Assembly: GCF_006546835.1 (NCBI RefSeq)
Contig: NZ_VICB01000014.1
Coordinates: forward strand, 1-64,000
DNA length: 64,000 nt
From: Actinomyces johnsonii
GTDB taxonomy: Bacteria > Actinomycetota > Actinomycetes > Actinomycetales > Actinomycetaceae
Direction of reading: 5' to 3'
The stretch's first letter is position 1. Each line of letters opens with the position of its first letter. Positions 1 through 64,000 of the stretch are shown in pieces. The notes beneath the pieces are model-generated. The model was given only the letters and a program-made list of their open reading frames with translations, did not search any database and was not told where the DNA came from. Made by a program: the position numbers and the translations under genes.

Positions 1-1513
1 TGGCCTTGACGGCGGCCACCGCGTTGCGCTCGATGCAGGGGATCTGGACGAGTCCGCCCACGGGGTCACAGGTGAGCCCCAGGTTGTGCTCCATGGCGAT
101 CTCGGCGGCGTTCTCTACCTGGGCCGGCGTCCCGCCCAGGGCCTCGGCCAGGCCGGCGGCCGCCATCGAGGAGGCCGAGCCGACCTCGCCCTGGCAGCCC
201 ACCTCGGCTCCCGCGATCGAGGCGTTGGTCTTGATGAGCCCGCCCACAGCGGTGGCGGCCAGCAGGAAGCGGCGGGCGCCGTCGTCGTCGGCCCCGGGGA
301 TGAAGCGCTCGTAGTAGGCCAGGACCGCCGGGACGATCCCGGCCGCGCCGTTGGTGGGGGCGGTGACGACGCGGCGCCCGGCGGCGTTCTCCTCATTGAC
401 CGCGAGCGCGAACAGGTTCACCCAGTCCATGCCGCGCAGGGGGTCGGCCATGGTGAAGGCGGCGGCCGGGCCGGTCGACTGGGCGCGCAGCCGCTCGTGG
501 AGGGCCTTGGCGCGGCGGCGCACCCCGAGCCCGCCGGGCAGGATGCCCTCGGCGTTCATGCCGGCCTCGATGCAGGCACGCATCGTGGCGCGCAGGCGGT
601 CCAGGTAGGCCATGACCTCCTCCCGGCTACGGGCGGAGAGCTCATTGGCCAGGACGACCTCGGAGACGCCCAGGCCCTCGCGCTCGCAAATCGCCAGCAT
701 CGCGGCCGACGTGGTGAAGGGGAAGGGCGCGGGGGTGGCGTGGGCCTGGCTGGCGGAGGCGGTCGCCAGGGCCTGGATCGACGGCGATCCGGGAGCTCCG
801 ACGTCTTCCATGACGAAGCCGCCGCCCACGGAGTAGTAGGTGCGGCGCAGGATCTCGGCGCCGCTGGCGCAGTAGGCGGTCAGGGTCATGCCGTTGACGT
901 GGTAGGGCAGGACCCGGCCGGGCAGGAAGTGGATGTCAGCGCCGGGACTGAAGGGGACGGGGCCGACGCCGTCGACCACCAGCTCACCTGCGGCCTCGAC
1001 CTCCTCCATGAGGGACTCGCACACGACGGCGGGAACGGTCTCGGGCTCGTAGCCCGCCATTCCCATGACGGCGGCGCGGTCGGTGGCGTGCCCGCGGCCG
1101 GTGGCGCCGAGCGAGCCGTAGAGCTCGACGGTGATGCGGGTGGGCTGCGGCAGGCCGGCGCCGAGGACCTGTGAGTCGCACTCGCCGTCGGACGCCCCTG
1201 CGCCGCCTGGGCGGACCGCCTCGGCCAGGGCCCGGCTGAAGGCGCGGCCGGCCCGCATGGGGCCCACGGTGTGGGAGGAGGAGGGCCCGATACCGATGCG
1301 CATAAGGTCGAAGACGCTCAGCGGGCGGGGTGCCTGCTCGACGTCGATCGCCCCGGCGAGGAGCGCCGCGGGCGTGGCCGAGTCCAGAGCAGCGGAGACG
1401 AGGGCGGTGTCCGGAGCGAGAGCCGACACATCGGTGGCAGCAGGACTCGCCGATCCGGCAGGGCCGGCGACGACGGAGGTGTTTGTCGAGGTAGGGAGTT
1501 CAGGGCCGGTCAC
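1..1513 (-). CDS. sdaA: L-serine ammonia-lyase (L-serine dehydratase), 3' end cut by window
   Basis: Iron-sulfur L-serine dehydratase, converting L-serine to pyruvate and ammonia in the cytoplasm. The reverse strand reads [15 protein letters not shown] near residue 75, the N-terminal signature of the single-chain enzyme. Near the cut end it reads [12 protein letters not shown] and [20 protein letters not shown], which supply the three conserved cysteines of the [4Fe-4S] cluster. The last residues lie outside the window. The chosen start is GTG at 1513 with TGGGGA just upstream; the nearby ATG runs into a stop. About 60 Ala/Thr-rich residues precede the conserved domain, so a later start is possible. 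The long open frames on the opposite strand are GC-driven shadows. Confidence 0.93.
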
Positions 1514-1577
1514 ATCCCCATGATGCACGCCCGGCGCCCGGGCTCCCAAGTTCCGACGAGCTCAAGCCGATTCGCCG

Positions 1578-3581
1578 TCAGTCGGTGGAGCGCACCAGCC
1601 ACCAGGCGGCGTAGGGAGGCACGGGTACGCGCCCGTCCCCCGCCCCGTTCAGCGACGTGGACCCGAAGGGGACCGTGTCGGTCAGGACGTCGGTGGCCCC
1701 CATAACCCCGAGCCGGGCGAGCTGGTCGGCGGCCACCGAGCGCCACTGCGGCGTCACGTTGTACACGCCCACGAAGCTGCCACGCGGGTGGTCCCGGTAG
1801 GTCACCAGCACCCCGGGATCGTCGATGTCCTGCACCTGGGTGCGCACGACGGCGTCGAGCTGGGGCAGGCCGGCGCGCACCTGCGCCATATGCGCCAGAT
1901 CGGTGAAGACGCGCCCTTCGACGGTGGAGCGGTCGTGCCGGTTGGCCATCCGGGCCTCGTCGAGCCGGGGCCGCCCGGCCCAGCGCGAGTCGGCCTCGTG
2001 GCCCGGCTCGGTGTCCCAGTTGGGGTCGTTGGGCTGGGCGAGCTCGTCACCGCTCCACAGGACGGGGATGCCGCCCCACCCGTAGAGGATGGCGTGGGCC
2101 ATGCGCAGGGCGTGGATCCGTTCCTCGCGCCAGGTCCACAGTGACTCGACCTCGTGCTCGGGGGTTGCGTCGGTGACGCCCTCCCAGGCCTCGGTGGCGG
2201 CCTCGATCCCGATGAGCGAGGCCGCGGTTCCGGCGATGCGCCGGTCCCCGGTGGCCGGGTTGTGCTGGAAGACGAGACCCGCGGCGTCGGAGGTGGGGTA
2301 CTCGCCGCTGTACCAGTCGGCGAGGAAGGCCCGGTGGTCGTAACCGCCAAGGCCCACGGCGGCCGCGTCGTCGTCGTCGATGGCCCATCCGATGTCGTCG
2401 TGGCAGCGCAGGTAGGTGATCCAGGTGGCTGTGGATGGCTCGATGGGCAGGTTCTGGAGCGCCTCGACGGCCAGCGTCGTGTCGCGCGCGGCGAGCATGG
2501 ACCAGACCTGGACCATGAGGGAGTTGTGGTAGGCCAGGTCGGAGACCTTGCCGGTGTACTTGCCCTGGCCGAGGTACTGGAGGAGCTCGGTGGGAGCCAC
2601 GATCGCCTCGGCCTTGAGGTCGACGGCGGGGCAGGCGATGCGGGTCAGGGCGCGCAGGGCCTCGGTGATGGCGTGGACCTCGGGCTGGCCCTGGCAGTCG
2701 GTGCCCAGGCGCTTGATGGTGAAGGCGATGGCGTCCAGGCGCAGCACCTCGACGCCGCGGTTGGCCAGGTCCAGGACGATGCCCGCGAACTCGGCCATGA
2801 CACGGGGGTTGCGCCAGTTGAGATCCCACTGGAAGGAGTTAAAGGTGGTCCACACCCAGCCGCTCACGCCGTCGTCCCAGGTGAAGTTGCCGGGGGCGAA
2901 GTCGGGGAAGACCTCCGGCAGGGTGCGCTCGTAGGCATCGGGCTCGGTACGGTCAGGGAAGATGAGGAAGTAGTCGCGGTAGCGCTGCTCGCCGGCGCGC
3001 GCCCGCACCGCCCACTCGTGCTCGGCAGCCACGTGGTTGAGGACGAGGTCGACCACGAGCGAGATGCCCTCGGCGCGCAGCTCACCGGCCAGGTGCTCCA
3101 GGTCCTCCATGGTGCCCAAGTCCGGGCGCACGGAGCGGTAGTCGGCGACCGCGTAGCCCCCATCGGAGTCGCCGGGGCGCGGAGTGAGCAGGGGCATGAG
3201 GTGGAGGTAGGTCACCCCCAGCTCGCGCAGGTAGTCGATGCGGTCCTCCACGCCACGCAGGGTGCCGGCAAAACGTTCGGTGTAGGCGGCGTAGCCGATA
3301 CGGCCGGGGTGCTGGGCCCAGGAGGGGTCGAGGGTGCGGGCCAGGTCCAGGCGGCGCAGCTCGTGCTCGCGCTCCACGTAGGCCTGGGCGGCCAGGGCCA
3401 AGAGGTTGAGAGCCTCCTCCTCGGCGACCTCGCCGTAGAGGGTGGTCAGGCCGTCGAGGAGGTCGGGGTACCAGGCCTCCACGCGAGTGAGGAAGACGTC
3501 GCGTTCGGCGGCCTCAAGCGGGTCCAGGATATGGAAGACGATGTCGTCGAGGGATGATGGGAGGGGAGTGGTGGCGCTCAT
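1578..3581 (-). CDS. Amylosucrase-like GH13 enzyme
   Basis: Glycoside hydrolase family 13, amylosucrase type, 667 residues, close to the usual 630-650. Such enzymes transfer glucose from sucrose to an alpha-1,4-glucan and release fructose. An N-terminal helical region of about 90 residues precedes the (beta/alpha)8 barrel. The likely nucleophile Asp is in LRLDAIAF (about residue 281), the acid/base Glu in LKAEAI (about 324) and the third carboxylate in RCHDDIGWA (about 395). The stretch KRLGTDCQGQPEVH after the nucleophile is amylosucrase-like. No signal peptide is seen, so it probably acts inside the cell on imported sucrose. The ATG at 3581 was chosen because the domain begins there; the open frame continues upstream without homology. 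Sucrose phosphorylase or trehalose synthase are less likely alternatives. Confidence 0.85.
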   Translation of the reverse strand: MSATTPLPSSLDDIVFHILDPLEAAERDVFLTRVEAWYPDLLDGLTTLYGEVAEEEALNLLALAAQAYVEREHELRRLDLARTLDPSWAQHPGRIGYAAYTERFAGTLRGVEDRIDYLRELGVTYLHLMPLLTPRPGDSDGGYAVADYRSVRPDLGTMEDLEHLAGELRAEGISLVVDLVLNHVAAEHEWAVRARAGEQRYRDYFLIFPDRTEPDAYERTLPEVFPDFAPGNFTWDDGVSGWVWTTFNSFQWDLNWRNPRVMAEFAGIVLDLANRGVEVLRLDAIAFTIKRLGTDCQGQPEVHAITEALRALTRIACPAVDLKAEAIVAPTELLQYLGQGKYTGKVSDLAYHNSLMVQVWSMLAARDTTLAVEALQNLPIEPSTATWITYLRCHDDIGWAIDDDDAAAVGLGGYDHRAFLADWYSGEYPTSDAAGLVFQHNPATGDRRIAGTAASLIGIEAATEAWEGVTDATPEHEVESLWTWREERIHALRMAHAILYGWGGIPVLWSGDELAQPNDPNWDTEPGHEADSRWAGRPRLDEARMANRHDRSTVEGRVFTDLAHMAQVRAGLPQLDAVVRTQVQDIDDPGVLVTYRDHPRGSFVGVYNVTPQWRSVAADQLARLGVMGATDVLTDTVPFGSTSLNGAGDGRVPVPPYAAWWLVRSTD

Positions 3582-3798
3582 GGAACCATGGTCCCCGATT
3601 CGGGGCCGCTGCGGTACTGATTTCCTTGCCGTGCCGCCCGCGGGTCGACCATCCGGGGAGGCGGCGGCATCGCGGTCGGCGCTGGACCATCGCGAACGCC
3701 TGAGCGGGCCGACAACGGCATTCCGCCATCGAGCCGGGCCGATTCCACGTGATCGACCCGGCTTGGCCGGTGCGCTCCGGACGGTGCACGCTAGGGAC

Positions 3799-4605
3799 AT
3801 GACTCCCATCGCCCTGACCATCGCCGGCTCCGAGGCCTCGGGCGGCGCCGGCGCACAAACCGACCTCAAGACCTTCCACACCCTCGGCGTCTTCGGCTGC
3901 ACGGCCCTGACCTGCATCGTGTCCATGGATCCCGAGAACGACTGGAACCACCGCTTCGTCCCGGTGGACCCGGCCGTCATCGCCGACCAGATCGAGACCT
4001 GCGCCTCGGTCCACTCGCGCGTCGACGCCGTCAAGATCGGCATGCTGGGCACGGCCCCCACCATCGACGTCGTCGAGCGGGCGTTGGAGACCTACGACTT
4101 CCCCACCGTGGTCCTCGATCCGGTTCTCATCTGCAAGGGACAGGAGTTCGGGGGCGCCCTCGAGGTGGACAACGCCCTGCGCACCAAGATCCTGCCGCGC
4201 GCCACCATGACCACCCCGAACCTGTTCGAGGCCGCCACCCTGGCGGGCATGGGGGAGATCACCACGGTCGAACAGCTCAAGGACGCCGCCAAGCGCATTC
4301 ATGACCAGGGCGTGCCCAACGTCCTGGCCAAGGCCGGCCCGTCACTGGGCACCGGCACCGCGCTGGACGTCTTCTACGACGGCGCCACCCTGGAGGTCCT
4401 CGAGGTCGAGGCCGTGGGCACCGAGCGCGTCCACGGCGCCGGCTGCACCCTGGCGGCCGCGATCACCGCCGAGCTTGCCAAGGGCGCCAGCCCGCTTCAG
4501 GCCGCCGTCACCGCTAAGGAGGTCGTCTCCTCCTCCATCAGGCACGGCCTGCGCGGCAATATGCCGTTCCTCTACGTCTATCAGGGCGAGTACCGGCGGT
4601 CCTGA
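3799..4605 (+). CDS. pdxK: Pyridoxal / hydroxymethylpyrimidine kinase, PdxK-ThiD family
   Basis: Ribokinase-fold kinase of 268 residues that phosphorylates pyridoxal (and possibly hydroxymethylpyrimidine) for vitamin B6 salvage. The N-terminus IAGSEASGGAGAQTDLKTF is the substrate-binding signature. DPVLICKGQ sits mid-protein, and VHGAGCTLAAAITAELAKG carries the anion-hole GAGC motif with the cysteine seen in the Bacillus-type PdxK/ThiD dual kinases. The sequence MDPENDWNH also matches the Bacillus PdxK subgroup rather than plain ThiD. The start is ATG at 3799 with AGGGA four bases upstream. It is divergent from the amylosucrase gene, with about 215 bp between them. A pure ThiD function cannot be excluded because no other thiamine gene is nearby. 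Confidence 0.85.
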   Translation: MTPIALTIAGSEASGGAGAQTDLKTFHTLGVFGCTALTCIVSMDPENDWNHRFVPVDPAVIADQIETCASVHSRVDAVKIGMLGTAPTIDVVERALETYDFPTVVLDPVLICKGQEFGGALEVDNALRTKILPRATMTTPNLFEAATLAGMGEITTVEQLKDAAKRIHDQGVPNVLAKAGPSLGTGTALDVFYDGATLEVLEVEAVGTERVHGAGCTLAAAITAELAKGASPLQAAVTAKEVVSSSIRHGLRGNMPFLYVYQGEYRRS

Positions 4606-4919
4606 GCTGCGCCGCCGCTGTCCCCGACGGCTCCTCACAAGTTGCCACCTGTACGCCCGCCGCTGACGGTCTCCAGTTCCGTCGGCGGCGGATGTTCGTC
4701 ATCCACGCTCGGTTCTGTCACTCTGGGCGACTTTTCACACGGACTGCCGCGGTCATCGGCAGACCCGCATTGCCCTGACCTGCGCAGATGCCCCAGGCCC
4801 ACCAGCGCGAAGCAGTGCCGACACACCTAAAAGTCGCCACCAGTGACACTTCGGCCTGAGCGAACCGGCACGCACTGTCTAGTAGATAGACAATCTAGTA
4901 ACTAGGTAGTCTATAAACC
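4606..4919. other. Intergenic region before the PadR operon
   Basis: About 314 bp with no convincing gene; the short open frames on both strands lack a ribosome site or recognisable motif. The first 260 bp hold nothing I can name. The last 45 bp hold the probable PadR promoter and operator, listed separately. Confidence 0.6.
4877..4919 (+). promoter_or_regulatory. Probable leaderless promoter and operator of the PadR-ABC operon
   Basis: An AT-rich stretch unusual for this genome lies directly before the ATG at 4920. GTCTA and TAGAC form an inverted pair at 4877-4891, followed by CTAGTAACTAG at 4894-4904. TAGTCT at 4907-4912 fits the -10 form TANNNT and ends 7 bases before the start codon, as in leaderless actinobacterial mRNAs; no Shine-Dalgarno sequence is visible. 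The dyads are plausible PadR self-binding sites. This is inference from position and symmetry. Confidence 0.5.
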
Positions 4920-5270
4920 ATGGACTCATCAGCAGCGCGCCTCCTGCGCGGATTCCTGGAACCCTGTCTGCTCTCACTGCTGGCCGAGCACGCCGACTAC
5001 GGCTTGTCTCTGGCGCAGCGGCTCACCGCCGCCGGCCTGGACGAGGTACCCGGCGGCACGCTCTACCCGGCTCTCATGCGCCTGGAGAAGCGCGGCCTCG
5101 TCGCAGTCTCCTGGCGCCCCTCCGTCTCCGGACCCGCCCGCAAGTACTACGAGCTGACGAAGGCCGGACGCACCGAGCTCGCCGCGCGGCGCTCCGAGTG
5201 GCGCACCTTCTCCACAGCGGTCGGCGACATCATCGAGGGCCGGAAGGTACGTACGGAGGCCCCCTCATGA
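4920..5270 (+). CDS. PadR-family transcriptional regulator
   Basis: A 116-residue winged-helix protein. The fold is marked by LEPCLLSLLAEHADYGLSLA (helices 1-2), EVPGGTLYPALMRLEKRGLV (recognition helix and following strand) and YYELTKAGRTEL (wing). These are typical of the short PadR-like repressors that control ABC transporters. Its stop overlaps the start of the next gene (ATGA), so the three genes 4920-6960 form one translationally coupled operon. It probably represses its own promoter and senses a small hydrophobic ligand, as other members do; the ligand is unknown. Confidence 0.85.
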   Translation: MDSSAARLLRGFLEPCLLSLLAEHADYGLSLAQRLTAAGLDEVPGGTLYPALMRLEKRGLVAVSWRPSVSGPARKYYELTKAGRTELAARRSEWRTFSTAVGDIIEGRKVRTEAPS

Positions 5271-6169
5271 GCCCCACCGAGGACGCCAGAGACCCAATGC
5301 CGGACATGACAGCCGACTGGTACCGGAGCTTCGAGGCGGAGCTCGCTTCCCATGGCCTGCCCGCTGCCGAGGTCCACCGGACGACGGCGTCAACCCGCGC
5401 CGAGGCGGAAGCGGCCGGAGTACCGCCCGGCGACCTGTACGGTCCGGCGGTTCTCTACGCCCGCGAAGTCGCCTCGGCCCTGCGGGATTACCAGGCTGAC
5501 GTACCCGCTCCCACCGCGGCCGCTCCCGCGGTCCTGCGTCTGACGGAGGTCTCCGCACGCCGCGGACGCCGCACAATCCTGTCAGACATCAACCTCACCG
5601 TCCGCCGGGGCGAGGTCGTCGCCGTCGTCGGGGCCAATGGGGCAGGCAAGTCGACCCTGCTCCAGCTCTGCGCGGGCCTACTGCGCGCAAGCAGCGGACG
5701 CATCGAGCGGACGCCGCACTTCGGCTACGCGCCCCAACTCGATTCCTTGGCGCCGCTGCTCACGGTCGACGAGCACCTCCGGCTCTTCGGCGCGGCGCGC
5801 GGCATGCGGAGGGGCCGCTCCGTCTCAACGGGACACCGCCTGATCACCCGCCTGGGCTGGACCGCCCGCGGGGACCAGACCGCCGGAACACTCTCCGGCG
5901 GGACCCAGCAGAAGCTCAACGTCGCCCTCGCCCAGCTCGACGCACCCGAGCTGCTCCTGCTGGACGAGCCCTACCAGGGCCTGGACGCCCTCGCCTACGA
6001 GGACCTGTGGGCCCTCATCTCCTCCTGGCGCGCTTCGGGCGCGGGGGTCCTGCTGGTCACCCACCTGCTGCGCGACGTCGACCTGGTCGATCGCGTCGTC
6101 GAGCTGCCGGCTCCACAGGAGACCACCGGCCGGACACGCCGATGGACACGGAGGAAGGAATCCGCATGA
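5267..6169 (+). CDS. ABC transporter ATP-binding protein with N-terminal HAAS-like helical domain
   Basis: A 300-residue protein. Residues about 1-75 (WYRSFEAELASHGLPAAEVH through LYGPAVLYAREVASAL) resemble the helical domain often encoded next to PadR genes as a separate protein. Residues about 85-290 are an ABC ATPase: Walker A GANGAGKST, signature LSGGTQQK, Walker B LLLLDEP and switch His in VTHLL. It should energise export by the membrane partner encoded just downstream (overlap at 6166-6169). The start is ATG at 5267, coupled to the PadR stop. The fusion of the helical domain to the ATPase is unusual. The substrate cannot be told from sequence. Confidence 0.82.
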   Translation: MSPTEDARDPMPDMTADWYRSFEAELASHGLPAAEVHRTTASTRAEAEAAGVPPGDLYGPAVLYAREVASALRDYQADVPAPTAAAPAVLRLTEVSARRGRRTILSDINLTVRRGEVVAVVGANGAGKSTLLQLCAGLLRASSGRIERTPHFGYAPQLDSLAPLLTVDEHLRLFGAARGMRRGRSVSTGHRLITRLGWTARGDQTAGTLSGGTQQKLNVALAQLDAPELLLLDEPYQGLDALAYEDLWALISSWRASGAGVLLVTHLLRDVDLVDRVVELPAPQETTGRTRRWTRRKESA

Positions 6170-6960
6170 GTGCACCGCAACCTCACCCGACAGTTTCACG
6201 GGCCGAGCAGCCCCGAGCCGGGGGCGCCCGATCCCAGTCGACAGCGGCGACCACTGGCCTCGTCGCTCTCATCACCCTGCGCGAGCTCGCCCGACGGCGC
6301 GGCGCCCTCGCACTGGCGACCCTCCTGCCGCTGACCTTCTACCTGGTGCGCCTGGAGACCCACTGGACCGCCATCCGGCTCCTGTCGATAGGCTTGGGCT
6401 GGGCGACGGCGACACTGGCGCTGTTCACGCAAGTCTCGTCCCGGTCGGTGGACCGCCGTCTCACCGTGAGCGGAGCGCCGCCGGCAGTCCTGCTGCTGGG
6501 CCGCTACCTTGCCGTTCTCGGCCTGGGGTGGACCATCGGCCTGCTCTACAGCTGCCTCGTCCTGACCACAATCGGCGACGAGCTCACCCACCCGGGCGCG
6601 GTACCGGTCATGCTGCTGCTGACCGCCACCGTGGCCACTCCCCTGGGCTCGCTGGCGGCCGCCCTGGTTCCGAGGGACCTGGAGGGCGCGCTTCTGTTGC
6701 TGTCGGTCATGGCGGTCCAGGTGCTCGTCGACCCGACCGAGGACTGGACTCGCGTCCTGCCACTGTGGTCAACCCGGGAGCTGGCCAGCGTCGTCGTGGA
6801 GAACCTGGGGTCGGAGAACGCGACTTACCTGCACCGAGGACTGGCGCACGGCTTTGCTATGGCCGTCCTGCTGACGGCGGCGAGCTGGGTCATGGGGGTC
6901 CTGCGACTGCGTACGGTGCGCCTTCCGGCCCCGAGTCCTGTTGAGCCGATCTACTCGTAG
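6166..6960 (+). CDS. ABC-2 type transporter permease
   Basis: A 264-residue integral membrane protein with about six hydrophobic segments beginning near residue 45 (LATLLPLTFYLVRL) and ending near residue 245 (VLLTAASWVMGVL). It is the expected partner of the preceding ATPase, whose stop it overlaps by four bases. A strong Shine-Dalgarno, GAGGAAGGAA, precedes the ATG at 6166. Its last ten bases overlap the end of dnaB on the other strand, so the two transcripts converge with no room for a separate terminator. It is not recognisable beyond the ABC-2 class. Confidence 0.75.
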   Translation: MSAPQPHPTVSRAEQPRAGGARSQSTAATTGLVALITLRELARRRGALALATLLPLTFYLVRLETHWTAIRLLSIGLGWATATLALFTQVSSRSVDRRLTVSGAPPAVLLLGRYLAVLGLGWTIGLLYSCLVLTTIGDELTHPGAVPVMLLLTATVATPLGSLAAALVPRDLEGALLLLSVMAVQVLVDPTEDWTRVLPLWSTRELASVVVENLGSENATYLHRGLAHGFAMAVLLTAASWVMGVLRLRTVRLPAPSPVEPIYS

Positions 6961-8375
6961 GCGGGCTCGGGGGTGACGTCGCGCGCCATATTGGCGAAGC
7001 GCGACACGTGCCCCTGGAAGGCCACCGGGATGGTGCGGGTCTGCCCGTTGCGGTGCTTGGCCACGATGATGTCGGCCTCACCGGGGCGATCCTCGTTGTT
7101 GTAGTACTCCGGGCGGTGCAGCAGGATGATGATATCGGCGTCCTGCTCCAGCGACCCGGACTCGCGCAGGTCGCTCATCTGGGGCTTGTTGCCGGTGCGC
7201 TGCTCAGGGCCGCGATTGAGCTGGGCGACGGCGATCACTGGGATCTCCAGCTCCTTGGCCAGCAGCTTGAGGGACCGGGAGAACTCGGAGACCTCCTGCT
7301 GACGCGACTCGACCCGCCTGCCCGAACTCATGAGCTGGAGGTAGTCGATGACCATGAGCCCTAAGTTGTGCTGCTGCTTCATGCGCAGGGCCTTGGAGCG
7401 GATCTCCGGCATCGTGAGGTTGGGCGAGTCGTCGATGAACAGCGGCGCATTGGACACGGGGTTGTAGGCCACGGCGACGTCGGTCCAGTCGCGGTCCTCC
7501 ATCTGGCGCGAACCGCGCAGCTTGTTCATGTCCACGCTCGACTCGGCGGCCAGCATGCGCATCATGAGCTCCATGCGCCCCATCTCCAGGGAGAAGTAGC
7601 AGCTGGTGATGCCGTGGTGGATCGAGGCCGAGCGGCAGAAGTCGACGGCGAGCGTGGACTTGCCCATGGCGGGACGCGCGGCCACGATGATCATCTGGCC
7701 GGGGTGCAGTCCACCGGTGAGCTCGTCGAGCTCGATGAAGCCGGTGGGCACGCCGGTCAGGGCCCCGTTCTCACGGTTCTGAGCGGCCTCAATCTCAAGG
7801 TTGGCTTCACCCAGGAGCTCGGAGACGGCGATGTAGTCCTCCTTCTCGCCCTCGTGGTGGGCCACCGAGTAGACCTCGGCCTCGGCCAGCGTGACGAGAT
7901 CGGCGATGTCGCCGGCGTCGGTGGAGTACCCCAGCTGGGTGATGCGGGTACCGGCCTGGACCAGGCCGCGCATGAGCGCCTTGTCCTTGACGATCCGGGC
8001 GTAGTAGCCGGCGTTGGCGGCGGTGGGCACGGTGGCCATGAGGGAGGCCAGGTAGGGGGCACCGCCGACGCGCTCGAGCTCGCCGCGCCGGGAGAGCTCA
8101 TCGGCCACGATGAGGGGATCGGCGGGCTCAGAGCGGTTGTAGACCTCGACGATGGCGTCGAAGATCGACTCGTGGGCCGAGCGGTAGAACTCAGGGCCGC
8201 GCAGGACGTCGATGACATCGGTAATGGCCTCTTTGCTCAGGAGCATGCCACCCAGCGTGGCCATCTCCGCCTCGAGGTCCTGGGGCGGGAGACGATCGAA
8301 GACGGCGCTGTCGGCCCGGATGCCCCCGCTTCCGGTCCCGCCCGAGCCGGTCTGCCCGCCCATGCCGTTGTCCAT
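6951..8375 (-). CDS. dnaB: Replicative DNA helicase DnaB
   Basis: Hexameric 5'-3' replicative helicase of 474 residues without intein. The N-terminal domain (PPQDLEAEMATLGGMLL) mediates hexamer formation and primase contact. The RecA-like C-terminal domain has Walker A ARPAMGKSTLA (about residue 238), Walker B LMVIDYLQLM and the arginine-finger region SDLRESGSLEQDADIIILLHR. A Gly/Ser-rich tail of about 20 residues precedes the domain. GGAAGG upstream of ATG 8375 supports the start. It ends convergently with the ABC permease. The upstream spacer carries DnaA boxes. The partner loader gene dciA lies 39 kb away. Confidence 0.97.
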   Translation of the reverse strand: MDNGMGGQTGSGGTGSGGIRADSAVFDRLPPQDLEAEMATLGGMLLSKEAITDVIDVLRGPEFYRSAHESIFDAIVEVYNRSEPADPLIVADELSRRGELERVGGAPYLASLMATVPTAANAGYYARIVKDKALMRGLVQAGTRITQLGYSTDAGDIADLVTLAEAEVYSVAHHEGEKEDYIAVSELLGEANLEIEAAQNRENGALTGVPTGFIELDELTGGLHPGQMIIVAARPAMGKSTLAVDFCRSASIHHGITSCYFSLEMGRMELMMRMLAAESSVDMNKLRGSRQMEDRDWTDVAVAYNPVSNAPLFIDDSPNLTMPEIRSKALRMKQQHNLGLMVIDYLQLMSSGRRVESRQQEVSEFSRSLKLLAKELEIPVIAVAQLNRGPEQRTGNKPQMSDLRESGSLEQDADIIILLHRPEYYNNEDRPGEADIIVAKHRNGQTRTIPVAFQGHVSRFANMARDVTPEPAYE

Positions 8376-8720
8376 CCGGCTACACCTTCCGCACTGTCCC
8401 TCCGGTTGTCACCGGCCCGTCCTTCCGCTCCCGACGACGGCCCGGCGCGCCAGGAAGACGCTCGCCCGCGTGGAGCGCGCGCGTGACGATAACGCCATCG
8501 GGAGGACCTCGCAAACTCTCAAGTTCGCCGGCGCTGGGGATATCCGCACCCCTCCTGTGGGAAGGCCCTCGGAGCCTGGGGACACAGGAGCATCTGCTGT
8601 GGACACAGATGTGCGCACCTGGCACCACCGTACCGGAGTGCGTCGACCTTTCGTTGCCATCACAGCAGTTTCCGGGTTCAGGCTTCCTATAGGCACTTCC
8701 CACCACATCACAATGTGATC

Positions 8721-8749
8721 TGTGGACAAGTGGGTAAACCTGTGGACAA
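8721..8749 (-). promoter_or_regulatory. Pair of perfect DnaA boxes near dnaB
   Basis: TGTGGACAA occurs twice, at 8721-8729 and 8741-8749, exactly 20 bp apart start to start, about two helical turns. On the minus strand each reads TTGTCCACA, the preferred DnaA box of high-GC Gram-positive bacteria. They lie about 350 bp upstream of dnaB and 415 bp upstream of the MATE gene. Confidence 0.8.
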
Positions 8750-8870
8750 ACATGACGTTCGACTTGAGGTCCATCCCGTTTGTGGGTCTCCTACAGGCCT
8801 GTCTGAACCGGTTATCCCCAGGTTCCGCACACACCGATCGACAACGGCCTCACGAACGCACTCTCGGGTT

Positions 8871-8908
8871 ACTTTCAGATTTTATTAATTTTTCCTCAAG
8901 AAGAATCG
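8871..8908. other. AT-rich tract beside the DnaA boxes
   Basis: About 38 bp with mostly A and T, including TTTTATTAATTTTT, in a chromosome where such runs are rare. It resembles a DNA unwinding element or an UP-type promoter element. Function is inferred only from composition and position. Confidence 0.45.
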
Positions 8909-9162
8909 TTGTGCGATCCGCCAGGAGAATCGGGGTCGTCAGCCCGACTGATCACACCGAGAACCCGCTGAGGGCCCGAGGCACCATCCTCATCCTCAAC
9001 CTGTCCATGAGGACAGCCTCAGCACTGGCGCCTCCGGTGCTCGACCGCCCTCCCACGGCGACGGGCACGTGCCGTCGGGCAGTCTCCCGCGCGTCCGCCA
9101 CCCGGCAGTGCCCGGCGACTGCCAATGGTTTCCAGAAGCTCACGGTGGTCCACAATGGGGCA

Positions 9163-10593
9163 GTGCCCGATACCAGCTACCCTCCTTCCTCCAGTCTCAA
9201 TCGTCAGGTCCTGTCCTTGGCCCTGCCAGCGCTGGGGGCTCTGATCGCCGAGCCGCTCTTCGTGCTGGCGGACTCGGCGATGGTCGGCCATCTCGGTGCC
9301 GTGAGCCTGGCGGGCCTGTCGCTGGCCTCCACGATCCTGACGACGACGGTGGGCCTGTTCGTCTTCCTGGCCTACGCGACGACCGCAACGACGGCGCGCT
9401 TGTTCGGGGCCGGTCGCCGTCGGCGGGGGCTGCGGGCCGGCGTTGACGGGATGTGGCTGGCACTCCTGCTGGGGCTGGGGACGGGAGCCCTCCTGGGGCT
9501 GACAGCCCCGTGGCTGACACGGCTGATGGGCGCTCACGGCCCGGTGGCACAGGCCGCCGTCGCCTATCTGCGCGCCTCCAGCCCGGGATTGCCGGGCATG
9601 TTCGTCGTTCTGGCGGCCACCGGTGTACTGCGCGGCCTGCTGGACACGCGCACGCCCTTCGTAGTGGCCACCGGCGGGGCGATCCTCAACGTCGTCGTCA
9701 ACGCGATTCTGCTCTACGGGGTCGGGGTGGGGATCGCGGGCTCGGGTGCCGGCACCGCGATCGCGCAGACGGCCATGACGCTGGCGCTGGCCCGCCCCAT
9801 CGTCCGGGAGGCCCGGGCGGCCGGTGTGGGTCTGCTCCCCCACCGGGAGGGCCTGCGGGCCTCTCTGGGCAGCGGAACGCCGTTGCTCATCCGCTCGCTG
9901 AGCCTCAGGGTGGCGATCCTGGCGACCGTGTGGGCGGCGACGGCGCTCGGGGACGTGTCGTTGGCGGCCCACCAGGTGGTGAACACCCTGTGGACCTTCG
10001 CGGCCTTCGCCCTGGATGCGCTGGCTGTGGCGGCGCAGGCCCTCATCGGCACCGCGCTGGGACAGGCGCAGAGAGACGCCGACGATTCCGCTGTGACCAA
10101 CACCGAGGTCGATACCGCGGCCGATACCGACGCTGATGCTCGGACCGCCTCGACCACTGCGGGCTGGTCCATCGACGAGCTGTTGCGGCGGATGCTGGCC
10201 TGGGGCGCTGGGACAGGCGTGCTCATCGGGGTGCTCATGGCGGCGGGGGCCGCCTGGTTGCCCCGAGTCTTCACCTCCGACGCCGGCGTCATCGCGGCCG
10301 CGGCACCGGCGCTCCTGGTCGCGGCGAGCGCCCTGCCGCTGGCCGGGGTCGTCTACCTGCTCGATGGCGTGCTCATGGGAGCCGGCGACGGCCGTTACCT
10401 GGCCCGGGCGGGGCTGGTGACACTGGCGCCCTACGTCCCCCTCGCCCTGCTCATCGGCGGCGGCGTACTGCCGGGAAGTTCGGGCTCGACGTCGGGCCTG
10501 GTGCAGCTGTGGATCGCCTTCGCCTGGGTGTTCATGGCCGCCCGCGGCACCACCACCTACCTGCGCGCCCGCGGCACCGCCTGGCGCCACTGA
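9163..10593 (+). CDS. MATE-family efflux transporter
   Basis: A 476-residue multidrug/toxin extrusion exporter (Na+ or H+ antiporter) of the DinF-like branch. The N-half begins LALPALGALIAEPLFVLADSA, the classic first helix; hydrophobic helices follow to about residue 300. An Asp/Thr/Ala-rich hydrophilic stretch of about 45 residues (near residues 305-345) separates the two bundles and is longer than usual. The second bundle ends TTYLRARGTAWRH. GTG at 9163 was chosen because GGGG lies just before it and the domain starts ten residues later; the frame is open far upstream but non-homologous. The substrate is unknown. Confidence 0.85.
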   Translation: MPDTSYPPSSSLNRQVLSLALPALGALIAEPLFVLADSAMVGHLGAVSLAGLSLASTILTTTVGLFVFLAYATTATTARLFGAGRRRRGLRAGVDGMWLALLLGLGTGALLGLTAPWLTRLMGAHGPVAQAAVAYLRASSPGLPGMFVVLAATGVLRGLLDTRTPFVVATGGAILNVVVNAILLYGVGVGIAGSGAGTAIAQTAMTLALARPIVREARAAGVGLLPHREGLRASLGSGTPLLIRSLSLRVAILATVWAATALGDVSLAAHQVVNTLWTFAAFALDALAVAAQALIGTALGQAQRDADDSAVTNTEVDTAADTDADARTASTTAGWSIDELLRRMLAWGAGTGVLIGVLMAAGAAWLPRVFTSDAGVIAAAAPALLVAASALPLAGVVYLLDGVLMGAGDGRYLARAGLVTLAPYVPLALLIGGGVLPGSSGSTSGLVQLWIAFAWVFMAARGTTTYLRARGTAWRH

Positions 10594-10649
10594 TCGGCGT
10601 CTCGCCGCGCCCTTCCCCGCACTGCCTATCCCACATAGATCCCCCGCGC

Positions 10650-10713
10650 GTTCGTAGGGTAGGTCATGCGTTCGAGGGGTAGAGGGCACGAACGCGCGAC
10701 CCACCCTACGAAC
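10650..10713. repeat. 64-bp palindromic repeat, left copy
   Basis: It begins GTTCGTAGGGTAGG and ends CCCACCCTACGAAC, so its ends pair (one mismatch). A nested pair GCGTTCG / CGAACGC lies inside. It is identical at 60 of 64 positions, in the same orientation, to the copy at 11837-11900 on the other side of the nuclease-like gene. Confidence 0.9.
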
Positions 10714-10817
10714 ACGACGCCGTCATCCGGTGGCCACAGAACTGTTGCGCCCGGCCGCGTCCACAGGGCTCCGAGGCTCCGGTGGCTGCCTCAGCCATCG
10801 CCCACCACTCTTGCCAT

Positions 10818-11816
10818 ATGGAGCCCTACCCCGAACCACCTCAGCTGCCGCCCGTTGTCGCGTCCGCCGGCCCACCGGCCGCCATGCGCAACCCCGTGAG
10901 GGTTCTTCGTGGCATCTACGCGGACATCGGCGCACAGAACCTCCCTCGATGGGAGGCCGACGAGCGCCTCAGTCTGGCTCGCTGCGCCGCCGCCTGTCAG
11001 CGGGTCGAGTCCGCGCGCTGCCTGAGCCACGAGTCCGCCGCACTCGTCCACGGTCTGTGGTTACGGGAGCATGAGCCGGACGTCAGTGTCGTCGTCCCAT
11101 CACGACCGCACCATCCCCACCAGAAGCTCCCCCTCCCGCCAGGAGCACGACGCCCTGCGTATCTGCGCCGACGACGTCTGACTCTGACCCAGGAGGACAT
11201 CGCCATCGTCTCGGGTCTGCCTGTGAGCACCTTGATGCGGACCACGGTCGACTGTGCCTTCGACCTTCCCGCCCACGACTCGATCTGTGTGGTCGAGTCA
11301 GCGCTCCGCGCTGCCGCTCGTCCGTCGCGATACCAATACTCGCAGTCAGACCGTCGAGTCGAGGCCGCCCGATCTCAGCTCCAAGCGGCGGTCATCGCAC
11401 AAGGCAGACGTGCCGGGGCACGGCGCGCACGGGCAGTCGTCGCCATGGCCTCGCCTTTCGCCGAATCGCCAGGCGAGTCACTGCTGCACTGGTTCGTGCA
11501 CGCCTTGGGCCTGCCTGCTCCGCGTATTCAGATGGCGATCGAGGATACGGACAACGCCCGTCTCTATTTCCCCGATGAGGCCTGGCCGGAGTACAGGGTG
11601 CTGGCGGAGTTCGACGGGCAGATCAAGTACAAAGCCCCGGAGGACCTGTGGAAGGAGAAGCAGCGCCAGGACGCCCTCACTCGAATGGGCTGGCGCATCG
11701 AACGCTTCATCTGGGCGGACTTCAAGCGCCTCGATGTACTGCGCTCCCGGATCCTGGCTCTCTTCCCAGCGACCGTCGCTCGCACCGCGCGTCCCATAGC
11801 AGACCTGTGGAGATGA
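10818..11816 (+). CDS. Vsr/DUF559-like nuclease-fold protein with AbiEi-like N-terminal part
   Basis: A protein of about 332 residues, not assigned to a known pathway. The C-terminal third has the order ESPGESLLHWFV, then YRVLAEFDGQIKYK, then WKEKQRQDALTRMGWRIERF, matching the Glu / Asp / Lys-type layout of Vsr and DUF559 endonuclease-like domains. The middle (SHESAALVHGL and VSGLPVSTLMRTTVDCAFDL) resembles actinobacterial proteins labelled as AbiEi-type antitoxin domain proteins. No toxin partner is adjacent. The start ATG at 10818 is preferred over 10782, but no clear ribosome site exists for either. The gene is flanked by two 64-bp palindromic repeats, which suggests it moved as a unit. 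Confidence 0.6.
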   Translation: MEPYPEPPQLPPVVASAGPPAAMRNPVRVLRGIYADIGAQNLPRWEADERLSLARCAAACQRVESARCLSHESAALVHGLWLREHEPDVSVVVPSRPHHPHQKLPLPPGARRPAYLRRRRLTLTQEDIAIVSGLPVSTLMRTTVDCAFDLPAHDSICVVESALRAAARPSRYQYSQSDRRVEAARSQLQAAVIAQGRRAGARRARAVVAMASPFAESPGESLLHWFVHALGLPAPRIQMAIEDTDNARLYFPDEAWPEYRVLAEFDGQIKYKAPEDLWKEKQRQDALTRMGWRIERFIWADFKRLDVLRSRILALFPATVARTARPIADLWR

Positions 11817-11836
11817 CCGATGACACCCGGCTGCGT

Positions 11837-11900
11837 GTTCGTAGGGTAGGTCATGCGTTCGAGGGGTAGAGGATACGAACGCGCGCCCTACCCTACGAAC
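11837..11900. repeat. 64-bp palindromic repeat, right copy
   Basis: Same orientation as the copy at 10650-10713, with four differences. Its outer arms GTTCGTAGGGTAGG and CCTACCCTACGAAC are perfectly complementary over 14 bp, and the inner arms GCGTTCG / CGAACGC over 7 bp. CACGACGCCGTC follows both copies at slightly different distances. Confidence 0.9.
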
Positions 11901-11916
11901 CGGACGTCAGCACGAC

Positions 11917-11961
11917 GCCGTCGGGCCGGTACCTCCCAGTTGGAGGCTCCGGCCCGACGGC
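11917..11961. terminator. Bidirectional hairpin between the nuclease gene and rplI
   Basis: Perfect 13-bp arms GCCGTCGGGCCGG and CCGGCCCGACGGC enclose a second stem CCTCC / GGAGG. No clear T-run follows on either strand. The position suits convergent termination of the rplI operon and of the upstream gene. Confidence 0.75.
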
Positions 11962-11980
11962 AGAAGACGTCCGATGATGC

Positions 11981-12436
11981 TCAGCGCGCGGGGACGACGT
12001 TGACCTCGATGGGGGCCACGACGTCGGCGTGCAGGCGCACGGAAGCGCTGTGGCGGCCGGTCGACTTGATCGGCGGCACGACCTGGATCTTGCGGCGGTC
12101 GACGGCGGGGCCGCCGGCGGCCTTGACCGCGTCCGCCAGGGTCGCGGTGGTCACGGCGCCAAAGAGGCGGCCGTTGTCACCGGCGGTGGCGGAGATGGTG
12201 ACGACGTTCTCCTGCAGCCAGGCGCGCGCGGTCTGGGCCTGCTCGAGGGACGCGATGGAGCGCTTGCGGCGCGCCTCGGCCATCTGGTCGATCTGGCGCT
12301 GGGCGCCCTTGGTCCACGGGGCGGCGAGCTTGCGGGGCAGGAGGTAGTTACGGGCGTAGCCGTCCTTGACCTCCACGACCTCGCCGGCGGAGCCAAGGTG
12401 GGAGACGTCGTGGGTGAGGATGAGCTTGGTGGTCAT
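11981..12436 (-). CDS. rplI: 50S ribosomal protein L9
   Basis: A 151-residue ribosomal protein of the large subunit. The N-terminal RNA-binding domain reads LILTHDVSHLGSAGEVVEVK, followed by GYARNYLLPRKLA. The central helix and C-terminal domain (ATAGDNGRLFGAVT) are present at normal length. It is the last gene of the rpsF-ssb-rpsR-rplI operon, 15 bp after rpsR, and is followed by a strong hairpin. Confidence 0.97.
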   Translation of the reverse strand: MTTKLILTHDVSHLGSAGEVVEVKDGYARNYLLPRKLAAPWTKGAQRQIDQMAEARRKRSIASLEQAQTARAWLQENVVTISATAGDNGRLFGAVTTATLADAVKAAGGPAVDRRKIQVVPPIKSTGRHSASVRLHADVVAPIEVNVVPAR

Positions 12437-12451
12437 TGCGCGTGCCTCCGA

Positions 12452-12688
12452 TCAGCGAGCCGAGCTCGAGTAGGGCAGCAGAGCCATCTCGCGGGCATTC
12501 TTCACGGCCTTGGCGATCTTGCGCTGCTCCTGGACGGAGACGCCGGTGACGCGACGGGCGCGGATCTTGCCGCGGTCGGAGATGAACTTCCGCAGCGTGG
12601 CGGTGTCCTTGTAGTCGATGGTGCCGACCTTGATGGCCTTGACGGGGCTGACCTTCTTCTTGGGCTTGCGAAGTTGGGGCTTCGCCAT
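12452..12688 (-). CDS. rpsR: 30S ribosomal protein S18
   Basis: A 78-residue small-subunit protein. The pattern [19 protein letters not shown] followed by [22 protein letters not shown] is diagnostic. The N-terminus has no zinc-binding cysteines, so it is the zinc-free form. It lies between ssb and rplI in the conserved operon. Confidence 0.97.
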
Positions 12689-12777
12689 GGTGGTACTCCT
12701 TGGTCTGAGCGCCTGGGCGCTCTACGAGATGAAAGTGTGGTGTGGGGGTAAGGGAGCGGGCCGACGCCGTCGCGGCT

Positions 12778-13380
12778 TTAGAACGGGGGCTCGTCACCGA
12801 AGGAGGTGGAGCCGCCCGTGGCCCACGGGTCGTCCGCGGCGCCGCCAGCGGGGGCGTTGTACCCGGACTGGCCCTGGCCGCCGAAGCCGCCACCGCCGTT
12901 GTAGCCGCCCTGCTGGGGGCCGCCCTGATTGAATCCGCCCTGACCGCCCTGGTTGCCGAAACCTCCGCCCTGGGGGCCGGCCTGCTGGCCGCCGAAGCCG
13001 CCCTGACCGCCTCCACGGGGCTGGCGGGTGACCTGGGCCTTGGCGTAGCGCAGGGAGGGGCCGATCTCATCGACCTGCATCTCCACCACCGTGCGGTTCT
13101 CTCCCTCACGGGTGGTGAAAGAGCGCTGGACCAGTCGGCCCTGGGCGATGACGCGCGTGCCCTTGGTCAGCGACTCGGCCACGTTCTCCGCGGCGTCGCG
13201 CCAGATCGAGCAGCGCATGAACAGGGTCTCCCCGTCCTTCCACTCACCGGCGGCGCGGTCGAAGGTGCGTGGCGTGGAGGCGACGGTGAAGGAGGCCACC
13301 GCCGCCCCGGAGGGCGTGAAGCGCATCTCGGGGTCCGCGGTGAGGTTCCCGACGATGGTGATGATGGTGTCTCCGGCCAT
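12778..13380 (-). CDS. ssb: Single-stranded DNA-binding protein
   Basis: A 200-residue SSB. The OB-fold covers about residues 1-115 ([20 protein letters not shown], then [18 protein letters not shown]). A long Gly/Gln-rich linker follows, ending in the acidic tip FGDEPPF that recruits partner proteins. It coats single-stranded DNA at forks. It sits between rpsF (28-bp gap) and rpsR in the usual operon. Confidence 0.96.
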
Positions 13381-13407
13381 GGCGTTGTCTCCGTTCCCGG
13401 TAGAGGC

Positions 13408-13695
13408 TCAGGCCTCGGGACGCAGCAGCTTGGTGCGCAGGACAGTCTCATTGAGACCGAGCTGGCGGTCGAGCTCCTGGGCGATCTCGGGCGTGGTGGT
13501 CATGTCCACGACGACGTAGAAGCCCTCGGACTTCTTCTTGATGTCGTAGGCCAGCCGGCGCTTGCCCCAGATGTCGACCTTGTCCACGGTGCCCCCGTTG
13601 CTGGGGACGACCTGAAGCAGCTTCTCGAGCGTCGCATTGGCGGTGCGCTCGTCCGTCTCGGGGTCGAGGATGATCATGATCTCGTAGTGACGCAT
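13408..13695 (-). CDS. rpsF: 30S ribosomal protein S6
   Basis: A 95-residue protein beginning [16 protein letters not shown] and containing [16 protein letters not shown], both diagnostic for S6. The ATG at 13695 was chosen over an upstream in-frame start because it matches the family N-terminus and AGGAGG lies about 12 bases before it. It is the first gene of the rpsF-ssb-rpsR-rplI operon and partners S18 on the 30S platform. Confidence 0.97.
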
Positions 13696-13861
13696 GCTTG
13701 GTACCCACCTCCTCTGGTCTGTGGCGGTCACGGTCCTTCCGTGACAGGAGGGTGATGCGTGCGGCGCACCATCCGGCGGAAACAGGCTTCATTCCGCCTT
13801 CCGCCCGACGACGCAGCCAGATCGCCACATTACCGGACAACCCGTCGGCCCTGGAAGTCAA

Positions 13862-13909
13862 GACGGTGGGCCGACGACGTGCCATGCAACACGTCATCGG
13901 CCCACCGTC
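13862..13909 (-). terminator. Hairpin after the penicillin-binding protein gene
   Basis: Arms 13862-13881 and 13890-13909 are complementary over 20 bp with one mismatch and an 8-base loop. It lies between the end of the penicillin-binding protein gene (13955) and rpsF, so it most likely ends the former transcript. Confidence 0.75.
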
Positions 13910-13954
13910 GGGTGCCTAGTGGAATGCGGGTGTCAGCCGCGGAGATGCAGAACG

Positions 13955-16453
13955 CTAGCCGACGTTTCCCTGAGGACGGGCCTGTTGCTGCGCACCGCCT
14001 CCCTGCCCCTGGCCGCCCTGACCACCGGGCGGTTGGCCGCCTCCGTCATTACCGCCTGGGCCTCCTCCGGGACCACCACCTCCGCCAGCACCAGGACCTT
14101 CGGTCTGGTGACCACCGCCTTCACCACCGCCTTCACCACCGCCGATATTGCCTCCGTTCGAAGGCTCGGCTGTCGGCTCACTTCCACCAGGCTGCTGCGG
14201 CGTGGCTTCGGGCTGGGGCGTCGCTTCGCCGGTGGGCTGCTCGGCGGGGGCCTGGGTTTCCTCGGGCCGGCTGGTGGGGGCCACCGTCTCCTCTTCCTCC
14301 GGCTCGGCCGTCGGCTTCGCAGAGCCGCGTCCGCCGCCGCGTGTGGCGGGGATCTCCGCCGCCTCGGGGAACTCCTCGACCTTGAGCCCCTCGTGGGCGA
14401 CCTTCATGTAGTCGATGAAGATGTCCGCCGGGTAGGTCGAGCCGGTGACCTCGTCATACTCGCCCCAGGGCGTGATCGACTCCTCCGAGCCATCATCACC
14501 GGTCTGATAGAGAGTCACCGCGGTGACCACCTGAGGGGTGAAGCCCACGAACTGGGCGGACTTGTTGTCCGAGGACGATCCGGTCTTCGCGGCGACCGGG
14601 CGGTCCATCTGCGCGGCCACCTTGTCCGCGCTGCCGTTCTCACCGGCGACGACCTGCTGGAGGGCGTAGGTCGTATCCGCCATAACGTCCTCCTCGAACT
14701 CCCGCTTGCCCTCGGTGGGGGCCGTGTAGCGGTCCGTACTATCGGAGTTCTTGACGGTGGCCACGATGTGGGTGTCGCGCTTCACACCCTGCGCAGCGAA
14801 GGTGGAGTAGGCCGAGGCGATGTCGATCGTGTGCGGCGAGGCAGACCCCAGGACGTTCTGCACGAACTCCCGCTCCTCATCGGATTTCAGCCCCGCGGTG
14901 TTCTTGGGGTACCCCGCACGGTTGGCCACCTCGGCCGTCGCCTGCGGATCGACCTGGTTGGACAGGTCCCGGTTGAGCTGGAGGTAGGGCGTGTTGAGCG
15001 ATTGCTCCGTTGCCTGGGTCAGACTGGCCGACTTCAGGGAGACATTCTTGAAGTTCTGGAACTGATGCCCCTCGATGGTCATCGGAGAGGTCGCCGGGTA
15101 GCTGCTGCCCAGGGACCACCCGTTCTCCAACGCGGCCACCAGAGCGAAGGGCTTGAAGGTGGAGCCGGCCTGGGCGATCGCGTCGGTCGAGGTGTTGACC
15201 TGGCTGGTCAGATAGTCCGCACCCCCATAGAGCGCCAGAACACCCCCCGTCTTGGGATCAATGGACACCAGCGCCTTGCGCAGGTTCGGAGAAGCGCCCT
15301 CGGGCAGGGAGTTGACCGCGTTGACGGCGGCCTCCTGATCCTTCGGGTTGATCGTGGTGACGATCTTGAAGCCGCCGGTGTCGATCTGCTCGGGCTTGAG
15401 CTTGGCCTTGTTCTCGAGCTCGGCGCGCACCATCTGAAGCAGGTATCCGTTACTGCCGGCGTAGACCTGTTTGGTCTGGGACTCGACGGTCGGCGGCATG
15501 CCCGCCTGCTTGGCGGTGTTGTACTGCTCCTGGGAGATGTAGCCATCATCGACCATGAACTGCAGGACTCGGGACCACCGCTCCTGTGCCTTCTCCGAAT
15601 TCTCGGCCGGATCCCAGGCACTGGGGGACGGCAGGATTCCCGCCAGGAGTGCCGCCTCCGACGGGCTCATATCCTTGGCGGACTTGTTGAAGAACGCCTT
15701 CGAGGCAGCCTCAATACCGTAGGCGCCTCGGCCGAAGTAAACCGTGTTGAGATAGTCGCCCAGGATATCCTTCTTAGATTTCTCCCGGTCGATCTTGATG
15801 GCCATGATGGCTTGCTTGGCCTTGCCAAAGTAGGAGTCCGTGGTGTCGACGTAGTAGTTCTTCACGTACTGCTGCGTCAGGGTCGAGGCGCCCTGGGTGT
15901 CGCCTCCGCGCAAGTTATTCACCAGGGCGCGGGCGATGCCCTTGGGGTCGACTCCCTTGTTGGAGTAGAAGCTGCGGTCCTCCGAGGCCACCACCGAGTT
16001 ACCCACGTAGTCCGGAAGAGTGGAGGCGTCCACGGACTGACGGTTGATCTCAGCGAACTTGCCCATTTCCGTCGAGCCGTCGGCGTAGTAGACCGTGCTG
16101 CTCTGCGCCAGCGCGAATTCGCTGGGCTTGGGGACCGTGGTGTTGTTGTAGGCCCACATGAAGGCGCCGACGAGACAGAGGACGACGAGCAGGAAGGATC
16201 CCAGGACGAACCGCCAGCTAGGGATCCAGCGGTGGATCTTGCCCTTTCCGGCGCGAGGGTAGTTGAAGAAACGGCGCTTGCGCCCCGTGGCGGCGTCCTT
16301 GGACCGCTCGACCTGCGAGGACTTGCGGCCCTTTCCAGGCGTCTTGCCAAACTCTGGGGGCTTGTTCAGGGCCTGCTGACCGGCGCTGGCCACCTGGGTC
16401 AGCTTCTTGCCGACGGGGCGGCTGGGTCCGCCCCCGTTCGTGCCTTCTGCCAC
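13955..16453 (-). CDS. Class A penicillin-binding protein (transglycosylase/transpeptidase)
   Basis: Bifunctional peptidoglycan synthase of about 832 residues. A basic cytoplasmic tail and one membrane segment (FVLGSFLLVVLCLVGAFMWA) lead to the GT51 glycosyltransferase domain: EDRSFYSNKG near residue 160, then GASTLTQQYVKN. The transpeptidase domain has STFKPF (SxxK, about 432), SLN (about 486) and KTGSSSD (about 623). The last 110 residues are a Pro/Glu/Thr and then Gly/Gln-rich extracellular tail. GTG at 16453 was chosen because GAGGAG lies just before it; an ATG at 16546 is in frame but has no ribosome site. A long hairpin follows. Confidence 0.92.
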   Translation of the reverse strand: MAEGTNGGGPSRPVGKKLTQVASAGQQALNKPPEFGKTPGKGRKSSQVERSKDAATGRKRRFFNYPRAGKGKIHRWIPSWRFVLGSFLLVVLCLVGAFMWAYNNTTVPKPSEFALAQSSTVYYADGSTEMGKFAEINRQSVDASTLPDYVGNSVVASEDRSFYSNKGVDPKGIARALVNNLRGGDTQGASTLTQQYVKNYYVDTTDSYFGKAKQAIMAIKIDREKSKKDILGDYLNTVYFGRGAYGIEAASKAFFNKSAKDMSPSEAALLAGILPSPSAWDPAENSEKAQERWSRVLQFMVDDGYISQEQYNTAKQAGMPPTVESQTKQVYAGSNGYLLQMVRAELENKAKLKPEQIDTGGFKIVTTINPKDQEAAVNAVNSLPEGASPNLRKALVSIDPKTGGVLALYGGADYLTSQVNTSTDAIAQAGSTFKPFALVAALENGWSLGSSYPATSPMTIEGHQFQNFKNVSLKSASLTQATEQSLNTPYLQLNRDLSNQVDPQATAEVANRAGYPKNTAGLKSDEEREFVQNVLGSASPHTIDIASAYSTFAAQGVKRDTHIVATVKNSDSTDRYTAPTEGKREFEEDVMADTTYALQQVVAGENGSADKVAAQMDRPVAAKTGSSSDNKSAQFVGFTPQVVTAVTLYQTGDDGSEESITPWGEYDEVTGSTYPADIFIDYMKVAHEGLKVEEFPEAAEIPATRGGGRGSAKPTAEPEEEETVAPTSRPEETQAPAEQPTGEATPQPEATPQQPGGSEPTAEPSNGGNIGGGEGGGEGGGHQTEGPGAGGGGGPGGGPGGNDGGGQPPGGQGGQGQGGGAQQQARPQGNVG

Positions 16454-17001
16454 GCGCTCCTCGTTTCGTTGACTGTCATAGACAGTGACCTGGTACCGCA
16501 ACGGCGCGGGGGATAACGCTCCGGTTGCGGTCTGGGGTCCCATCATGACCGATATTGGCGGCCGGTGCCGACTCGGTTGCCGATCACCGTTCTACAGATC
16601 GCCGACGACGATCAGGTGCGATCACTGCGGACAAGCCGCACGAGGCGTCGACTGCGCTCAAGTATGGGGGAACAGTGGGGAGTGACGGTAGCGACGCAGA
16701 CCTGGGAAACAGCCATGACGCCCTTATCAACCGTTACCTTAACTCCACTTGCTCCGCTCTGACCAGCGCGCTCACGCGCTTCGGGAGCAGGAGAAGATCG
16801 GCCGTGGATACAGAATGTGAGTTCGAGCCCAGCCTGAGCGGAAACACGTCAAGAACAGCCGGTATTGATCGGGACAATAGTCCCCCGATATGAGTGAGAC
16901 ACTGGACACAACATTGACAGGGTGTCAGTTCCTCGCCGCAGCTCCTCGTCCGCCCGAGGACCACCGGCTACCGTCCGTCCAGCTCACCGGGGAGATCCAC
17001 C
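16454..17001. other. Divergent control region between the PBP and Dcu genes
   Basis: A 548-bp region without a supported gene. Two short perfect dyads stand out close to the transporter: GGGACAATAGTCCC at 16871-16884 and TGACAGGGTGTCA at 16915-16927. The latter overlaps a TTGACA hexamer at 16914-16919, but no matching -10 is visible at standard spacing. They are candidate operators. Confidence 0.45.
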
Positions 17002-18378
17002 GTGGACGCCAGCTCAGCTCTCCAGGCCCTCAGCATCATCCTCCAAGTCGTCATCATCCTCACCTGCCTCATCATCGGGGCGAAGAAGGGCGGGATCGCC
17101 CTCGGTCTCATCGCCGGGATCGGCCTGCTGGTCCTCGTCTTCGGATTCCGCCTGGAGCCCGGCGAGGCGCCGGTCGATGTCATCCTCACCATCCTGGCCG
17201 TCATCGGGTGCGCCGCCACCCTCCAGCAGTCCGGCGGCCTGGACGTCATGATGCAGATGGCCGAACGCGTCCTGCGCCGGCATCCCGAGCAGATCACCAT
17301 CCTGGGGCCGTGCGTCACCTGGTTCCTCACCGTTCTGTGCGGCACCGGCCACGTGGTCTACACGATGCTCCCGATCATCGCGGACATCGCCATTAAGAAG
17401 GACATCCGACCCGAGCGCCCCATGGCCGCCTCCTCGGTCGCCGCCCAGATGGGCATCACGGCCTCACCAGTCTCGGTCGCCACGGTCTCCGTCGTCTCCA
17501 TCATCGCCAAGAACACCGACCGGCACTGGTCGGTCCTCCAGATCCTGGCCATCTCCATCCCGGCGTCGTTGTGCGGGGTGCTTCTGGCCGCCCTGTGGTC
17601 GATGCGCCGGGGCAAGGACCTGGACAAAGACGAGGAGTACCAGAAGCGGCTGAAGGACCCGGAGTTCCGCGCCGCCGTCCACTCCAGCTCCGAAACCCTC
17701 ATCGGCAAGGTGTTCCCGCCCGAGGCCTACCGCGCCACCTGGATCTTCTTGGGAGCCATCGCCGTCGTCGTCGTCCTGGGCGCCTTCGAGGTGCTGCGTC
17801 CCAAGTTCCCCACGGGCGACGGCGGCACAATGGAGCGCCTGAGCATGAACCTGGTCATCCAGATGGTCATGCTCGCCGCCGGGGCGCTCATCCTGCTGAC
17901 CTGCAAGGTGCAGGCCGGCAAGATCGCCTCCACCGCTGTATTCAAGGCCGGGGCCACCGCCATGTTCTCCATCTTCGGGGTCGCCTGGATGACCGAGACG
18001 GTCGTCCACGCACACCTGGAGGACCTGGAGCACAGTCTCGCCGGCGTCCTGTCCCATCACGTGTGGATGTACGCCATCGTCCTGTTCATCATCGGCAAGC
18101 TGGTGAACTCTCAGGCGGCCGGCCTGCTCATCGTCGCCCCCATGGCCCTGTCGCTCGGGGTGAGCCCGGTCATCGTCGTCGGGTTCATCGGCGCCTCCTA
18201 CGGGTACTTCATCCTGCCCACCTACCCCTCAGACCTGGCGGCGATCGGCTTCGATCCCACCGGCACCACGCACATCGGCAAGTACGTCATCAACCACTCC
18301 TTCCTGGTGCCCGGGCTCATCGGAGTGTTCACCTCCTGCCTCGTGGGCACTGCGCTGTCCCAGTTGCTCCTGTCATGA
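17002..18378 (+). CDS. Anaerobic C4-dicarboxylate transporter, DcuA/DcuB type
   Basis: A 458-residue inner-membrane carrier with about 11 hydrophobic segments. GAKKGGIALGLIAGIGLLVL, QQSGGLDVMMQMAERVLRR and CGTGHVVYTMLPIIADIAIK match the DcuA/DcuB family, which exchanges fumarate, malate, aspartate and succinate. The GTG start at 17002 has GGGGAG nine bases upstream. The next gene, 120 bp on, probably encodes a PEP carboxykinase, so the pair fits CO2-dependent succinate formation with succinate export. DcuA (aspartate uptake) and DcuB (fumarate/succinate exchange) cannot be separated by eye. Confidence 0.88.
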   Translation: MDASSALQALSIILQVVIILTCLIIGAKKGGIALGLIAGIGLLVLVFGFRLEPGEAPVDVILTILAVIGCAATLQQSGGLDVMMQMAERVLRRHPEQITILGPCVTWFLTVLCGTGHVVYTMLPIIADIAIKKDIRPERPMAASSVAAQMGITASPVSVATVSVVSIIAKNTDRHWSVLQILAISIPASLCGVLLAALWSMRRGKDLDKDEEYQKRLKDPEFRAAVHSSSETLIGKVFPPEAYRATWIFLGAIAVVVVLGAFEVLRPKFPTGDGGTMERLSMNLVIQMVMLAAGALILLTCKVQAGKIASTAVFKAGATAMFSIFGVAWMTETVVHAHLEDLEHSLAGVLSHHVWMYAIVLFIIGKLVNSQAAGLLIVAPMALSLGVSPVIVVGFIGASYGYFILPTYPSDLAAIGFDPTGTTHIGKYVINHSFLVPGLIGVFTSCLVGTALSQLLLS

Positions 18379-18501
18379 GCCGAGCCGGCCGCCAACCGGG
18401 CGACGAGGACCAGCAAGTGCGACGTCGACCACACCCCTGAAGCCTTCTTTCTGGGCAGAACGTAACAGGAGCGTGTCGTCCAATCTGACTAGGCTCGAGC
18501 C

Positions 18502-21500
18502 ATGACAACTACAGACGCGGCCACTACCTCCGCCATTGCCCTGCGTTTGGAGCTGCTGGGGATCTCCGCCCCGGCACAGGTCAAGCAGACTGAGGCGGAT
18601 CGCCTCATGTCCCCGATCCTGGCGCGCCAGCGCGAGCTCTCCCGTCGACTGGCCCACCGCCCATGTGCTGCCGACCAGCGCATCCAGACCTTCCTGGACT
18701 CCTACCTGGAGGGCGCGGCCGTCACCCCGAGGCTGCCGCGCTCGACCTTCGTCCTGGATCAGCCCGGCCTGGCACGAGCTCTGTCGCTGCCGGTGGACTC
18801 CACCAGCTTCACCTCCGACTACGTCGAGAGCTACAAGGTGCTCGGCGGTGTCCTGCACAATCCCCGCAACGACCGCCGCACCACCGCCGGCGTCTTCCAT
18901 GTCGCCGAGGGCGGCCTGCCGATCCCCGATGACAAGATCGCCGTCCCGCGCGACGTCTTCGCCCGCCTGCTGGACCGCGCCGTTGAGGCTCCCGAGGACC
19001 TGATGACCCTGCCGTGGGCCTCCACGCAGGATGAGCCGGCCCGCTGCTTTGTGTCCCTGCTGCTGCGTCCCGTCGTCGTTCCCGAGGTCGCCGGCTTCTC
19101 CGCCGAGCGCTCCATGGAGATTCGCTTCATCGCCCCCGGCGGTTTGGTCTCCAATCTGGACTTCGTCGAGGGGATCTTCGGCAATGGCGGAGACCCCTAT
19201 CTGCCGGAGAATGACGCCTCCCTGGCCCCGGAGTCCTGGACCGGTCACACCGGCTGCGTCATCCTCGCCCCGCACCTGACCACCCTGACCAAGAAGGAAC
19301 TGGGTCTGCCCTCCTGGGAGGAGGCCACCGAGCGCCAGCGCCGCGACGGCCAGTGCTGGAAGGACGAGGCCGAGCTCTACAACGGCGGCAAGGCCTTCAA
19401 GTGCGTGGCCCGAGACGAGCGCGGCGTCATCGTCACCGTCATTGCTGACAACTACTTCGGCTACTGCAAGAAGGAGGTCAAGACCCAGATCGGGTACTCG
19501 GCCAACCTCTTCGGCTGCGTGGAGGAGGAGCACGCCGGCGGCGCGATCGCCTACCCGCGCTACAACCTGAGCCAGGAGTACACCGATATTCACACCCCCG
19601 AGGGCATGACCCTCGAGCACGTTCTCGAGCGCAACCCCGGCCGCTTCGAGCTGCGCGAGGACGGCTCCGCTGTCGCGATCGACGACCCGACCGTGGTGCT
19701 GGTGCCCGCCGGCGCCCACTACTCAATGCGCAACCAGACGATCACCTGGACCCGCCCCGACGATCAGGAGGCCTCGATCCCACTGCTGGCGGGCAACACC
19801 TATGTGGCCCCCAACGGTTACCGGGTGCACGCCAAGCACCGCGAGGGCGACGCCACCCAGTGGCACTTGGTGGGCACCGCCCCCTGGTCCACGCAGGCCC
19901 ACAAGCCGGCCACCGTCTCCGGCGGCGGCAAGTCGGAGATCTCCAAGTCCCTCCTGGACGCCTTTGTCTTCGGCGAGGCCTACGTCGGCGACGTCGACGA
20001 GGACTTCGACACCGTCCAGAAGATCCTCGATGGCAACTACGCCGACCGCTTCGTCGACCCGGCCAACAAGAGCAACAACCACCGCTCGATCCTCTCCGAG
20101 CGCCGCTCGCTGGGAAGTGTCATCAAGCTGCTGACGCCATCGCCCAGATACACCGACGAGTACAACGCCTTCCTGGAGTCAATCCCGGCCCACATTAAGG
20201 AGCTCATCTTCACCGTCAAGCGCTTCTACCAGCCCAGTTGGGGCAAGGATTGGCGCAGCCACTTCTCCGTGGGCATCATCAACGGCCGCAAGGGCAACTC
20301 CCTGCGCCTGGACGGCGAGGTCATCAAGGTCAACATGCTGCGCGTGGGCTTCGAGGACGACGGCGCCTGGCGCCTGCTGTCCCTGCGCCCGGACTTCTCC
20401 CCGGCGGCCAAGGTTCAGACCGAGGACGACATCACCGCCTCGATCGTGGCCCCCGGCGGCCTGATCTCCACCCCGGACTCGGAGCTGTCGCGCAAGTTCG
20501 TCACCAACTGCGAGTCCCTGCTCTTCCAGCGGCCCGACGACGCGATCGTGCGTGGCTACGACAAGCAGACCGAGTCGGACATGTCGGATGCGCAGGCGGA
20601 CCTGTTCATCTCGAACTTCCAGCCGCTCACGCCCGACGACGCCCGGGCGATGGCCGCCGACGCCCCCGGCCTGTCCCGCTTCACCCAGCCCATGCAGGAC
20701 CTCGTGGCCCGCGCCGCCGCCCTGCCCGAGGCCGAGGACCCCGCCAAGGAGACCTACTGGGTCTCCACGGCCGACCCGCGCCTGGTCAACGGGACTCCCA
20801 CCAAGAACCCCCGCTACCTCCAGGTGCGTCCCGACATCGCCAACCCGAAGGACGTGGCGCTGGCGGACCTCACCAACCACCTCTTCCGCGACGTGCCCCT
20901 GAGCGAGCCGCTGCGCCACAGTGTCGATGTCGTCGCCGCCGGGCGCCGCAACAACCCGCCCGAGGACGGGGTTCCGCCGCTGTGCGCCTACAACCCGCTG
21001 CACTACATGGAGCTGCCCGAGCTCTTCATGGAGTTCATCTCCTCCATGACCGGCAAGTCCCCCTCGACGACGGGCGCCGGTAGCGAGGGGGCGCTGACCA
21101 AGTCTCCGTTCAACGCGCTGCCCGCCATCTACGACCTCAACGCGGCCCTGCTGTCCTACGCTCTCAGCGGCTACGACGGCTGGCTGTCCTCGGCCGGCTA
21201 CATCGGTCCGAAGGTCCAGGTGGCTCACGACATCTCGCTGCTCATCCCGGAGATCTTCTCCCGCATGAGCGTTGAGGAGCGAGACGCCCACAATCTCATC
21301 GAGAACGGCTACCTTGAGGGCATCGAGGACTTCGAGTACAAGGGCCGCACCGTCCAGGCCTCGCGCCTGGGCTACCGCATGAACCAGGCCTTCGCCTCAA
21401 CCTTCTTCGGGCGGATCTTCCTGCACCCCGACGTCGTCTTCACCGAGGAGATGCTGCGTCCCGAACTGCAGGACGAGGCGGTCTTCGCCGACTCGGTGGA

Positions 21501-21918
21501 CATCATCGTCACCACCCACAAGGTTGTAGCCGAGCACTACCGGGCCGACGGCTCTATCGAGTGGGCCGTGCCGCCGCTGCGGGCCCTTCTGGAGATCATG
21601 ATCGACGGCACCTCCCGGGAGGGCTGGAACCTGGCGAGCCCGGAGTTCCGCGCCCTGTTCGAGCGTGAGAACATCCTGAGCTCGTCGTGGTACGCGGCGC
21701 GTCTGGACGCCAAGGTCGCCCGCGACACCCGCCAGGCCCATCAGGCCATCGAGGACCTCACCCGCTTCTACACCGCGGAGAACAACAAGGAGGTCATCGA
21801 GCGCCTGGGCATCGAGGGCCGCCTGGCCGAGGCCCGCGCCTGGCTGGACAAGGTCAGCACCCCGGCCTACCGCGAGCACCTCGTAGGCACACTCGGCCTC
21901 CAGCCCTCGCTGGCCTGA
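18502..21918 (+). CDS. Probable pyrophosphate-dependent PEP carboxykinase
   Basis: A 1138-residue cytoplasmic protein without membrane segments. Its size and the motif VSGGGKSEISKSLLDAFVFG (about residues 470-490) recall the large PPi-type PEP carboxykinases known from Propionibacterium and Entamoeba, which interconvert PEP + CO2 + phosphate and oxaloacetate + PPi. Other stretches of likely importance are YFGYCKKEVKTQIGYSANLF and EEEHAGGA. The placement 120 bp after a C4-dicarboxylate carrier fits a fermentative PEP-oxaloacetate-succinate branch. I recognise the family from memory of its size and motif, not from an alignment. Otherwise it would be a conserved hypothetical. The ATG at 18502 has only a weak ribosome site. 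A 59-nt palindromic hairpin follows the gene. Confidence 0.6.
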   Translation: MTTTDAATTSAIALRLELLGISAPAQVKQTEADRLMSPILARQRELSRRLAHRPCAADQRIQTFLDSYLEGAAVTPRLPRSTFVLDQPGLARALSLPVDSTSFTSDYVESYKVLGGVLHNPRNDRRTTAGVFHVAEGGLPIPDDKIAVPRDVFARLLDRAVEAPEDLMTLPWASTQDEPARCFVSLLLRPVVVPEVAGFSAERSMEIRFIAPGGLVSNLDFVEGIFGNGGDPYLPENDASLAPESWTGHTGCVILAPHLTTLTKKELGLPSWEEATERQRRDGQCWKDEAELYNGGKAFKCVARDERGVIVTVIADNYFGYCKKEVKTQIGYSANLFGCVEEEHAGGAIAYPRYNLSQEYTDIHTPEGMTLEHVLERNPGRFELREDGSAVAIDDPTVVLVPAGAHYSMRNQTITWTRPDDQEASIPLLAGNTYVAPNGYRVHAKHREGDATQWHLVGTAPWSTQAHKPATVSGGGKSEISKSLLDAFVFGEAYVGDVDEDFDTVQKILDGNYADRFVDPANKSNNHRSILSERRSLGSVIKLLTPSPRYTDEYNAFLESIPAHIKELIFTVKRFYQPSWGKDWRSHFSVGIINGRKGNSLRLDGEVIKVNMLRVGFEDDGAWRLLSLRPDFSPAAKVQTEDDITASIVAPGGLISTPDSELSRKFVTNCESLLFQRPDDAIVRGYDKQTESDMSDAQADLFISNFQPLTPDDARAMAADAPGLSRFTQPMQDLVARAAALPEAEDPAKETYWVSTADPRLVNGTPTKNPRYLQVRPDIANPKDVALADLTNHLFRDVPLSEPLRHSVDVVAAGRRNNPPEDGVPPLCAYNPLHYMELPELFMEFISSMTGKSPSTTGAGSEGALTKSPFNALPAIYDLNAALLSYALSGYDGWLSSAGYIGPKVQVAHDISLLIPEIFSRMSVEERDAHNLIENGYLEGIEDFEYKGRTVQASRLGYRMNQAFASTFFGRIFLHPDVVFTEEMLRPELQDEAVFADSVDIIVTTHKVVAEHYRADGSIEWAVPPLRALLEIMIDGTSREGWNLASPEFRALFERENILSSSWYAARLDAKVARDTRQAHQAIEDLTRFYTAENNKEVIERLGIEGRLAEARAWLDKVSTPAYREHLVGTLGLQPSLA

Positions 21919-21967
21919 GGCTGACGACGGGCGACTGACGCGCCCGACGCATCCCCTCCCATGGGGC

Positions 21968-22026
21968 GGGGACCTTCCACGTGTGGGGGAACAGGAGTCC
22001 TGTTCCCCCACACGTGTTCCGTCCCC
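21968..22026. terminator. Long palindromic hairpin after the carboxykinase gene
   Basis: The core 21978-22016 has 19-bp perfect arms around a single central base, with CACGTG at both ends. A symmetric 4-base internal loop separates it from outer arms GGGGAC (21968-21973) and GTCCCC (22021-22026). It is probably a strong terminator of the upstream gene, although there is no T-run. The remaining spacer to 22215 shows nothing clear. Confidence 0.75.
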
Positions 22027-22215
22027 GTACACGGGTTATCTGCCCGTGGAGAGACGGGAGACGAGTACTGGAGAAGCTGCCCGACGCTGCCGCCCGCCAA
22101 CGGTCGCACTGATATCGCCCAACCGCCGCACCGGGGAACTACTACCCATACGATTCGCCCAAAAAACGCTCCCGAAGACTTGTGAGGGACCACCGCCGCT
22201 GATGGGATAGCGCCC

Positions 22216-25113
22216 ATGCCCACAGCACCCGCCATGGACACACCGGCCGAGTCGGCCGGCGCCACCCCTCCCGCCGCAACACCCAAGTCCTCCTACTCCC
22301 GCCCGGCCGACGCCGTCGCCGCCGACCTCGGTACCGACACCTCCCGCGGCCTGAGCCCGCAGACCGCGGCCGACCACCTGGCCACCGACGGCCCCAACGA
22401 GCTGCCCTCCAAGCCGCCGGCACCCGCCTGGCTACGCTTCCTGAGCCAGTTCAACGACCCGCTCGTCTACCTCCTGCTGGCCGCCATCGTCGTCTCCACC
22501 ATCGCCTGGGTCCTGGAGGGCGCCGAGGGCGTGCCGGTGGACTCCATCGTCATCGTCGCTGTCGTCACCCTCAACGCCGTCCTCGGGTTCGTCCAGGAGA
22601 ACAAGGCCGCTGACGCCGTCGCCGCCCTGTCCGCCATGACCGAGGCGACCTCCACGGTGCTGCGCGACGGCTCTCGGCTGGTCGTCCCCTCCTCCGAGCT
22701 CGTGGTGGGCGACGTCCTCGTCCTGGGCGAGGGCGACCAGGTCGGTGCGGATGCCCGCCTGATCTCGGCCGCCGCCCTGCGCGTGGTGGAGTCCTCCCTG
22801 ACCGGTGAGGCCGACGCCGTCGTCAAGACCCCCGAGGCGGTCGGCGCCGATACCGATCTGGCCGACCGCACCTGCATGGTCTACCGGGGCACCTCCGTGG
22901 CCCAGGGGACGGGGCGCGCCGTCGTCGTCGCCACCGGGGCAGACACCGAGATGGGTGCGATCGCACAGATGCTCGACTCCGTCGAGGAGGAGGACACGCC
23001 CCTGCAGAAGGAGATCCACTCGATCTCCAAGATGCTGGGAATCGTCGTGGTCATCATCGCCGTCGTCGTTGTGGGAACCCTGCTGCTCCTGGCAGAGGAC
23101 CGCGCGCCGGACACGATAGTCCACGCCCTCCTGCTGGGGGTCTCGCTGGCCGTGGCCGCCGTGCCTGAGGGGCTGCCCGCGATCCTGTCGGTGGTCCTGG
23201 CCCTGGGCGTGCAGCGCATGGCCATTCACAAGGCAGTGGTCAAGAAACTCACCAGCGTGGAGACCCTCGGCTCCGCCTCGGTCATCTGCTCGGACAAGAC
23301 CGGCACGCTCACCCGCTCAGAGATGACGATCCAGGAGGTCGTCACCGCCTCGGGCACCTGTGTGGTTACGGGTATCGGGTACGCGCCCGACGGCGAGGTC
23401 GCCCCCGACGCCGACCGCGACGGTCGCCCCGACGCCGATCCCCTCGAAGGGCCCTTGCGCGATGAGGTCACCGTGGTCCTCTCCGGCGGGACACTGGCCT
23501 CCGACGCCGAACTGAATGTCACCGAGGACGTGTGGAGCGTCGTCGGCGACCCCACCGAGGGTGCCTTCCTGGTCGCGGAGAAGAAGCTCGGCACAGACGG
23601 GCAGCGCGAAGGCCGCTTCGAGCGCGTCGGCGAGGTCCCCTTCACCTCTGAGCGCAAGATGATGTCGGTGCTGCTCACCGATACCGAGCACGGCACGATC
23701 ATCATGTCCAAGGGCGCCCCCGATGTCCTCATGGAGCACTGCACGCAGATGCGCCTGGGCGACGCCGCCACCGAGCTGACCGAGGAGGCCCGGGCCCAGT
23801 TCGTCGAACACATCGCGGACATGTCGGGCCGAGCACTGCGCACCCTGGGGGTCGGCTACCGGATCCTCACCGATGAGGAGGCCGCCCGCGTGCGCGAGGC
23901 CGCCGCCGGCGACGGCGAGGCGGACCTGTCCGACCTGGAGCGGAACCTGGTGCTGGCCGGCGTCGTCGGCATCATCGACCCGCCGCGCCCCGAGGCGGCC
24001 GTGGCCGTTGCCGAAGCGCACCGGGCGGGCGTGCGCGTCCTCATGATCACCGGCGACCACCCGGCCACCGCTGGGCGCATCGCAGCGGACCTGGGCATCG
24101 TCGAGCGCGGCGCCCCGGTTCTGACCGGCCGCGAGCTGGAGGGGATGGATGACGACGCCCTGTCCGAGGCCGTAGCCGCCACCAGCGTGTACGCCCGCGT
24201 CGCCCCCGAGCACAAGATGCGGATCGTCCACGCCCTGAAGTCTCAGGGCCACACGGTCTCCATGACCGGCGACGGCGTCAACGACGCCCCGGCCCTGCGC
24301 GCCGCGGACATCGGAGTGGCCATGGGTATCACCGGAACCCAGGTGACCAAGGAGGCCGCCACGATGGTCCTGGCGGACGACAATTTCGCCACCATCGTCG
24401 ACGCCGTGCGCGAGGGCCGGCGCATCTTCGACAACATCAAGAAGTTCCTGCGCTTCCTGCTGTCCTCCAACATGGGCGAGGTCCTCACCGTCTTCGGCGG
24501 CGTGGTGCTCTCCGGAGTCATCGGCCTGAGCGGGCACAGCGACTCCGGCGTCGTCCTGCCGCTGCTGGCCACCCAGATCCTGTGGATCAACCTGGTCACC
24601 GACTCCGGACCGGCCCTGGCCATGGGTGTGGACCCCTCGGTGGAGGACGTCATGGCCCGCCCGCCGCGCAAGCCCACCGACCGGGTGGTCGACGGGGCCA
24701 TGTGGAGCGGCGTCCTGCTGGTCGGCACCGTCATGGCCGCCTCGACCCTGGCCACGCTGGACATCTTCCTGCCCGGCGGCCTCATCGTGACCTCCCTGTC
24801 CACAGACGGCCTCGACACCGCGCGCACAGCGGCCTTCTCCACCCTGGTCCTGGCGCAACTGTTCAACACGGTCAACTCCCGCTCGGAGACGGTCAGCGCC
24901 TTCAGCCACCTCTTCGTCAATAAGTGGCTGTGGGGTGCGATCGGCCTGACCCTGGTACTCCAGGTCGCCGTGGTGGAAGTGCCCTTCCTTCAGGCGGCCT
25001 TCTCGACGACGTCGCTGGACCCGGTCCACTGGGCGATCGTCATCGTCATGGCCTCCCTGGTCCTATGGGTCGATGAGCTGCGCAAGCTCATCAGCCGACT
25101 CATGGCGCGGTAG
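22216..25113 (+). CDS. Cation-transporting P-type ATPase (Ca2+ type, P2)
   Basis: A 965-residue ion pump. The actuator-domain TGEAD motif is near residue 195, the transmembrane PEGLPA motif of Ca2+/Na+ pumps at about 315, and the phosphorylated Asp in CSDKTGTLT at about 360. The nucleotide-domain KGAPD and hinge GDGVNDAPAL (about 684) are all present. C-terminal helices include NMGEVLTVFGG. The ten-helix P2 layout and the PEGLP motif favour Ca2+ export; Mg2+ or Na+ transport cannot be excluded. The first 35 residues are a Pro/Ala-rich cytoplasmic tail. It stands alone between two hairpins. Confidence 0.88.
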   Translation: MPTAPAMDTPAESAGATPPAATPKSSYSRPADAVAADLGTDTSRGLSPQTAADHLATDGPNELPSKPPAPAWLRFLSQFNDPLVYLLLAAIVVSTIAWVLEGAEGVPVDSIVIVAVVTLNAVLGFVQENKAADAVAALSAMTEATSTVLRDGSRLVVPSSELVVGDVLVLGEGDQVGADARLISAAALRVVESSLTGEADAVVKTPEAVGADTDLADRTCMVYRGTSVAQGTGRAVVVATGADTEMGAIAQMLDSVEEEDTPLQKEIHSISKMLGIVVVIIAVVVVGTLLLLAEDRAPDTIVHALLLGVSLAVAAVPEGLPAILSVVLALGVQRMAIHKAVVKKLTSVETLGSASVICSDKTGTLTRSEMTIQEVVTASGTCVVTGIGYAPDGEVAPDADRDGRPDADPLEGPLRDEVTVVLSGGTLASDAELNVTEDVWSVVGDPTEGAFLVAEKKLGTDGQREGRFERVGEVPFTSERKMMSVLLTDTEHGTIIMSKGAPDVLMEHCTQMRLGDAATELTEEARAQFVEHIADMSGRALRTLGVGYRILTDEEAARVREAAAGDGEADLSDLERNLVLAGVVGIIDPPRPEAAVAVAEAHRAGVRVLMITGDHPATAGRIAADLGIVERGAPVLTGRELEGMDDDALSEAVAATSVYARVAPEHKMRIVHALKSQGHTVSMTGDGVNDAPALRAADIGVAMGITGTQVTKEAATMVLADDNFATIVDAVREGRRIFDNIKKFLRFLLSSNMGEVLTVFGGVVLSGVIGLSGHSDSGVVLPLLATQILWINLVTDSGPALAMGVDPSVEDVMARPPRKPTDRVVDGAMWSGVLLVGTVMAASTLATLDIFLPGGLIVTSLSTDGLDTARTAAFSTLVLAQLFNTVNSRSETVSAFSHLFVNKWLWGAIGLTLVLQVAVVEVPFLQAAFSTTSLDPVHWAIVIVMASLVLWVDELRKLISRLMAR

Positions 25114-25213
25114 AAGACCCGGCAGGGGCGCAAGGCCCCGTTCTCGCATCCGACTTGGTGGATTCAGTGGCCGGTCGAGTCGATCGTGATTGACCGTGAT
25201 CGATCGACGGGGG

Positions 25214-25372
25214 TCAGCCGACGTCTGCGTTGCCGGAGAGGTGCCAGGTCTCATTGGCCCAGGGGAAGACGTACTGCATGAGCAGATAGACGATCCCGGC
25301 GATGAGGATGAGGGCCTCGATGGCCTTGAGCCAAGCCGGCCCGGGCAGGTGACGCCAGATGAAGCCGTACAT
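25214..25372 (-). CDS. Small membrane protein coupled to sortase E
   Basis: A 52-residue protein with one membrane helix (IEALILIAGIVYLLMQYVFPW). Its ATG at 25372 overlaps the sortase stop as TGATG, so it is translationally coupled to it. Small proteins of this form follow class E sortase genes near actinobacterial origins; their role is unknown. A longer open frame begins upstream, but that part belongs to the sortase gene in another frame. Confidence 0.7.
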   Translation of the reverse strand: MYGFIWRHLPGPAWLKAIEALILIAGIVYLLMQYVFPWANETWHLSGNADVG

Positions 25373-26145
25373 CAGTTGACTCCCGGATCGTTGAGCACAG
25401 AGGCGGGGCGGCCCTCGGAACGGTTCATCCAGTAGGAGAACTTCGCGTGGACGATCCAGCGCTGGTCGTTGCCGAACTCGCCGGCGGTCGAGCCGTGGCA
25501 CGTGGTCAGCGTGATGTACCGCTCGGTGGGCTGGACATCGGGCTGATTGGGCACCGGAGCAATGACCTCCACCTGCTCGGGCTGGACGATCTCATGATTG
25601 GTCACCGTGAACACGTACCAGGTGTTCGCAGTGGAGACGACGATCTCGTCGCCCTCCTGGAGCAGGTCGATGCGACGGAAGGAGTTGCCGTAGGTGCGAC
25701 GGTGCCCGGCGATGGCGAAGTTGCCGAGCTCCCCGAGCTGCTGGGTTTCGGGATAGTGGCCCGCGGCGGCCTGATCCAGGACGTCGGAGCCCGTTCCCTC
25801 GAGGACGGGCATGTTGTTGTTCGTCACGCCATACCACTTGGGGACGACGAGCATTCCGATGGTCTCGCCGTAGCCGACCTTCTCCATCACCGGAGGATCC
25901 TCGGTGTGCTTAGTGCCCTCGACCTTGGGGGACTCGACCTGCTTCTCGTGGAACTGGGTAGCAACCGCCTGCGCACTGGCGTTGGCGTCGATGCTGGTCC
26001 ACCACAGCTGCCAGCACAGGAAGAGCGCGACCACGAGGCCCGCCGTGATGAGCAGCTCGCCGATCGCGGTCAAGGTGCCATTGAAGATTCGTACAGCACG
26101 GCTCTGGCCAGGCGCGCGATGCTGCACAAGACCCCCTCCAGCCAT
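25372..26145 (-). CDS. srtE: Class E sortase
   Basis: A membrane-anchored cysteine transpeptidase of about 257 residues. One N-terminal helix (LLITAGLVVALFLCWQLWW) is followed by the extracytoplasmic catalytic domain, with His in AIAGHRRTYG (about 146), Cys in TLTTCHG (about 214) and Arg in QRWIVHAKF. Class E enzymes act as housekeeping anchors of surface proteins in high-GC Gram-positive bacteria, often preferring LAXTG-like signals. The position beside crgA is typical. The ATG at 26145 is favoured over a GTG one codon upstream. The surface protein at 31527 is a possible substrate. Confidence 0.9.
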   Translation of the reverse strand: MAGGGLVQHRAPGQSRAVRIFNGTLTAIGELLITAGLVVALFLCWQLWWTSIDANASAQAVATQFHEKQVESPKVEGTKHTEDPPVMEKVGYGETIGMLVVPKWYGVTNNNMPVLEGTGSDVLDQAAAGHYPETQQLGELGNFAIAGHRRTYGNSFRRIDLLQEGDEIVVSTANTWYVFTVTNHEIVQPEQVEVIAPVPNQPDVQPTERYITLTTCHGSTAGEFGNDQRWIVHAKFSYWMNRSEGRPASVLNDPGVN

Positions 26146-26340
26146 CACCCCTCCTCACGACTTGAAACTTCATCGGGTTGACGGCCAGTCTAAGGCGACA
26201 CACCCCGCCCGTGACCAGCTCGGAGTGGTGGACGTATCACAGAGCACACCGTGAGGAAGCTTCTCCTCATGTCCTAGGCTAGGCCCGGATGTATTGGGGT
26301 GGTCTCGAACCACCGTCCCCAACCAGTGAGGAGACCCAGG

Positions 26341-26853
26341 GTGGCCTTGGAGAAGAAGTCCACAAAGGACGACGCCGACAAGAGCTCGGAGAAGGTCTCG
26401 AAGAAGAACTCCGACAAGAGCACCGAGAAGAACGCTGCGAAGTCCGAGAAGAGTTCCGCGAAGAGCACCGCTGCGTCCAAGAAGAAGGACAAGGCGGACA
26501 AGGATTCGAAGAAGGACTCGTCATCGACGTCGAAGAAGCGCCCTGAGCGCTCAGGCAACCCGGCCAAGGCGGCCAAGGCCCTCGAGGAGGAGTCGCGCGC
26601 CGCGGCGAACCGGGTCTCGCGCACACCCGCCAAGATCAAGGACACCGCCTCGCCGCGCTGGTACGCGCCCACCATGGTGACGCTCATGGTCATCGGGCTG
26701 CTGTGGGTAGTCACCACCTACCTGTTCAACGGCCTGTATCCGCTGCCGTACTTCGCCAAGCACCACGCCACCGACTGGTTGTTCAACGGCAACCTCTACA
26801 TCGGCTTCCTCATCATGATGTCGGGATTCCTCGGCCTGCTGCGCTGGAAGTAG
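26341..26853 (+). CDS. crgA: Cell division protein CrgA
   Basis: A 170-residue membrane protein that recruits FtsZ-ring and peptidoglycan partners in actinobacteria. The C-terminal 85 residues carry two helices, VTLMVIGLLWVVTTYLF and IGFLIMMSGFLGLLRWK, in the CrgA arrangement. The N-terminal 90 residues are a Lys/Ser/Asp/Glu low-complexity tail, longer than the usual short tail. GTG at 26341 was chosen because GAGGAG lies about nine bases upstream; the frame is open earlier but across a hairpin. It is divergent from sortase E and followed by a perfect palindromic terminator. Confidence 0.9.
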   Translation: MALEKKSTKDDADKSSEKVSKKNSDKSTEKNAAKSEKSSAKSTAASKKKDKADKDSKKDSSSTSKKRPERSGNPAKAAKALEEESRAAANRVSRTPAKIKDTASPRWYAPTMVTLMVIGLLWVVTTYLFNGLYPLPYFAKHHATDWLFNGNLYIGFLIMMSGFLGLLRWK

Positions 26854-26900
26854 CGGCTCCCAGGAGTTCTGCACCTTCGGCGGACAAGGTACAAGGCATC

Positions 26901-26932
26901 AAGGCCCCCGAGCGCTAGCGCTCGGGGGCCTT
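26901..26932 (+). terminator. Terminator of crgA
   Basis: Arms of 15 bp around a TA centre, reading AAGGCCCCCGAGCGC and its exact complement. It lies about 50 bp after the crgA stop. Confidence 0.85.
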
Positions 26933-27198
26933 GCCATGCCCATTGGGGCGATGACGGTCGGGCGAGTCGTCACATCGGCGCAGGTCCCTTTCACGCACGC
27001 ACGCCATACAGTCCACAGGCATCCTGTGGATCCGTGGACAGAGACCTCCCCACATCCCACCCCGACTTTCCCCAAGTGTGGACACACCTGTGGATAACTA
27101 CACGCATGTGTTTCCACATCCGTATCCCCAGGTGTGGATGAACTACAGCAGTGTGCTTCCACCGGTGTCATTCATGCTCGACCGTGTTGCGAGGTACC
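26933..27198. promoter_or_regulatory. Spacer with a cluster of DnaA-box-like sites
   Basis: No gene is seen. TGTGGATAA at 27089-27097 is a perfect DnaA box on the minus strand. TGTGGACAC (27077-27085) and TGTGGATGA (27133-27141) differ by one base, and TGTGGATCC (27025-27033) by two. Together with crgA's terminator this fills the whole spacer between crgA and the rhomboid gene, whose coding ends converge here. Confidence 0.65.
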
Positions 27199-28038
27199 TC
27201 AGACGATGAGTGCGCGTGCGATGTTGAGCCCCACGAGCACCACCGCGACCGCCACGGTTCCGACGATCCCCACGGTTTGCCGCCTGCCGCGGGGGGCCCA
27301 CGCGTAGACCGCCGCAACGATTCCTCCCACGATGAGCCCGCCGAGGTGCCCCTGCCAGGAGATGTTGGCCCCCAGGAAGGAGATAACGGCGTTGATCGCC
27401 AGGAGCGCCACAATTCCCGAGGTGTCCCGCCCGAAGCGCCGCTGCACCACGAACATAGTGGAGAACAGGCCGAAGACCGCTCCGGAGGCACCCACTGTCA
27501 TCGTGCCCCAGGCGTCGGTGCCCGGCCAGGAGAGCCAGTAGATCGCCGTCGAACCGCCCAGGGCGCTGAGCAGGTAGACGGCGGTGAAGCGCCAGCGCCC
27601 GAGCACCGGCTCGAGGGAACCGCCCAGCACCCATAGGGCCCACATGTTGAAGCCGAGGTGCATGTAGTTCGCGTGGAGGAAGGCGGTCGTCAGGAACCGC
27701 CAGGGCTCACCGGCGGCCACTACCGGCACGAAGGCCAGTCGAGCGTCCAGGGCCGGGGCGAGCACCTGAACGACGTAGGCGGCGACGCACAGGCCGATGA
27801 GCACCTTGGTGACGACGGCGTCGGACACCACGGTCCCGCCCAGCAGTGTGCGCGCCTGACGCCGACCGGCCTGTGACCGGCGAGCGCAGTCCACGCAGTG
27901 CACTCCTACAGTGCTGGGAACCTGACAGGCGGGGCAGGTGGGCCGCTCGCAGCGCTGACAGCGCACGTAGGCCACCGTATCCGGGTGCCGGGGGCACACC
28001 GGTGGCGCCTGCTCAGTGGACGGGTTCGTTGAGGTCAT
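27199..28038 (-). CDS. Rhomboid-family intramembrane serine protease with zinc-binding head
   Basis: A 279-residue membrane protease. The first 50 residues hold paired cysteines (CQRCERPTCPACQ and VHCVDCARR), a B-box-like zinc ribbon common in actinobacterial rhomboids. Six or seven helices follow, with HANYMHLGFNMWALWVLG, the catalytic Ser in GASGAVFG (about 186) and the catalytic His in QGHLGG (about 231). It cleaves membrane-bound substrates that cannot be guessed here. It lies between crgA and cyclophilin, as in other actinobacterial origin regions. Confidence 0.92.
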   Translation of the reverse strand: MTSTNPSTEQAPPVCPRHPDTVAYVRCQRCERPTCPACQVPSTVGVHCVDCARRSQAGRRQARTLLGGTVVSDAVVTKVLIGLCVAAYVVQVLAPALDARLAFVPVVAAGEPWRFLTTAFLHANYMHLGFNMWALWVLGGSLEPVLGRWRFTAVYLLSALGGSTAIYWLSWPGTDAWGTMTVGASGAVFGLFSTMFVVQRRFGRDTSGIVALLAINAVISFLGANISWQGHLGGLIVGGIVAAVYAWAPRGRRQTVGIVGTVAVAVVLVGLNIARALIV

Positions 28039-28101
28039 CGAGTACTCCTGTGTGAATGTTCGAGGGTCGGCGTGCGGTGACAGGTTGAGACTGGGTACGA
28101 C

Positions 28102-28133
28102 GACGCCGCCGGGACACGGGTCCCGACGGCGTC
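28102..28133 (-). terminator. Hairpin after the cyclophilin gene
   Basis: 14-bp arms with one mismatch (28102-28115 and 28120-28133) in the 207-bp spacer between cyclophilin and rhomboid. It most likely ends the cyclophilin transcript. Confidence 0.7.
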
Positions 28134-28245
28134 ACAGGGGCGAATCACACCCGATTCTGGTGGTTCAGTAACAGCTCGGTGGCGGGTCAGTCGCCGGCGG
28201 GCTGCTGACCAACGCTCTGCTCACAACGGCTCAGTTACCCAGTGG

Positions 28246-28776
28246 CTACTCAGTAATGTCCACCGAGGTGATGATGACATCCTGCACCGGGCGGTCGCGC
28301 GGGTCGGTCTCAACGGCGGAGATCGCGTCGACGACGGCGCGGGAGGCCTCGTCGGTGACGGCGCCGAAGATCGTGTGCTTGCCCTGGAGCCACTCGGTGG
28401 GAGCGGTGGTGATGAAGAACTGCGAGCCGTTGGTGCCCTTGCCCAGACGGCGGCCGGCATTGGCCATGGCCAGGACGTAGGGGGCTGCGAAGGTCAGGGA
28501 GGCGTCGATCTCATCGTCGAAGACATAACCGGGGCCGCCGGTACCGGTGCCCAGCGGGTCGCCGCCCTGGATCATGAAACCGGGGATGACGCGGTGGAAG
28601 ATGACGTTGTCGTACAAGGGTGCGTGAGACTCCTCGCCGGTGCGAGGATCCGTCCATGCCTTCTGGCCGGTCGCAAGTCCGACGAAGTTGGAGACGGTCT
28701 CGGGCGCCTGCTCGGGGTAGAGCTCCAGGCGGATATCGCCGAGGTTGGTGTGAAGAGTCGCTTCCATAGAGGCCAT
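28246..28776 (-). CDS. Peptidyl-prolyl cis-trans isomerase, cyclophilin type
   Basis: A 176-residue cytoplasmic cyclophilin without signal peptide. The active-site arginine is in VIFHRVIPGFMIQGGDP; NGSQFFITTAPTEWLQGKHTIFG completes the binding pocket and includes the Trp that confers cyclosporin sensitivity in many members. It catalyses proline isomerisation in folding proteins. The start may be ATG 28776 or, three codons later, 28767; GGGAG upstream suits the former. It is divergent from the gene at 28944. Confidence 0.95.
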   Translation of the reverse strand: MASMEATLHTNLGDIRLELYPEQAPETVSNFVGLATGQKAWTDPRTGEESHAPLYDNVIFHRVIPGFMIQGGDPLGTGTGGPGYVFDDEIDASLTFAAPYVLAMANAGRRLGKGTNGSQFFITTAPTEWLQGKHTIFGAVTDEASRAVVDAISAVETDPRDRPVQDVIITSVDITE

Positions 28777-28943
28777 GGTGGCACGCTCCCACGCCCATCG
28801 GCATGAACCCTGAGCAGTGCGCGTCGCTGTTCACCCCAGGCAAAACGCCTGGACGTCCTGTGCGCCCGATAGCCCAACGGTGCGACCATTAGTGCACGTT
28901 GCACAACGACCGTCTGTATCCGTATCCGACCTGGGAGGCAACC

Positions 28944-29489
28944 ATGTCCTGCCTGACGAAGACATGCTGCGACAAGAAGCTCGACACCACTCATCTGCGC
29001 AAGGAGGCAGCATCCTTCGCCGAGTCCGTCGTCGATCAGGCTGAGCGGGCGGCTCTGTGGGCTGCCCCGCACGTGAGCAGGGCCGCTGAGGAGGTCGCCC
29101 GCGCCGCCAAGGACGCACAGGAGCGTCTGGAGCCGGTGGTGCAGGAGGCTCGCCAGCGGGTTGTCGAGGACTACATTCCTCGCGCGCAGCGCGCCGCCGT
29201 GGCTGCCCAGGCCGCCGCGGGTACGGACGGTACCCTGTCAGAGCGCGCCCAGCGCGTGGCTGTTGCCGCAAAGTCCGCCGCATTGGAGGTTCCCGTGAAG
29301 AAGCAGAAGAAGCACCGCGTGCTCAAGACCCTGGGTTGGCTCGCCGTCGCCGGTGCGGCCGCCGCCGGCGCCTACGTCGTATGGCGTCGTAGCCAGCCGG
29401 TTGAGGACCCGTGGGCCGAGGAGTACTGGGCCGACTCCACCGAGGAGGAGGCCGGCTACGGCATCAGCCCCGAGGATGCCCCGGCCTGA
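28944..29489 (+). CDS. Hypothetical Ala-rich helical protein with one membrane segment
   Basis: A 181-residue protein. The N-terminus MSCLTKTCCDKK has three cysteines, followed by about 100 residues of charged Ala-rich helix (AAEEVARAAKDAQERLEPVV), then a basic KKQKKHR and one hydrophobic segment (TLGWLAVAGAAAAGAYVVW), and an acidic tail. The layout is like the DUF5324-type proteins that lie near cyclophilin genes in other actinobacteria, but I cannot confirm this. GGGAGG precedes the ATG at 28944. A perfect hairpin follows. Confidence 0.7.
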   Translation: MSCLTKTCCDKKLDTTHLRKEAASFAESVVDQAERAALWAAPHVSRAAEEVARAAKDAQERLEPVVQEARQRVVEDYIPRAQRAAVAAQAAAGTDGTLSERAQRVAVAAKSAALEVPVKKQKKHRVLKTLGWLAVAGAAAAGAYVVWRRSQPVEDPWAEEYWADSTEEEAGYGISPEDAPA

Positions 29490-29510
29490 TGGCCACCCAA
29501 ATCCGTCGAT

Positions 29511-29547
29511 GACGGCGCCACGCGGATTCCCACCGCGTGGCGCCGTC
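29511..29547 (+). terminator. Perfect hairpin terminator
   Basis: 15-bp complementary arms (29511-29525 and 29533-29547) and a 7-base loop, 22 bp after the stop codon of the preceding gene. Confidence 0.8.
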
Positions 29548-29606
29548 GCCGTTATCCCGCACGGCGTTCCCGCCCCACTGCCCCGAACCGTAGGTAGCCT
29601 GGGAGC

Positions 29607-30461
29607 ATGTGTGCTCTGTCCGTTCCTGCTCTCGCTCTGACCCGTGGAACCAACGGGGAGGAGGTGCTCATTCCTCAGCTGGGGGTCGGCACCTACAAGG
29701 TTCCCGACGACGAAGCCGAACGGGTCGTCTGCGACGCCCTGGAGGTGGGTTACCGGCACGTCGACACGGCCCAGATGTACGGCAACGAGTCCGGGGTGGG
29801 GCGGGCGATCGCTGTCTGCGGCCTGCCGCGCCGGGACTTGTTCATCACCTCCAAGCTCAACAACCCCAACCATCGGCGCGATGATGCGCTGCGCAGTTTC
29901 GACGCCACCATGGAGGCTTTGGGCCTGGACGTCCTCGATCTGTTCCTCGTCCACTGGCCGCTGGCGGCATCGGCCGGGATCGACCTGGTCGACACCTGGC
30001 GCACCATGATTGAGATCCTCCACAGCGGACGGGTGCGCGCCATCGGCGTATCCAACTTCCAGCCCGAGCACCTGCGCCGGATCGTAGAGGCCACGGACGT
30101 GGTTCCGGCGGTCAACCAGATCGAGTTGCATCCCTGGCTGACTCAGTCCGAGCTGCGCTCAATGCACGCGCAGATGGGCATCGTTACGCAGTCTTGGTCT
30201 CCGTTGGGGCGGGGCAGGCTGCTGGCAGAGCCGACGGTCATGGAGATCGCCGAGGCGCTCGGGGCGAGTCCGGCCCAGGTGATCATCCGATGGCACCTGC
30301 AGAACTCACTGGTGGTTATTCCAAAATCAACTCATCGTGAGCGCCTGGCGGCCAACGCCGACGTCTTCAGTATCACGCTCGACGATACGCAGATGGCGGC
30401 GCTGAACGCTCTGGACCAGGGACTGCGCACCGGGTCCCATCCGGATCAGATTCAGGTGTGA
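29607..30461 (+). CDS. Aldo/keto reductase
   Basis: A 284-residue NADPH-dependent oxidoreductase of the 2,5-diketo-gluconate reductase-like AKR5 branch. The catalytic Asp and Tyr are in HVDTAQMYGNE, Lys in ITSKLNN and His in LFLVHWP. The cofactor loop reads IPKSTHRERLAAN. It forms a TIM barrel in the cytoplasm and reduces small carbonyls; the natural substrate cannot be inferred. It is a single gene, with a hairpin before it and a converging gene after it. Confidence 0.93.
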   Translation: MCALSVPALALTRGTNGEEVLIPQLGVGTYKVPDDEAERVVCDALEVGYRHVDTAQMYGNESGVGRAIAVCGLPRRDLFITSKLNNPNHRRDDALRSFDATMEALGLDVLDLFLVHWPLAASAGIDLVDTWRTMIEILHSGRVRAIGVSNFQPEHLRRIVEATDVVPAVNQIELHPWLTQSELRSMHAQMGIVTQSWSPLGRGRLLAEPTVMEIAEALGASPAQVIIRWHLQNSLVVIPKSTHRERLAANADVFSITLDDTQMAALNALDQGLRTGSHPDQIQV

Positions 30462-30499
30462 TCGACGCTGCTTGGAGCATGCCTGGGCCGCTCCGGCCA

Positions 30500-31261
30500 T
30501 CAGGAGCGGTGGCGGTGGACGCGGAAACCGGGACCGATGTCTCCTGCGGGGACCAGTTCGGCCAGGGCTGCCGGATCCGCCAGGGAGCGCGCGGAGACGA
30601 AGCCGGTGATGGTGTCGACGCCCGCGTCGAAGAGCACGGGGTTGAGCGGCGTTGAGGGACCAACAAGGACCGTGTGCGCGTGGCGGGAGAGCTCGATGAG
30701 CCTGGGCGCGGTCTTATTGACGAAGCTCGATGAGGAGATGAAGACGACGTCGCACTCGGGCAAGACGTACTCGCAGGCGCTGTCCGGCCAGTCGCCGGGC
30801 TGAAGGTTGCGCTCGAGGCAGATGTACTCGCCCGCGGTGGCCAGGGCGGCTTCGGCGAAGGGGAAGTGGCCGATGACTGCGACCTTCTTGCCGACGATCA
30901 TCTCGCGATAGGGGTCGAAGACCTGGCGCCAGGTGATCCCCTCACCGGTGGGCTCGAACCCGTTGGCGGCGGCCGTTTCCTCGCGGGAGTACCAGGAGTT
31001 GATGGCAGCCTGGCCGATGCTGGCTTCGGCGAGGTTCCAGGACTTCACCAGGGCCGCGACGTCGCGCAGCGGGCGGCTCTCCAAAGGCCCCTCCACGAGG
31101 GCCGGACGGCTCTGGACGTCCATGGTCCAGGCCGAGCCGAGGCCGCCGGCGGAATTGAGGACGCGGCTCCAGCGCGGTCCCCGGCCCGCCGCACGCACGA
31201 CGACATCACCGGGCAGTCCGTCGAGAAGCGCATCGTAGATCTCCCACGGGTGAGAAGACAT
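30500..31261 (-). CDS. DUF364 (DUF4213-linked) protein
   Basis: A 253-residue protein with the two-part layout of DUF4213/DUF364 proteins, some of which are thought to bind metal chelates. The N-terminal part has WSRVLNSAGGLGSAWTMD and the C-terminal Rossmann-like part has KKVAVIGHFPFAEAA, CDVVFISSSSFVNKT and GPSTPLNPVLFDAGVDTITGF. No transport genes are adjacent, so the role remains unknown. AAGGTGA lies seven bases before the ATG at 31261. It converges on the aldo/keto reductase gene. Confidence 0.75.
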   Translation of the reverse strand: MSSHPWEIYDALLDGLPGDVVVRAAGRGPRWSRVLNSAGGLGSAWTMDVQSRPALVEGPLESRPLRDVAALVKSWNLAEASIGQAAINSWYSREETAAANGFEPTGEGITWRQVFDPYREMIVGKKVAVIGHFPFAEAALATAGEYICLERNLQPGDWPDSACEYVLPECDVVFISSSSFVNKTAPRLIELSRHAHTVLVGPSTPLNPVLFDAGVDTITGFVSARSLADPAALAELVPAGDIGPGFRVHRHRS

Positions 31262-31526
31262 GAGGGGTCACCTTTCAGTCAGTGCAGCCTACCCACACCC
31301 ATCGTAGGCGGTCCGGGCCATGCACACAGGTTCTCAGGCGGGCCGACACCCCGACAGACGGCCGAGGCACCATGGAATTACTTTTCCACCGGTTCAGAGA
31401 ATATGTGTTCGAGATTTATCCACAATCAGATTACTGTTGCATTGCAAGGCCGCCTGTGTAGCATTTTTCCCACCTACTCAGTGTTAACGTGACGAGGCCC
31501 ATGCCCCTAGTTCGAGGTATTACTCC

Positions 31527-34373
31527 ATGCTTCGCCACGTCTTCACCCATTCAGCCACCACGGAGTCAATGTCGCCACGCCGGTCGCTGAATCGTTCCCG
31601 CAAACACCGTCGGGCGGGTGCTGCTGCTTGTGCGCTGGCTCTAGCCTGGGCGGCACTGGGTACCGTCACGCTGCCAACCCCGCCGGCCGAGGCAGTCAAC
31701 GGCAATCCAGCAGGAGGATCGGGCCGCTTCACCCCCGTCATCGACTGGATCGACTGGACTGAGATGACCGGCACAAGAACGGAGAACTGGACACGAATTC
31801 TGCCCGATGGGGCAACGGGCGTCGCCTGGTCCACCCCGACCCAGGTGTCTAGTGACATATGGCGTACGAGCCGATGCACGATCTCCAACGTCATCACCAC
31901 AAATGTGGGAAAAAATGAACCTAAGCTGACCACACACAAAGGAATCGAGGTCGAATACAATACGGGAAACTGGCGGGGTGACGGGCTGGCGCGTCTTTAC
32001 AATGACGGGTCGAACTACAGCAACGGAGTTGCGACCGGCAACAACTTCCGTTCGAATATGTTGATTGGTATCGCCAATCTTCAAGACTCCGCCACTCACC
32101 AATTCCAGGTGGACTGTAAAGCCTACCTTGTCACCTCTTCCACCAAGCCCGCTAAGAATCAGCTCGATGCCCTTCCCAATAAGGTGGAACTTCCCATGGA
32201 GGGAATGGTTTTTGCCGACGCCGAGAGCTCCAACTGGCAGGGAACCGGCGGTCAGAAAGAATACATCGGCGTCTCTCCCACCCCTTACGACACCAACCGT
32301 GACGTCTCCTACCGTCTACTGGAAACCGCTCAATCGGAATCAGGGTGCAATACCAATTCCTGGGGCGGGCTCATTACGATGTCAACTCCTGTAGGCAACC
32401 GTAACGGTATTAAACTACGCCCGGACGGAGGCGAGTGCAGCGCTCAAGTTAATAGAGGTTACGGTCCATCGTCGGTGATGTTGATCAGTAATATGCAGAG
32501 CGGTTTCGTCGAGGTGCATGGTGGTGGTAAGAGTGCCGTTGCCCTCGGTGTCGTCTCCTACATCGACTATGGTGATGCACCGGAGAGCTACGGCACTGCG
32601 GGCAGCGTTTTCCAGCCCAGTTGGACCGGTGGAAAGCTTTCCGGCTACGACGCACTCGACATCTCTTCTCAGTCCCGACCGGTGGAGGCCGAGAGCGGGA
32701 GTTGGTTCAACCTTTCACAGGCCGCTAGGCAGCAGCACCTTGCTACGGCCGGTCCCGCTGTGGTGCGTTTGGGCAAGTTGACTGATAACGATGAGAGAAT
32801 CGTCTACAGCGCCGACGCCAGCGCAGACGACACCACCGGCGTGGATGACGAGGACGCCCTTCCCACTGACTGGGACCGCGTCATCTGGACCGACATCGGC
32901 AAGCAGTGGAGCCAGCAGATCAGCTGCTCAGGTACCGGCACCAAGGTCGCCGGCTGGGTGGACTGGAATCGGGACGGCTCCTTCTCCGCCGGTGAGCGCT
33001 CCGAGGTAACCTCCTGCTCCAAAGCCGGCAAGGCCACTCTGACCTGGACCGTCCCCCAGGACGCCAAGCGAAGCACTCTCAACGGAGAGGGCGCAGCAAC
33101 CTTCATGCGCCTGCGCATCACCGGCCCACTGGCCAACGGCCAGGCGGCCGAGGATCCTCAGCCCACCGGCATCGCGCTCAACGGAGAGGTCGAGGACCAG
33201 CAGGTTCAGGTCCAGCTCCCCAACCTCACCATGGTCAAGGAGGTGGACAACACCGCAGCCGGATCCCTGGGCCTGTCCGCCAACGACTGGACGCTGACCG
33301 CCTCCCCTAAGACCGGCGCAGAGGTCTCCGGAGCCGGCGGCTTCAGCGCCTCCTACATGCCCCAGGGCAAGACGGTCCTGTCCGAGTCTTCCTCGTCGGC
33401 CAAGTCCGCCGGATACAAGGCCACCGTCACCTGCGCACCGCACCCGAACTCGGACATCAAGACTCCGGCGTCAACCCTCGACGCCGCCTCGAAGACCCTG
33501 GATCTCGCCACCGGCGAGTGGATGAGATGCACGATAGTCAACACGGCCTTACCCGGCCAGGTCGTCTGGAGCAAGGTCGACGACGCCGGCAACGCTCTGG
33601 CCGGTACGGTCTTTACCTTGGCCTCGAGCTCTCTGAATAACGGCCAGGTGGAGGTGAGCGACTGCGCCACCGACAACGGCAAGACCGCTTGCCCTAAGGG
33701 TTCAGTCGATCAGGATCCCCGGGCCGGATACTTCAAGGTCGTGGGACTCACCTGGGGCGAGTACTCCATCACCGAGACCCAGGCACCCGCCGGCTACCAC
33801 ATCTCCGCAGAGACGCTGACCAAGACCCTGGACGGATCGGCGCCCGCCGCAGGCAATGACGACGCCACTCCCACCCTCGACCTGGGCCAGGTCATCAACA
33901 CCCGGATCAAGGGTTCGGTCACCTGGACCAAGACCGATGAGCGGGGCAACGCCATCAAGGGAGCCCAGTGGTCGCTGACCCCTCTCGACTCCAACGGCCG
34001 ACCCCTGCCGAACCAGGCCCGCACCATCGCCGACTGCGTGGGCACCTGCGCCCAGGGCAGTCTGGACACTGATGCGACCCCAGGGGCCTTCAAGCTGGCA
34101 GAGCTGGGTTACGGCTCCTACCAGCTCATTGAGACCAAAGCGCCGACCGGTTACGTCCTCGACGCCACGCCCCGCACCATCACCATCTCCACTCCGGACC
34201 AGGTCGTGGCGCTGGGCAACATCCCCAACCGCAAATCAGCGGTTCCCGCCATCCCCCTCACCGGTGGAAGCGCCGCAACCACCTATCTCATCGCCGGAGG
34301 GGCAGTGCTGGGGATCACGGCGCTGGTCATGGCGATCCAGGCGCACAAACGCCGTCGCGCCCGGGAATCGTGA
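31527..34373 (+). CDS. Cell-wall-anchored surface protein with SpaA-type repeats
   Basis: A 948-residue exported protein. A long basic N-terminus and hydrophobic stretch (AACALALAWAALGTVTLP) ending PAEA form the signal peptide. A large head (about 60-570) includes the pattern YGDAPESYGTA and GWVDWNRDGSF...GEVEDQQV, seen in GEVED/CshA-like adhesins. Two SpaA-type domains follow (VVWSKVDDAGNALAGTVFTL...ETQAPAGYH and VTWTKTDERGNAIKGAQWSL...ETKAPTGYV). The sorting signal is IPLTGG, a variant of LPXTG, then a membrane helix and KRRRARES. It is probably an adhesin or fimbria-associated protein. ATG 31569, preceded by GGAG, is an alternative start. The 31.8-32.5 kb part is visibly AT-richer than its neighbours. 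Confidence 0.85.
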   Translation: MLRHVFTHSATTESMSPRRSLNRSRKHRRAGAAACALALAWAALGTVTLPTPPAEAVNGNPAGGSGRFTPVIDWIDWTEMTGTRTENWTRILPDGATGVAWSTPTQVSSDIWRTSRCTISNVITTNVGKNEPKLTTHKGIEVEYNTGNWRGDGLARLYNDGSNYSNGVATGNNFRSNMLIGIANLQDSATHQFQVDCKAYLVTSSTKPAKNQLDALPNKVELPMEGMVFADAESSNWQGTGGQKEYIGVSPTPYDTNRDVSYRLLETAQSESGCNTNSWGGLITMSTPVGNRNGIKLRPDGGECSAQVNRGYGPSSVMLISNMQSGFVEVHGGGKSAVALGVVSYIDYGDAPESYGTAGSVFQPSWTGGKLSGYDALDISSQSRPVEAESGSWFNLSQAARQQHLATAGPAVVRLGKLTDNDERIVYSADASADDTTGVDDEDALPTDWDRVIWTDIGKQWSQQISCSGTGTKVAGWVDWNRDGSFSAGERSEVTSCSKAGKATLTWTVPQDAKRSTLNGEGAATFMRLRITGPLANGQAAEDPQPTGIALNGEVEDQQVQVQLPNLTMVKEVDNTAAGSLGLSANDWTLTASPKTGAEVSGAGGFSASYMPQGKTVLSESSSSAKSAGYKATVTCAPHPNSDIKTPASTLDAASKTLDLATGEWMRCTIVNTALPGQVVWSKVDDAGNALAGTVFTLASSSLNNGQVEVSDCATDNGKTACPKGSVDQDPRAGYFKVVGLTWGEYSITETQAPAGYHISAETLTKTLDGSAPAAGNDDATPTLDLGQVINTRIKGSVTWTKTDERGNAIKGAQWSLTPLDSNGRPLPNQARTIADCVGTCAQGSLDTDATPGAFKLAELGYGSYQLIETKAPTGYVLDATPRTITISTPDQVVALGNIPNRKSAVPAIPLTGGSAATTYLIAGGAVLGITALVMAIQAHKRRRARES

Positions 34374-34399
34374 GCTGAACGGACTGCCGGGGCGTACCC

Positions 34400-34434
34400 G
34401 ATGGGCCGCAGGCACCCAGTGTCTGCGGCCCATC
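34400..34434. terminator. Terminator after the surface protein gene
   Basis: 12-bp perfect arms GATGGGCCGCAG and CTGCGGCCCATC with an 11-base loop, between the converging surface protein gene and the AraC gene. Confidence 0.8.
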
Positions 34435-34459
34435 TGCATAAATCCTTAAACCGGACTTC

Positions 34460-35308
34460 TCACAGGAGCGGCAGGAGGATATCGGTGACAGCGTCGACAG
34501 GCGAGGTGGAGGCCGGATCGGTGAGGTACTCCTCGACGATCGGATGGTCTCGCGGCTCCTCACCCGAGCTCGGCAGCCACCGACCGTAGAGCCACCGGTA
34601 GGCATCGTGCATCGAAGAGTACGGGCCGATGTAGCGCATGATCGCGTACCGGCCGGCTGGCACTCTCCTTTCGACGAGATCGTGGGGGATCTTCGTGCCA
34701 GGATCGACGACGGCTCCAGCCGCTGAGCGCAGATCAGCCGGGGGAACAGCGTCGGGATCGTCCTCATAGATGGCGACCATCGAGTTCCCGGCCCCCATAC
34801 GGTCTTTGACCCGACTGAATGCCCGGCCGATATCCAGATAGGAACCGCAGTGCTCGGATACGGCAAGTCGATAGCCGGCCCGTTCCTCCACGCGTACCGG
34901 CCATCCCGGCGCCTCTCTCGCCGACGACGTCGAGCCCGAACCGCTGCTCGTCGCCGGTGAGTCGGTCGACGCCGGGCGGCCGCCGGTGCGAAATCGGCCG
35001 GGAGTCGTCCCATAAGAGCGGAGAAAAGCTCGGCTGAAGATCTCGGTACCGGTGAATCCGGCTTTCCAAGCGATCCGCTCTATCGACCATGAGGTCTCGG
35101 TGAGCATGGCGGCCGCCCGCTCCAGGCGGAGACGGCGTACGGCCTGAGCGGCCGTCTCCCCGCGCACCGCTCGGTAGATCCGGTGCCAGTGATAGCGAGA
35201 GAACCCGGAGACGTGAGCGAGGACCTCCAGGCTGAGCTCCTCGTCGAGATGGGCGTAGATGTAGTCGGTGACAACGTCGAGCTGGCGTTGGTACTGCTCA
35301 GCCCTCAT
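34460..35308 (-). CDS. AraC-family regulator with GyrI-like ligand domain
   Basis: A 282-residue regulator of the Rob/SoxS-Rob type. The N-terminal AraC DNA-binding domain (about 1-105) shows ELSLEVLAHVSGFSRYHWHR and SIERIAWKAGFTGTEIFSRAF. A Ser/Thr linker leads to a C-terminal GyrI-like effector domain of about 150 residues (VERRVPAGRYAIMRYIGPYS). Such proteins sense drugs or amphipathic molecules. The start codon overlaps the stop of the GyrI-like gene at 35305-35308, so it is last in an operon with that gene and probably the oxidoreductase. Confidence 0.88.
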   Translation of the reverse strand: MRAEQYQRQLDVVTDYIYAHLDEELSLEVLAHVSGFSRYHWHRIYRAVRGETAAQAVRRLRLERAAAMLTETSWSIERIAWKAGFTGTEIFSRAFLRSYGTTPGRFRTGGRPASTDSPATSSGSGSTSSAREAPGWPVRVEERAGYRLAVSEHCGSYLDIGRAFSRVKDRMGAGNSMVAIYEDDPDAVPPADLRSAAGAVVDPGTKIPHDLVERRVPAGRYAIMRYIGPYSSMHDAYRWLYGRWLPSSGEEPRDHPIVEEYLTDPASTSPVDAVTDILLPLL

Positions 35309-35772
35309 GCGTCCGAAAGGATCCCGATGGACAGGTGAATCGAGCCGTCGGGAGCGTAGTACTCATAGTCAGCGCGATAGTCACGGGCCAGGTCCTCGCG
35401 GGCCCAGACATCCACCCACGCGTCATAGACACTCTCCGGCCGAGCATCAGCCAGCGTGAGGATGTCGCGAGTGGAGTTCGGGATCGTCACAGTCATCTGG
35501 CCAGGGGGAACCGGACCTCCGGCCTCGATACGCCTGCCGATGACGAGAGTGTAAACGCCGTCGACATCGTCGCCGGGAGTCTCGTAGTCGGTATAGACCG
35601 CATAGATGCCGGGGCCGACGCCGGGCTTCTCGGGTGCGAGGAGCCCAACGTCGGCAGCGGCCCGCCAGTGAGGAGGAATGGTTCGGGCCGCCTCGCGGTT
35701 CGATGTTCGAAGAGGCAGGCCAACGACGTCGAAGGAGTCAATCGTTTCTCTCATGCGCTCCATGATGCCCAT
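35305..35772 (-). CDS. Stand-alone GyrI-like effector-binding protein
   Basis: About 155 residues forming one GyrI/SOUL-like effector fold: FDVVGLPLRTSNREAARTIP, GIYAVYTDYETPGDDVDGVY, then DARPESVYDAWVDVWAREDL and a C-terminal YEYYAPDGSIHLSIGI. Members bind small hydrophobic or cationic compounds and may act as sensors or hydrolases. It is coupled by a 4-base overlap to the AraC-GyrI gene. The starts at 35772, 35763 and 35754 are all possible; the last has GGAG close upstream. Confidence 0.8.
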   Translation of the reverse strand: MGIMERMRETIDSFDVVGLPLRTSNREAARTIPPHWRAAADVGLLAPEKPGVGPGIYAVYTDYETPGDDVDGVYTLVIGRRIEAGGPVPPGQMTVTIPNSTRDILTLADARPESVYDAWVDVWAREDLARDYRADYEYYAPDGSIHLSIGILSDA

Positions 35773-35819
35773 ATGGCGCCCAGAGCTCACCGACGATTCT
35801 TGCGGACCTGGGCGGGTCG

Positions 35820-36788
35820 TCAGTCCTGCGAGTGGGTCAGGACGATCTTGCCGGTGGTGGTTCCCGCGCGCACGGCGGTGACGGCCTGCGCCGCGTCCTG
35901 GATCGGGAGGCGGTCGGTGACGTGGACGCGGAGCTCTCCGGAGGCCACGAGCTCCACCGCACGCCTCAGGTGGCGTCCGACGAGCGCCGGGTTCGCCTGA
36001 CTGAAGGCTCCGAGGTTGAAGCCGATGACGCCGATGCCCCGCAGCCACAGCGACGTGGTACTCACCTGCTGGTCCTCCGCCTGGGAGGCATCCCCCAGCG
36101 CGAGGAGCCGTCCGCCGGTGCGCAGCAGGTCGAGGCTGCGCAGCCTGGCCGGGCCGGCCACCGGGTCGGCGACGACGTCGAACTGGGCGGGTTCGGCCTC
36201 CGCGAGATCCTCGGTCAGCCAAGCCTCGTCGTAGCCCAGGTCCAGGATCTCCTGGCGCTTGGCCTCGCCGCGGGTGACGCCGACGAGGCGACTCGCCCCG
36301 AGCAGCCGGGCCACCTGGCCCATCTGCGAGCCGAGGCCACCGGCGGCGGCATGAACCAGTACGCTCTCACCTCGGCGCAGGTGGGCGATCTCCTCCAGGG
36401 CGACGAGCGCCGTCGTCGTGTTGGCCGGGACCGCAGCGGCCAGGACCGGATCGAGTCCCGCGGGCAGCGGCGTGACGAGCTCCGCGGGAGCTACAGCGAC
36501 CTGACCGTAGCCGCCACCCCCGGTGATGGTCAGGGCGACGACGGCATCCCCAACCCGGTAGCCGTCCACTCCTTCTCCGAGCGCGCGGACGCGACCGGTC
36601 ACCTCCAGCCCAGGAGTCCAGGGCAGGTCGATGGGCACGAACCCCTCGGCGAAGAGCGCCTCGACGTAGCCGACGCCGGCATGGTCCACATCCACGGCGA
36701 TCTCGCCCGGTCCGGGCTCAGGGGCGGGGGCGTCCTGGTACCGCAGCCCGGAGGGGCCGTCGAAGCTGACGATCTGCATGGCCTTCAT
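35820..36788 (-). CDS. Zinc-independent alcohol dehydrogenase / quinone oxidoreductase
   Basis: A 322-residue medium-chain reductase of the quinone oxidoreductase type. It has no structural zinc cysteines. The GroES-like half has VDHAGVGYVEALFAEG and PGLEVTGRVRALGEGVDGY; the Rossmann half has VLVHAAAGGLGSQMGQVARLLGA, the NADPH-binding Ala/Gly motif of this subfamily. It reduces quinones or alpha,beta-unsaturated carbonyls. AGGAAGG about nine bases before ATG 36788 supports the start. It is first in the ADH-GyrI-AraC gene group and has a palindromic operator upstream. Confidence 0.9.
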   Translation of the reverse strand: MKAMQIVSFDGPSGLRYQDAPAPEPGPGEIAVDVDHAGVGYVEALFAEGFVPIDLPWTPGLEVTGRVRALGEGVDGYRVGDAVVALTITGGGGYGQVAVAPAELVTPLPAGLDPVLAAAVPANTTTALVALEEIAHLRRGESVLVHAAAGGLGSQMGQVARLLGASRLVGVTRGEAKRQEILDLGYDEAWLTEDLAEAEPAQFDVVADPVAGPARLRSLDLLRTGGRLLALGDASQAEDQQVSTTSLWLRGIGVIGFNLGAFSQANPALVGRHLRRAVELVASGELRVHVTDRLPIQDAAQAVTAVRAGTTTGKIVLTHSQD

Positions 36789-36822
36789 GGACAACACCTT
36801 CCTGTATCAGTTATCAACACTA

Positions 36823-36838
36823 TATCAGATATCTGATA
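36823..36838 (-). promoter_or_regulatory. Perfect 16-bp palindromic operator before the oxidoreductase gene
   Basis: TATCAGATATCTGATA is its own reverse complement. Further TATCA half-sites occur just downstream on the transcript side (TATCAGTTATCA at 36805-36816). It lies 35 bp before the start codon at 36788, overlapping the expected promoter. The regulator is unknown. Confidence 0.6.
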
Positions 36839-36910
36839 CTCGATGCGGGATAGCCTGCTGATCGACGGCAGCCACGTGAGCGCCATCAGGAGTCATCACA
36901 GGACCAGGAA

Positions 36911-37030
36911 TGTCCAAATCGGTGACAAAGGCGTGGACCGTCGCCGTCGAGACGGAGTGAAACCGCATGATTCCAAGGTTCTCTTTCGTACGAAACGGAG
37001 GTCTTCGGTCCTTTGTCACCGATTTGGACA
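36911..37030. repeat. MITE-like element with 20-bp perfect terminal inverted repeats
   Basis: 36911-36930 (TGTCCAAATCGGTGACAAAG) and 37011-37030 are exact reverse complements, enclosing 80 bp without a gene. The size and ends resemble a non-autonomous insertion element. No clear target duplication is seen. It lies 20 bp from the left end of the IS1634-type element. Confidence 0.55.
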
Positions 37031-37050
37031 TCACCGTGCCAATTCCCTGA

Positions 37051-38793
37051 CCTGACTCGTGACAGTTTGGTGGGGTCTGGGTTTTGAGGTGGGTTTTTCG
37101 TTGGTATTCCGTGGTGTTGGGGGTGTGCTGGCACACTAAGGGGCCGGTAGGGTGGGGGTGGTGAGCCCGTTTGTGCGTAAGGTCAAGACAGCCTCAGGGG
37201 CGACGGCGGTGCAGATCGCGGTCAAGGAAGGGCGCCGGGACAAGGTGATCGAGCACCTGGGATCGGCCCACACTGAGGCCGAGCTGGCTGCTCTGATGGA
37301 GATCGGCCGGCACCGCATTGCCCCGGACCAGCTGGCCCTGGACCTGACTCCCACGCCACCGGCGGTTTCGGGACTCCTCACGGCCTCAGCCCCGGTCGGC
37401 ACTGATGCGGTGGTGGCCTCCAAGCACTCCAGGTTGTTGTGGTAGGTCCTGCACGGGGTCTACACCCGTCTGGGGCTGAGGAACGCCACTGGGGGTGATC
37501 GGGCCTTTGAGCAGATGGTTCTGGCGCGTCTGATCGAGCCGACCTCTAAGGCCCAGGTCCCCCGCGTCCTGGGTGACCTGGGCCTGGAGCCGGTCAGCAC
37601 CAGGACCTTGTTCCGCTCCCTGGCCCGAGCCCAGGAGCGAGGCTACCGCGAGAGCCTGTCTGGGGCTCTGTTCGAGCACGTCACCGCCAGTGGGGGCCTG
37701 GCCCTGTGCCTGCAGGCGTGACCACCCTCTACTTCGAGGCCGAGCGTGAGGACGACCTGCGCAAGGTCGGTTACTCCAAGGAGAGGAGGGTCGACCCCCA
37801 GATCATCGTGGGCCTGCTGGTCGACCGTCATGGTTTTCCTCTCCAGGTCGGCTGCTGGGAGGGCAACAAGGCTGAGACCACCACGATCATCCCCATCGCG
37901 GAGGCCTTCCAGGCCGCCCACGGCATCGAGGACCTCATCATCGTCGCTGACGCCGGCATGCTCTCGGCCGCCAACCTGACGGCCCTGGATGAGGCGAGGC
38001 TGCGGTTCATCGCCCGGGGCCCGCACCACCCGGGCCCCAGGCGACCTGGAGGCCCACTTCCACTGGCACGGGGACGCCTTCACCGATGGGCAGCTGATCG
38101 ACACCATCACCCCCAGGAGGGGCTCCAGGAGCCAGCGCGACATTAGCAGTCGTCGTGAGCCGGTGTGGGACCCGCACACCCATCCAGGCTCATGGAGAGC
38201 GGTATGGGTCTACTCCAAGAAGCGCGCCGCCAGGGACAACCAGACCCTCACAGCTCAGGCCAACCGCGCCCGGGCTGTCATCGCCGGCGAGAAGCATCCT
38301 AAGGGCACGCGTTTTGTCACCGTCCATCAAGGCGATCAGGTCCTTGATGAGGCCTCCATCGCCAGAGCCCGGTCCCTGGTGGGCCTCAAGGGCTACGTCA
38401 CCAACATCCCGTCCCGCCTGATGGGCGCCGGTGAGGTCGTCTCTTCGTATCACGAGCTGTGGCACGCCCGGGCAGTCCTTCCGGATGAGCAAGCACGACC
38501 TGAGAGCCCGCCCGGTCTTCCACCACACCCATGACGCCACCTGGGCCCACCTGACCGTGGTCATGGCCGCCCTGGCCGTGGTCATGGCCGCCCTGGCCGT
38601 CGCCCGCTACCTCCAGGAGGCCACCGGTATCAGCATCGCCAGGATCGTGCGCGAGCTACGCGGCCTGCAGGAGGTCACCATCAACCTCAACGGCCACCAC
38701 CTCGCAGCCGCACCACGTCTGACCGACACCGCCAACGACATCCTCACCGCCCTGAGCACCCCACCCCCGGCACACTAAGCGTCATGAGTCAGG
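37051..38793 (+). mobile_element. IS1634-type insertion sequence, inactivated
   Basis: Ends CCTGACTCGTGAC (37051-37063) and GTCATGAGTCAGG (38781-38793) are inverted over 13 bp with one mismatch. The 5-bp sequence CCTGA occurs directly outside both ends (37046-37050 and 38794-38798), a plausible target duplication. The interior is a transposase gene broken by a stop codon and several frameshifts. The length of about 1.74 kb fits the family. Confidence 0.8.
37161..38778 (+). pseudogene. IS1634-family transposase, broken
   Basis: The reading begins SPFVRKVKTASGATAVQIAV, characteristic of IS1634-type DDE transposases. An in-frame TAG follows at 37443-37445. The same frame continues (QMVLARLIEPTSKAQVPRVL) to a frameshift near 37700. 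A second frame carries VTTLYFEAEREDDLRKVGYS and IIVADAGMLSAANL to about 38030. A third carries AVWVYSKKRAARDNQTL and IPSRLMGAGEVVSSYHELW. The last frame (SKHDLRARPVFHHT) runs to TAA at 38778. An 18-bp tandem duplication repeats VVMAALA near 38565. It cannot make an intact protein. Confidence 0.9.
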
Positions 38794-38931
38794 CCTGAGA
38801 ACCCGGCGTTGCCAACCCCATCCGCAGCCCAGACGCAGCGACACATCCAAAGGTTGAGAAGATGTGATGCCCCGCCTCACTCGCATGATCGTTACGGATC
38901 CGGGGCCGAGGATCCCGCTACCTGCTGGCCG

Positions 38932-39423
38932 CTACTCGGCGCTGAGGTCGTCCCGCAGGACGGCGGTGACCCGCTCAAGCATCTCGGTGAGCTGCTCGCG
39001 CTCCTTCGCGGAGAACGCCTCCGCCATGCACCGCTCGATGCGCCGCGCACTCTCATCGGCATGCAGAACCAGGGTCTCGCCTTCGGGGGTCAGTGAGGCA
39101 ATGAGAACTTTGGCATGGTCGGAGGAGGGGTGGCGGGTGACGAGGCGCTTCTGCTCCAGCTTGGCGATGACAGTCGCCATCGTCTGCGGGGTGACCGCGG
39201 CGGCCCTGGCCAGCTGGGCCGAGGACTGCTCGGGTACGTAGTACAGGGAGAGCATGGCGGCGTACTGGGCCACCGTGATGCCGAAGCTCCGCAGAGCCTC
39301 GGTCTTGGCAGCCATCATGGCCTGCTCCGCCGCCTTGATGTGCAGACCGAGGCGCACCCTGGTATCCTCGGCGAGCTCACGACGCCCCCGCCTCGGGGGC
39401 GGAATGTCAACGATGCGGCTCAC
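38932..39423 (-). CDS. MarR-family transcriptional regulator
   Basis: A 163-residue winged-helix dimeric regulator. SAQLARAAAVTPQTMATVIAKLEQKRLVTRHPSSDHAKVLIASLT is cut here to its landmarks: the recognition helix TPQTMATVIAKLEQKRLV and the wing containing DHAKVL. Flanking helices form the dimer interface. It starts at GTG 39423, 10 bp after the XRE gene, so it may be the third gene of that operon. The targets are unknown; it may control the oxidative or drug response genes typical for the family. Confidence 0.88.
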   Translation of the reverse strand: MSRIVDIPPPRRGRRELAEDTRVRLGLHIKAAEQAMMAAKTEALRSFGITVAQYAAMLSLYYVPEQSSAQLARAAAVTPQTMATVIAKLEQKRLVTRHPSSDHAKVLIASLTPEGETLVLHADESARRIERCMAEAFSAKEREQLTEMLERVTAVLRDDLSAE

Positions 39424-39433
39424 GGTGGTTATC

Positions 39434-39637
39434 TTAAGTTGCGTCGTCGTCAGGGAAGAAGATCTCCTCGATGGTCAGGCCGAAAACACGCGCGATGGCG
39501 AAGGCCAGGGGCAGGGAGGGGTCGTAGCGACCGGCTTCCAAGGCGTTGACCGTCTGACGGGAGACCCCTAGCTCCTCGGCGAGCCGGGCCTGGGTCCAAC
39601 TGCGCTGGGCGCGCAGCACCTTGAGATCATTCCTCAC
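39434..39637 (-). CDS. Small XRE-family (Cro-like) DNA-binding protein
   Basis: A 67-residue helix-turn-helix protein of the YozG type: VLRAQRSWTQARLAEELGVS then RQTVNALEAGRYDPSLPLAF and IEEIFFPDDDAT. The GTG start at 39637 overlaps the stop of the upstream membrane gene (GTGA), so the two are coupled, an arrangement common for this regulator family. It probably autoregulates the promoter at 40090-40118. Confidence 0.88.
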   Translation of the reverse strand: MRNDLKVLRAQRSWTQARLAEELGVSRQTVNALEAGRYDPSLPLAFAIARVFGLTIEEIFFPDDDAT

Positions 39638-40023
39638 CGGTACCGCCAGGTTGACCACAGCATTCCAACACCGAAGAAGAAGGCCCACACAACGGTTACC
39701 CACATGAGGCTGATATGAGGTGCTCCCACTTCCTCCATGAATCCGTAAGCCATACTGGCAATGACCGTGCCCGCGGCGGAGATGACGAGCGCTTCCAGCA
39801 CTTTTCTCGCCTGCATCTCATCTGTTTCCCGCGATATTCTCATCATGGCCCACGTGCAGACGGCGACGCCAATCATGGGAAGCAGTACGACGACGAAGCG
39901 CCAGGGACTTTCTCCCAGAGATCGCGCCCACCTCAATCCAACAAAAACGCCGACGGAGTAGAGAACGGCGCCGATGCCAAATCGGATGGAGTAGGAGACA
40001 ACCGCCTTACGATCACCGAGCAT
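39634..40023 (-). CDS. Membrane protein coupled to the XRE regulator
   Basis: A 129-residue protein with four hydrophobic segments (FGIGAVLYSVGVFVGL, FVVVLLPMIGVAVCTWAMM, LVISAAGTVIASMAYGFM and LMWVTVVWAFFFGVGMLW). The function is unknown; four-helix proteins of this type are regularly encoded just before YozG-like regulators. ATG 40023 has GGAAGG five bases upstream. A textbook promoter lies 60 bp before it. Confidence 0.75.
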   Translation of the reverse strand: MLGDRKAVVSYSIRFGIGAVLYSVGVFVGLRWARSLGESPWRFVVVLLPMIGVAVCTWAMMRISRETDEMQARKVLEALVISAAGTVIASMAYGFMEEVGAPHISLMWVTVVWAFFFGVGMLWSTWRYR

Positions 40024-40089
40024 GACTGCCTTCCGCCAATGGTGACATCGAGAGTGACCGGATGACATTGCCGGTCCGGCTCACATCCA

Positions 40090-40118
40090 AGTATAAAGGA
40101 GACTTGTCATTCAGTCAA
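40090..40118 (-). promoter_or_regulatory. Sigma-70-type promoter of the membrane protein/XRE operon
   Basis: On the minus strand TTGACT (40113-40118) and TATACT (40090-40095) are separated by exactly 17 bp. It would start transcription near 40083, about 60 bp before the ATG at 40023. Confidence 0.75.
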
Positions 40119-40130
40119 GGTTACTTTCCT

Positions 40131-40646
40131 TCATGACGATGTCCTTCTATTTCTCGACGACCTTCTGGTCACCATGTACGTGCTTCCGAGGACACTGCCG
40201 ACAACGACCGGGAAGGCGGGAATGACCCATGGATAAGATCGCACCTCGACCCCGTGGGCGCGCAGTGTCCGCTTCGCGAAGATCCAGAAGGGCAGGACGA
40301 TCGGCAGCGCCGTCGCCGACCCTGGGGTGTAGCGCCGGGCGAGGGCCGCCGTGGCCAGGTGGCTGAAGGTGTGCATGCCGTAGCCGTAGAGCACGGCCTG
40401 ATAGAGGAACGAACGCCCGCGCGTGCGGTAGCCGTCGATCGAGGCGGCCGCCATGAGGCCGCCCATCAGACCGATTCCCAGGTAAACATGCTCGCGCGAG
40501 CAGCCGTTACGCCGAATATCGTCGGGCAGGAAGGGAATCTTGTCCAAGGCCGGGTGGGTCCAGCCGGGCATCGTCGCCAGTTCCTCGAGATCGTGGGCCA
40601 GCCATGAGAAGAACAGGCCTCCAGTCGCCAGTGAGACGGAGTCCAT
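40131..40646 (-). CDS. HXXEE-domain membrane protein
   Basis: A 171-residue membrane protein with the sequence HDLEELATMPGW near residue 18, the HXXEE motif that names the family, and later histidines in EHVYLGIGL and YGMHTFSHL that could bind metal. About four hydrophobic segments. Function is unknown. GGAGGTGAT precedes the ATG at 40646. It is divergent from a TetR gene with which it shares a short control region, so it is the likely target of that repressor. Confidence 0.8.
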   Translation of the reverse strand: MDSVSLATGGLFFSWLAHDLEELATMPGWTHPALDKIPFLPDDIRRNGCSREHVYLGIGLMGGLMAAASIDGYRTRGRSFLYQAVLYGYGMHTFSHLATAALARRYTPGSATALPIVLPFWIFAKRTLRAHGVEVRSYPWVIPAFPVVVGSVLGSTYMVTRRSSRNRRTSS

Positions 40647-40672
40647 GTCATCACCTCCGGTTTCGATACTAA

Positions 40673-40686
40673 TAGTTGCGTAACTA
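40673..40686. promoter_or_regulatory. Candidate TetR operator
   Basis: TAGTTGCGTAACTA has 5-bp inverted arms (TAGTT / AACTA) and lies in the 102-bp gap between the divergent HXXEE and TetR genes. It is assigned by position and symmetry only. Confidence 0.5.
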
Positions 40687-40748
40687 ACAGTAGCGCGTCC
40701 ATGCCGGCTCTGCCAGACTTCCCGTCAGCATCGCAAGGAGAAGTGCAG

Positions 40749-41441
40749 ATGAGTGATCCTTCCGGAGAGGACCGCCCGGGTGGACGCGGTGGACGTCCCC
40801 GAGACACCGCCGTCGACCAGCGGATTCTTCAGGCCACGACGTCTTTGCTCGCCCAAAAGGGGTTTCGGGGCCTGCGGGTCGACGACGTCGCTCGCAGTGC
40901 CGGAGTCCCGAAATCGACGATCTACCGGCGATGGCCCTCTCTAACGGATCTTGCTGTTGCCGCCGTTGACGATGCCCTGGGGGAACGGGGAGCTGTCATC
41001 AGTGACGACCCGCTGATTGACCTATCCCAGATCGTCGTCCGTACACACACCCTGCTCATCAGCTCGCCTCTGGCCGGCACCCTGCCGCAGCTGGCCTTCG
41101 AGCTCGTCAACCGCCCCGAGACTGCTCATCTCTACCGAGAACGCGTTATCAGCCCTCTGCGCGACGCTGCGATCAACGCCGTTCGGCGCGCCATTGAGCA
41201 GACCTCCTGGAAGGGACCGGACGCGGAGACGAGCGTGGACATGATGATCGGAGCCGGCCTGTACCGGCACAACTACCTGGGACATACGCCGACACTGGAG
41301 GAGGCCTTCACGATTGCCGACGCCGTTGCGGGTCGTCGGCTTCCCCGTCCCGATTTTTCTTCGGATCCGACGGAGCCAAAAATACTCCCCGAAACGGATC
41401 ATCATGGATCGCCTCGGGGAGCCGAGAATATGAAGAAGTAG
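40749..41441 (+). CDS. TetR-family transcriptional regulator
   Basis: A 230-residue repressor. The helix-turn-helix is RILQATTSLLAQKGFRGLRV followed by DDVARSAGVPKSTIYRRWPS. The C-terminal ligand domain has the TetR_C-type pattern LINRPE-like ELVNRPETAHLYRERVISPL. ATG 40749 is preceded by AAGGAGAAG. It is divergent from the HXXEE gene and ends only one base before the tRNA-Ala gene's CCA end on the opposite strand. Confidence 0.9.
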   Translation: MSDPSGEDRPGGRGGRPRDTAVDQRILQATTSLLAQKGFRGLRVDDVARSAGVPKSTIYRRWPSLTDLAVAAVDDALGERGAVISDDPLIDLSQIVVRTHTLLISSPLAGTLPQLAFELVNRPETAHLYRERVISPLRDAAINAVRRAIEQTSWKGPDAETSVDMMIGAGLYRHNYLGHTPTLEEAFTIADAVAGRRLPRPDFSSDPTEPKILPETDHHGSPRGAENMKK

Positions 41442-41442
41442 A

Positions 41443-41518
41443 TGGTGGAGCCAACGGGACTCGAACCCGTAACCCCCTGCTTGCAAAGCAGGTGCGCTAC
41501 CAATTGCGCCATGGCCCC
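41443..41518 (-). tRNA. tRNA-Ala (anticodon TGC)
   Basis: A 76-nt gene including encoded CCA. On the minus strand the acceptor GGGGCCA pairs with TGGCTCC (G-U allowed). The D-arm is GCGCAATTGGTAGCGC, the anticodon loop CTTTGCA within CCTGC / GCAGG, and the T-arm CGGGTTCGAGTCCCG. Confidence 0.97.
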
Positions 41519-41549
41519 TGAGGGAATGATCAGTCGATCACGTCTATTC

Positions 41550-41684
41550 TCAGTCGACGGGATCGGTGACCTCAGCCCATGCGGCCCGCTCCATTCGGGC
41601 CGCCTCGAACCTGAGCCACGCGGCATAACCGGTGGCAGCCAGGAACAAAAAGACCGCGGCTGATACGAATGTACGGTTCCTCAT
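41550..41684 (-). CDS. DLW-39-like small protein
   Basis: A 44-residue protein between the two tRNA genes: MRNRTFVSAAVFLFLAATGY, a hydrophobic segment, then FEAARMERAAWAEVTDPVD. The C-terminal ER-x-x-WAEVTDPV matches the pattern of the DLW-39 family, tiny actinobacterial proteins encoded close to gyrA and tRNA-Ile/Ala. AGGAGG lies five bases before ATG 41684, an excellent ribosome site. The function is unknown; it is likely membrane-associated. Confidence 0.75.
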   Translation of the reverse strand: MRNRTFVSAAVFLFLAATGYAAWLRFEAARMERAAWAEVTDPVD

Positions 41685-41714
41685 GAAACCTCCTCATCGT
41701 CTCACCGCGGACGG

Positions 41715-41788
41715 TGGGCCTAGCTGGACTCGAACCAGCGACCTCATCCTTATCAGGGATGCGCTCTAACCGACTGAGCTATAGGCCC
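41715..41788 (-). tRNA. tRNA-Ile (anticodon GAT)
   Basis: A 74-nt gene. The acceptor GGGCCTA pairs with TAGGCCC, discriminator A; CCA is not encoded (CCG follows). The D-arm is GCTCAGTCGGTTAGAGC, the anticodon loop CTGATAA and the T-arm GCTGGTTCGAGTCCAGC. Confidence 0.97.
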
Positions 41789-41837
41789 GTGCGACCGGAA
41801 GAGATTAACCTACCCGGCTACGGGAGACCAAATCCGA

Positions 41838-42323
41838 TCACTCGTCCGCAAGCGTGAGATGGATCCCACCAACAAGGGTGGCGGTGATGTTGTAAAGAAA
41901 AGCGCCGAGCGTAGTCAATGCCGTCACAAGCACCATATCGACCACGGCAATGATTGTGGAGACGGCCAGCGCCCGTGGCAGCTCCAGGTAGGCCACGATC
42001 GCGGAGAAGGTGTTGGAGCGCTCGCCGGCCACCGTCTTGACCAGGTCCTCGATGGTGGAGAAGACGTGCATAGCGTCCAGCATGAACCACACAACGGCCG
42101 TGGCGACGATGAGCATGATGCCGCCCGCGAAGCTGAGCAAGAAGCTCGCCTTCATCACCGACCAGGGGTCCACCCGAGTCAGGGCCAGCCGCACGCGTCG
42201 CGGCCCGGCGATGGTCTTCTTGCTCTTCTTACTCTTGCCGCCCGAGGCATCCGCGCCACCCACGATGGATGCGGCACCTGCGGACTGCCCGCCGTCGGGG
42301 GACATGGAAACCGGCTGGCTCAT
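41838..42323 (-). CDS. DUF3566 membrane protein downstream of gyrA
   Basis: A 161-residue protein. The Ser/Gly/Lys-rich cytoplasmic N-terminus ends in KSKKSKKT, followed by [20 protein letters not shown], the entry to the DUF3566 domain, and two helices ([18 protein letters not shown] and [20 protein letters not shown]). It overlaps the gyrA stop by four bases (42320-42323), so it is co-translated. The family is found next to gyrA across actinobacteria and is of unknown function. Confidence 0.9.
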
Positions 42324-44992
42324 GCTTCGACCTCACTCTCGTTGTCTTCCAACGCTACCGCGTCAGGTACTGAGTCCGCAGGAGAGTCATCAGTCTCACC
42401 TTCCGGTGCAGCATCAGTCGGAGCCTCATTGGCGGAGTCGGCGCTCGGGCCGGTATCGGCGGCATCGACCGCCTCCTCCATATCCCGCTCGGTGTTGCGG
42501 GCCACCGCGATGATGCGGTCTCCGGCGTCGGGCTTGGCGAAGGTCACGCCCTGGGTGGCGCGCCCCGTGCGCGAGACCTCGCTGACGGCGGATCGCACCA
42601 CCTTGCCCGAAGCCATGATGCACAGGACCTCATCGCCGGAGTCAGTCACCAGAGCGCCCACGAGGTTGCCGCGCGCCTCGACGAGGTTGGCGACCTTGAC
42701 ACCCAGGCCCCCGCGACCCTTGACCGGGTAGTCGACGACGTTGGTGCGCTTGGCGTAGCCACCCTCGGTGACGACGAACAGGTCGGCGTCCTGCCAGGAG
42801 GGGTCGACGACGTCCATGGCCAGAAGGTAGTCGTCCGGCCGGAACCGCATACCGGTCACGCCGCTGGTGGCCCGGCCCGTGGGACGCAGGGTGTCGTCGT
42901 CGGCGTGGAAGCGCAGCGACTGTCCGGCGTGGGAGACCAGGAGGAGGTCCTGGCCGGTGCTCAGGAGCCTGGCGGAGACGAGCTCGTCGTAGTTGCCGTC
43001 CTCGTCCTGGCGCAGGTTGATGGCGATGACGCCGCCTGAGCGGTTGGAGTTGTATTCGCTCAGGCGCGTCTTCTTCACCAGGCCGCGTCGGGTGGCCAGG
43101 ACCAGGAAGTCGGCCTGGTCGTAGTCCTGGAGCTCCATGACCTGGGCGATCTCCTCGCCGGGCTGGAAGGCCAGGAGATTGGCCACGTGCTGGCCCTTGG
43201 AGTCTCGGCCGCCCTCGGGTAGCTCGTAGCCCTTGGCCCGGTAGACACGGCCGTAATTGGTGAAGAACAGCAGCCAGCGGTGCGTCGTCGTGACGAAGAA
43301 GTGGTCGACGACGTCGTCCTCACGCAGCGTGGCACCGCGGATTCCCTTGCCACCGCGGTGCTGGGAGCGGTAGGAATCGGTACGGGTGCGCTTGGCGTAA
43401 CCGGAGCGGGTGATGGTGACGACCACGTCCTCCTCGGGGATGAGGTCCTCCATACTCATCTCGCCGTCGAAAGGCACGATCCGGGTGCGGCGCTCGTCCC
43501 CGTACTTCTCAACGATCTCGGCGAGCTCGTCGGAGACGATGCCCCGCTGGCGCTCCGGGGAGGCGATGATCTCGCGCAGGTCCTTGACCCGGGCGCGCAG
43601 CTCCTCGGACTCCTCCTGGATCTTGAGGCGCTCCAGGGCGGCCAGACGGCGCAGCTGGAGGGAGAGGATCGCCTCGGCTTGGGCCTCGTCGACGTCCAGC
43701 AGACCCATGAGGCCGGTGCGGGCCTCTTCGGTGGTGGGTGAGCGCCTGATGAGAGCGATGACGGCATCGAGGGCGTCGATCGCCTTGAGCAGGCCCTCGA
43801 GGATGTGGAGGCGCTCCTCGGCCTTGCGCAGGCGGAAGCGCGAGCGGCGCACGATGACGTCGATCTGATGGCTGACCCAGTGGCGCACGAACCCGTCCAG
43901 GCTCAGCGTGCGCGGTACCCCGTCGACCAGGGCGAGCATGTTGGCCGGGAAGTTGTCCTGGAGCTGGGTGCGCTTGTAGAGGTTGTTGAGGACCACCTTG
44001 GCCACGGCGTCGCGCTTGAGGACAATGACGAGCCTCTGGCCGGTGCGCCCGGAGGTCTCGTCGCGGATGTCGGCGATGCCGGTCACCTGGCCGTCGCGCA
44101 CCAGTTGGGCGATCTTGTCGGCCAGGTTGTCGGGGTTGACCTGGTAGGGAAGCTCGGTGACCACGAGGCACTGGCGCCCCTGGATCTCCTCGACGTTGAC
44201 CACCGCGCGCTGGGTGATGGAGCCACGCCCGGTGCGGTAGGCGTCCTCGATGCCCCGGCGGCCCAGGATCGTGGCGCCGGTGGGGAAGTCGGGTCCGGGG
44301 ATCCGCTCGATGAGGGCGTCGAGCAGCTCCTCGCGCGAAGCGTCGGGGTGCTCGAGGTACCACTGGGCGCCGCGGGCGATCTCACGCAGATTGTGCGGTG
44401 GGATACGGGTGGCCATGCCGACGGCGATGCCCTCGGAACCGTTGACCAGGAGGTTGGGGAACCGGGCCGGCAGGATGACCGGCTCCTGGTTGCGTCCGTC
44501 GTAGTTGTCCTGGAAGTCGACGCTATCCTCGTCAATGTCCCGGAGCATCTCCATGGCCAGGGGCGCCATCTTGCACTCGGTATAGCGGGGGGCGGCGGGT
44601 CCCAGGTTTCCCGGAGTGCCGAAGTTCCCCTGGCCGGCGACCAGCGGATAGCGCAGCGACCACCACTGGACCAGACGGGCCAGGGCGTCGTAGATGGCGC
44701 TGTCGCCGTGGGGGTGGTAAGTGCCCATGACGTCGCCAACGACGCGGGAGGACTTGGAGAAGGAGGCGGTGGGGCGGTAGCCGCCGTCGTACATGGCGTA
44801 CAGGACGCGGCGGTGGACCGGCTTGAGCCCGTCGCGCACGTCCGGCAGGGCCCGGCCCACGATGACGCTCATCGCGTAGTCGAGGTAGGAGCGCTGCATC
44901 TCCATCTGGAGGTCGACCGGCTGAATGCGCTCGGGAGCGGCAACGTTGGTCGCTCCCTCGTCGCCGATGATCTCTTCAACTTCGTCGCTCAC
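42320..44992 (-). CDS. gyrA: DNA gyrase subunit A
   Basis: An 890-residue breakage-reunion subunit of gyrase. The catalytic Tyr is in [10 protein letters not shown] (about residue 135). The quinolone region reads [15 protein letters not shown], with the Ser and Asp of drug-sensitive enzymes. The GyrA box is in [11 protein letters not shown], starting the DNA-wrapping C-terminal blades. The last 50 residues form a long acidic tail. GTG 44992 has AAGGA five bases upstream. It follows gyrB by 68 bp on the minus strand. Confidence 0.98.
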
Positions 44993-45060
44993 AGGATTCC
45001 TTCGTGTTCAGAGGATGTCGCCGGAAGTAGGCCGGCGGTTCACGTGCGGCCCGGTACCGC

Positions 45061-47088
<2,028 letters not shown>

Positions 47089-47394
47089 GTGTCAGTTGCT
47101 CCTCAATCTGTGCGCATCGGGACCTCAGTGGTCCGATGTCTCCGTCCGGCCCCTTCACACGACGATCCTGAGGAGGATCGTGCGCGCACGTAGGTGGGTA
47201 CATCAGGACGGTCCTGGGCGCACCTTGGGCGGTTTCACCGCATTCTAGCGTAGAAAGGCTCTCGACCCGCTGCGCTGGGGGCAGCTGGGAGCGTGCCCGT
47301 GGTCACCTCTGTCTCACGCGGGTCACCGAGTCGCCTGATCCCTCATTCTTCGATGACTGCCGGAGCTCTGGTGGTCATGTTACCGCCCGCCGTC
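47089..47394. other. Spacer upstream of gyrB
   Basis: A 306-bp spacer with no gene. It holds the gyrB leader and promoter region, in which I see one stable hairpin, CGATCCT / AGGATCG at 47163-47180. Nothing else can be assigned. Confidence 0.5.
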
Positions 47395-48171
47395 TCAGCC
47401 GTACGTATCACGCGGACCGCGGGCACCGCGCAGGCCGACGCCGCGCCGTTTCCAGGAGGGTCCGGCTGGTCCCAGGATCCGCAGCTCCACGCCTTCGCCC
47501 GTGCTGATGCCTCCGGCCTGGCGTCCGCCGGGCCCCGAGCGCAGGGCCTCGACGATCCTTGCCTCGATGGTGGGCTGGAGGAGCCGGAGCTGCTGGGCCC
47601 AGCTCGAGGACGAGGCGCGCAGGGTGATGCGTCCGGCCTCGAAGGCTTCGATCGTGCAGTGCTCGGCGATCTGGTCGCCCACGATGCTCTGCCATCTGGC
47701 GACGACACCTGCCACCGCGAGCTTTCCAGCCCAGCCGTTGTCGGCCACCATGCGGCGCAGCTCACGCCGTCCGGTGCGGGGGTCGAACGGGGTGGGGCCG
47801 GGCCGGTCGCGACCGCGCGCCAGACCGGGGCCGCGGTCAGCCGGGTCATCCGGATCCAATCCGAGCGCCCGGGCCAGCTCCCGACGCCGGTCCCAGGGCG
47901 CCGCGGCCTCCGCAGAGTCCTGCGGGCCTCCGCCGATCTCGGTGCGACCGCGGCGGACCGGTTCTCGCAGCCTGCGGGCCGGGATCCGACTGTCCCCCTT
48001 CTCCCAGGCCCGGGCTCGCTGGCGGGTCAGGGCACGCTGGGCCAGGACGTCGGGAAGCGGGCCAACACCGGCAGTGTCATCTGCGCGGTCATCTGCGCGA
48101 TCAGCGGCGCTGCTGGCCTGACCGTTACCGCCGGCCGGCGCGTCACCGATGGGACGGGAACTCTCAGCCAC
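47395..48171 (-). CDS. dciA: DciA-type helicase operator (DUF721)
   Basis: A 258-residue protein. The N-terminal half is a charged low-complexity tail with an Arg-rich patch (RQRARAWEKGDSRIPARRLR). The C-terminal DUF721 domain has LAVAGVVARWQSIVGDQIAE then ITLRASSSSWAQQLRLLQP, as in DciA, which loads or manages DnaB in bacteria lacking DnaC/DnaI. The position recF-dciA-gyrB is typical for actinobacteria. GTG 48171, overlapping the recF stop and preceded by GAGG, is the preferred start; ATG 48186 is an alternative. Confidence 0.88.
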   Translation of the reverse strand: MAESSRPIGDAPAGGNGQASSAADRADDRADDTAGVGPLPDVLAQRALTRQRARAWEKGDSRIPARRLREPVRRGRTEIGGGPQDSAEAAAPWDRRRELARALGLDPDDPADRGPGLARGRDRPGPTPFDPRTGRRELRRMVADNGWAGKLAVAGVVARWQSIVGDQIAEHCTIEAFEAGRITLRASSSSWAQQLRLLQPTIEARIVEALRSGPGGRQAGGISTGEGVELRILGPAGPSWKRRGVGLRGARGPRDTYG

Positions 48172-49381
48172 GGGAGACCTCGCCATCGGCCACGCGATAC
48201 CGGACGCCGGCGAGCTCGGCGGGGATGTCATCGTCGACGGCGGCGGTCAGCAGGACCTGTTGGGCGCCGACGACCAGCTGGGCCAGGGCGCGGCGGCGCT
48301 GCTCGTCGAGGGAGGCGAAGACGTCGTCCAGGATGAGCACCGGTTCTCCGTCGCCGCCATAGGCATCGACGTCGGTGCGCAGCATGTCGTAGGAGGCCAG
48401 GCGCAGTGCGAGGGCCAGGGACCACTGTTCGCCGTGGGAGGCGAATCCGCGGGCGGGCAGACCGGAGAGGAACAAGGAGAGGTCGTCGCGGTGCGCCCCG
48501 ATGAGGTTCGCGCCGCGGTCGATCTCCCGGGCGTGAAGCTCGCCCATGGCGCTCTCCAGACGCTCGGCAACGGCGGACTCGTCGAGGAGCGCCTCCTCAC
48601 CGGCGAGCCAGGCCGCTTCATCATGAGGATCGGGCTCCGGTGCCCCCTCGTGCATCAGCAGGCTCGAGCGGTAGGCGATCTGCGCATGGGGTTGCTGCCC
48701 GGAGGCGCCAGAGACGGCCTCGTAGGCGGAAACCACCCAGGGGCGCAGACGTCGTACGACGTCGACTCGGGCGGCGATGAGTCTTGCCGCCGCTACGGCG
48801 AGCTGACCGTCCCAGACCTCCAGGGTGGAGAGCATGGAGGCGGTCGATGAGCGGGCGGCGCGAGCGGACTTCAGGAGGCTGGCGCGCTGGGCGAGGATCT
48901 TGTCGTGCTCGTTGCGCACCCCTGCCAGGCCCGGGCGCAGGGTGACCATCAGTTCGTCGAGGAATCCTCGACGCACGCCAGGCTCATTGCGCACCAAGGA
49001 AAGATCCTCGGGGGCGAAGACGACGGCGCGCAGGACCCCGAGCAGGTCGCGGGGCCGACAGCCGCCCCGGTTAAGACGAGCGCGGTTCGCCTTCCCGGCG
49101 ATGATCTCGATCTCCAGGACGCTGGGTCTGTCGCCGTGGATGGTTCGGGCCCGGATGACGGCGCCGGGGGGCTGACTCTGACCGGGCGCCGCCCGGCGCA
49201 CCAGGGCGGTGTCCGCTCCGATCCGATGGGAGGAGAGCGTCGCCAGGTAGACGATCGCCTCGACCAGATTGGTCTTGCCCTGCCCGTTGGAGCCCACGAA
49301 GGCACTGGGGCCGGGCTCGAGGGACAGGATGAGATTGCGGTAGGAGCGGAAGTCGTCCAGGGAGAGGTCAGAGACGTACAT
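48164..49381 (-). CDS. recF: DNA replication and repair protein RecF
   Basis: A 405-residue SMC-like ATPase that acts with RecO/RecR in gap repair. It begins MYVSDLSLDDFRSYRNLILS. Walker A is FVGSNGQGKTNLVEAIVYLA; the signature region and Walker B follow as LALALRLASYDM and PVLILDDVFASLDEQRR. The start ATG 49381 is 13 bp after dnaN. It overlaps the start of dciA. Confidence 0.96.
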   Translation of the reverse strand: MYVSDLSLDDFRSYRNLILSLEPGPSAFVGSNGQGKTNLVEAIVYLATLSSHRIGADTALVRRAAPGQSQPPGAVIRARTIHGDRPSVLEIEIIAGKANRARLNRGGCRPRDLLGVLRAVVFAPEDLSLVRNEPGVRRGFLDELMVTLRPGLAGVRNEHDKILAQRASLLKSARAARSSTASMLSTLEVWDGQLAVAAARLIAARVDVVRRLRPWVVSAYEAVSGASGQQPHAQIAYRSSLLMHEGAPEPDPHDEAAWLAGEEALLDESAVAERLESAMGELHAREIDRGANLIGAHRDDLSLFLSGLPARGFASHGEQWSLALALRLASYDMLRTDVDAYGGDGEPVLILDDVFASLDEQRRRALAQLVVGAQQVLLTAAVDDDIPAELAGVRYRVADGEVSRG

Positions 49382-49394
49382 GCACCGTCGTGTC

Positions 49395-50525
49395 TCAGGC
49401 TCCGAAGCGGATCGGCATGAGCAGGTAGCGGAAGGTGGAGTCCTCGGTACCGCCGATGGAGTCCATACCCGTGAGTACTGCGGGCTTGGAGGCGTGGGTG
49501 AAGTCGAGCCGGACGTAGGGCTGGTTGAGTGCGCCCAGGCCATCGAGGAGATAGCCGGGATTGAAGGCGGTGGAGATGTCGTCCCCCTCGAGGTGGGCTA
49601 CGAGCTGCTCGGTGGCCTGGGCGTCGTCGCTCTGCCCGGCGTCGAGCTCCAGGTTGCCCTGTGTGAAGGCCATGTGGATGGGGGTGGAGCGGTCGGCGAC
49701 GAGGCTGACGCGGCGCACCGCCGCCATGAGCTCGTCGGTGCCCACCGTGGCGTGGATCGAGGTCGACTCCGGGAACAGGCGGCGTACCGGCGGATAGTCG
49801 CCGTCGGTGAGCAGGGAGGTGGTGCGCCTCCCGCCGGCTTCGAAGCCGATGAGACTGGAGGCGGCCGATTCGCTGCTCAGGGCCACGGTCACGTCGCCCG
49901 AGGAGGTTAGGGACTTGGCGACGTCGGACAGGGTACGGGCCTTGAGAAGCGCCGTGGTGGACAGCTCGGTGTTGGCGGGTGACCAGGTCAGCTCCCGCAT
50001 GGCCAGACGGTAGCGGTCGGTGGCCATGAGAACCAGGGAATTGCCCTCGACCTCTATCTGGACGCTGGTGAGCAGGGGCAGGGTGTCATCGCGGGAGGCC
50101 GCGATGGAGACCTGGGCGACGGCGCGGGCCAGGTCATGGGCGTCGATCGTACCGGCCACGGCGGGCATGACGGGCAGCGCCGGGTAGTCGTCGGCCGCCA
50201 TGGCGGCCAGGGAGAAGCGGGCCGAGCCGCAGGAGACGGCCACCTTGGTGCCCTCAACCTCCAGATCGACAGGTTTGTTCGGCAGGGCCTTGGCTATATC
50301 GGCCAGAAGTCGTCCGGAGACGAGGACGCTACCGTCCTGCTCCACGTCGGCGGCAACCTCGCAGTGCGCCGAGACCTCGTAGTCGAAGGAGGCAAGAACC
50401 AGGCTGGAGCCCTTGGCCTCCAGCCTGACTCCGGCCAGCACCGGTACCGGCGGGCGGGCGGGCACGGACCGCGCGGTCCAGGTGACGGCCTCGGCGAGGA
50501 TGTCTCGGTCAACCCTGAGCTTCAC
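49395..50525 (-). CDS. dnaN: DNA polymerase III beta clamp
   Basis: A 376-residue sliding clamp with three repeated domains. The N-terminus KLRVDRDILAEAVTWTARSV and the C-terminus DSTFRYLLMPIRF are typical, the latter contributing to the partner-binding pocket. GTG 50525 was chosen because GGAGG lies eight bases before it and the family begins here; an in-frame ATG at 50543 has no ribosome site. It is transcribed with recF. Confidence 0.96.
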   Translation of the reverse strand: MKLRVDRDILAEAVTWTARSVPARPPVPVLAGVRLEAKGSSLVLASFDYEVSAHCEVAADVEQDGSVLVSGRLLADIAKALPNKPVDLEVEGTKVAVSCGSARFSLAAMAADDYPALPVMPAVAGTIDAHDLARAVAQVSIAASRDDTLPLLTSVQIEVEGNSLVLMATDRYRLAMRELTWSPANTELSTTALLKARTLSDVAKSLTSSGDVTVALSSESAASSLIGFEAGGRRTTSLLTDGDYPPVRRLFPESTSIHATVGTDELMAAVRRVSLVADRSTPIHMAFTQGNLELDAGQSDDAQATEQLVAHLEGDDISTAFNPGYLLDGLGALNQPYVRLDFTHASKPAVLTGMDSIGGTEDSTFRYLLMPIRFGA

Positions 50526-51056
50526 GGTAAGTGCCTCCGTCATCGTGGTAGGTCGGTCGGCGGTGCGTCTTGGCACTACTGAGCCGAACAAGGTACATGC
50601 ATGCCAGCGGGTCGCCGGCGGGTAGTCGGCAGGAGCCGCGTCGTTCGGAGCGCAGTCCTGGGTCGAGAGTGTAGACGGTAGACCGTACCAATCGCTCCTG
50701 TCACCAGCGATCATCCACGTTCATCCCATGAGTCTCCCTGAATGGCGAAGGTTCGGGGCCCGGGCCGACCTCGTTGGCCGATCGTGAATCGCATGTTCTG
50801 TCATCCTGGTTTGTAGGTGTAGTAGCACGTGTGGATGATGTGGATAACCGGATCTTTCCGCGTGGCGACGCCGATCGTCCTGGGGAGGCATACGTGGGCG
50901 GTTCTGGTGAGCGCGACGGGGTAGCGGTGGAGAGAGCAAATGACATCAATGTCATTCCACAGTGAGGGTGCCGTGCCTCCACAGCGACACGCTCGCTCCT
51001 CCACCTGCCGTCCTCAGCGCCCTCCACAACCGTCGTTGAGGTGGGACGTCGTCGGG
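50526..51056. promoter_or_regulatory. dnaA-dnaN spacer with DnaA boxes
   Basis: A 531-bp spacer holding the dnaN promoter region. It has a perfect DnaA box TGTGGATAA (50839-50847) directly abutting a one-mismatch box TGTGGATGA (50830-50838), and a short dyad ACGGTAGACCGT (50675-50686). No gene is supported. It may form part of a bipartite origin with the dnaA-rpmH spacer. Confidence 0.65.
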
Positions 51057-52715
51057 TTAGGCGGGTGACTGGGCGGCCTGCTTGATGCGGCTGGTCAGTT
51101 CGGTGACCTGGTTGAAGGTGGAGCGCCGTTCTGCCATGAGGGTGCGGATCTTCTTGTCGGCGCTCATGACCGTGGTGTGGTCGCGCCCGCCGAACTCCCG
51201 GCCGATCTTGGGCAGGGAGAGGTCGGTGAGTTCGCGGCACAGGTACATGGCGATATGGCGGGCCGAGACCATGGTGCGCGAGCGGTTGGCCGAGCACAGG
51301 TCGTCGATGGTGATACCGAAGTAGTCGGCGGTCTGCGCCATGATGAGGGAAGTGGTGATCTCCTGGCCTTCGGGGTCGGAGATGATGTCTTTGAGGACCA
51401 TCTCGGCCAGGGTCTGGTCGACGGGCTGCTTGTTGAGCGAGGCGAAGGCCGTCACGCGGATGAGTGCGCCCTCGAGCTCTCGGATGTTGGTGGTGATGCG
51501 CGAGGCGATGTACTCCAGGACGTCGAAGGGCAGATCGAGGCCCTCGGCAGTGCCCTTGCGGGAGAGGATCGCGATGCGGGTCTCCAGATCCGGGGGCTGG
51601 ACGTCGGCCAGCAGGCCCCACTCGAAGCGCGAGCGCAGGCGCTCGTCGAGTCCGCCCAGTGCCTTGGGGGGCTGGTCGGAGGTGAGAACGACCTGCTTGC
51701 CCGAGGAGTGCAGGGAGTTGAAAGTGTGGAAGAACTCCTCGAGGGTGGACTCCTTGCCCTGGAGGAACTGGATGTCATCCACCAGGAGAATATCGACCTC
51801 GCGGTAGCGTCGCTTGAACCCCTCCATGCGACCGTCGTCCTGATTGCCGTCGCGCACGCAGGCGATGAAGTCGGAGACGAAGACCTCTGAATTGACGTAC
51901 TTGACGCGGATTCCCGGGTTGAGCGTCTGGGAGTAGTGGCCGATGGCGTGCAGGAGGTGGGTCTTGCCCAGGCCTGAGCCTCCGTAGATGAACAGGGGGT
52001 TGTAGGCGCGGGCCGGAGCCTCGGCGACGGCCAGGGCCGTGGCATGGGCGAACCGGTTGGACGAGCCGGTGACGTAGGTGTCGAAGGTGTAGCGCGGGTT
52101 GAGCTGGGAGACGTCGTTGGCCGCCGTCGGCGTGAGCAGTCCGGTAGGACTCTGGGGGCCGATCACCCCGGGACTGTAGGCGCCGGAGAATCCTGACATG
52201 GACGGCAGGGAGCCTGATGTCGGTGAGGGTGCCGATGCCGCGGAGGCCTGGGAACGGGGTGCCGGCGAAGGTGCTGATGATGCCGGATAGGTTGACGGGT
52301 CCCCGATCTGTTCGCCGTAGGCGGGTGCGGCTGCGCTAGCGGTGCCGGGCGCTGCGGGCGGGGCTGACACGGGTGACACTCCCGACGGCGATGGTGATGG
52401 TGACGCCGTGGTCAGGTTGACGGGCTCGGGGGTCACGGGCGGCATCGGGGTTCTCGAGACCTCCGAGGAGGTGTCGACCGTGACCTCGATGGGCATGGGG
52501 CGTCCCCAGACCTGGGTGACGGCGGCACTGATCGGGCCGCGTGCCTGCTCGACGATGTCCTTGGCAAAGGCCGATCCGACGACGAGGACGAGGGTGCCGT
52601 CGACATCGATGAGATGGGTCATGCGAATCATGGACATCTTGCCCTGGCCCAGCTCTCCGGAGCTGGAGAGCACCTCGAGGGCGGAGAGCCATTTGGTGTT
52701 GGCGGCGTCGGGCAC
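51057..52715 (-). CDS. dnaA: Chromosomal replication initiator DnaA
   Basis: A 552-residue initiator ATPase. Domain I begins at [21 protein letters not shown] long Pro/Ser/Ala-rich domain II follows (about 95-210). Domain III (AAA+) has Walker [18 protein letters not shown] (about 247), Walker [11 protein letters not shown] (about 308) and the arginine finger region LRSRFEWGL. Domain IV carries the DnaA signature [16 protein letters not shown] (about 511). GTG 52715 was chosen because CAGGAG stands six bases before it; an upstream open frame to 52913 lacks a ribosome site. Confidence 0.97.
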
Positions 52716-53302
52716 GACGGACTCCTGATCGGCATGGTTGGTATTTCCCGTGATCGCAACCCGACCGGTGTCGGCCAGGGCACTGCACCGACCATGACTG
52801 GGACGTGCGGCCCCGGCGAACCGGGTGGTCTCGATTGGGCGTCCCATCATGCTGTCTCTCCACAGCCTTGTCCACACCTGGGGACACAGAGAGTAATGAC
52901 TCACAGGCGTCATTCAGGATAAATGCTGGGAATGTTAGGGTTGTTCGATCTCGATCGTGTGGCACGAGCCCGCCGAATGACGAATGTTTAGCGATTTACG
53001 GGCCTACTGAGAAGATGCACACAGCTCAGTGAGTTATCCACATATCCGCAAGCTTGTGGACGGCCGACTTCCCACAGCGGTGGATGCCGCGAGCCCTCTC
53101 TTGTGGATCTCCTGTGGATAAGCGCGGATAACGTCATCGGTCACAGTCGGCCACATCCGTTTGACCGGCAAGAGGGCCAAACGTAGGCTGTTGCAGACGT
53201 TCGTGCGGAGTCAGGTCCCGAACCATGGGGCAGCCGGACGAGCGACAGTGCCGCGAGCCTCGCGATGCACTGTTCCGATCACCTCAAGCAGGAGTTAAGC
53301 CC
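52716..53302. other. oriC: oriC region, dnaA-rpmH spacer
   Basis: A 587-bp spacer between divergent dnaA and rpmH, the standard actinobacterial origin position. Perfect DnaA boxes: TTGTCCACA at 52868-52876, TTATCCACA at 53034-53042 and TGTGGATAA at 53113-53121. Weaker matches are TGTGGATCT (53102-53110) and TGTGGACGG (53055-53063). No strongly AT-rich unwinding tract is obvious; the most AT-rich part is near 52918-53000. It also carries the dnaA and rpmH promoters. Confidence 0.85.
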
Positions 53303-53440
53303 GTGAGCAAGCGGACCTACCAGCCGAACAACCGTCATCGTGCCAAGGTGCACGGCTTCCGTAAGCGCATGTCCACCCGCGCGGGTCGCGCTGTTCTCGC
53401 TTCGCGGCGCCGCAAGGGTCGCGCTCGCCTCGCCGCCTGA
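53303..53440 (+). CDS. rpmH: 50S ribosomal protein L34
   Basis: A 45-residue basic protein: [20 protein letters not shown] then [18 protein letters not shown]. The GTG at 53303 is preceded by AGGAG. It is the first gene of the rpmH-rnpA-yidD-yidC-jag-rsmG cluster running away from oriC. Confidence 0.97.
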
Positions 53441-53441
53441 G

Positions 53442-53819
53442 GTGCTCGGCGCGGCGCACCGGTTAGCGCGGGGTGAGGACTTCACCACCGCGATCCGTCG
53501 GGGTACGCGCTGCGGGAACCGCAGACTGGTCGTGCACTACCACGCCGGCGGGAGAGGGGATGATTCCCCGGCTCTCGTCGGCGTCGTCGTGCCCAAGAAG
53601 CAGATCCCGTTGGCGACTCACCGCAACCGTGTCAAGCGCCGTGTGAGAGCCCTCATGGCTCAGCGGGTTGGTGCGCTCGAACCGGGGGCCCGCATCGTTG
53701 TGCGCGGGCTGGCCGGCGCCGACGGCGCCGACAGCGGCACTCTGGGGAAGGACCTGGATCGGCTTCTGAACCGGTGCCGTGAGCGTCGGGCCCAAGAGCG
53801 GCAGCGGCGAGCCGATTGA
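53442..53819 (+). CDS. rnpA: Ribonuclease P protein component
   Basis: A 125-residue protein subunit of RNase P, which matures tRNA 5' ends. It begins [20 protein letters not shown] and has the RNR-type motif [18 protein letters not shown] 53442 begins one base after the rpmH stop, consistent with coupling. Confidence 0.95.
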
Positions 53820-53838
53820 ATGCGGTGATGAGCGAGCG

Positions 53839-54123
53839 ATGAGTGGATGGATGATACGAGTCTTTCTGGCACCGGTGCGTTTTTATCAGCGTTTCATATC
53901 GCCTGCTCTGCCGGCGTCGTGCCGTTACTACCCCACCTGCTCGGCCTACGCCGTCACGGCGGTGGAGGTGCACGGTCCGGTCAAGGGCACGCTGCTGAGC
54001 GTGTGGCGTCTTTTGCGGTGCAATCCGCTGACCCCGGGTGGAGTCGATCATGTCCCGGACAAGGGGCGCTGGCGCTACCACCATCCCCGCGACGTTCCGA
54101 GGTTCACGGTCGAAGAACCCTGA
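53839..54123 (+). CDS. yidD: Membrane protein insertion efficiency factor YidD
   Basis: A 94-residue protein. [20 protein letters not shown] followed by [14 protein letters not shown] is the diagnostic signature with its cysteines, and [15 protein letters not shown] completes it. It assists YidC, encoded next. ATG 53839 and ATG 53851 are both possible starts; ribosome sites are weak. Confidence 0.94.
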
Positions 54124-54218
54124 CCGGTCCTGATGAACCGATGGACATGATGCCGGCTCAGACCCTGAGCCCACACTGATACCGCTCTCGCACGAGAACC
54201 CTCATACAAGGAGTACGG

Positions 54219-55391
54219 ATGGACACGTTGCTATGGCCCCTCAAGGTGGCTGTGGCCTGGGTCATGGTCACGATCCACAAGGCCCTGGTCCTCATCGGGT
54301 TCCCCGACGGACCGGGTGTCGCCTGGGTGCTGTCCATCATCGGTCTGACGATCGTGGTGCGGCTGCTCATCATGCCGCTGTTCGTCAAGCAGATCCGGGC
54401 CTCGCGCGGGATGCAGCTCCTCCAGCCGGAGATGCAGGCGCTTCAGGCCAAGTACAAGGGCAAGAAGGACCCCGAATCGCGCCAGCGCATGAACGAAGAG
54501 ATGATGGCGCTCTACCGCAAGCACGGGACCAACCCCATGGCCTCCTGCCTGCCGCTGCTGGTGCAGATGCCCATCTTCTTCGCCCTGTTCCGGGTCCTGG
54601 CCTCCCTGGGGGCGGTTGCTACCGGCAACTACGGGCGTCCCTCCATCGGCCCGCTCACGATGGAGCTGGCCAAGCAGGTCCAGGCCTCCAGCGTCTTCGG
54701 CGCCAGCCTGTCCTCGTCCTTCATGAACAGCTCCGTCACCCAGGTCAAGATCGTTACGGTCGCCATGATCATCATCATGTCGGTGACGCAGTGGTACACC
54801 ATGGCGCAGCTGTCGATGAAGAACATGTCGACGGAGTCCCTCAACTCTGACAACCCCATGATCCGTTCCCAGCGGATGATGATGTACGTGATGCCGGTGA
54901 TCTTCGCCGTCTCCGGCGTCAACTTCCAGATCGGTGTGCTCGTCTACTGGGTCGTTTCCAACTTGTGGACCATGGGGCAGCAGTTCTTCACCATCCGCAA
55001 CATGCCCGCGCCCGGCAGCGAGGCCGAGAAGAGGTACCGCGCCCGGGTTAACGCCAAGCGGGCGCGCAAGGGCCTGCCCTCCCTGGAGGAGGAGGAACGA
55101 GCCGAGGCGGCCGCCAAAGCCGAGGCTGAGGGACGCACCGGCGGACAGCGGGTGCAGCCGGTACGTAAGAACCGGCAGAAGAAGTCCGGCGGTCAGAACA
55201 GCGATGCCCGCCCCGACGTCGAGCAGGATGCAACCGATGAGGTGACTGATTCCGAAGACTCGGCATCGTCCAAGAGTCATGGCCTCAGCGACGAGGAGAT
55301 CGCTCGACGTCGTTACGAGCGCCGCGCCCGTCAACGTCGCGAGGCGGCAGCCCGACGCAAGGCTCAGGCGAAGAAGAAGCGCAACCGTTGA
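54219..55391 (+). CDS. yidC: Membrane protein insertase YidC
   Basis: A 390-residue inner-membrane insertase of the Gram-positive type, lacking the large periplasmic domain. Helices include VAWVLSIIGLTIVVRLLIMP, followed by the cytoplasmic hairpin with the conserved Arg region (KQIRASRGMQLLQPEMQALQ) and LPLLVQMPIFFALFRVLASL. The C-terminal 100 residues are a charged tail ending in RKAQAKKKRNR, which may contact ribosomes. AAGGAG precedes ATG 54219. Confidence 0.96.
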   Translation: MDTLLWPLKVAVAWVMVTIHKALVLIGFPDGPGVAWVLSIIGLTIVVRLLIMPLFVKQIRASRGMQLLQPEMQALQAKYKGKKDPESRQRMNEEMMALYRKHGTNPMASCLPLLVQMPIFFALFRVLASLGAVATGNYGRPSIGPLTMELAKQVQASSVFGASLSSSFMNSSVTQVKIVTVAMIIIMSVTQWYTMAQLSMKNMSTESLNSDNPMIRSQRMMMYVMPVIFAVSGVNFQIGVLVYWVVSNLWTMGQQFFTIRNMPAPGSEAEKRYRARVNAKRARKGLPSLEEEERAEAAAKAEAEGRTGGQRVQPVRKNRQKKSGGQNSDARPDVEQDATDEVTDSEDSASSKSHGLSDEEIARRRYERRARQRREAAARRKAQAKKKRNR

Positions 55392-55444
55392 GACTTGCTC
55401 AGCGGCGAGACAACCCGGTTCCCATCACAGATACGGATGACAAC

Positions 55445-56068
55445 ATGAGTGAGCAGCACAGCAACGACTCCTCCCACCACAGCGCAGGCAACCCTGTGAG
55501 TAGTACCGTCTCGCGCCTTGAGGAGGAGGGTGAGATCGGTGCCGACTATCTCGAGGAGCTCCTCGACATCGCAGATCTGGGCGGTGACATCGACATCGAT
55601 GTCGACCACGGGCGTGCCTCGATCGCCGTGGTCGCCTCTGAGGAGGGCGACGAGCGCGAACTCGCCGATCTCGTGGGGCGCGACGGCGAAGTCCTCGAGG
55701 CCGTTCAGGAGCTGACCCGTCTCGCGGTTCAGGCCCGTACCGGCAACCGGTCCCGACTCATGCTCGACATCAATGGTTACCGGGCCGATCGTCGGATCGA
55801 GCTCACCAAGGTTGCTCAGGAGGCGGTCACCAAGGTGCTCACCTCGGGCGAGCCCGTCAGCCTGGAGCCGATGAACCCCTTCGAACGCAAGGTGTGCCAC
55901 GACGTCGTCGCCGCCGCCGGACTGGTCTCCGAGTCCGAGGGCGCCGAACCGCACCGGTACGTGGTGGTCCTGCCGGCCGATGAGATGGATGACCAGGATG
56001 GTGATGACATCAACGACGGCGACCAGACCGAGGAAGCCGGAGACGAGCCGGCTGTCGAGCAGGCCTGA
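55445..56068 (+). CDS. jag: Jag/KhpB-type RNA-binding protein (KH and R3H domains)
   Basis: A 207-residue protein. The KH domain covers about 40-125 (IDIDVDHGRASIAVVASEEG, then LVGRDGEVLEAVQELTRLAV) and the R3H domain about 125-180 (RADRRIELTKVAQEAVTKVL, MNPFERKVCHDVVA). The N- and C-termini are acidic and disordered. It binds RNA and is co-encoded with yidC across Gram-positive bacteria. ATG 55445 follows yidC by 53 bp. Confidence 0.93.
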   Translation: MSEQHSNDSSHHSAGNPVSSTVSRLEEEGEIGADYLEELLDIADLGGDIDIDVDHGRASIAVVASEEGDERELADLVGRDGEVLEAVQELTRLAVQARTGNRSRLMLDINGYRADRRIELTKVAQEAVTKVLTSGEPVSLEPMNPFERKVCHDVVAAAGLVSESEGAEPHRYVVVLPADEMDDQDGDDINDGDQTEEAGDEPAVEQA

Positions 56069-56070
56069 GC

Positions 56071-56715
56071 ATGACCGGGGAACAGCGGGCGCAGGTGGAG
56101 GAGCCGACGCCGGAGATGCGGGAGATCTTCGGGGTCTCCTTCGCGGCGGCGGAGCACTTCGCGCAGATGCTCGCTGAGGAGGGCGAGCTGCGCGGCCTCG
56201 TGGGGCCGCGTGAGCTTCCCCGTTTGTGGAGCCGGCACATCATCAACTCGGCCGCCGTCGTCCCCTTCCTGCCGGCTCGTGGAAGCGTGGCCGACGTCGG
56301 CTCCGGGGCCGGCTTTCCTGGCGTCGTCGTCGCCCTGCTGCGACCCGACCTCGATGTGACGCTCATCGAGACGATGGAGCGCCGCACCCAGTGGCTGTCC
56401 GACGTCGTGGAGGAGCTGGGCCTGGACAACGTGACCATTCGGCGTGCGCGGGCCGAGGAGATTAAAGACCGCTATGACGTGGTCACGGCTCGGGCGGTCG
56501 CGAACCTGTCCAAGCTCGTCAGACTGACGGCGCCGCTGCTGCGACCGGGGGGCGCGTTGCTCGCTCTGAAGGGAATGCGGGCACAGGCTGAAGTTGATGA
56601 TGCCAAATATGTGATTAAAAAGGCAAAGTTATCAGTTGCTGTGATTCATGAGATCGTTACTGCCGGTGACGAAACTACTGCCGTTGTTGAGATTCGCCGC
56701 CCGAAGAACCGGTGA
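56071..56715 (+). CDS. rsmG: 16S rRNA (guanine(527)-N(7))-methyltransferase
   Basis: A 214-residue AdoMet-dependent methyltransferase. The AdoMet site reads VADVGSGAGFPGVVVALLRP (about 75) and ITLIE-like TLIETMERRTQWL; VVTARAVANLSKLVRLTAPL is the family motif. It starts two bases after jag. The last 30 codons (from 56590) use AT-rich codons unlike the rest. In other bacteria its loss gives low-level streptomycin resistance. Confidence 0.95.
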   Translation: MTGEQRAQVEEPTPEMREIFGVSFAAAEHFAQMLAEEGELRGLVGPRELPRLWSRHIINSAAVVPFLPARGSVADVGSGAGFPGVVVALLRPDLDVTLIETMERRTQWLSDVVEELGLDNVTIRRARAEEIKDRYDVVTARAVANLSKLVRLTAPLLRPGGALLALKGMRAQAEVDDAKYVIKKAKLSVAVIHEIVTAGDETTAVVEIRRPKNR

Positions 56716-56821
56716 GATACGGCGCGCGTTCGTGTAACGCGTAAGGATCGACCTGCTCGCGTAGACTCGTAACTGCCCGACTGGCTCGGGCCGTTGGGTT
56801 GTCGTCCGAGGAGAAGCAGGT

Positions 56822-57724
56822 TTGTCCGGATCGTCTATCTTCGATCAGCTCCAGGCCGAGCACCTCGCCCTTGACGAGGTAGCGGGTGGAGAGTTCCCAC
56901 ATCCCGAGCGAACCCGCGTCGTTGCGGTCGCAAACCAGAAAGGCGGCGTCGGAAAGACATCGACGGCCGTCAATCTCGCCGCGGCTCTGGCCGAGGGAGG
57001 GTTGCATGTGCTCGTCATCGATGCCGACTCACAGGGCAATGCCTCGACGGCGCTGGGGGTAGAGCACGATGATGACAAGGCATCCATATACGACGTGCTC
57101 GTCGATGGGATGGCCATCAAGGATGTGGTGGCCAAGACCCGATTCTGCGAGACGCTGTGGTGCGTTCCTGCAACGATCGACGTGGCCGCCGTGGAGATCG
57201 AACTGATTTCCACTGCGGAGCGGGAGTCAAGGCTGCGGCGCGCACTGGTGGACTACCTGGTTTCACGTGAAACCGACGGACAGGACCCTCTTGACTACGT
57301 CATCATTGACTGCCCGCCGAGTCTCGGCATTATGACGATCAATGCCTTCGTTGCCGCTGACGAGGTTCTCATTCCGATGCAGGCCGAGTACTACGCCCTC
57401 GAGGGACTGGCTCTGCTGACACGCTCCATCGATCGGATCGCTCGCATTCACAATCCGGGTCTGGGTGTTTCGATGATCGTGCTGACTATGTTCGATGGGC
57501 GTACCACTCTGGCTCGTGAAGTGGAGTCCGAAGTTCGTTCCTATTTCCCTAACGCGACGCTGGACACTAAGGTTCCGCGTTCGATTCGTGTTGCCGAGGC
57601 CCCCTCCTTCGGCGCTCCTGTGGTGTTCTGGGATCCCCGGTCCACCGGCGCGATTGCGTATAAGAAAATGGCTCGTGAGGTTGCCCTACGGGGCGCCCCC
57701 GGAAATGAAGGCGAGGAAGCCTAA
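56822..57724 (+). CDS. parA: Chromosome partitioning ATPase ParA
   Basis: A 300-residue Walker-type ATPase (Soj/ParA). Deviant Walker [21 protein letters not shown] lies near residue 40, Walker A' [15 protein letters not shown] follows, and Walker B is [11 protein letters not shown]. The N-terminal 35 residues are a short extension. It forms a nucleoid-bound gradient that moves ParB-parS complexes. The start is TTG 56822 with GAGGAGAAGCAGG upstream. A parS site lies inside the gene at 57260, encoding VSRET. The stop overlaps parB (TAATG). Confidence 0.96.
57260..57273. promoter_or_regulatory. parS: parS site (inside parA)
   Basis: Perfect GTTTCACGTGAAAC, the consensus ParB-binding palindrome; read in the parA frame it encodes VSRET. 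Confidence 0.95.
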
Positions 57725-59364
57725 TGGCTCAGAAACGGCGCGGACTTGGACGGGGTCTGGAGGCGCTGATTCCAGACGCGCAGAAGGAGAAGGCATCTGC
57801 TTCCCGCCCTTCGGACGTGTTCTTCCCCGAGTCGCGGGAAGCTGAGACCCACAACGGGGGCGAGAAAGTACACGTCGACTCTGCTCCCGAGACTGATGCT
57901 GCACAGGAGGGCCGAAATACTCACGATCTGACTGCCGCACTTCTGGCTCCGTCTCAGCGGAAACGTGCCTCCAAGACCCGCTCGACATCATCCAAGACAA
58001 CGGGGAAGAGCAAGCGGACGACGTCCGTTTCACGTGAAACCGTCGCGGATTCCGCCGGTAGGACGCGTGCTTCCAAGACGAAGGATGAAAAGGCGACATC
58101 GGCTGGGACGTCAACGAAGCATGGCCGGTCTACCAGTGCCGTGACGCAGAAGCGTTCGTCGAAGAAGGTATTGGAGGAGACCCAGAGAAGTTCTGAGGCT
58201 GCCGAGGAGGCGAAGGCCGACGAGCTGCGACCACAATCAGAGACCGTTGAAGCAGCGCCCGTGGCGACCGAGACGTCAGCGAGCGATGACGTGGATGCGG
58301 TTGATAACGCTGGTGGTGAGCCTGCCTCGCAGAGCATGGATACCTCCGAGGATCTTCCTGTTTCACGTGAAACCGCGGAGAAGCAGTCCTCGAGCGAGGA
58401 GTCTGAGCCCTCTCCTTCCGAGGCTGTTCGAACCGGCACGGAGCCAGCTGGACCAGAAGCTCGTGTCGACGAGCATGCCACTACTCACGATGATCTCGAT
58501 GCCGCTGAAAGCGATGGTCCTGATCTCGTTCCGGTACCCGGCGCGCATTTTGCAGAAATTCCGGTCGGTCTGATCCATCCGAACCCTCGCCAGCCTCGAC
58601 AGGTATTCGATGAGGAGGACATCTCCGAACTTGCCGCCTCCATCGCGGAAGTGGGGCTCCTCCAGCCGATCGTGGTGAGGGAGGTCCACACCGCTGAGGG
58701 AGAGGATCCGCGCTACGAGCTCATCATGGGTGAGCGTCGCCTGCGCGCCTCTAAGGAAGCCGGCTTGGACAAGATCCCGGCAGTGGTCCGGGATACCGAC
58801 GACGTCGATATGCTGCGGGACGCACTGCTGGAGAATCTGCACCGCGTTCAGCTCAATCCTCTTGAAGAGGCTGCGGCCTATCAGCAGCTGCTGGAGGACT
58901 TCCAGTGCACCCACGCAGAACTGTCGGAGCGGATTGCACGGTCTCGTTCTCAGATTTCCAACACGCTGCGGCTCATGAAGCTGCCGCCGCTGGTTCAGCG
59001 CAGGCTTGCTGCGAATGTCATCTCAGCCGGACACGCCCGCGCTCTCCTTGGCCTTCCGAATGCCGCGGAGATGGAGCGCCTCGCTCAGCGAGTCGTGGCC
59101 GAGGGCCTTTCGGTTCGTGCCACGGAGGAGCTCGTTGCTCTTCATGAGGAATCGGATCCGGGCTCGGATCAGCCGAGAGTTCTACGTGCCCGCAGTACTC
59201 CTCTCCCCGCGCTTTCGACGCGGCTTTCCGATGCATTTGATACTCGCGTCAAGGTCACCCGTGGGGCGAAGAAAGGGCGCATCACCATCGAGTTCGCTGG
59301 TGATGAGGATCTTGCGCGCATCGTCGGTGCCCTGGCGCCGGGAACGTCTCTCGACGAAGAGTAG
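57724..59364 (+). CDS. parB: Chromosome partitioning protein ParB, with long N-terminal insert
   Basis: A 546-residue CTP-dependent DNA clamp, much longer than the usual 300 or so. [17 protein letters not shown] is the N-terminal ParA-stimulating segment. About 260 low-complexity residues follow, first Lys/Ser/Ala/Thr-rich and then acidic. The core begins at [20 protein letters not shown] and has CTP-site motifs [11 protein letters not shown] (about 336) and [18 protein letters not shown] (about 372), then the parS-binding helix-turn-helix (TQAELSERI-like [20 protein letters not shown]). The C-terminus is the dimerisation domain. Two parS sites lie in the insert, each encoding VSRET. Confidence 0.95.
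58027..58040. promoter_or_regulatory. parS: parS site (inside parB)
   Basis: Perfect GTTTCACGTGAAAC in the low-complexity insert of parB, encoding VSRET. Confidence 0.95.
58360..58373. promoter_or_regulatory. parS: parS site (inside parB)
   Basis: Perfect GTTTCACGTGAAAC in the parB insert, again encoding VSRET, 333 bp after the previous site. Confidence 0.95.
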
Positions 59365-59487
59365 ACCGTACCAGGCTTACGAACACTCGTGGGGTCGAGG
59401 CAGTACTGCCTCGACCCCACGTGCTATCGATCAGAGACCAGCCCCGTTGATGCTCCGCTTCATGTCCGTAAGGGGGATGCGCCCGAT

Positions 59488-59501
59488 GTTTCACGTGAAA
59501 C
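59488..59501. promoter_or_regulatory. parS: parS site
   Basis: Perfect GTTTCACGTGAAAC, 124 bp after the parB stop and before the ISAs1 remnant. Confidence 0.95.
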
Positions 59502-59649
59502 CGACGAGTGCGCCGGCTCGAGATCTCTGCCCTATAGGAGAGTTCTGAGTTAGACGCAGGGGTCGGCAAGGTCGGTGGGTGAGGGCGGCTGAATCGGTTT
59601 GGCCGAGATGGTATGTCGCTGAGACGGAAGCGCGGGTCCCGTAGGGACG

Positions 59650-60490
59650 ATGACATGGGAGCACGCCACCGACCTGACCGTCGCCGTCCTGCAATCCCTG
59701 GGGTGGAGGCGAGGCTGGCCCTGCCCTCAGAGTCCACCATCCGCAGGGTCCTGCAGGACCTGGATCCCGCAGACGTAAATGCCGCCTGAGGTCCTGGTTC
59801 TGTACGTGTACCGGCACCATCGAAGAAGGAACAGTGGTCGTGGTGGACGGCAAGACCATGGGCGGGGCCCGCCAGGGGCAGGCATCGGCGCCTCATCTCC
59901 TGTCCTCCCTGGACCAGGCCACCGGCGCCGTGCTGTCCCAGGAGCGGGTGGAGAATAAGTTCAACCAGAAATCCCCTCCCTACCGGTCCTGCTCGAACCG
60001 TTAGACCTCGACAGGGTAGTGGTCACCGCCGATGCAATGCATACCCAGGTGAACACAGCCGAGTAGATCGTCGGTCGGCGTGGTCACTACCTTCTCACGC
60101 CTCTGGGCAACCAGAAGACCCTGCACCGCACTTTCACGGCCCTGCCGTGGAAGAACGTCCCGTCCACCTCCTGGGTCGACACCGGACACGGGCGGCGAGT
60201 GCGGCGCACCGTTAAGGCCGTCGAGATCCCCGCCTGGGTGGACTTCCCGGGGCTGCTCAGGTGGTTCAGTTCCGACACACGCCAGGACCATCAAGGGCAG
60301 GAGGCACGTTGAAGTGGTCTACCGGGTCTGCTCCCTACTCATGTACCACGCCCAACCCGAAGCCATCGTCGCCTGGACTGAGGCGCCAGAGCCGCTATCG
60401 CCTCAACCACCGGATCCCTGTCAAGACGCCCCAAACGAGCTATCAGACTACTAACCCGACCAACCACCTCAACCAACTCTGCCAACTCCT
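59650..60490 (+). mobile_element. Decayed ISAs1-type transposase inside the parS array
   Basis: Scattered frames match ISAs1-family DDE transposases: LPSESTIRRVLQDLDPADVN (59714-59788), then VVVDGKTMGGARQGQAS (around 59840-59890), VVVTADAMHTQVNT (around 60020-60060), SWVDTGHGRRVRRTVKAVEI (around 60170-60230), and GRRHVEVVYRVCSL (around 60300-60340). They are separated by stops (e.g. TGA after VNAA, TAG after VNTAE) and frameshifts, and the N-terminus is missing. The edges are approximate; terminal repeats were not found. It is more GC-rich than the surrounding spacer. Confidence 0.8.
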
Positions 60491-60610
60491 AGAGTCAGAT
60501 GCATCGTGTGCCTGACGACAAGCAGCTGAGGAAGCTTCCCACGTTCTTCGGCTAATCGAGAGAGAGGACCAGGACGCGATTGTTCTGCAGTCGAGTGGGC
60601 GACGATGTGT

Positions 60611-60624
60611 GTTTCACGTGAAAC
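60611..60624. promoter_or_regulatory. parS: parS site
   Basis: Perfect site; with flanking bases it is the full 16-mer TGTTTCACGTGAAACA (60610-60625). Confidence 0.96.
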
Positions 60625-60926
60625 ACAGGCGTGTATGGCCATGATCCGACAGCTTCTGAATCAGGTGACTGAACAGAGGAGAATCGGGAATGTGTGGAAC
60701 GTGGGGCTGACCTGGTGGGACGGATACCAAGTGGCGCTTCATCCCTGAGCTGAGTGTCCGCTGGCTGTCCATCGGCAATGAGATGCTCGCCGCGCGTCGT
60801 CGGGAGAAGGACTGGGCAACAGAATCGGTTCCCGAGTGTCTGGGGAACAAAGCCTGTTGATGACGCCGACGGTGCCCACGAGCCTGTCATGTCGTTCGTC
60901 ATCATGTCACTGTCGAGATGCTGGCA

Positions 60927-60944
60927 CCCTCCCCCGGGGGAGGG
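60927..60944. repeat. 18-bp GC palindrome in the parS array
   Basis: CCCTCCCCCGGGGGAGGG is perfectly self-complementary. No associated gene is seen; it may be a structural element or chance. Confidence 0.5.
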
Positions 60945-61151
60945 AGGAGAATAGATGATCCTTGAGGGTAGAGAAGGTGAGAGCTGGACTGAAGCGATCC
61001 TGCTGCAAGGAGGCCGTCCGAATCCGTGACTGAGAACTGCTCGTCGATTGCAGCAGATGTCTGAATCGCTTGTCTTGGGTCTCGTACAATCGCACCTCGC
61101 ATACCGTTGGTGTGTTCCGTGAGTGTCTGACACAGGACGAGTGCAGTGCTG

Positions 61152-61165
61152 GTTTCACGTGAAAC
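61152..61165. promoter_or_regulatory. parS: parS site
   Basis: Perfect GTTTCACGTGAAAC, 541 bp after the previous site. Confidence 0.95.
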
Positions 61166-61417
61166 CGAAGGTACGAAGCGAGAGGTTCTGGATGACGATG
61201 GGCATGAGACGTTCCGCAGTTCCGTCTTTCTAACGACGCAGGAGGGCCCCTTGCTATCGGCTTCATCGATGCGGTCAGATCGGCGTCAGAGGCACTGCGC
61301 CGCCCCGCAGCTGCACCCGATGAGGGGCCGTCTATCTGTAGACGCTGTTGCGAAGCGGGAACAGTGGCCGGGGGGTACCTGATATCGAAGGAGGACGGGT
61401 GATATCCGGAACCAGCT

Positions 61418-61431
61418 GTTTCACGTGAAAC
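61418..61431. promoter_or_regulatory. parS: parS site
   Basis: Perfect GTTTCACGTGAAAC, 266 bp after the previous site. Confidence 0.95.
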
Positions 61432-61572
61432 CGAGGGCGCGCATAGAGTGTGGATAGCGCCTGAAATGAAAGGGTGTCCTAGGAGCTTGATACGGCGGCC
61501 AACAGTTGCCTGATTCCACGTGGGTAGTGCTTTGATCGATGACTACTCATCTCGAGACTTGACGGCAGGAGG

Positions 61573-61616
61573 GGGTGAGCCAACGGCACGGTAACTTACC
61601 GTTCTGTCTCTCACCC
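61573..61616. repeat. Nested hairpin in the parS array
   Basis: Outer arms GGGTGAG (61573-61579) and CTCACCC (61610-61616) enclose an inner palindrome ACGGTAA-C-TTACCGT (61588-61602). It could be a terminator or protein site; there is no gene next to it. Confidence 0.5.
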
Positions 61617-61777
61617 AGGATGATCTGACCGGCAGGGCGAAGCACGAGGTGGAACGTGACACTTCTCCTCCGGCTTCTCTTGAAGTCGATGCGGCAACCG
61701 GCGGACGCTCGGTCGAGTGATGCTGTCGAAGGGTGTCATGCGTCTATCGAGGTCTGAAAGGACGCAGATCGGATTCG

Positions 61778-61791
61778 GTTTCACGTGAAAC
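61778..61791. promoter_or_regulatory. parS: parS site
   Basis: Perfect GTTTCACGTGAAAC, 360 bp after the previous site. Confidence 0.95.
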
Positions 61792-62068
61792 ATGATCGGG
61801 TCTGAACTGATCGAGCACGCGTTGTGGGTCGCGTCGTGAATCTCATGAGGGACTAATTCATCGGCGTCGGGTTGGTTTGCATTCACCCTTGCCCTGTCTG
61901 GAGACTCACCACCCTTGATTACTGAGGCGATGAGGCAAGATACTGGGAATGCTCGTTCAGCGTCCTAGCGGTGTCTGCGACCGTCGAGCGAGAGCGAACT
62001 GCGGGGTAGAGCTTGCGAGCAGTATCTGACGCGGCTCGCGCACGTAGATTTGCTTGTAGCGAGCTCCG

Positions 62069-62082
62069 GTTTCACGTGAAAC
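62069..62082. promoter_or_regulatory. parS: parS site
   Basis: Perfect GTTTCACGTGAAAC, 291 bp after the previous site. Confidence 0.95.
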
Positions 62083-62408
62083 ACGACTGCTCCTAAACAG
62101 GTCGAATAGGACAACTGTGCCGCCGGGTTTGGCGGTACCCAGGATGTGATGGTCGAACGAAGAACTCCGGCAGTGGGCGGTCATCATTGCTGACGATGTG
62201 ACTCTTCTTCAGGACGATGACGGGTGTCTCTATAACGATGCGTGGGCGCAGGACTGTGTAGGGATGGGGCATGAGAAGAGCACCTTCCCAATCTCCCCAT
62301 CACCGCACCGCAAAGAGAAGCTGAAGAATCTCGTTACTTCGTTGGTGACGTCTTCAGTGAACGCTGTGGATGCTCCTTGACCAGATGAGAGATCGTGGGA
62401 GAGGGGTG

Positions 62409-62422
62409 GTTTCACGTGAAAC
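62409..62422. promoter_or_regulatory. parS: parS site
   Basis: Perfect GTTTCACGTGAAAC, 340 bp after the previous site. Confidence 0.95.
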
Positions 62423-62748
62423 AGGATCTGGGAGGCCAGGTGCTTGGTGATCTGAGCTGGCGATACTGATCTGCACATCATCCAAGATGTGGTTGAGACC
62501 ATCGACCGGGACCCCGCCCCTACTCTGTTGCTGCCTCGCCGAGGAGAGTGGGGAACGAGTCGACCTGTAGATGTGATTGCAGATGATACTGAACGCAATG
62601 ACGAGGTGACGTCGGCGGAGTAGTCGGCAGTGAAACCCCAGTTCATTGATCTCTGACGAGACGTGCATCCTGAGAAGCCTCGGTGGGGAGCTCGGCCTTG
62701 ATCAAGGAGAGTGGACCGCTGATCGCCAGTGCTGTCACCCTGATTCGT

Positions 62749-62762
62749 GTTTCACGTGAAAC
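62749..62762. promoter_or_regulatory. parS: parS site
   Basis: Perfect GTTTCACGTGAAAC, again 340 bp after the previous site. Confidence 0.95.
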
Positions 62763-63092
62763 CTGATGATCTCGTGCAAGCAAGAGGCACAGTTAACTGG
62801 TTGGTCTGGAACGAGTCCGTTTCTGCACGGGAAACAAGTAGCTTCCATACGGCTCCTCTTCATATGTTCCCTTCGTACTGGCACACCGGCATATGCAGCG
62901 GACGGTCCCGGCTCGAGTCGAAACGAGTACGCACAGGAGACACCATGCCCGGCACAAGAACGCCGCTGCCAAAGTTGGCATCAGGATGGCCCAGCGGGAG
63001 AGGCCCGCGTGTTCGCGGGAGCTCGGGTGACGTCGTCTGCTATGCGGTATCTCTGATCCATATGATCTAATCATTGCGGACGGGAAGACTAT

Positions 63093-63106
63093 GTTTCACG
63101 TGAAAC
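63093..63106. promoter_or_regulatory. parS: parS site
   Basis: Perfect GTTTCACGTGAAAC, 344 bp after the previous site. Confidence 0.95.
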
Positions 63107-63472
63107 GGTGATTGTGGTGGCTGCAGCGGCGGGAACAAGATCGACTGTTTCTCGGAATCGGGTGAGTGGCAATCATGCGGCGTTCATCGGCAGCCCCCTC
63201 CCCTGAGGAGGAGGACCGGAGAGAACCTGACGAGAACAAGTACGGTCAGAAAGATGCCACAGACATGAAGATGAAGGTACGCCACGTGGATGCAACCTGG
63301 CCTTGTACCGTTGTGCTGAACGGCTGGAGCCGGCTAGCAGAGCGAGCTGGCGCTCACGGTGTGCTAGCCGCCCCTTCGGTTCGTCAGGCATTCGTGGGCG
63401 ATGTATCTGATCCCGATGATCATGACACTGGTGCGACGGTGGAGCAGTGCGTCATTGCGATGTCGATCCGTG

Positions 63473-63486
63473 GTTTCACGTGGAAC
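63473..63486. promoter_or_regulatory. parS: Degenerate parS site
   Basis: GTTTCACGTGGAAC, one base off the consensus, 29 bp before a perfect site. Confidence 0.7.
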
Positions 63487-63501
63487 ATGAGTTGATCGGT
63501 G

Positions 63502-63515
63502 GTTTCACGTGAAAC
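63502..63515. promoter_or_regulatory. parS: parS site
   Basis: Perfect GTTTCACGTGAAAC, 409 bp after the last perfect site. Confidence 0.95.
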
Positions 63516-63638
63516 ATCACGGGAATCGTTACGAGGCTCCTGGATGTAGCATTCCGCACTCTCGAAGTCTTGCCGGGCGGTCAGTGGTTGGAGCCTTCAT
63601 CGGCGCGGGCTTCGGGCTATATACATCGCCGGTATGAC

Positions 63639-63685
63639 GGCGGTAGAGGTACGGGACGGTAGCTGCACCGTCGTTCCCTACCGCC
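63639..63685. repeat. Hairpin upstream of the ddl terminator
   Basis: GGCGGTAG pairs with CTACCGCC at the ends, with GACGGT / ACCGTC inside. It lies just beyond the ddl terminator and may be a second termination structure. Confidence 0.5.
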
Positions 63686-63700
63686 CTCTCCTCTCCATAC

Positions 63701-63739
63701 AACAAGCGGCTCCGCTCATTCAGAGCGGAGCCGCTTGTT
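63701..63739 (-). terminator. Terminator of the D-Ala-D-Ala ligase gene
   Basis: Perfect 17-bp arms (63701-63717 and 63723-63739) with a 5-base loop. The right arm shares three bases with the parS site at 63737-63750. Confidence 0.85.
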
Positions 63740-63750
63740 TCACGTGAAAC
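63737..63750. promoter_or_regulatory. parS: parS site
   Basis: Perfect GTTTCACGTGAAAC between the ddl stop codon and its terminator hairpin. Confidence 0.95.
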
Positions 63751-63755
63751 AAGGC

Positions 63756-64000
63756 CTAGGGACGGACGAACGGGTTCCTCACGAGCGTGTCATACAGGTC
63801 CTCCAAATCGCCCTCCGCTTTCGCAGCGATCGGTAGCAGGGATGTTTCGGTCATTCCTGGAATGACATTGACGTCGATGAACCAGGGCGAGCCCGCTTCG
63901 TCGAGAATCAGATCGGTTCGAGAGAGGTTTCCGAGCCCAAGCGTCTTGTGGACGGTGATAGCAGTGTCTTTGACCATGCCGATGGCAGAGTCATCCAGAC
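63756..64000 (-). CDS. ddl: D-alanine-D-alanine ligase, C-terminal part
   Basis: Only the last 81 codons are in the window; the 5' end continues past 64000. The minus strand reads TLGLGNLSRTDLILDEAGSP then WFIDVNVIPGMTETSLLPIAA, the ATP-grasp metal site and C-terminal motif (VNxxPGMT) of D-Ala-D-Ala ligases, which make the peptidoglycan precursor dipeptide. A related ATP-grasp ligase is less likely because of the TETSLLPIAA ending. Confidence 0.9.
   Translation of the reverse strand, partial: LDDSAIGMVKDTAITVHKTLGLGNLSRTDLILDEAGSPWFIDVNVIPGMTETSLLPIAAKAEGDLEDLYDTLVRNPFVRP

Follow-up and report, generated by a model that had tools for sequence, protein, structure and literature searches.

In Myxococcus xanthus, a chromosomal cluster of 22 putative parS sites (consensus TGTTCCACGTGGAACG) is described within 3 kb, ~4 kb upstream of parA, with parAB ~35 kb from oriC (PMC3899335); by our own division of these figures, the mean spacing is ~145 bp. 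Corynebacterium glutamicum is reported to carry ten identical sites, parS1-10, which are B. subtilis-like, 16 bp long and, except for one, intergenic, spread over 35 kb at 73 kb from oriC (PMC7083940). According to the same source, ParB spreads over kilobases in this species, chromosome folding depends on ParB and SMC, and one parS is enough for near-normal segregation. In P. aeruginosa, one parS from a cluster of four suffices (PMC4368675). Streptomyces parS sites are described near oriC, with 16 in S. venezuelae (within ~200 kb) and 24 in S. coelicolor (PMC4852455), and a remark in PMC10387095 has the sites of plasmid centromeres in a single cluster.

The window, a 64,000-nucleotide stretch of an Actinomyces johnsonii contig, holds 14 exact copies of the palindrome GTTTCACGTGAAAC and one copy with a single mismatch, and an exact-coordinate sequence scan found each of them where the earlier note had placed it (Table 1). 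Matches with at most two mismatches number 15 in the window versus a mean of 0.06 in dinucleotide shuffles (n = 100). In the whole assembly (3.35 Mb, 42 contigs), exact sites number 15 and are confined to contig C14, between 57260 and 66139 (~9 kb), the fifteenth at contig position 66126, beyond the window end. Outside this cluster the assembly scan returned no exact copy, and the only match with up to two mismatches was a two-mismatch copy on contig C26. The compact cluster beside parB that the earlier note had described is thus the sole one in the assembly, and an equal parS density elsewhere was sought there and not found. Its description as largely non-coding holds for 11 of the 14 sites, which lie in a gene-free pocket between parB and ddl, and fails for three, at 57260 in parA (a site that is exact at 12 of the 38 loci compared) and at 58027 and 58360 in parB. 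The densities are 11 exact parS per 4.4 kb of pocket and 14 per 6.5 kb.

Table 1. Features of the parS array and its surroundings (window positions).
Feature	Position	Strand	Remarks
dnaA-like ORF	51057..52913	-	origin-side marker, ~4.3 kb before parS 1
parA	56822..57724	+	Pfam AAA_31 2.7e-55, CbiA 3.4e-26
parS 1	57260..57273	.	in frame within parA, reads VSRET
parB	57724..59364	+	ParB_N residues 276-373, HTH_ParB 376-472; long N-terminal linker
parS 2	58027..58040	.	in frame within parB linker, reads VSRET
parS 3	58360..58373	.	in frame within parB linker, reads VSRET
Putative centromere pocket	59365..63755	.	4,391 bp, non-coding, convergent parB/ddl, 11 exact parS
Perfect 34-bp inverted repeat	59388..59421	+	after parB; putative terminator hairpin, strong by fold
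parS 4	59488..59501	.	exact match
Decayed IS remnant	59560..60520	+	between parS 4 and 5; boundaries set by us
parS 5	60611..60624	.	exact match
parS 6	61152..61165	.	exact match
parS 7	61418..61431	.	exact match
parS 8	61778..61791	.	exact match
parS 9	62069..62082	.	exact match
parS 10	62409..62422	.	exact match
parS 11	62749..62762	.	exact match
parS 12	63093..63106	.	exact match
One-mismatch parS (GTTTCACGTGgAAC)	63473..63486	.	decayed site or weaker variant
parS 13	63502..63515	.	exact match
Imperfect inverted repeat	63701..63739	-	after ddl; putative terminator hairpin, overlaps parS 14 edge
parS 14	63737..63750	.	exact; between ddl stop and ddl hairpin
ddl-like ORF, 3' part	63756..64000	-	whole ORF is L040:7756-8709

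A gene for a Walker-type ParA ATPase (AAA_31, CbiA) adjoins parB. The parB product matches ParB_N (4.4e-33) and HTH_ParB (2.9e-32) in Pfam and, by sequence comparison, ParB/Spo0J chains in the PDB; its ParB_C match reaches 21.3 bits, with the cut-off at 23.8. The assembly has one HTH_ParB match, the window's own parB, and one full-length SMC gene, and a single ParB gene would serve all 15 parS. Two further ORFs carry presumptive names: we take one to be dnaA-like from family features in its sequence, and the other, as in the earlier note, to be ddl-like from a reading of the sequence. Exact sites unique to the locus, ParA, ParB and SMC homology, the gene-free pocket, the constraint on the 14-mer and the flanking hairpins together argue that the array, with its canonical parS palindromes near the origin (15 exact in 9 kb), is very probably a chromosomal ParABS centromere, ~4 kb from dnaA.

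Like the M. xanthus cluster, the array is chromosomal, near parAB and holds more than ten parS within a few kilobases; unlike that cluster, as described in PMC3899335, it consists of identical copies ~4 kb from dnaA, some of them within parA and parB and the others downstream of parB. It shares with C. glutamicum an actinobacterial host, identical sites and a single cluster, whereas the 10 sites in 35 kb reported there compare with 15 in 9 kb here, 11 of them in one gene-free pocket. Many parS near the origin are also a Streptomyces trait, although the array spans 9 kb here versus the ~200 kb given for S. venezuelae. With plasmid centromeres it has in common the single site cluster, here beside parB. 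Plasmid iteron centromeres consist of tandem repeats with similar spacers. The window differs from these: tandem repeats among its spacers were ruled out, the spacers being mutually unrelated and the only direct repeats being parS itself. The suggestion that the locus is more like a plasmid centromere array therefore does not hold in the sense of an iteron-like array.

How typical is such an array? The 14-mer was present in 49/49 genomes of the genus and in 148/151 family genomes searched, with 3 to 20 exact sites per genome in the genus and only 3-5 in some congeners. In the clade of the window, exact sites number 11-19 per genome in all ten other rows of the tree, and the same pocket holds 8-15 of these. 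The genome with 20 exact sites, G166, has its array divided between two contigs and was for that reason excluded from the pocket counts and the tree. Among the genus loci, fetched for 36 of the 49 genomes, the pocket varies from ~0.1 to 7 kb in length with the same gene order, and congener G062 packs 10 parS into 0.9 kb. Another family in the phylum includes genomes with more than 100 copies of the 14-mer. In G469, the first 100 kb contain 27 of the first 100 sites listed, and the first 105 kb contain 28. The compactness had been called atypical for chromosomes, a view that the clade relatives and the 22 sites in 3 kb described for M. xanthus (PMC3899335) do not support. The density is uncommon yet has precedent, since dense clusters are already known elsewhere.

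No recognisable gene was found in the pocket by ORF, Pfam and Rfam checks. We considered a hidden gene and rejected it: the longest ORF is within the shuffle range, the Rfam scan gave nothing above the gathering threshold, and Pfam, searched with 8 of the 63 open pieces of at least 45 aa, matched only within the IS remnant. There, one piece has a weak DDE_Tnp_1_assoc match, under the cut-off, and the same assembly contains related pieces on C5 and C26 (75-82% similar) and two short ones on C13. Among relatives, the longest ORF of the pocket was longer than in 95% or more of the mononucleotide shuffles in 6/24 cases (L041, L046, L049, L063, L071 and L077). Two of these ORFs beat every shuffle, one of 404 aa in L077, an intact Mutator-family transposase, and one of 279 aa in L041; in the related L042 and L048 pockets the longest ORFs (204 and 140 aa) are inside the shuffle range.

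Both ends of the window's pocket are marked by inverted repeats. A simple terminator-pattern scan missed the parB-side hairpin, and its four terminator-like sites, versus a shuffle mean of 4.1, include one at 63709-63726 inside the ddl-side repeat. By folding energy, hairpins of -30 kcal/mol or stronger occur at 39/48 pocket edges versus 2/288 interior stretches, the interior control being parS-masked and the edges unmasked. Both edges are weaker than this in G163, G158 and G161 (L053, L058 and L068), and a single edge is in L054, L055 and L064. Such hairpins are no proof of silent transcription.

How would the array function? Following established ParABS work, each parS would load a ParB dimer, which closes on CTP to become a sliding clamp. 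The array may thus provide many parallel ParB loading ports in a low-transcription stretch, bounded by convergent genes with their putative terminators. A large ParB complex would assemble there, to be moved by ParA and to receive SMC, and an unusually dense ParB clamp domain on the array, as proposed in the earlier note, is plausible. Because one site is often enough elsewhere, the centromere reading leaves the need for 15 unexplained.

To what extent are the individual sites maintained? Selection was analysed in three related genomes only, the trio G151/G100/G165. Across their 15 orthologous site positions, 3/210 columns vary in parS versus 1,282/4,211 in the spacers, and 3/45 site copies are lost. 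The boundary of conservation coincides with the 14-mer, and the alignment clearly points to selection confined to it in this trio. Four-fold sites diverge by 0.21-0.23 in parA and in the core of parB, and spacers by 0.11-0.26, depending on the pair; the spacers thus evolve at about the synonymous rate. The parS consensus is 16 bp long, and the flanks of 376 sites (non-independent), which favour T or G on the 5' side and A or C on the 3' side, fit a 16-bp parS. The window's own spacers have almost zero blastn homology to close relatives. We do not claim hypermutation of the pocket, as the loss of homology is in line with four-fold sites that differ by 0.39-0.53 when the window is compared with these relatives; global alignments to the window, at 42-45% identity, were treated as near chance, and shared-site counts from them were not used. 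Since spacers drift freely, what is inherited would be the set of sites and not the sequence of the region.

The pocket might, we suggest tentatively, correspond in bacteria to a regional centromere that evolves fast: transcription-poor, gene-free and with near-complete sequence turnover among closely related species, while selection, via unit duplication and loss, preserves both the count of identical ParB-loading sites and their near-regular spacing. By comparison of the loci, sites would arise by duplication of units of parS plus spacer and be lost by point mutation. Tandem unit duplications, accepted only where blastn confirmed them, are present in L041 (71% over 325 bp), L042 and L048, with shorter repeats in L044, L045, L047 and L064. 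Around 37 loci there are 31 one-mismatch sites, 25 of them in the pocket, and IS insertions were seen in two arrays. These same observations, with the range of 3-20 sites in one genus and the single-site sufficiency reported for C. glutamicum, also suit redundant accumulation, in which one or a few sites work, the others are tolerated by-products of duplication in a neutral pocket, and their number drifts. However, a drifting redundant set would decay at the spacer rate, so the strong constraint on the trio's 15 positions counts against redundancy, which we regard as possible but doubtful.

Alternatively, the regular spacing itself could be selected, for example through the loop size between neighbouring ParB complexes, and not be left over from duplication. 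The gap CV was under the random mean in 18/19 arrays (P<0.05 in 10/19), which are partly interdependent and of which L078 is represented by the first 8 of its 10 downstream sites. Fisher's combined P was 2e-10 over 12 chosen arrays without the uneven L054 and 7e-10 with it restored (13); 1e-6 over seven arrays without L046 and L054 and 7e-6 with both restored (nine); and, with one array per group, 0.006 over five and 0.0002 over six. The window array is more even than random only once the IS remnant is allowed for: P is 0.08 unmodified, 0.0003 with the IS length removed, and 0.004 when the one-mismatch site is also included. The even run from 61152 to 63093 (gap CV 0.10) was chosen post hoc and not used as a test. 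Against selected spacing, the L054 array is more uneven than random, mean spacing varies from 101 bp (G062) to 837 bp (G160), and no helical phasing of sites was found at five periods (all P>0.1). In addition, ~390-bp duplicated units are direct evidence for a simpler cause, and because ParB is reported to spread over kilobases (PMC7083940), coverage should hardly depend on a spacing of 300 bp. We consider selection on spacing as such unlikely.

Local regulation, in which bound ParB mainly represses parAB and ddl, would suit the sites that lie within the two par genes or next to the ddl stop, but all sites are downstream or intragenic, none is at a gene start, and 15 would far exceed the needs of autorepression; we consider it very improbable. 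That the palindromes belong to another DNA-binding protein or to a REP-like dispersed repeat is hardly credible: nothing specific favours it, although the genomes with more than 100 copies in another family could raise suspicion, and the exact consensus, the position in and beside parA/parB, the confinement of every exact copy in this assembly to one cluster instead of a scatter through the genome, the unrepeated spacers and the family-wide presence argue against it.

The chromosomal centromere thus favoured bears on why chromosomes keep many parS when one often suffices. The genus forms a natural series, with 3-20 sites, a pocket of ~0.1-7 kb and a spacing of ~0.1-0.8 kb in the same gene order. 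Together with the selection apparent in the trio, this series would let models of how ParB is loaded, slides and forms bridges be tested on natural variation instead of built mutants. If the pocket is indeed a counterpart of a regional centromere, ParB loading would be a setting that evolution can tune through array size, from 3 to 20 sites.

We scanned the window for the 14-bp parS palindrome and recovered at their positions all of the fourteen exact sites and the single-mismatch copy that the earlier note had counted (15 matches at up to two mismatches, where chance would give 0.06 on average). The scan of the full genome for comparable density elsewhere, set beforehand, covered an assembly of 3.35 Mb in 42 contigs (listed as 100% complete) and found exact sites confined to one cluster, with all 15 on contig C14 between 57260 and 66139. 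Beyond this cluster, no match at up to two mismatches was found in the whole assembly except a single two-mismatch copy on contig C26. The window's ParB carries ParB_N and HTH_ParB domains in Pfam, with a C-terminal domain match just below the cut-off, and aligns with solved ParB/Spo0J chains across the GERR and ENLxR stretches, which have a role in CTP binding. In the assembly, HTH_ParB and SMC each have a single match above cut-off.

Features of the parS region
Feature	Position	Strand	Remarks
Pocket	59365-63755 (4,391 bp)		between parB (+) and a ddl-like ORF (-), convergent; holds parS 4-14
IS remnant	59560-60520 (author-set boundaries)		pieces of 75-82% similarity occur on contigs C5 and C26
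parS 15	66126 (L040:10126, the window's own locus)		beyond the window, past ddl; exact match
ORFs flanking parS 15	L040 8712-10100 and 10263-11849	-	ORF calls

The array had been described as largely non-coding, which held for sites 4–14 in the pocket between parB and ddl and failed for sites 1–3, which lie inside parA and parB. G+C content is 59% in the pocket and 64% over the 20 kb fetched. Of the pocket's 63 open pieces of at least 45 aa, eight were searched in Pfam, and one of them weakly matched a transposase-associated family, under the cut-off. At 193 aa, the longest ORF lies within the lengths seen in shuffled sequence, and the single Rfam match (E 0.34) is under the gathering score. 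The pocket is bordered by a perfect 34-bp inverted repeat 3′ of parB and an imperfect one 3′ of ddl. Across 24 loci with pockets of at least about 0.8 kb, hairpins of −30 kcal/mol or lower were found at 39 of 48 pocket edges versus 2 of 288 interior stretches, with parS masked in the interior stretches but not at the edges. Nine edges are weaker than this: L053, L058 and L068 at both ends, and L054, L055 and L064 at one. A pattern-based terminator scan found no excess of terminator-like sites (4, shuffle mean 4.1), the ddl hairpin being among the four and the parB hairpin absent.

Sites 1–3, at 57260, 58027 and 58360, lie in frame in parA and the parB linker, where they encode VSRET. All 38 parA-bearing loci (36 of the genus, including G166 through its parA-bearing contig, and two of other genera) carry one to three parS in the stretch from parA to the parB stop, and 61 of these 62 sites use the VSRET frame, the exception being in L070. 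Twelve of the 38 have an exact match at the parA site. A second frame, FHVK, is likewise open at these sites in the window and its relatives.

How widespread is this arrangement? The 14-mer is present in 148 of 151 family genomes and in all 49 genus genomes, with 3–20 sites each. We fetched 36 of the 49 and could measure the pocket in 35 (the G166 array is divided between two contigs): it spans 103–7,157 bp with 1–15 sites and reaches at least 2.8 kb in 19. The window's clade (11 rows) is well supported (100/98) and has pockets of 3.4–4.6 kb with 8–15 sites. A parS 2.34–2.47 kb past the ddl stop is kept in 28 of the 35. Individual relatives vary: G062 (L047) packs ten exact sites into 909 bp of a 928-bp pocket, denser than the window, with a mean spacing of 101 bp and short spacer repeats; the pocket of the G184 array contains an intact Mutator-family transposase ORF (L077:13115-14326); and G161 (L068), a relative of lower GC, has a 3.1-kb pocket of 44% G+C that contains only two parS, lacks strong hairpins at its edges and may be an array in decay. 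In G186 (L078) the pocket is 103 bp and ten parS lie 2.4–7.6 kb past ddl, the first eight very evenly spaced; thus, the array is able to sit outside the pocket.

At least one parS occurs in 268 of 396 genomes of the phylum, and one genus within the same class has 8–33 per genome. Elsewhere in the phylum, in family f29, possibly that of Eggerthella, GTTTCACGTGAAAC occurs exactly at least 100 times in 9 of 79 genomes. One of these, G469 (3.6 Mb; loci L079–L104), has 135 exact copies; among the 96 positions listed, at least 27 lie within the first 100 kb, at least 72 within the first 0.8 Mb and at least 24 at 1.34–2.94 Mb, and an ORF at the start of its contig 1 is, as we read its sequence, dnaA-like. 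The copies look like a gradient declining away from the origin, visible on one side. Judged by title, none of the open-licence papers listed for parS, ParB and Eggerthella deals with such copy abundance, which is possibly more unusual than the window's array.

Comparison of the parB–ddl interval across the genus, which the earlier note had suggested, showed constraint on the sites in three related genomes and almost no blastn homology between the window's spacers and those of its nearest relatives. In three related genomes (G151, G100 and G165), all 15 site positions are orthologous, and 3 of 45 site copies were lost, each through a single change. Variable columns number 3 of 210 in parS versus 1,282 of 4,211 in spacers (Fisher P 1e-27, the columns not being fully independent). 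The boundary of constraint coincides with the 14-mer: outside it mostly 20–45% of columns vary, and flanking positions −1 and +16 are variable in only 1 of 15. Spacer divergence (0.11–0.26 by pair) is similar to four-fold divergence (0.21–0.23). Because pocket divergence between G100 and G165 (0.11) is lower than their four-fold divergence (0.22), these sequences hint at recombination. The window and its nearest relatives differ by 0.39–0.53 at four-fold sites, and blastn pocket matches of at least 45 bp are limited to the ddl edge (L061, L063) and the surroundings of one site (L043).

Of the 19 arrays tested, 18 have site gaps more regular than expected at random (P<0.05 in 10), and L054 has less regular ones. 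The combined P is 2e-10 over 12 chosen arrays (L054 left out) and 1e-6 over 7 (L054 and L046 left out), 7e-10 over 13 and 7e-6 over 9 with L054 and L046 restored, and 0.006 (5 arrays) or 0.0002 (6) with fewer, more separate arrays. The window has one long inter-site gap (1,123 bp), mostly because the IS remnant sits there; its evenness is P=0.08 as is, P=0.0003 after subtracting the IS length and P=0.004 when the one-mismatch site is also counted. Such regularity can arise if units of equal length are duplicated and closely neighbouring sites are lost, without direct selection on spacing. Tandem unit duplication is seen in L041 (71% over 325 bp), L042 and L048, and shorter repeats in L044, L045, L047 and L064; in the window pocket no tandem unit duplication was seen. 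Around 37 loci there are 31 one-mismatch sites that look like decayed or variant copies; 25 lie within pockets, and 12 of the 31 are GTTTCACGTGgAAC or its complement.

Chromosomal parS had been described as usually few or widely spread, but a dense chromosomal cluster is published for M. xanthus, with 22 putative parS in 3 kb (PMC3899335); C. glutamicum has 10 over 35 kb (PMC7083940) and S. venezuelae 16 over about 200 kb (PMC4852455). Among the open-licence matches listed, no title concerns parS arrays, parS clusters or ParB in Actinomyces, and the excerpts of PMC7022226 and PMC12511625 hold nothing that contradicts the lack of a prior account. Thus, dense chromosomal clusters as such are already known, and the Actinomyces case is new within the open-licence titles listed.

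What might the array do? According to one study, ParB clamps load at free parS and then slide, bound roadblocks halt them in vitro, F-plasmid profiles alter at promoters, simulated short-lived roadblocks have mild effects, and a single cluster is apparently commoner in plasmid systems (PMC10387095). We infer ParB loading, sliding and segregation at the window's array, where the parS sites most likely serve as parallel entry points for ParB clamps along a tract near the origin with little transcription.
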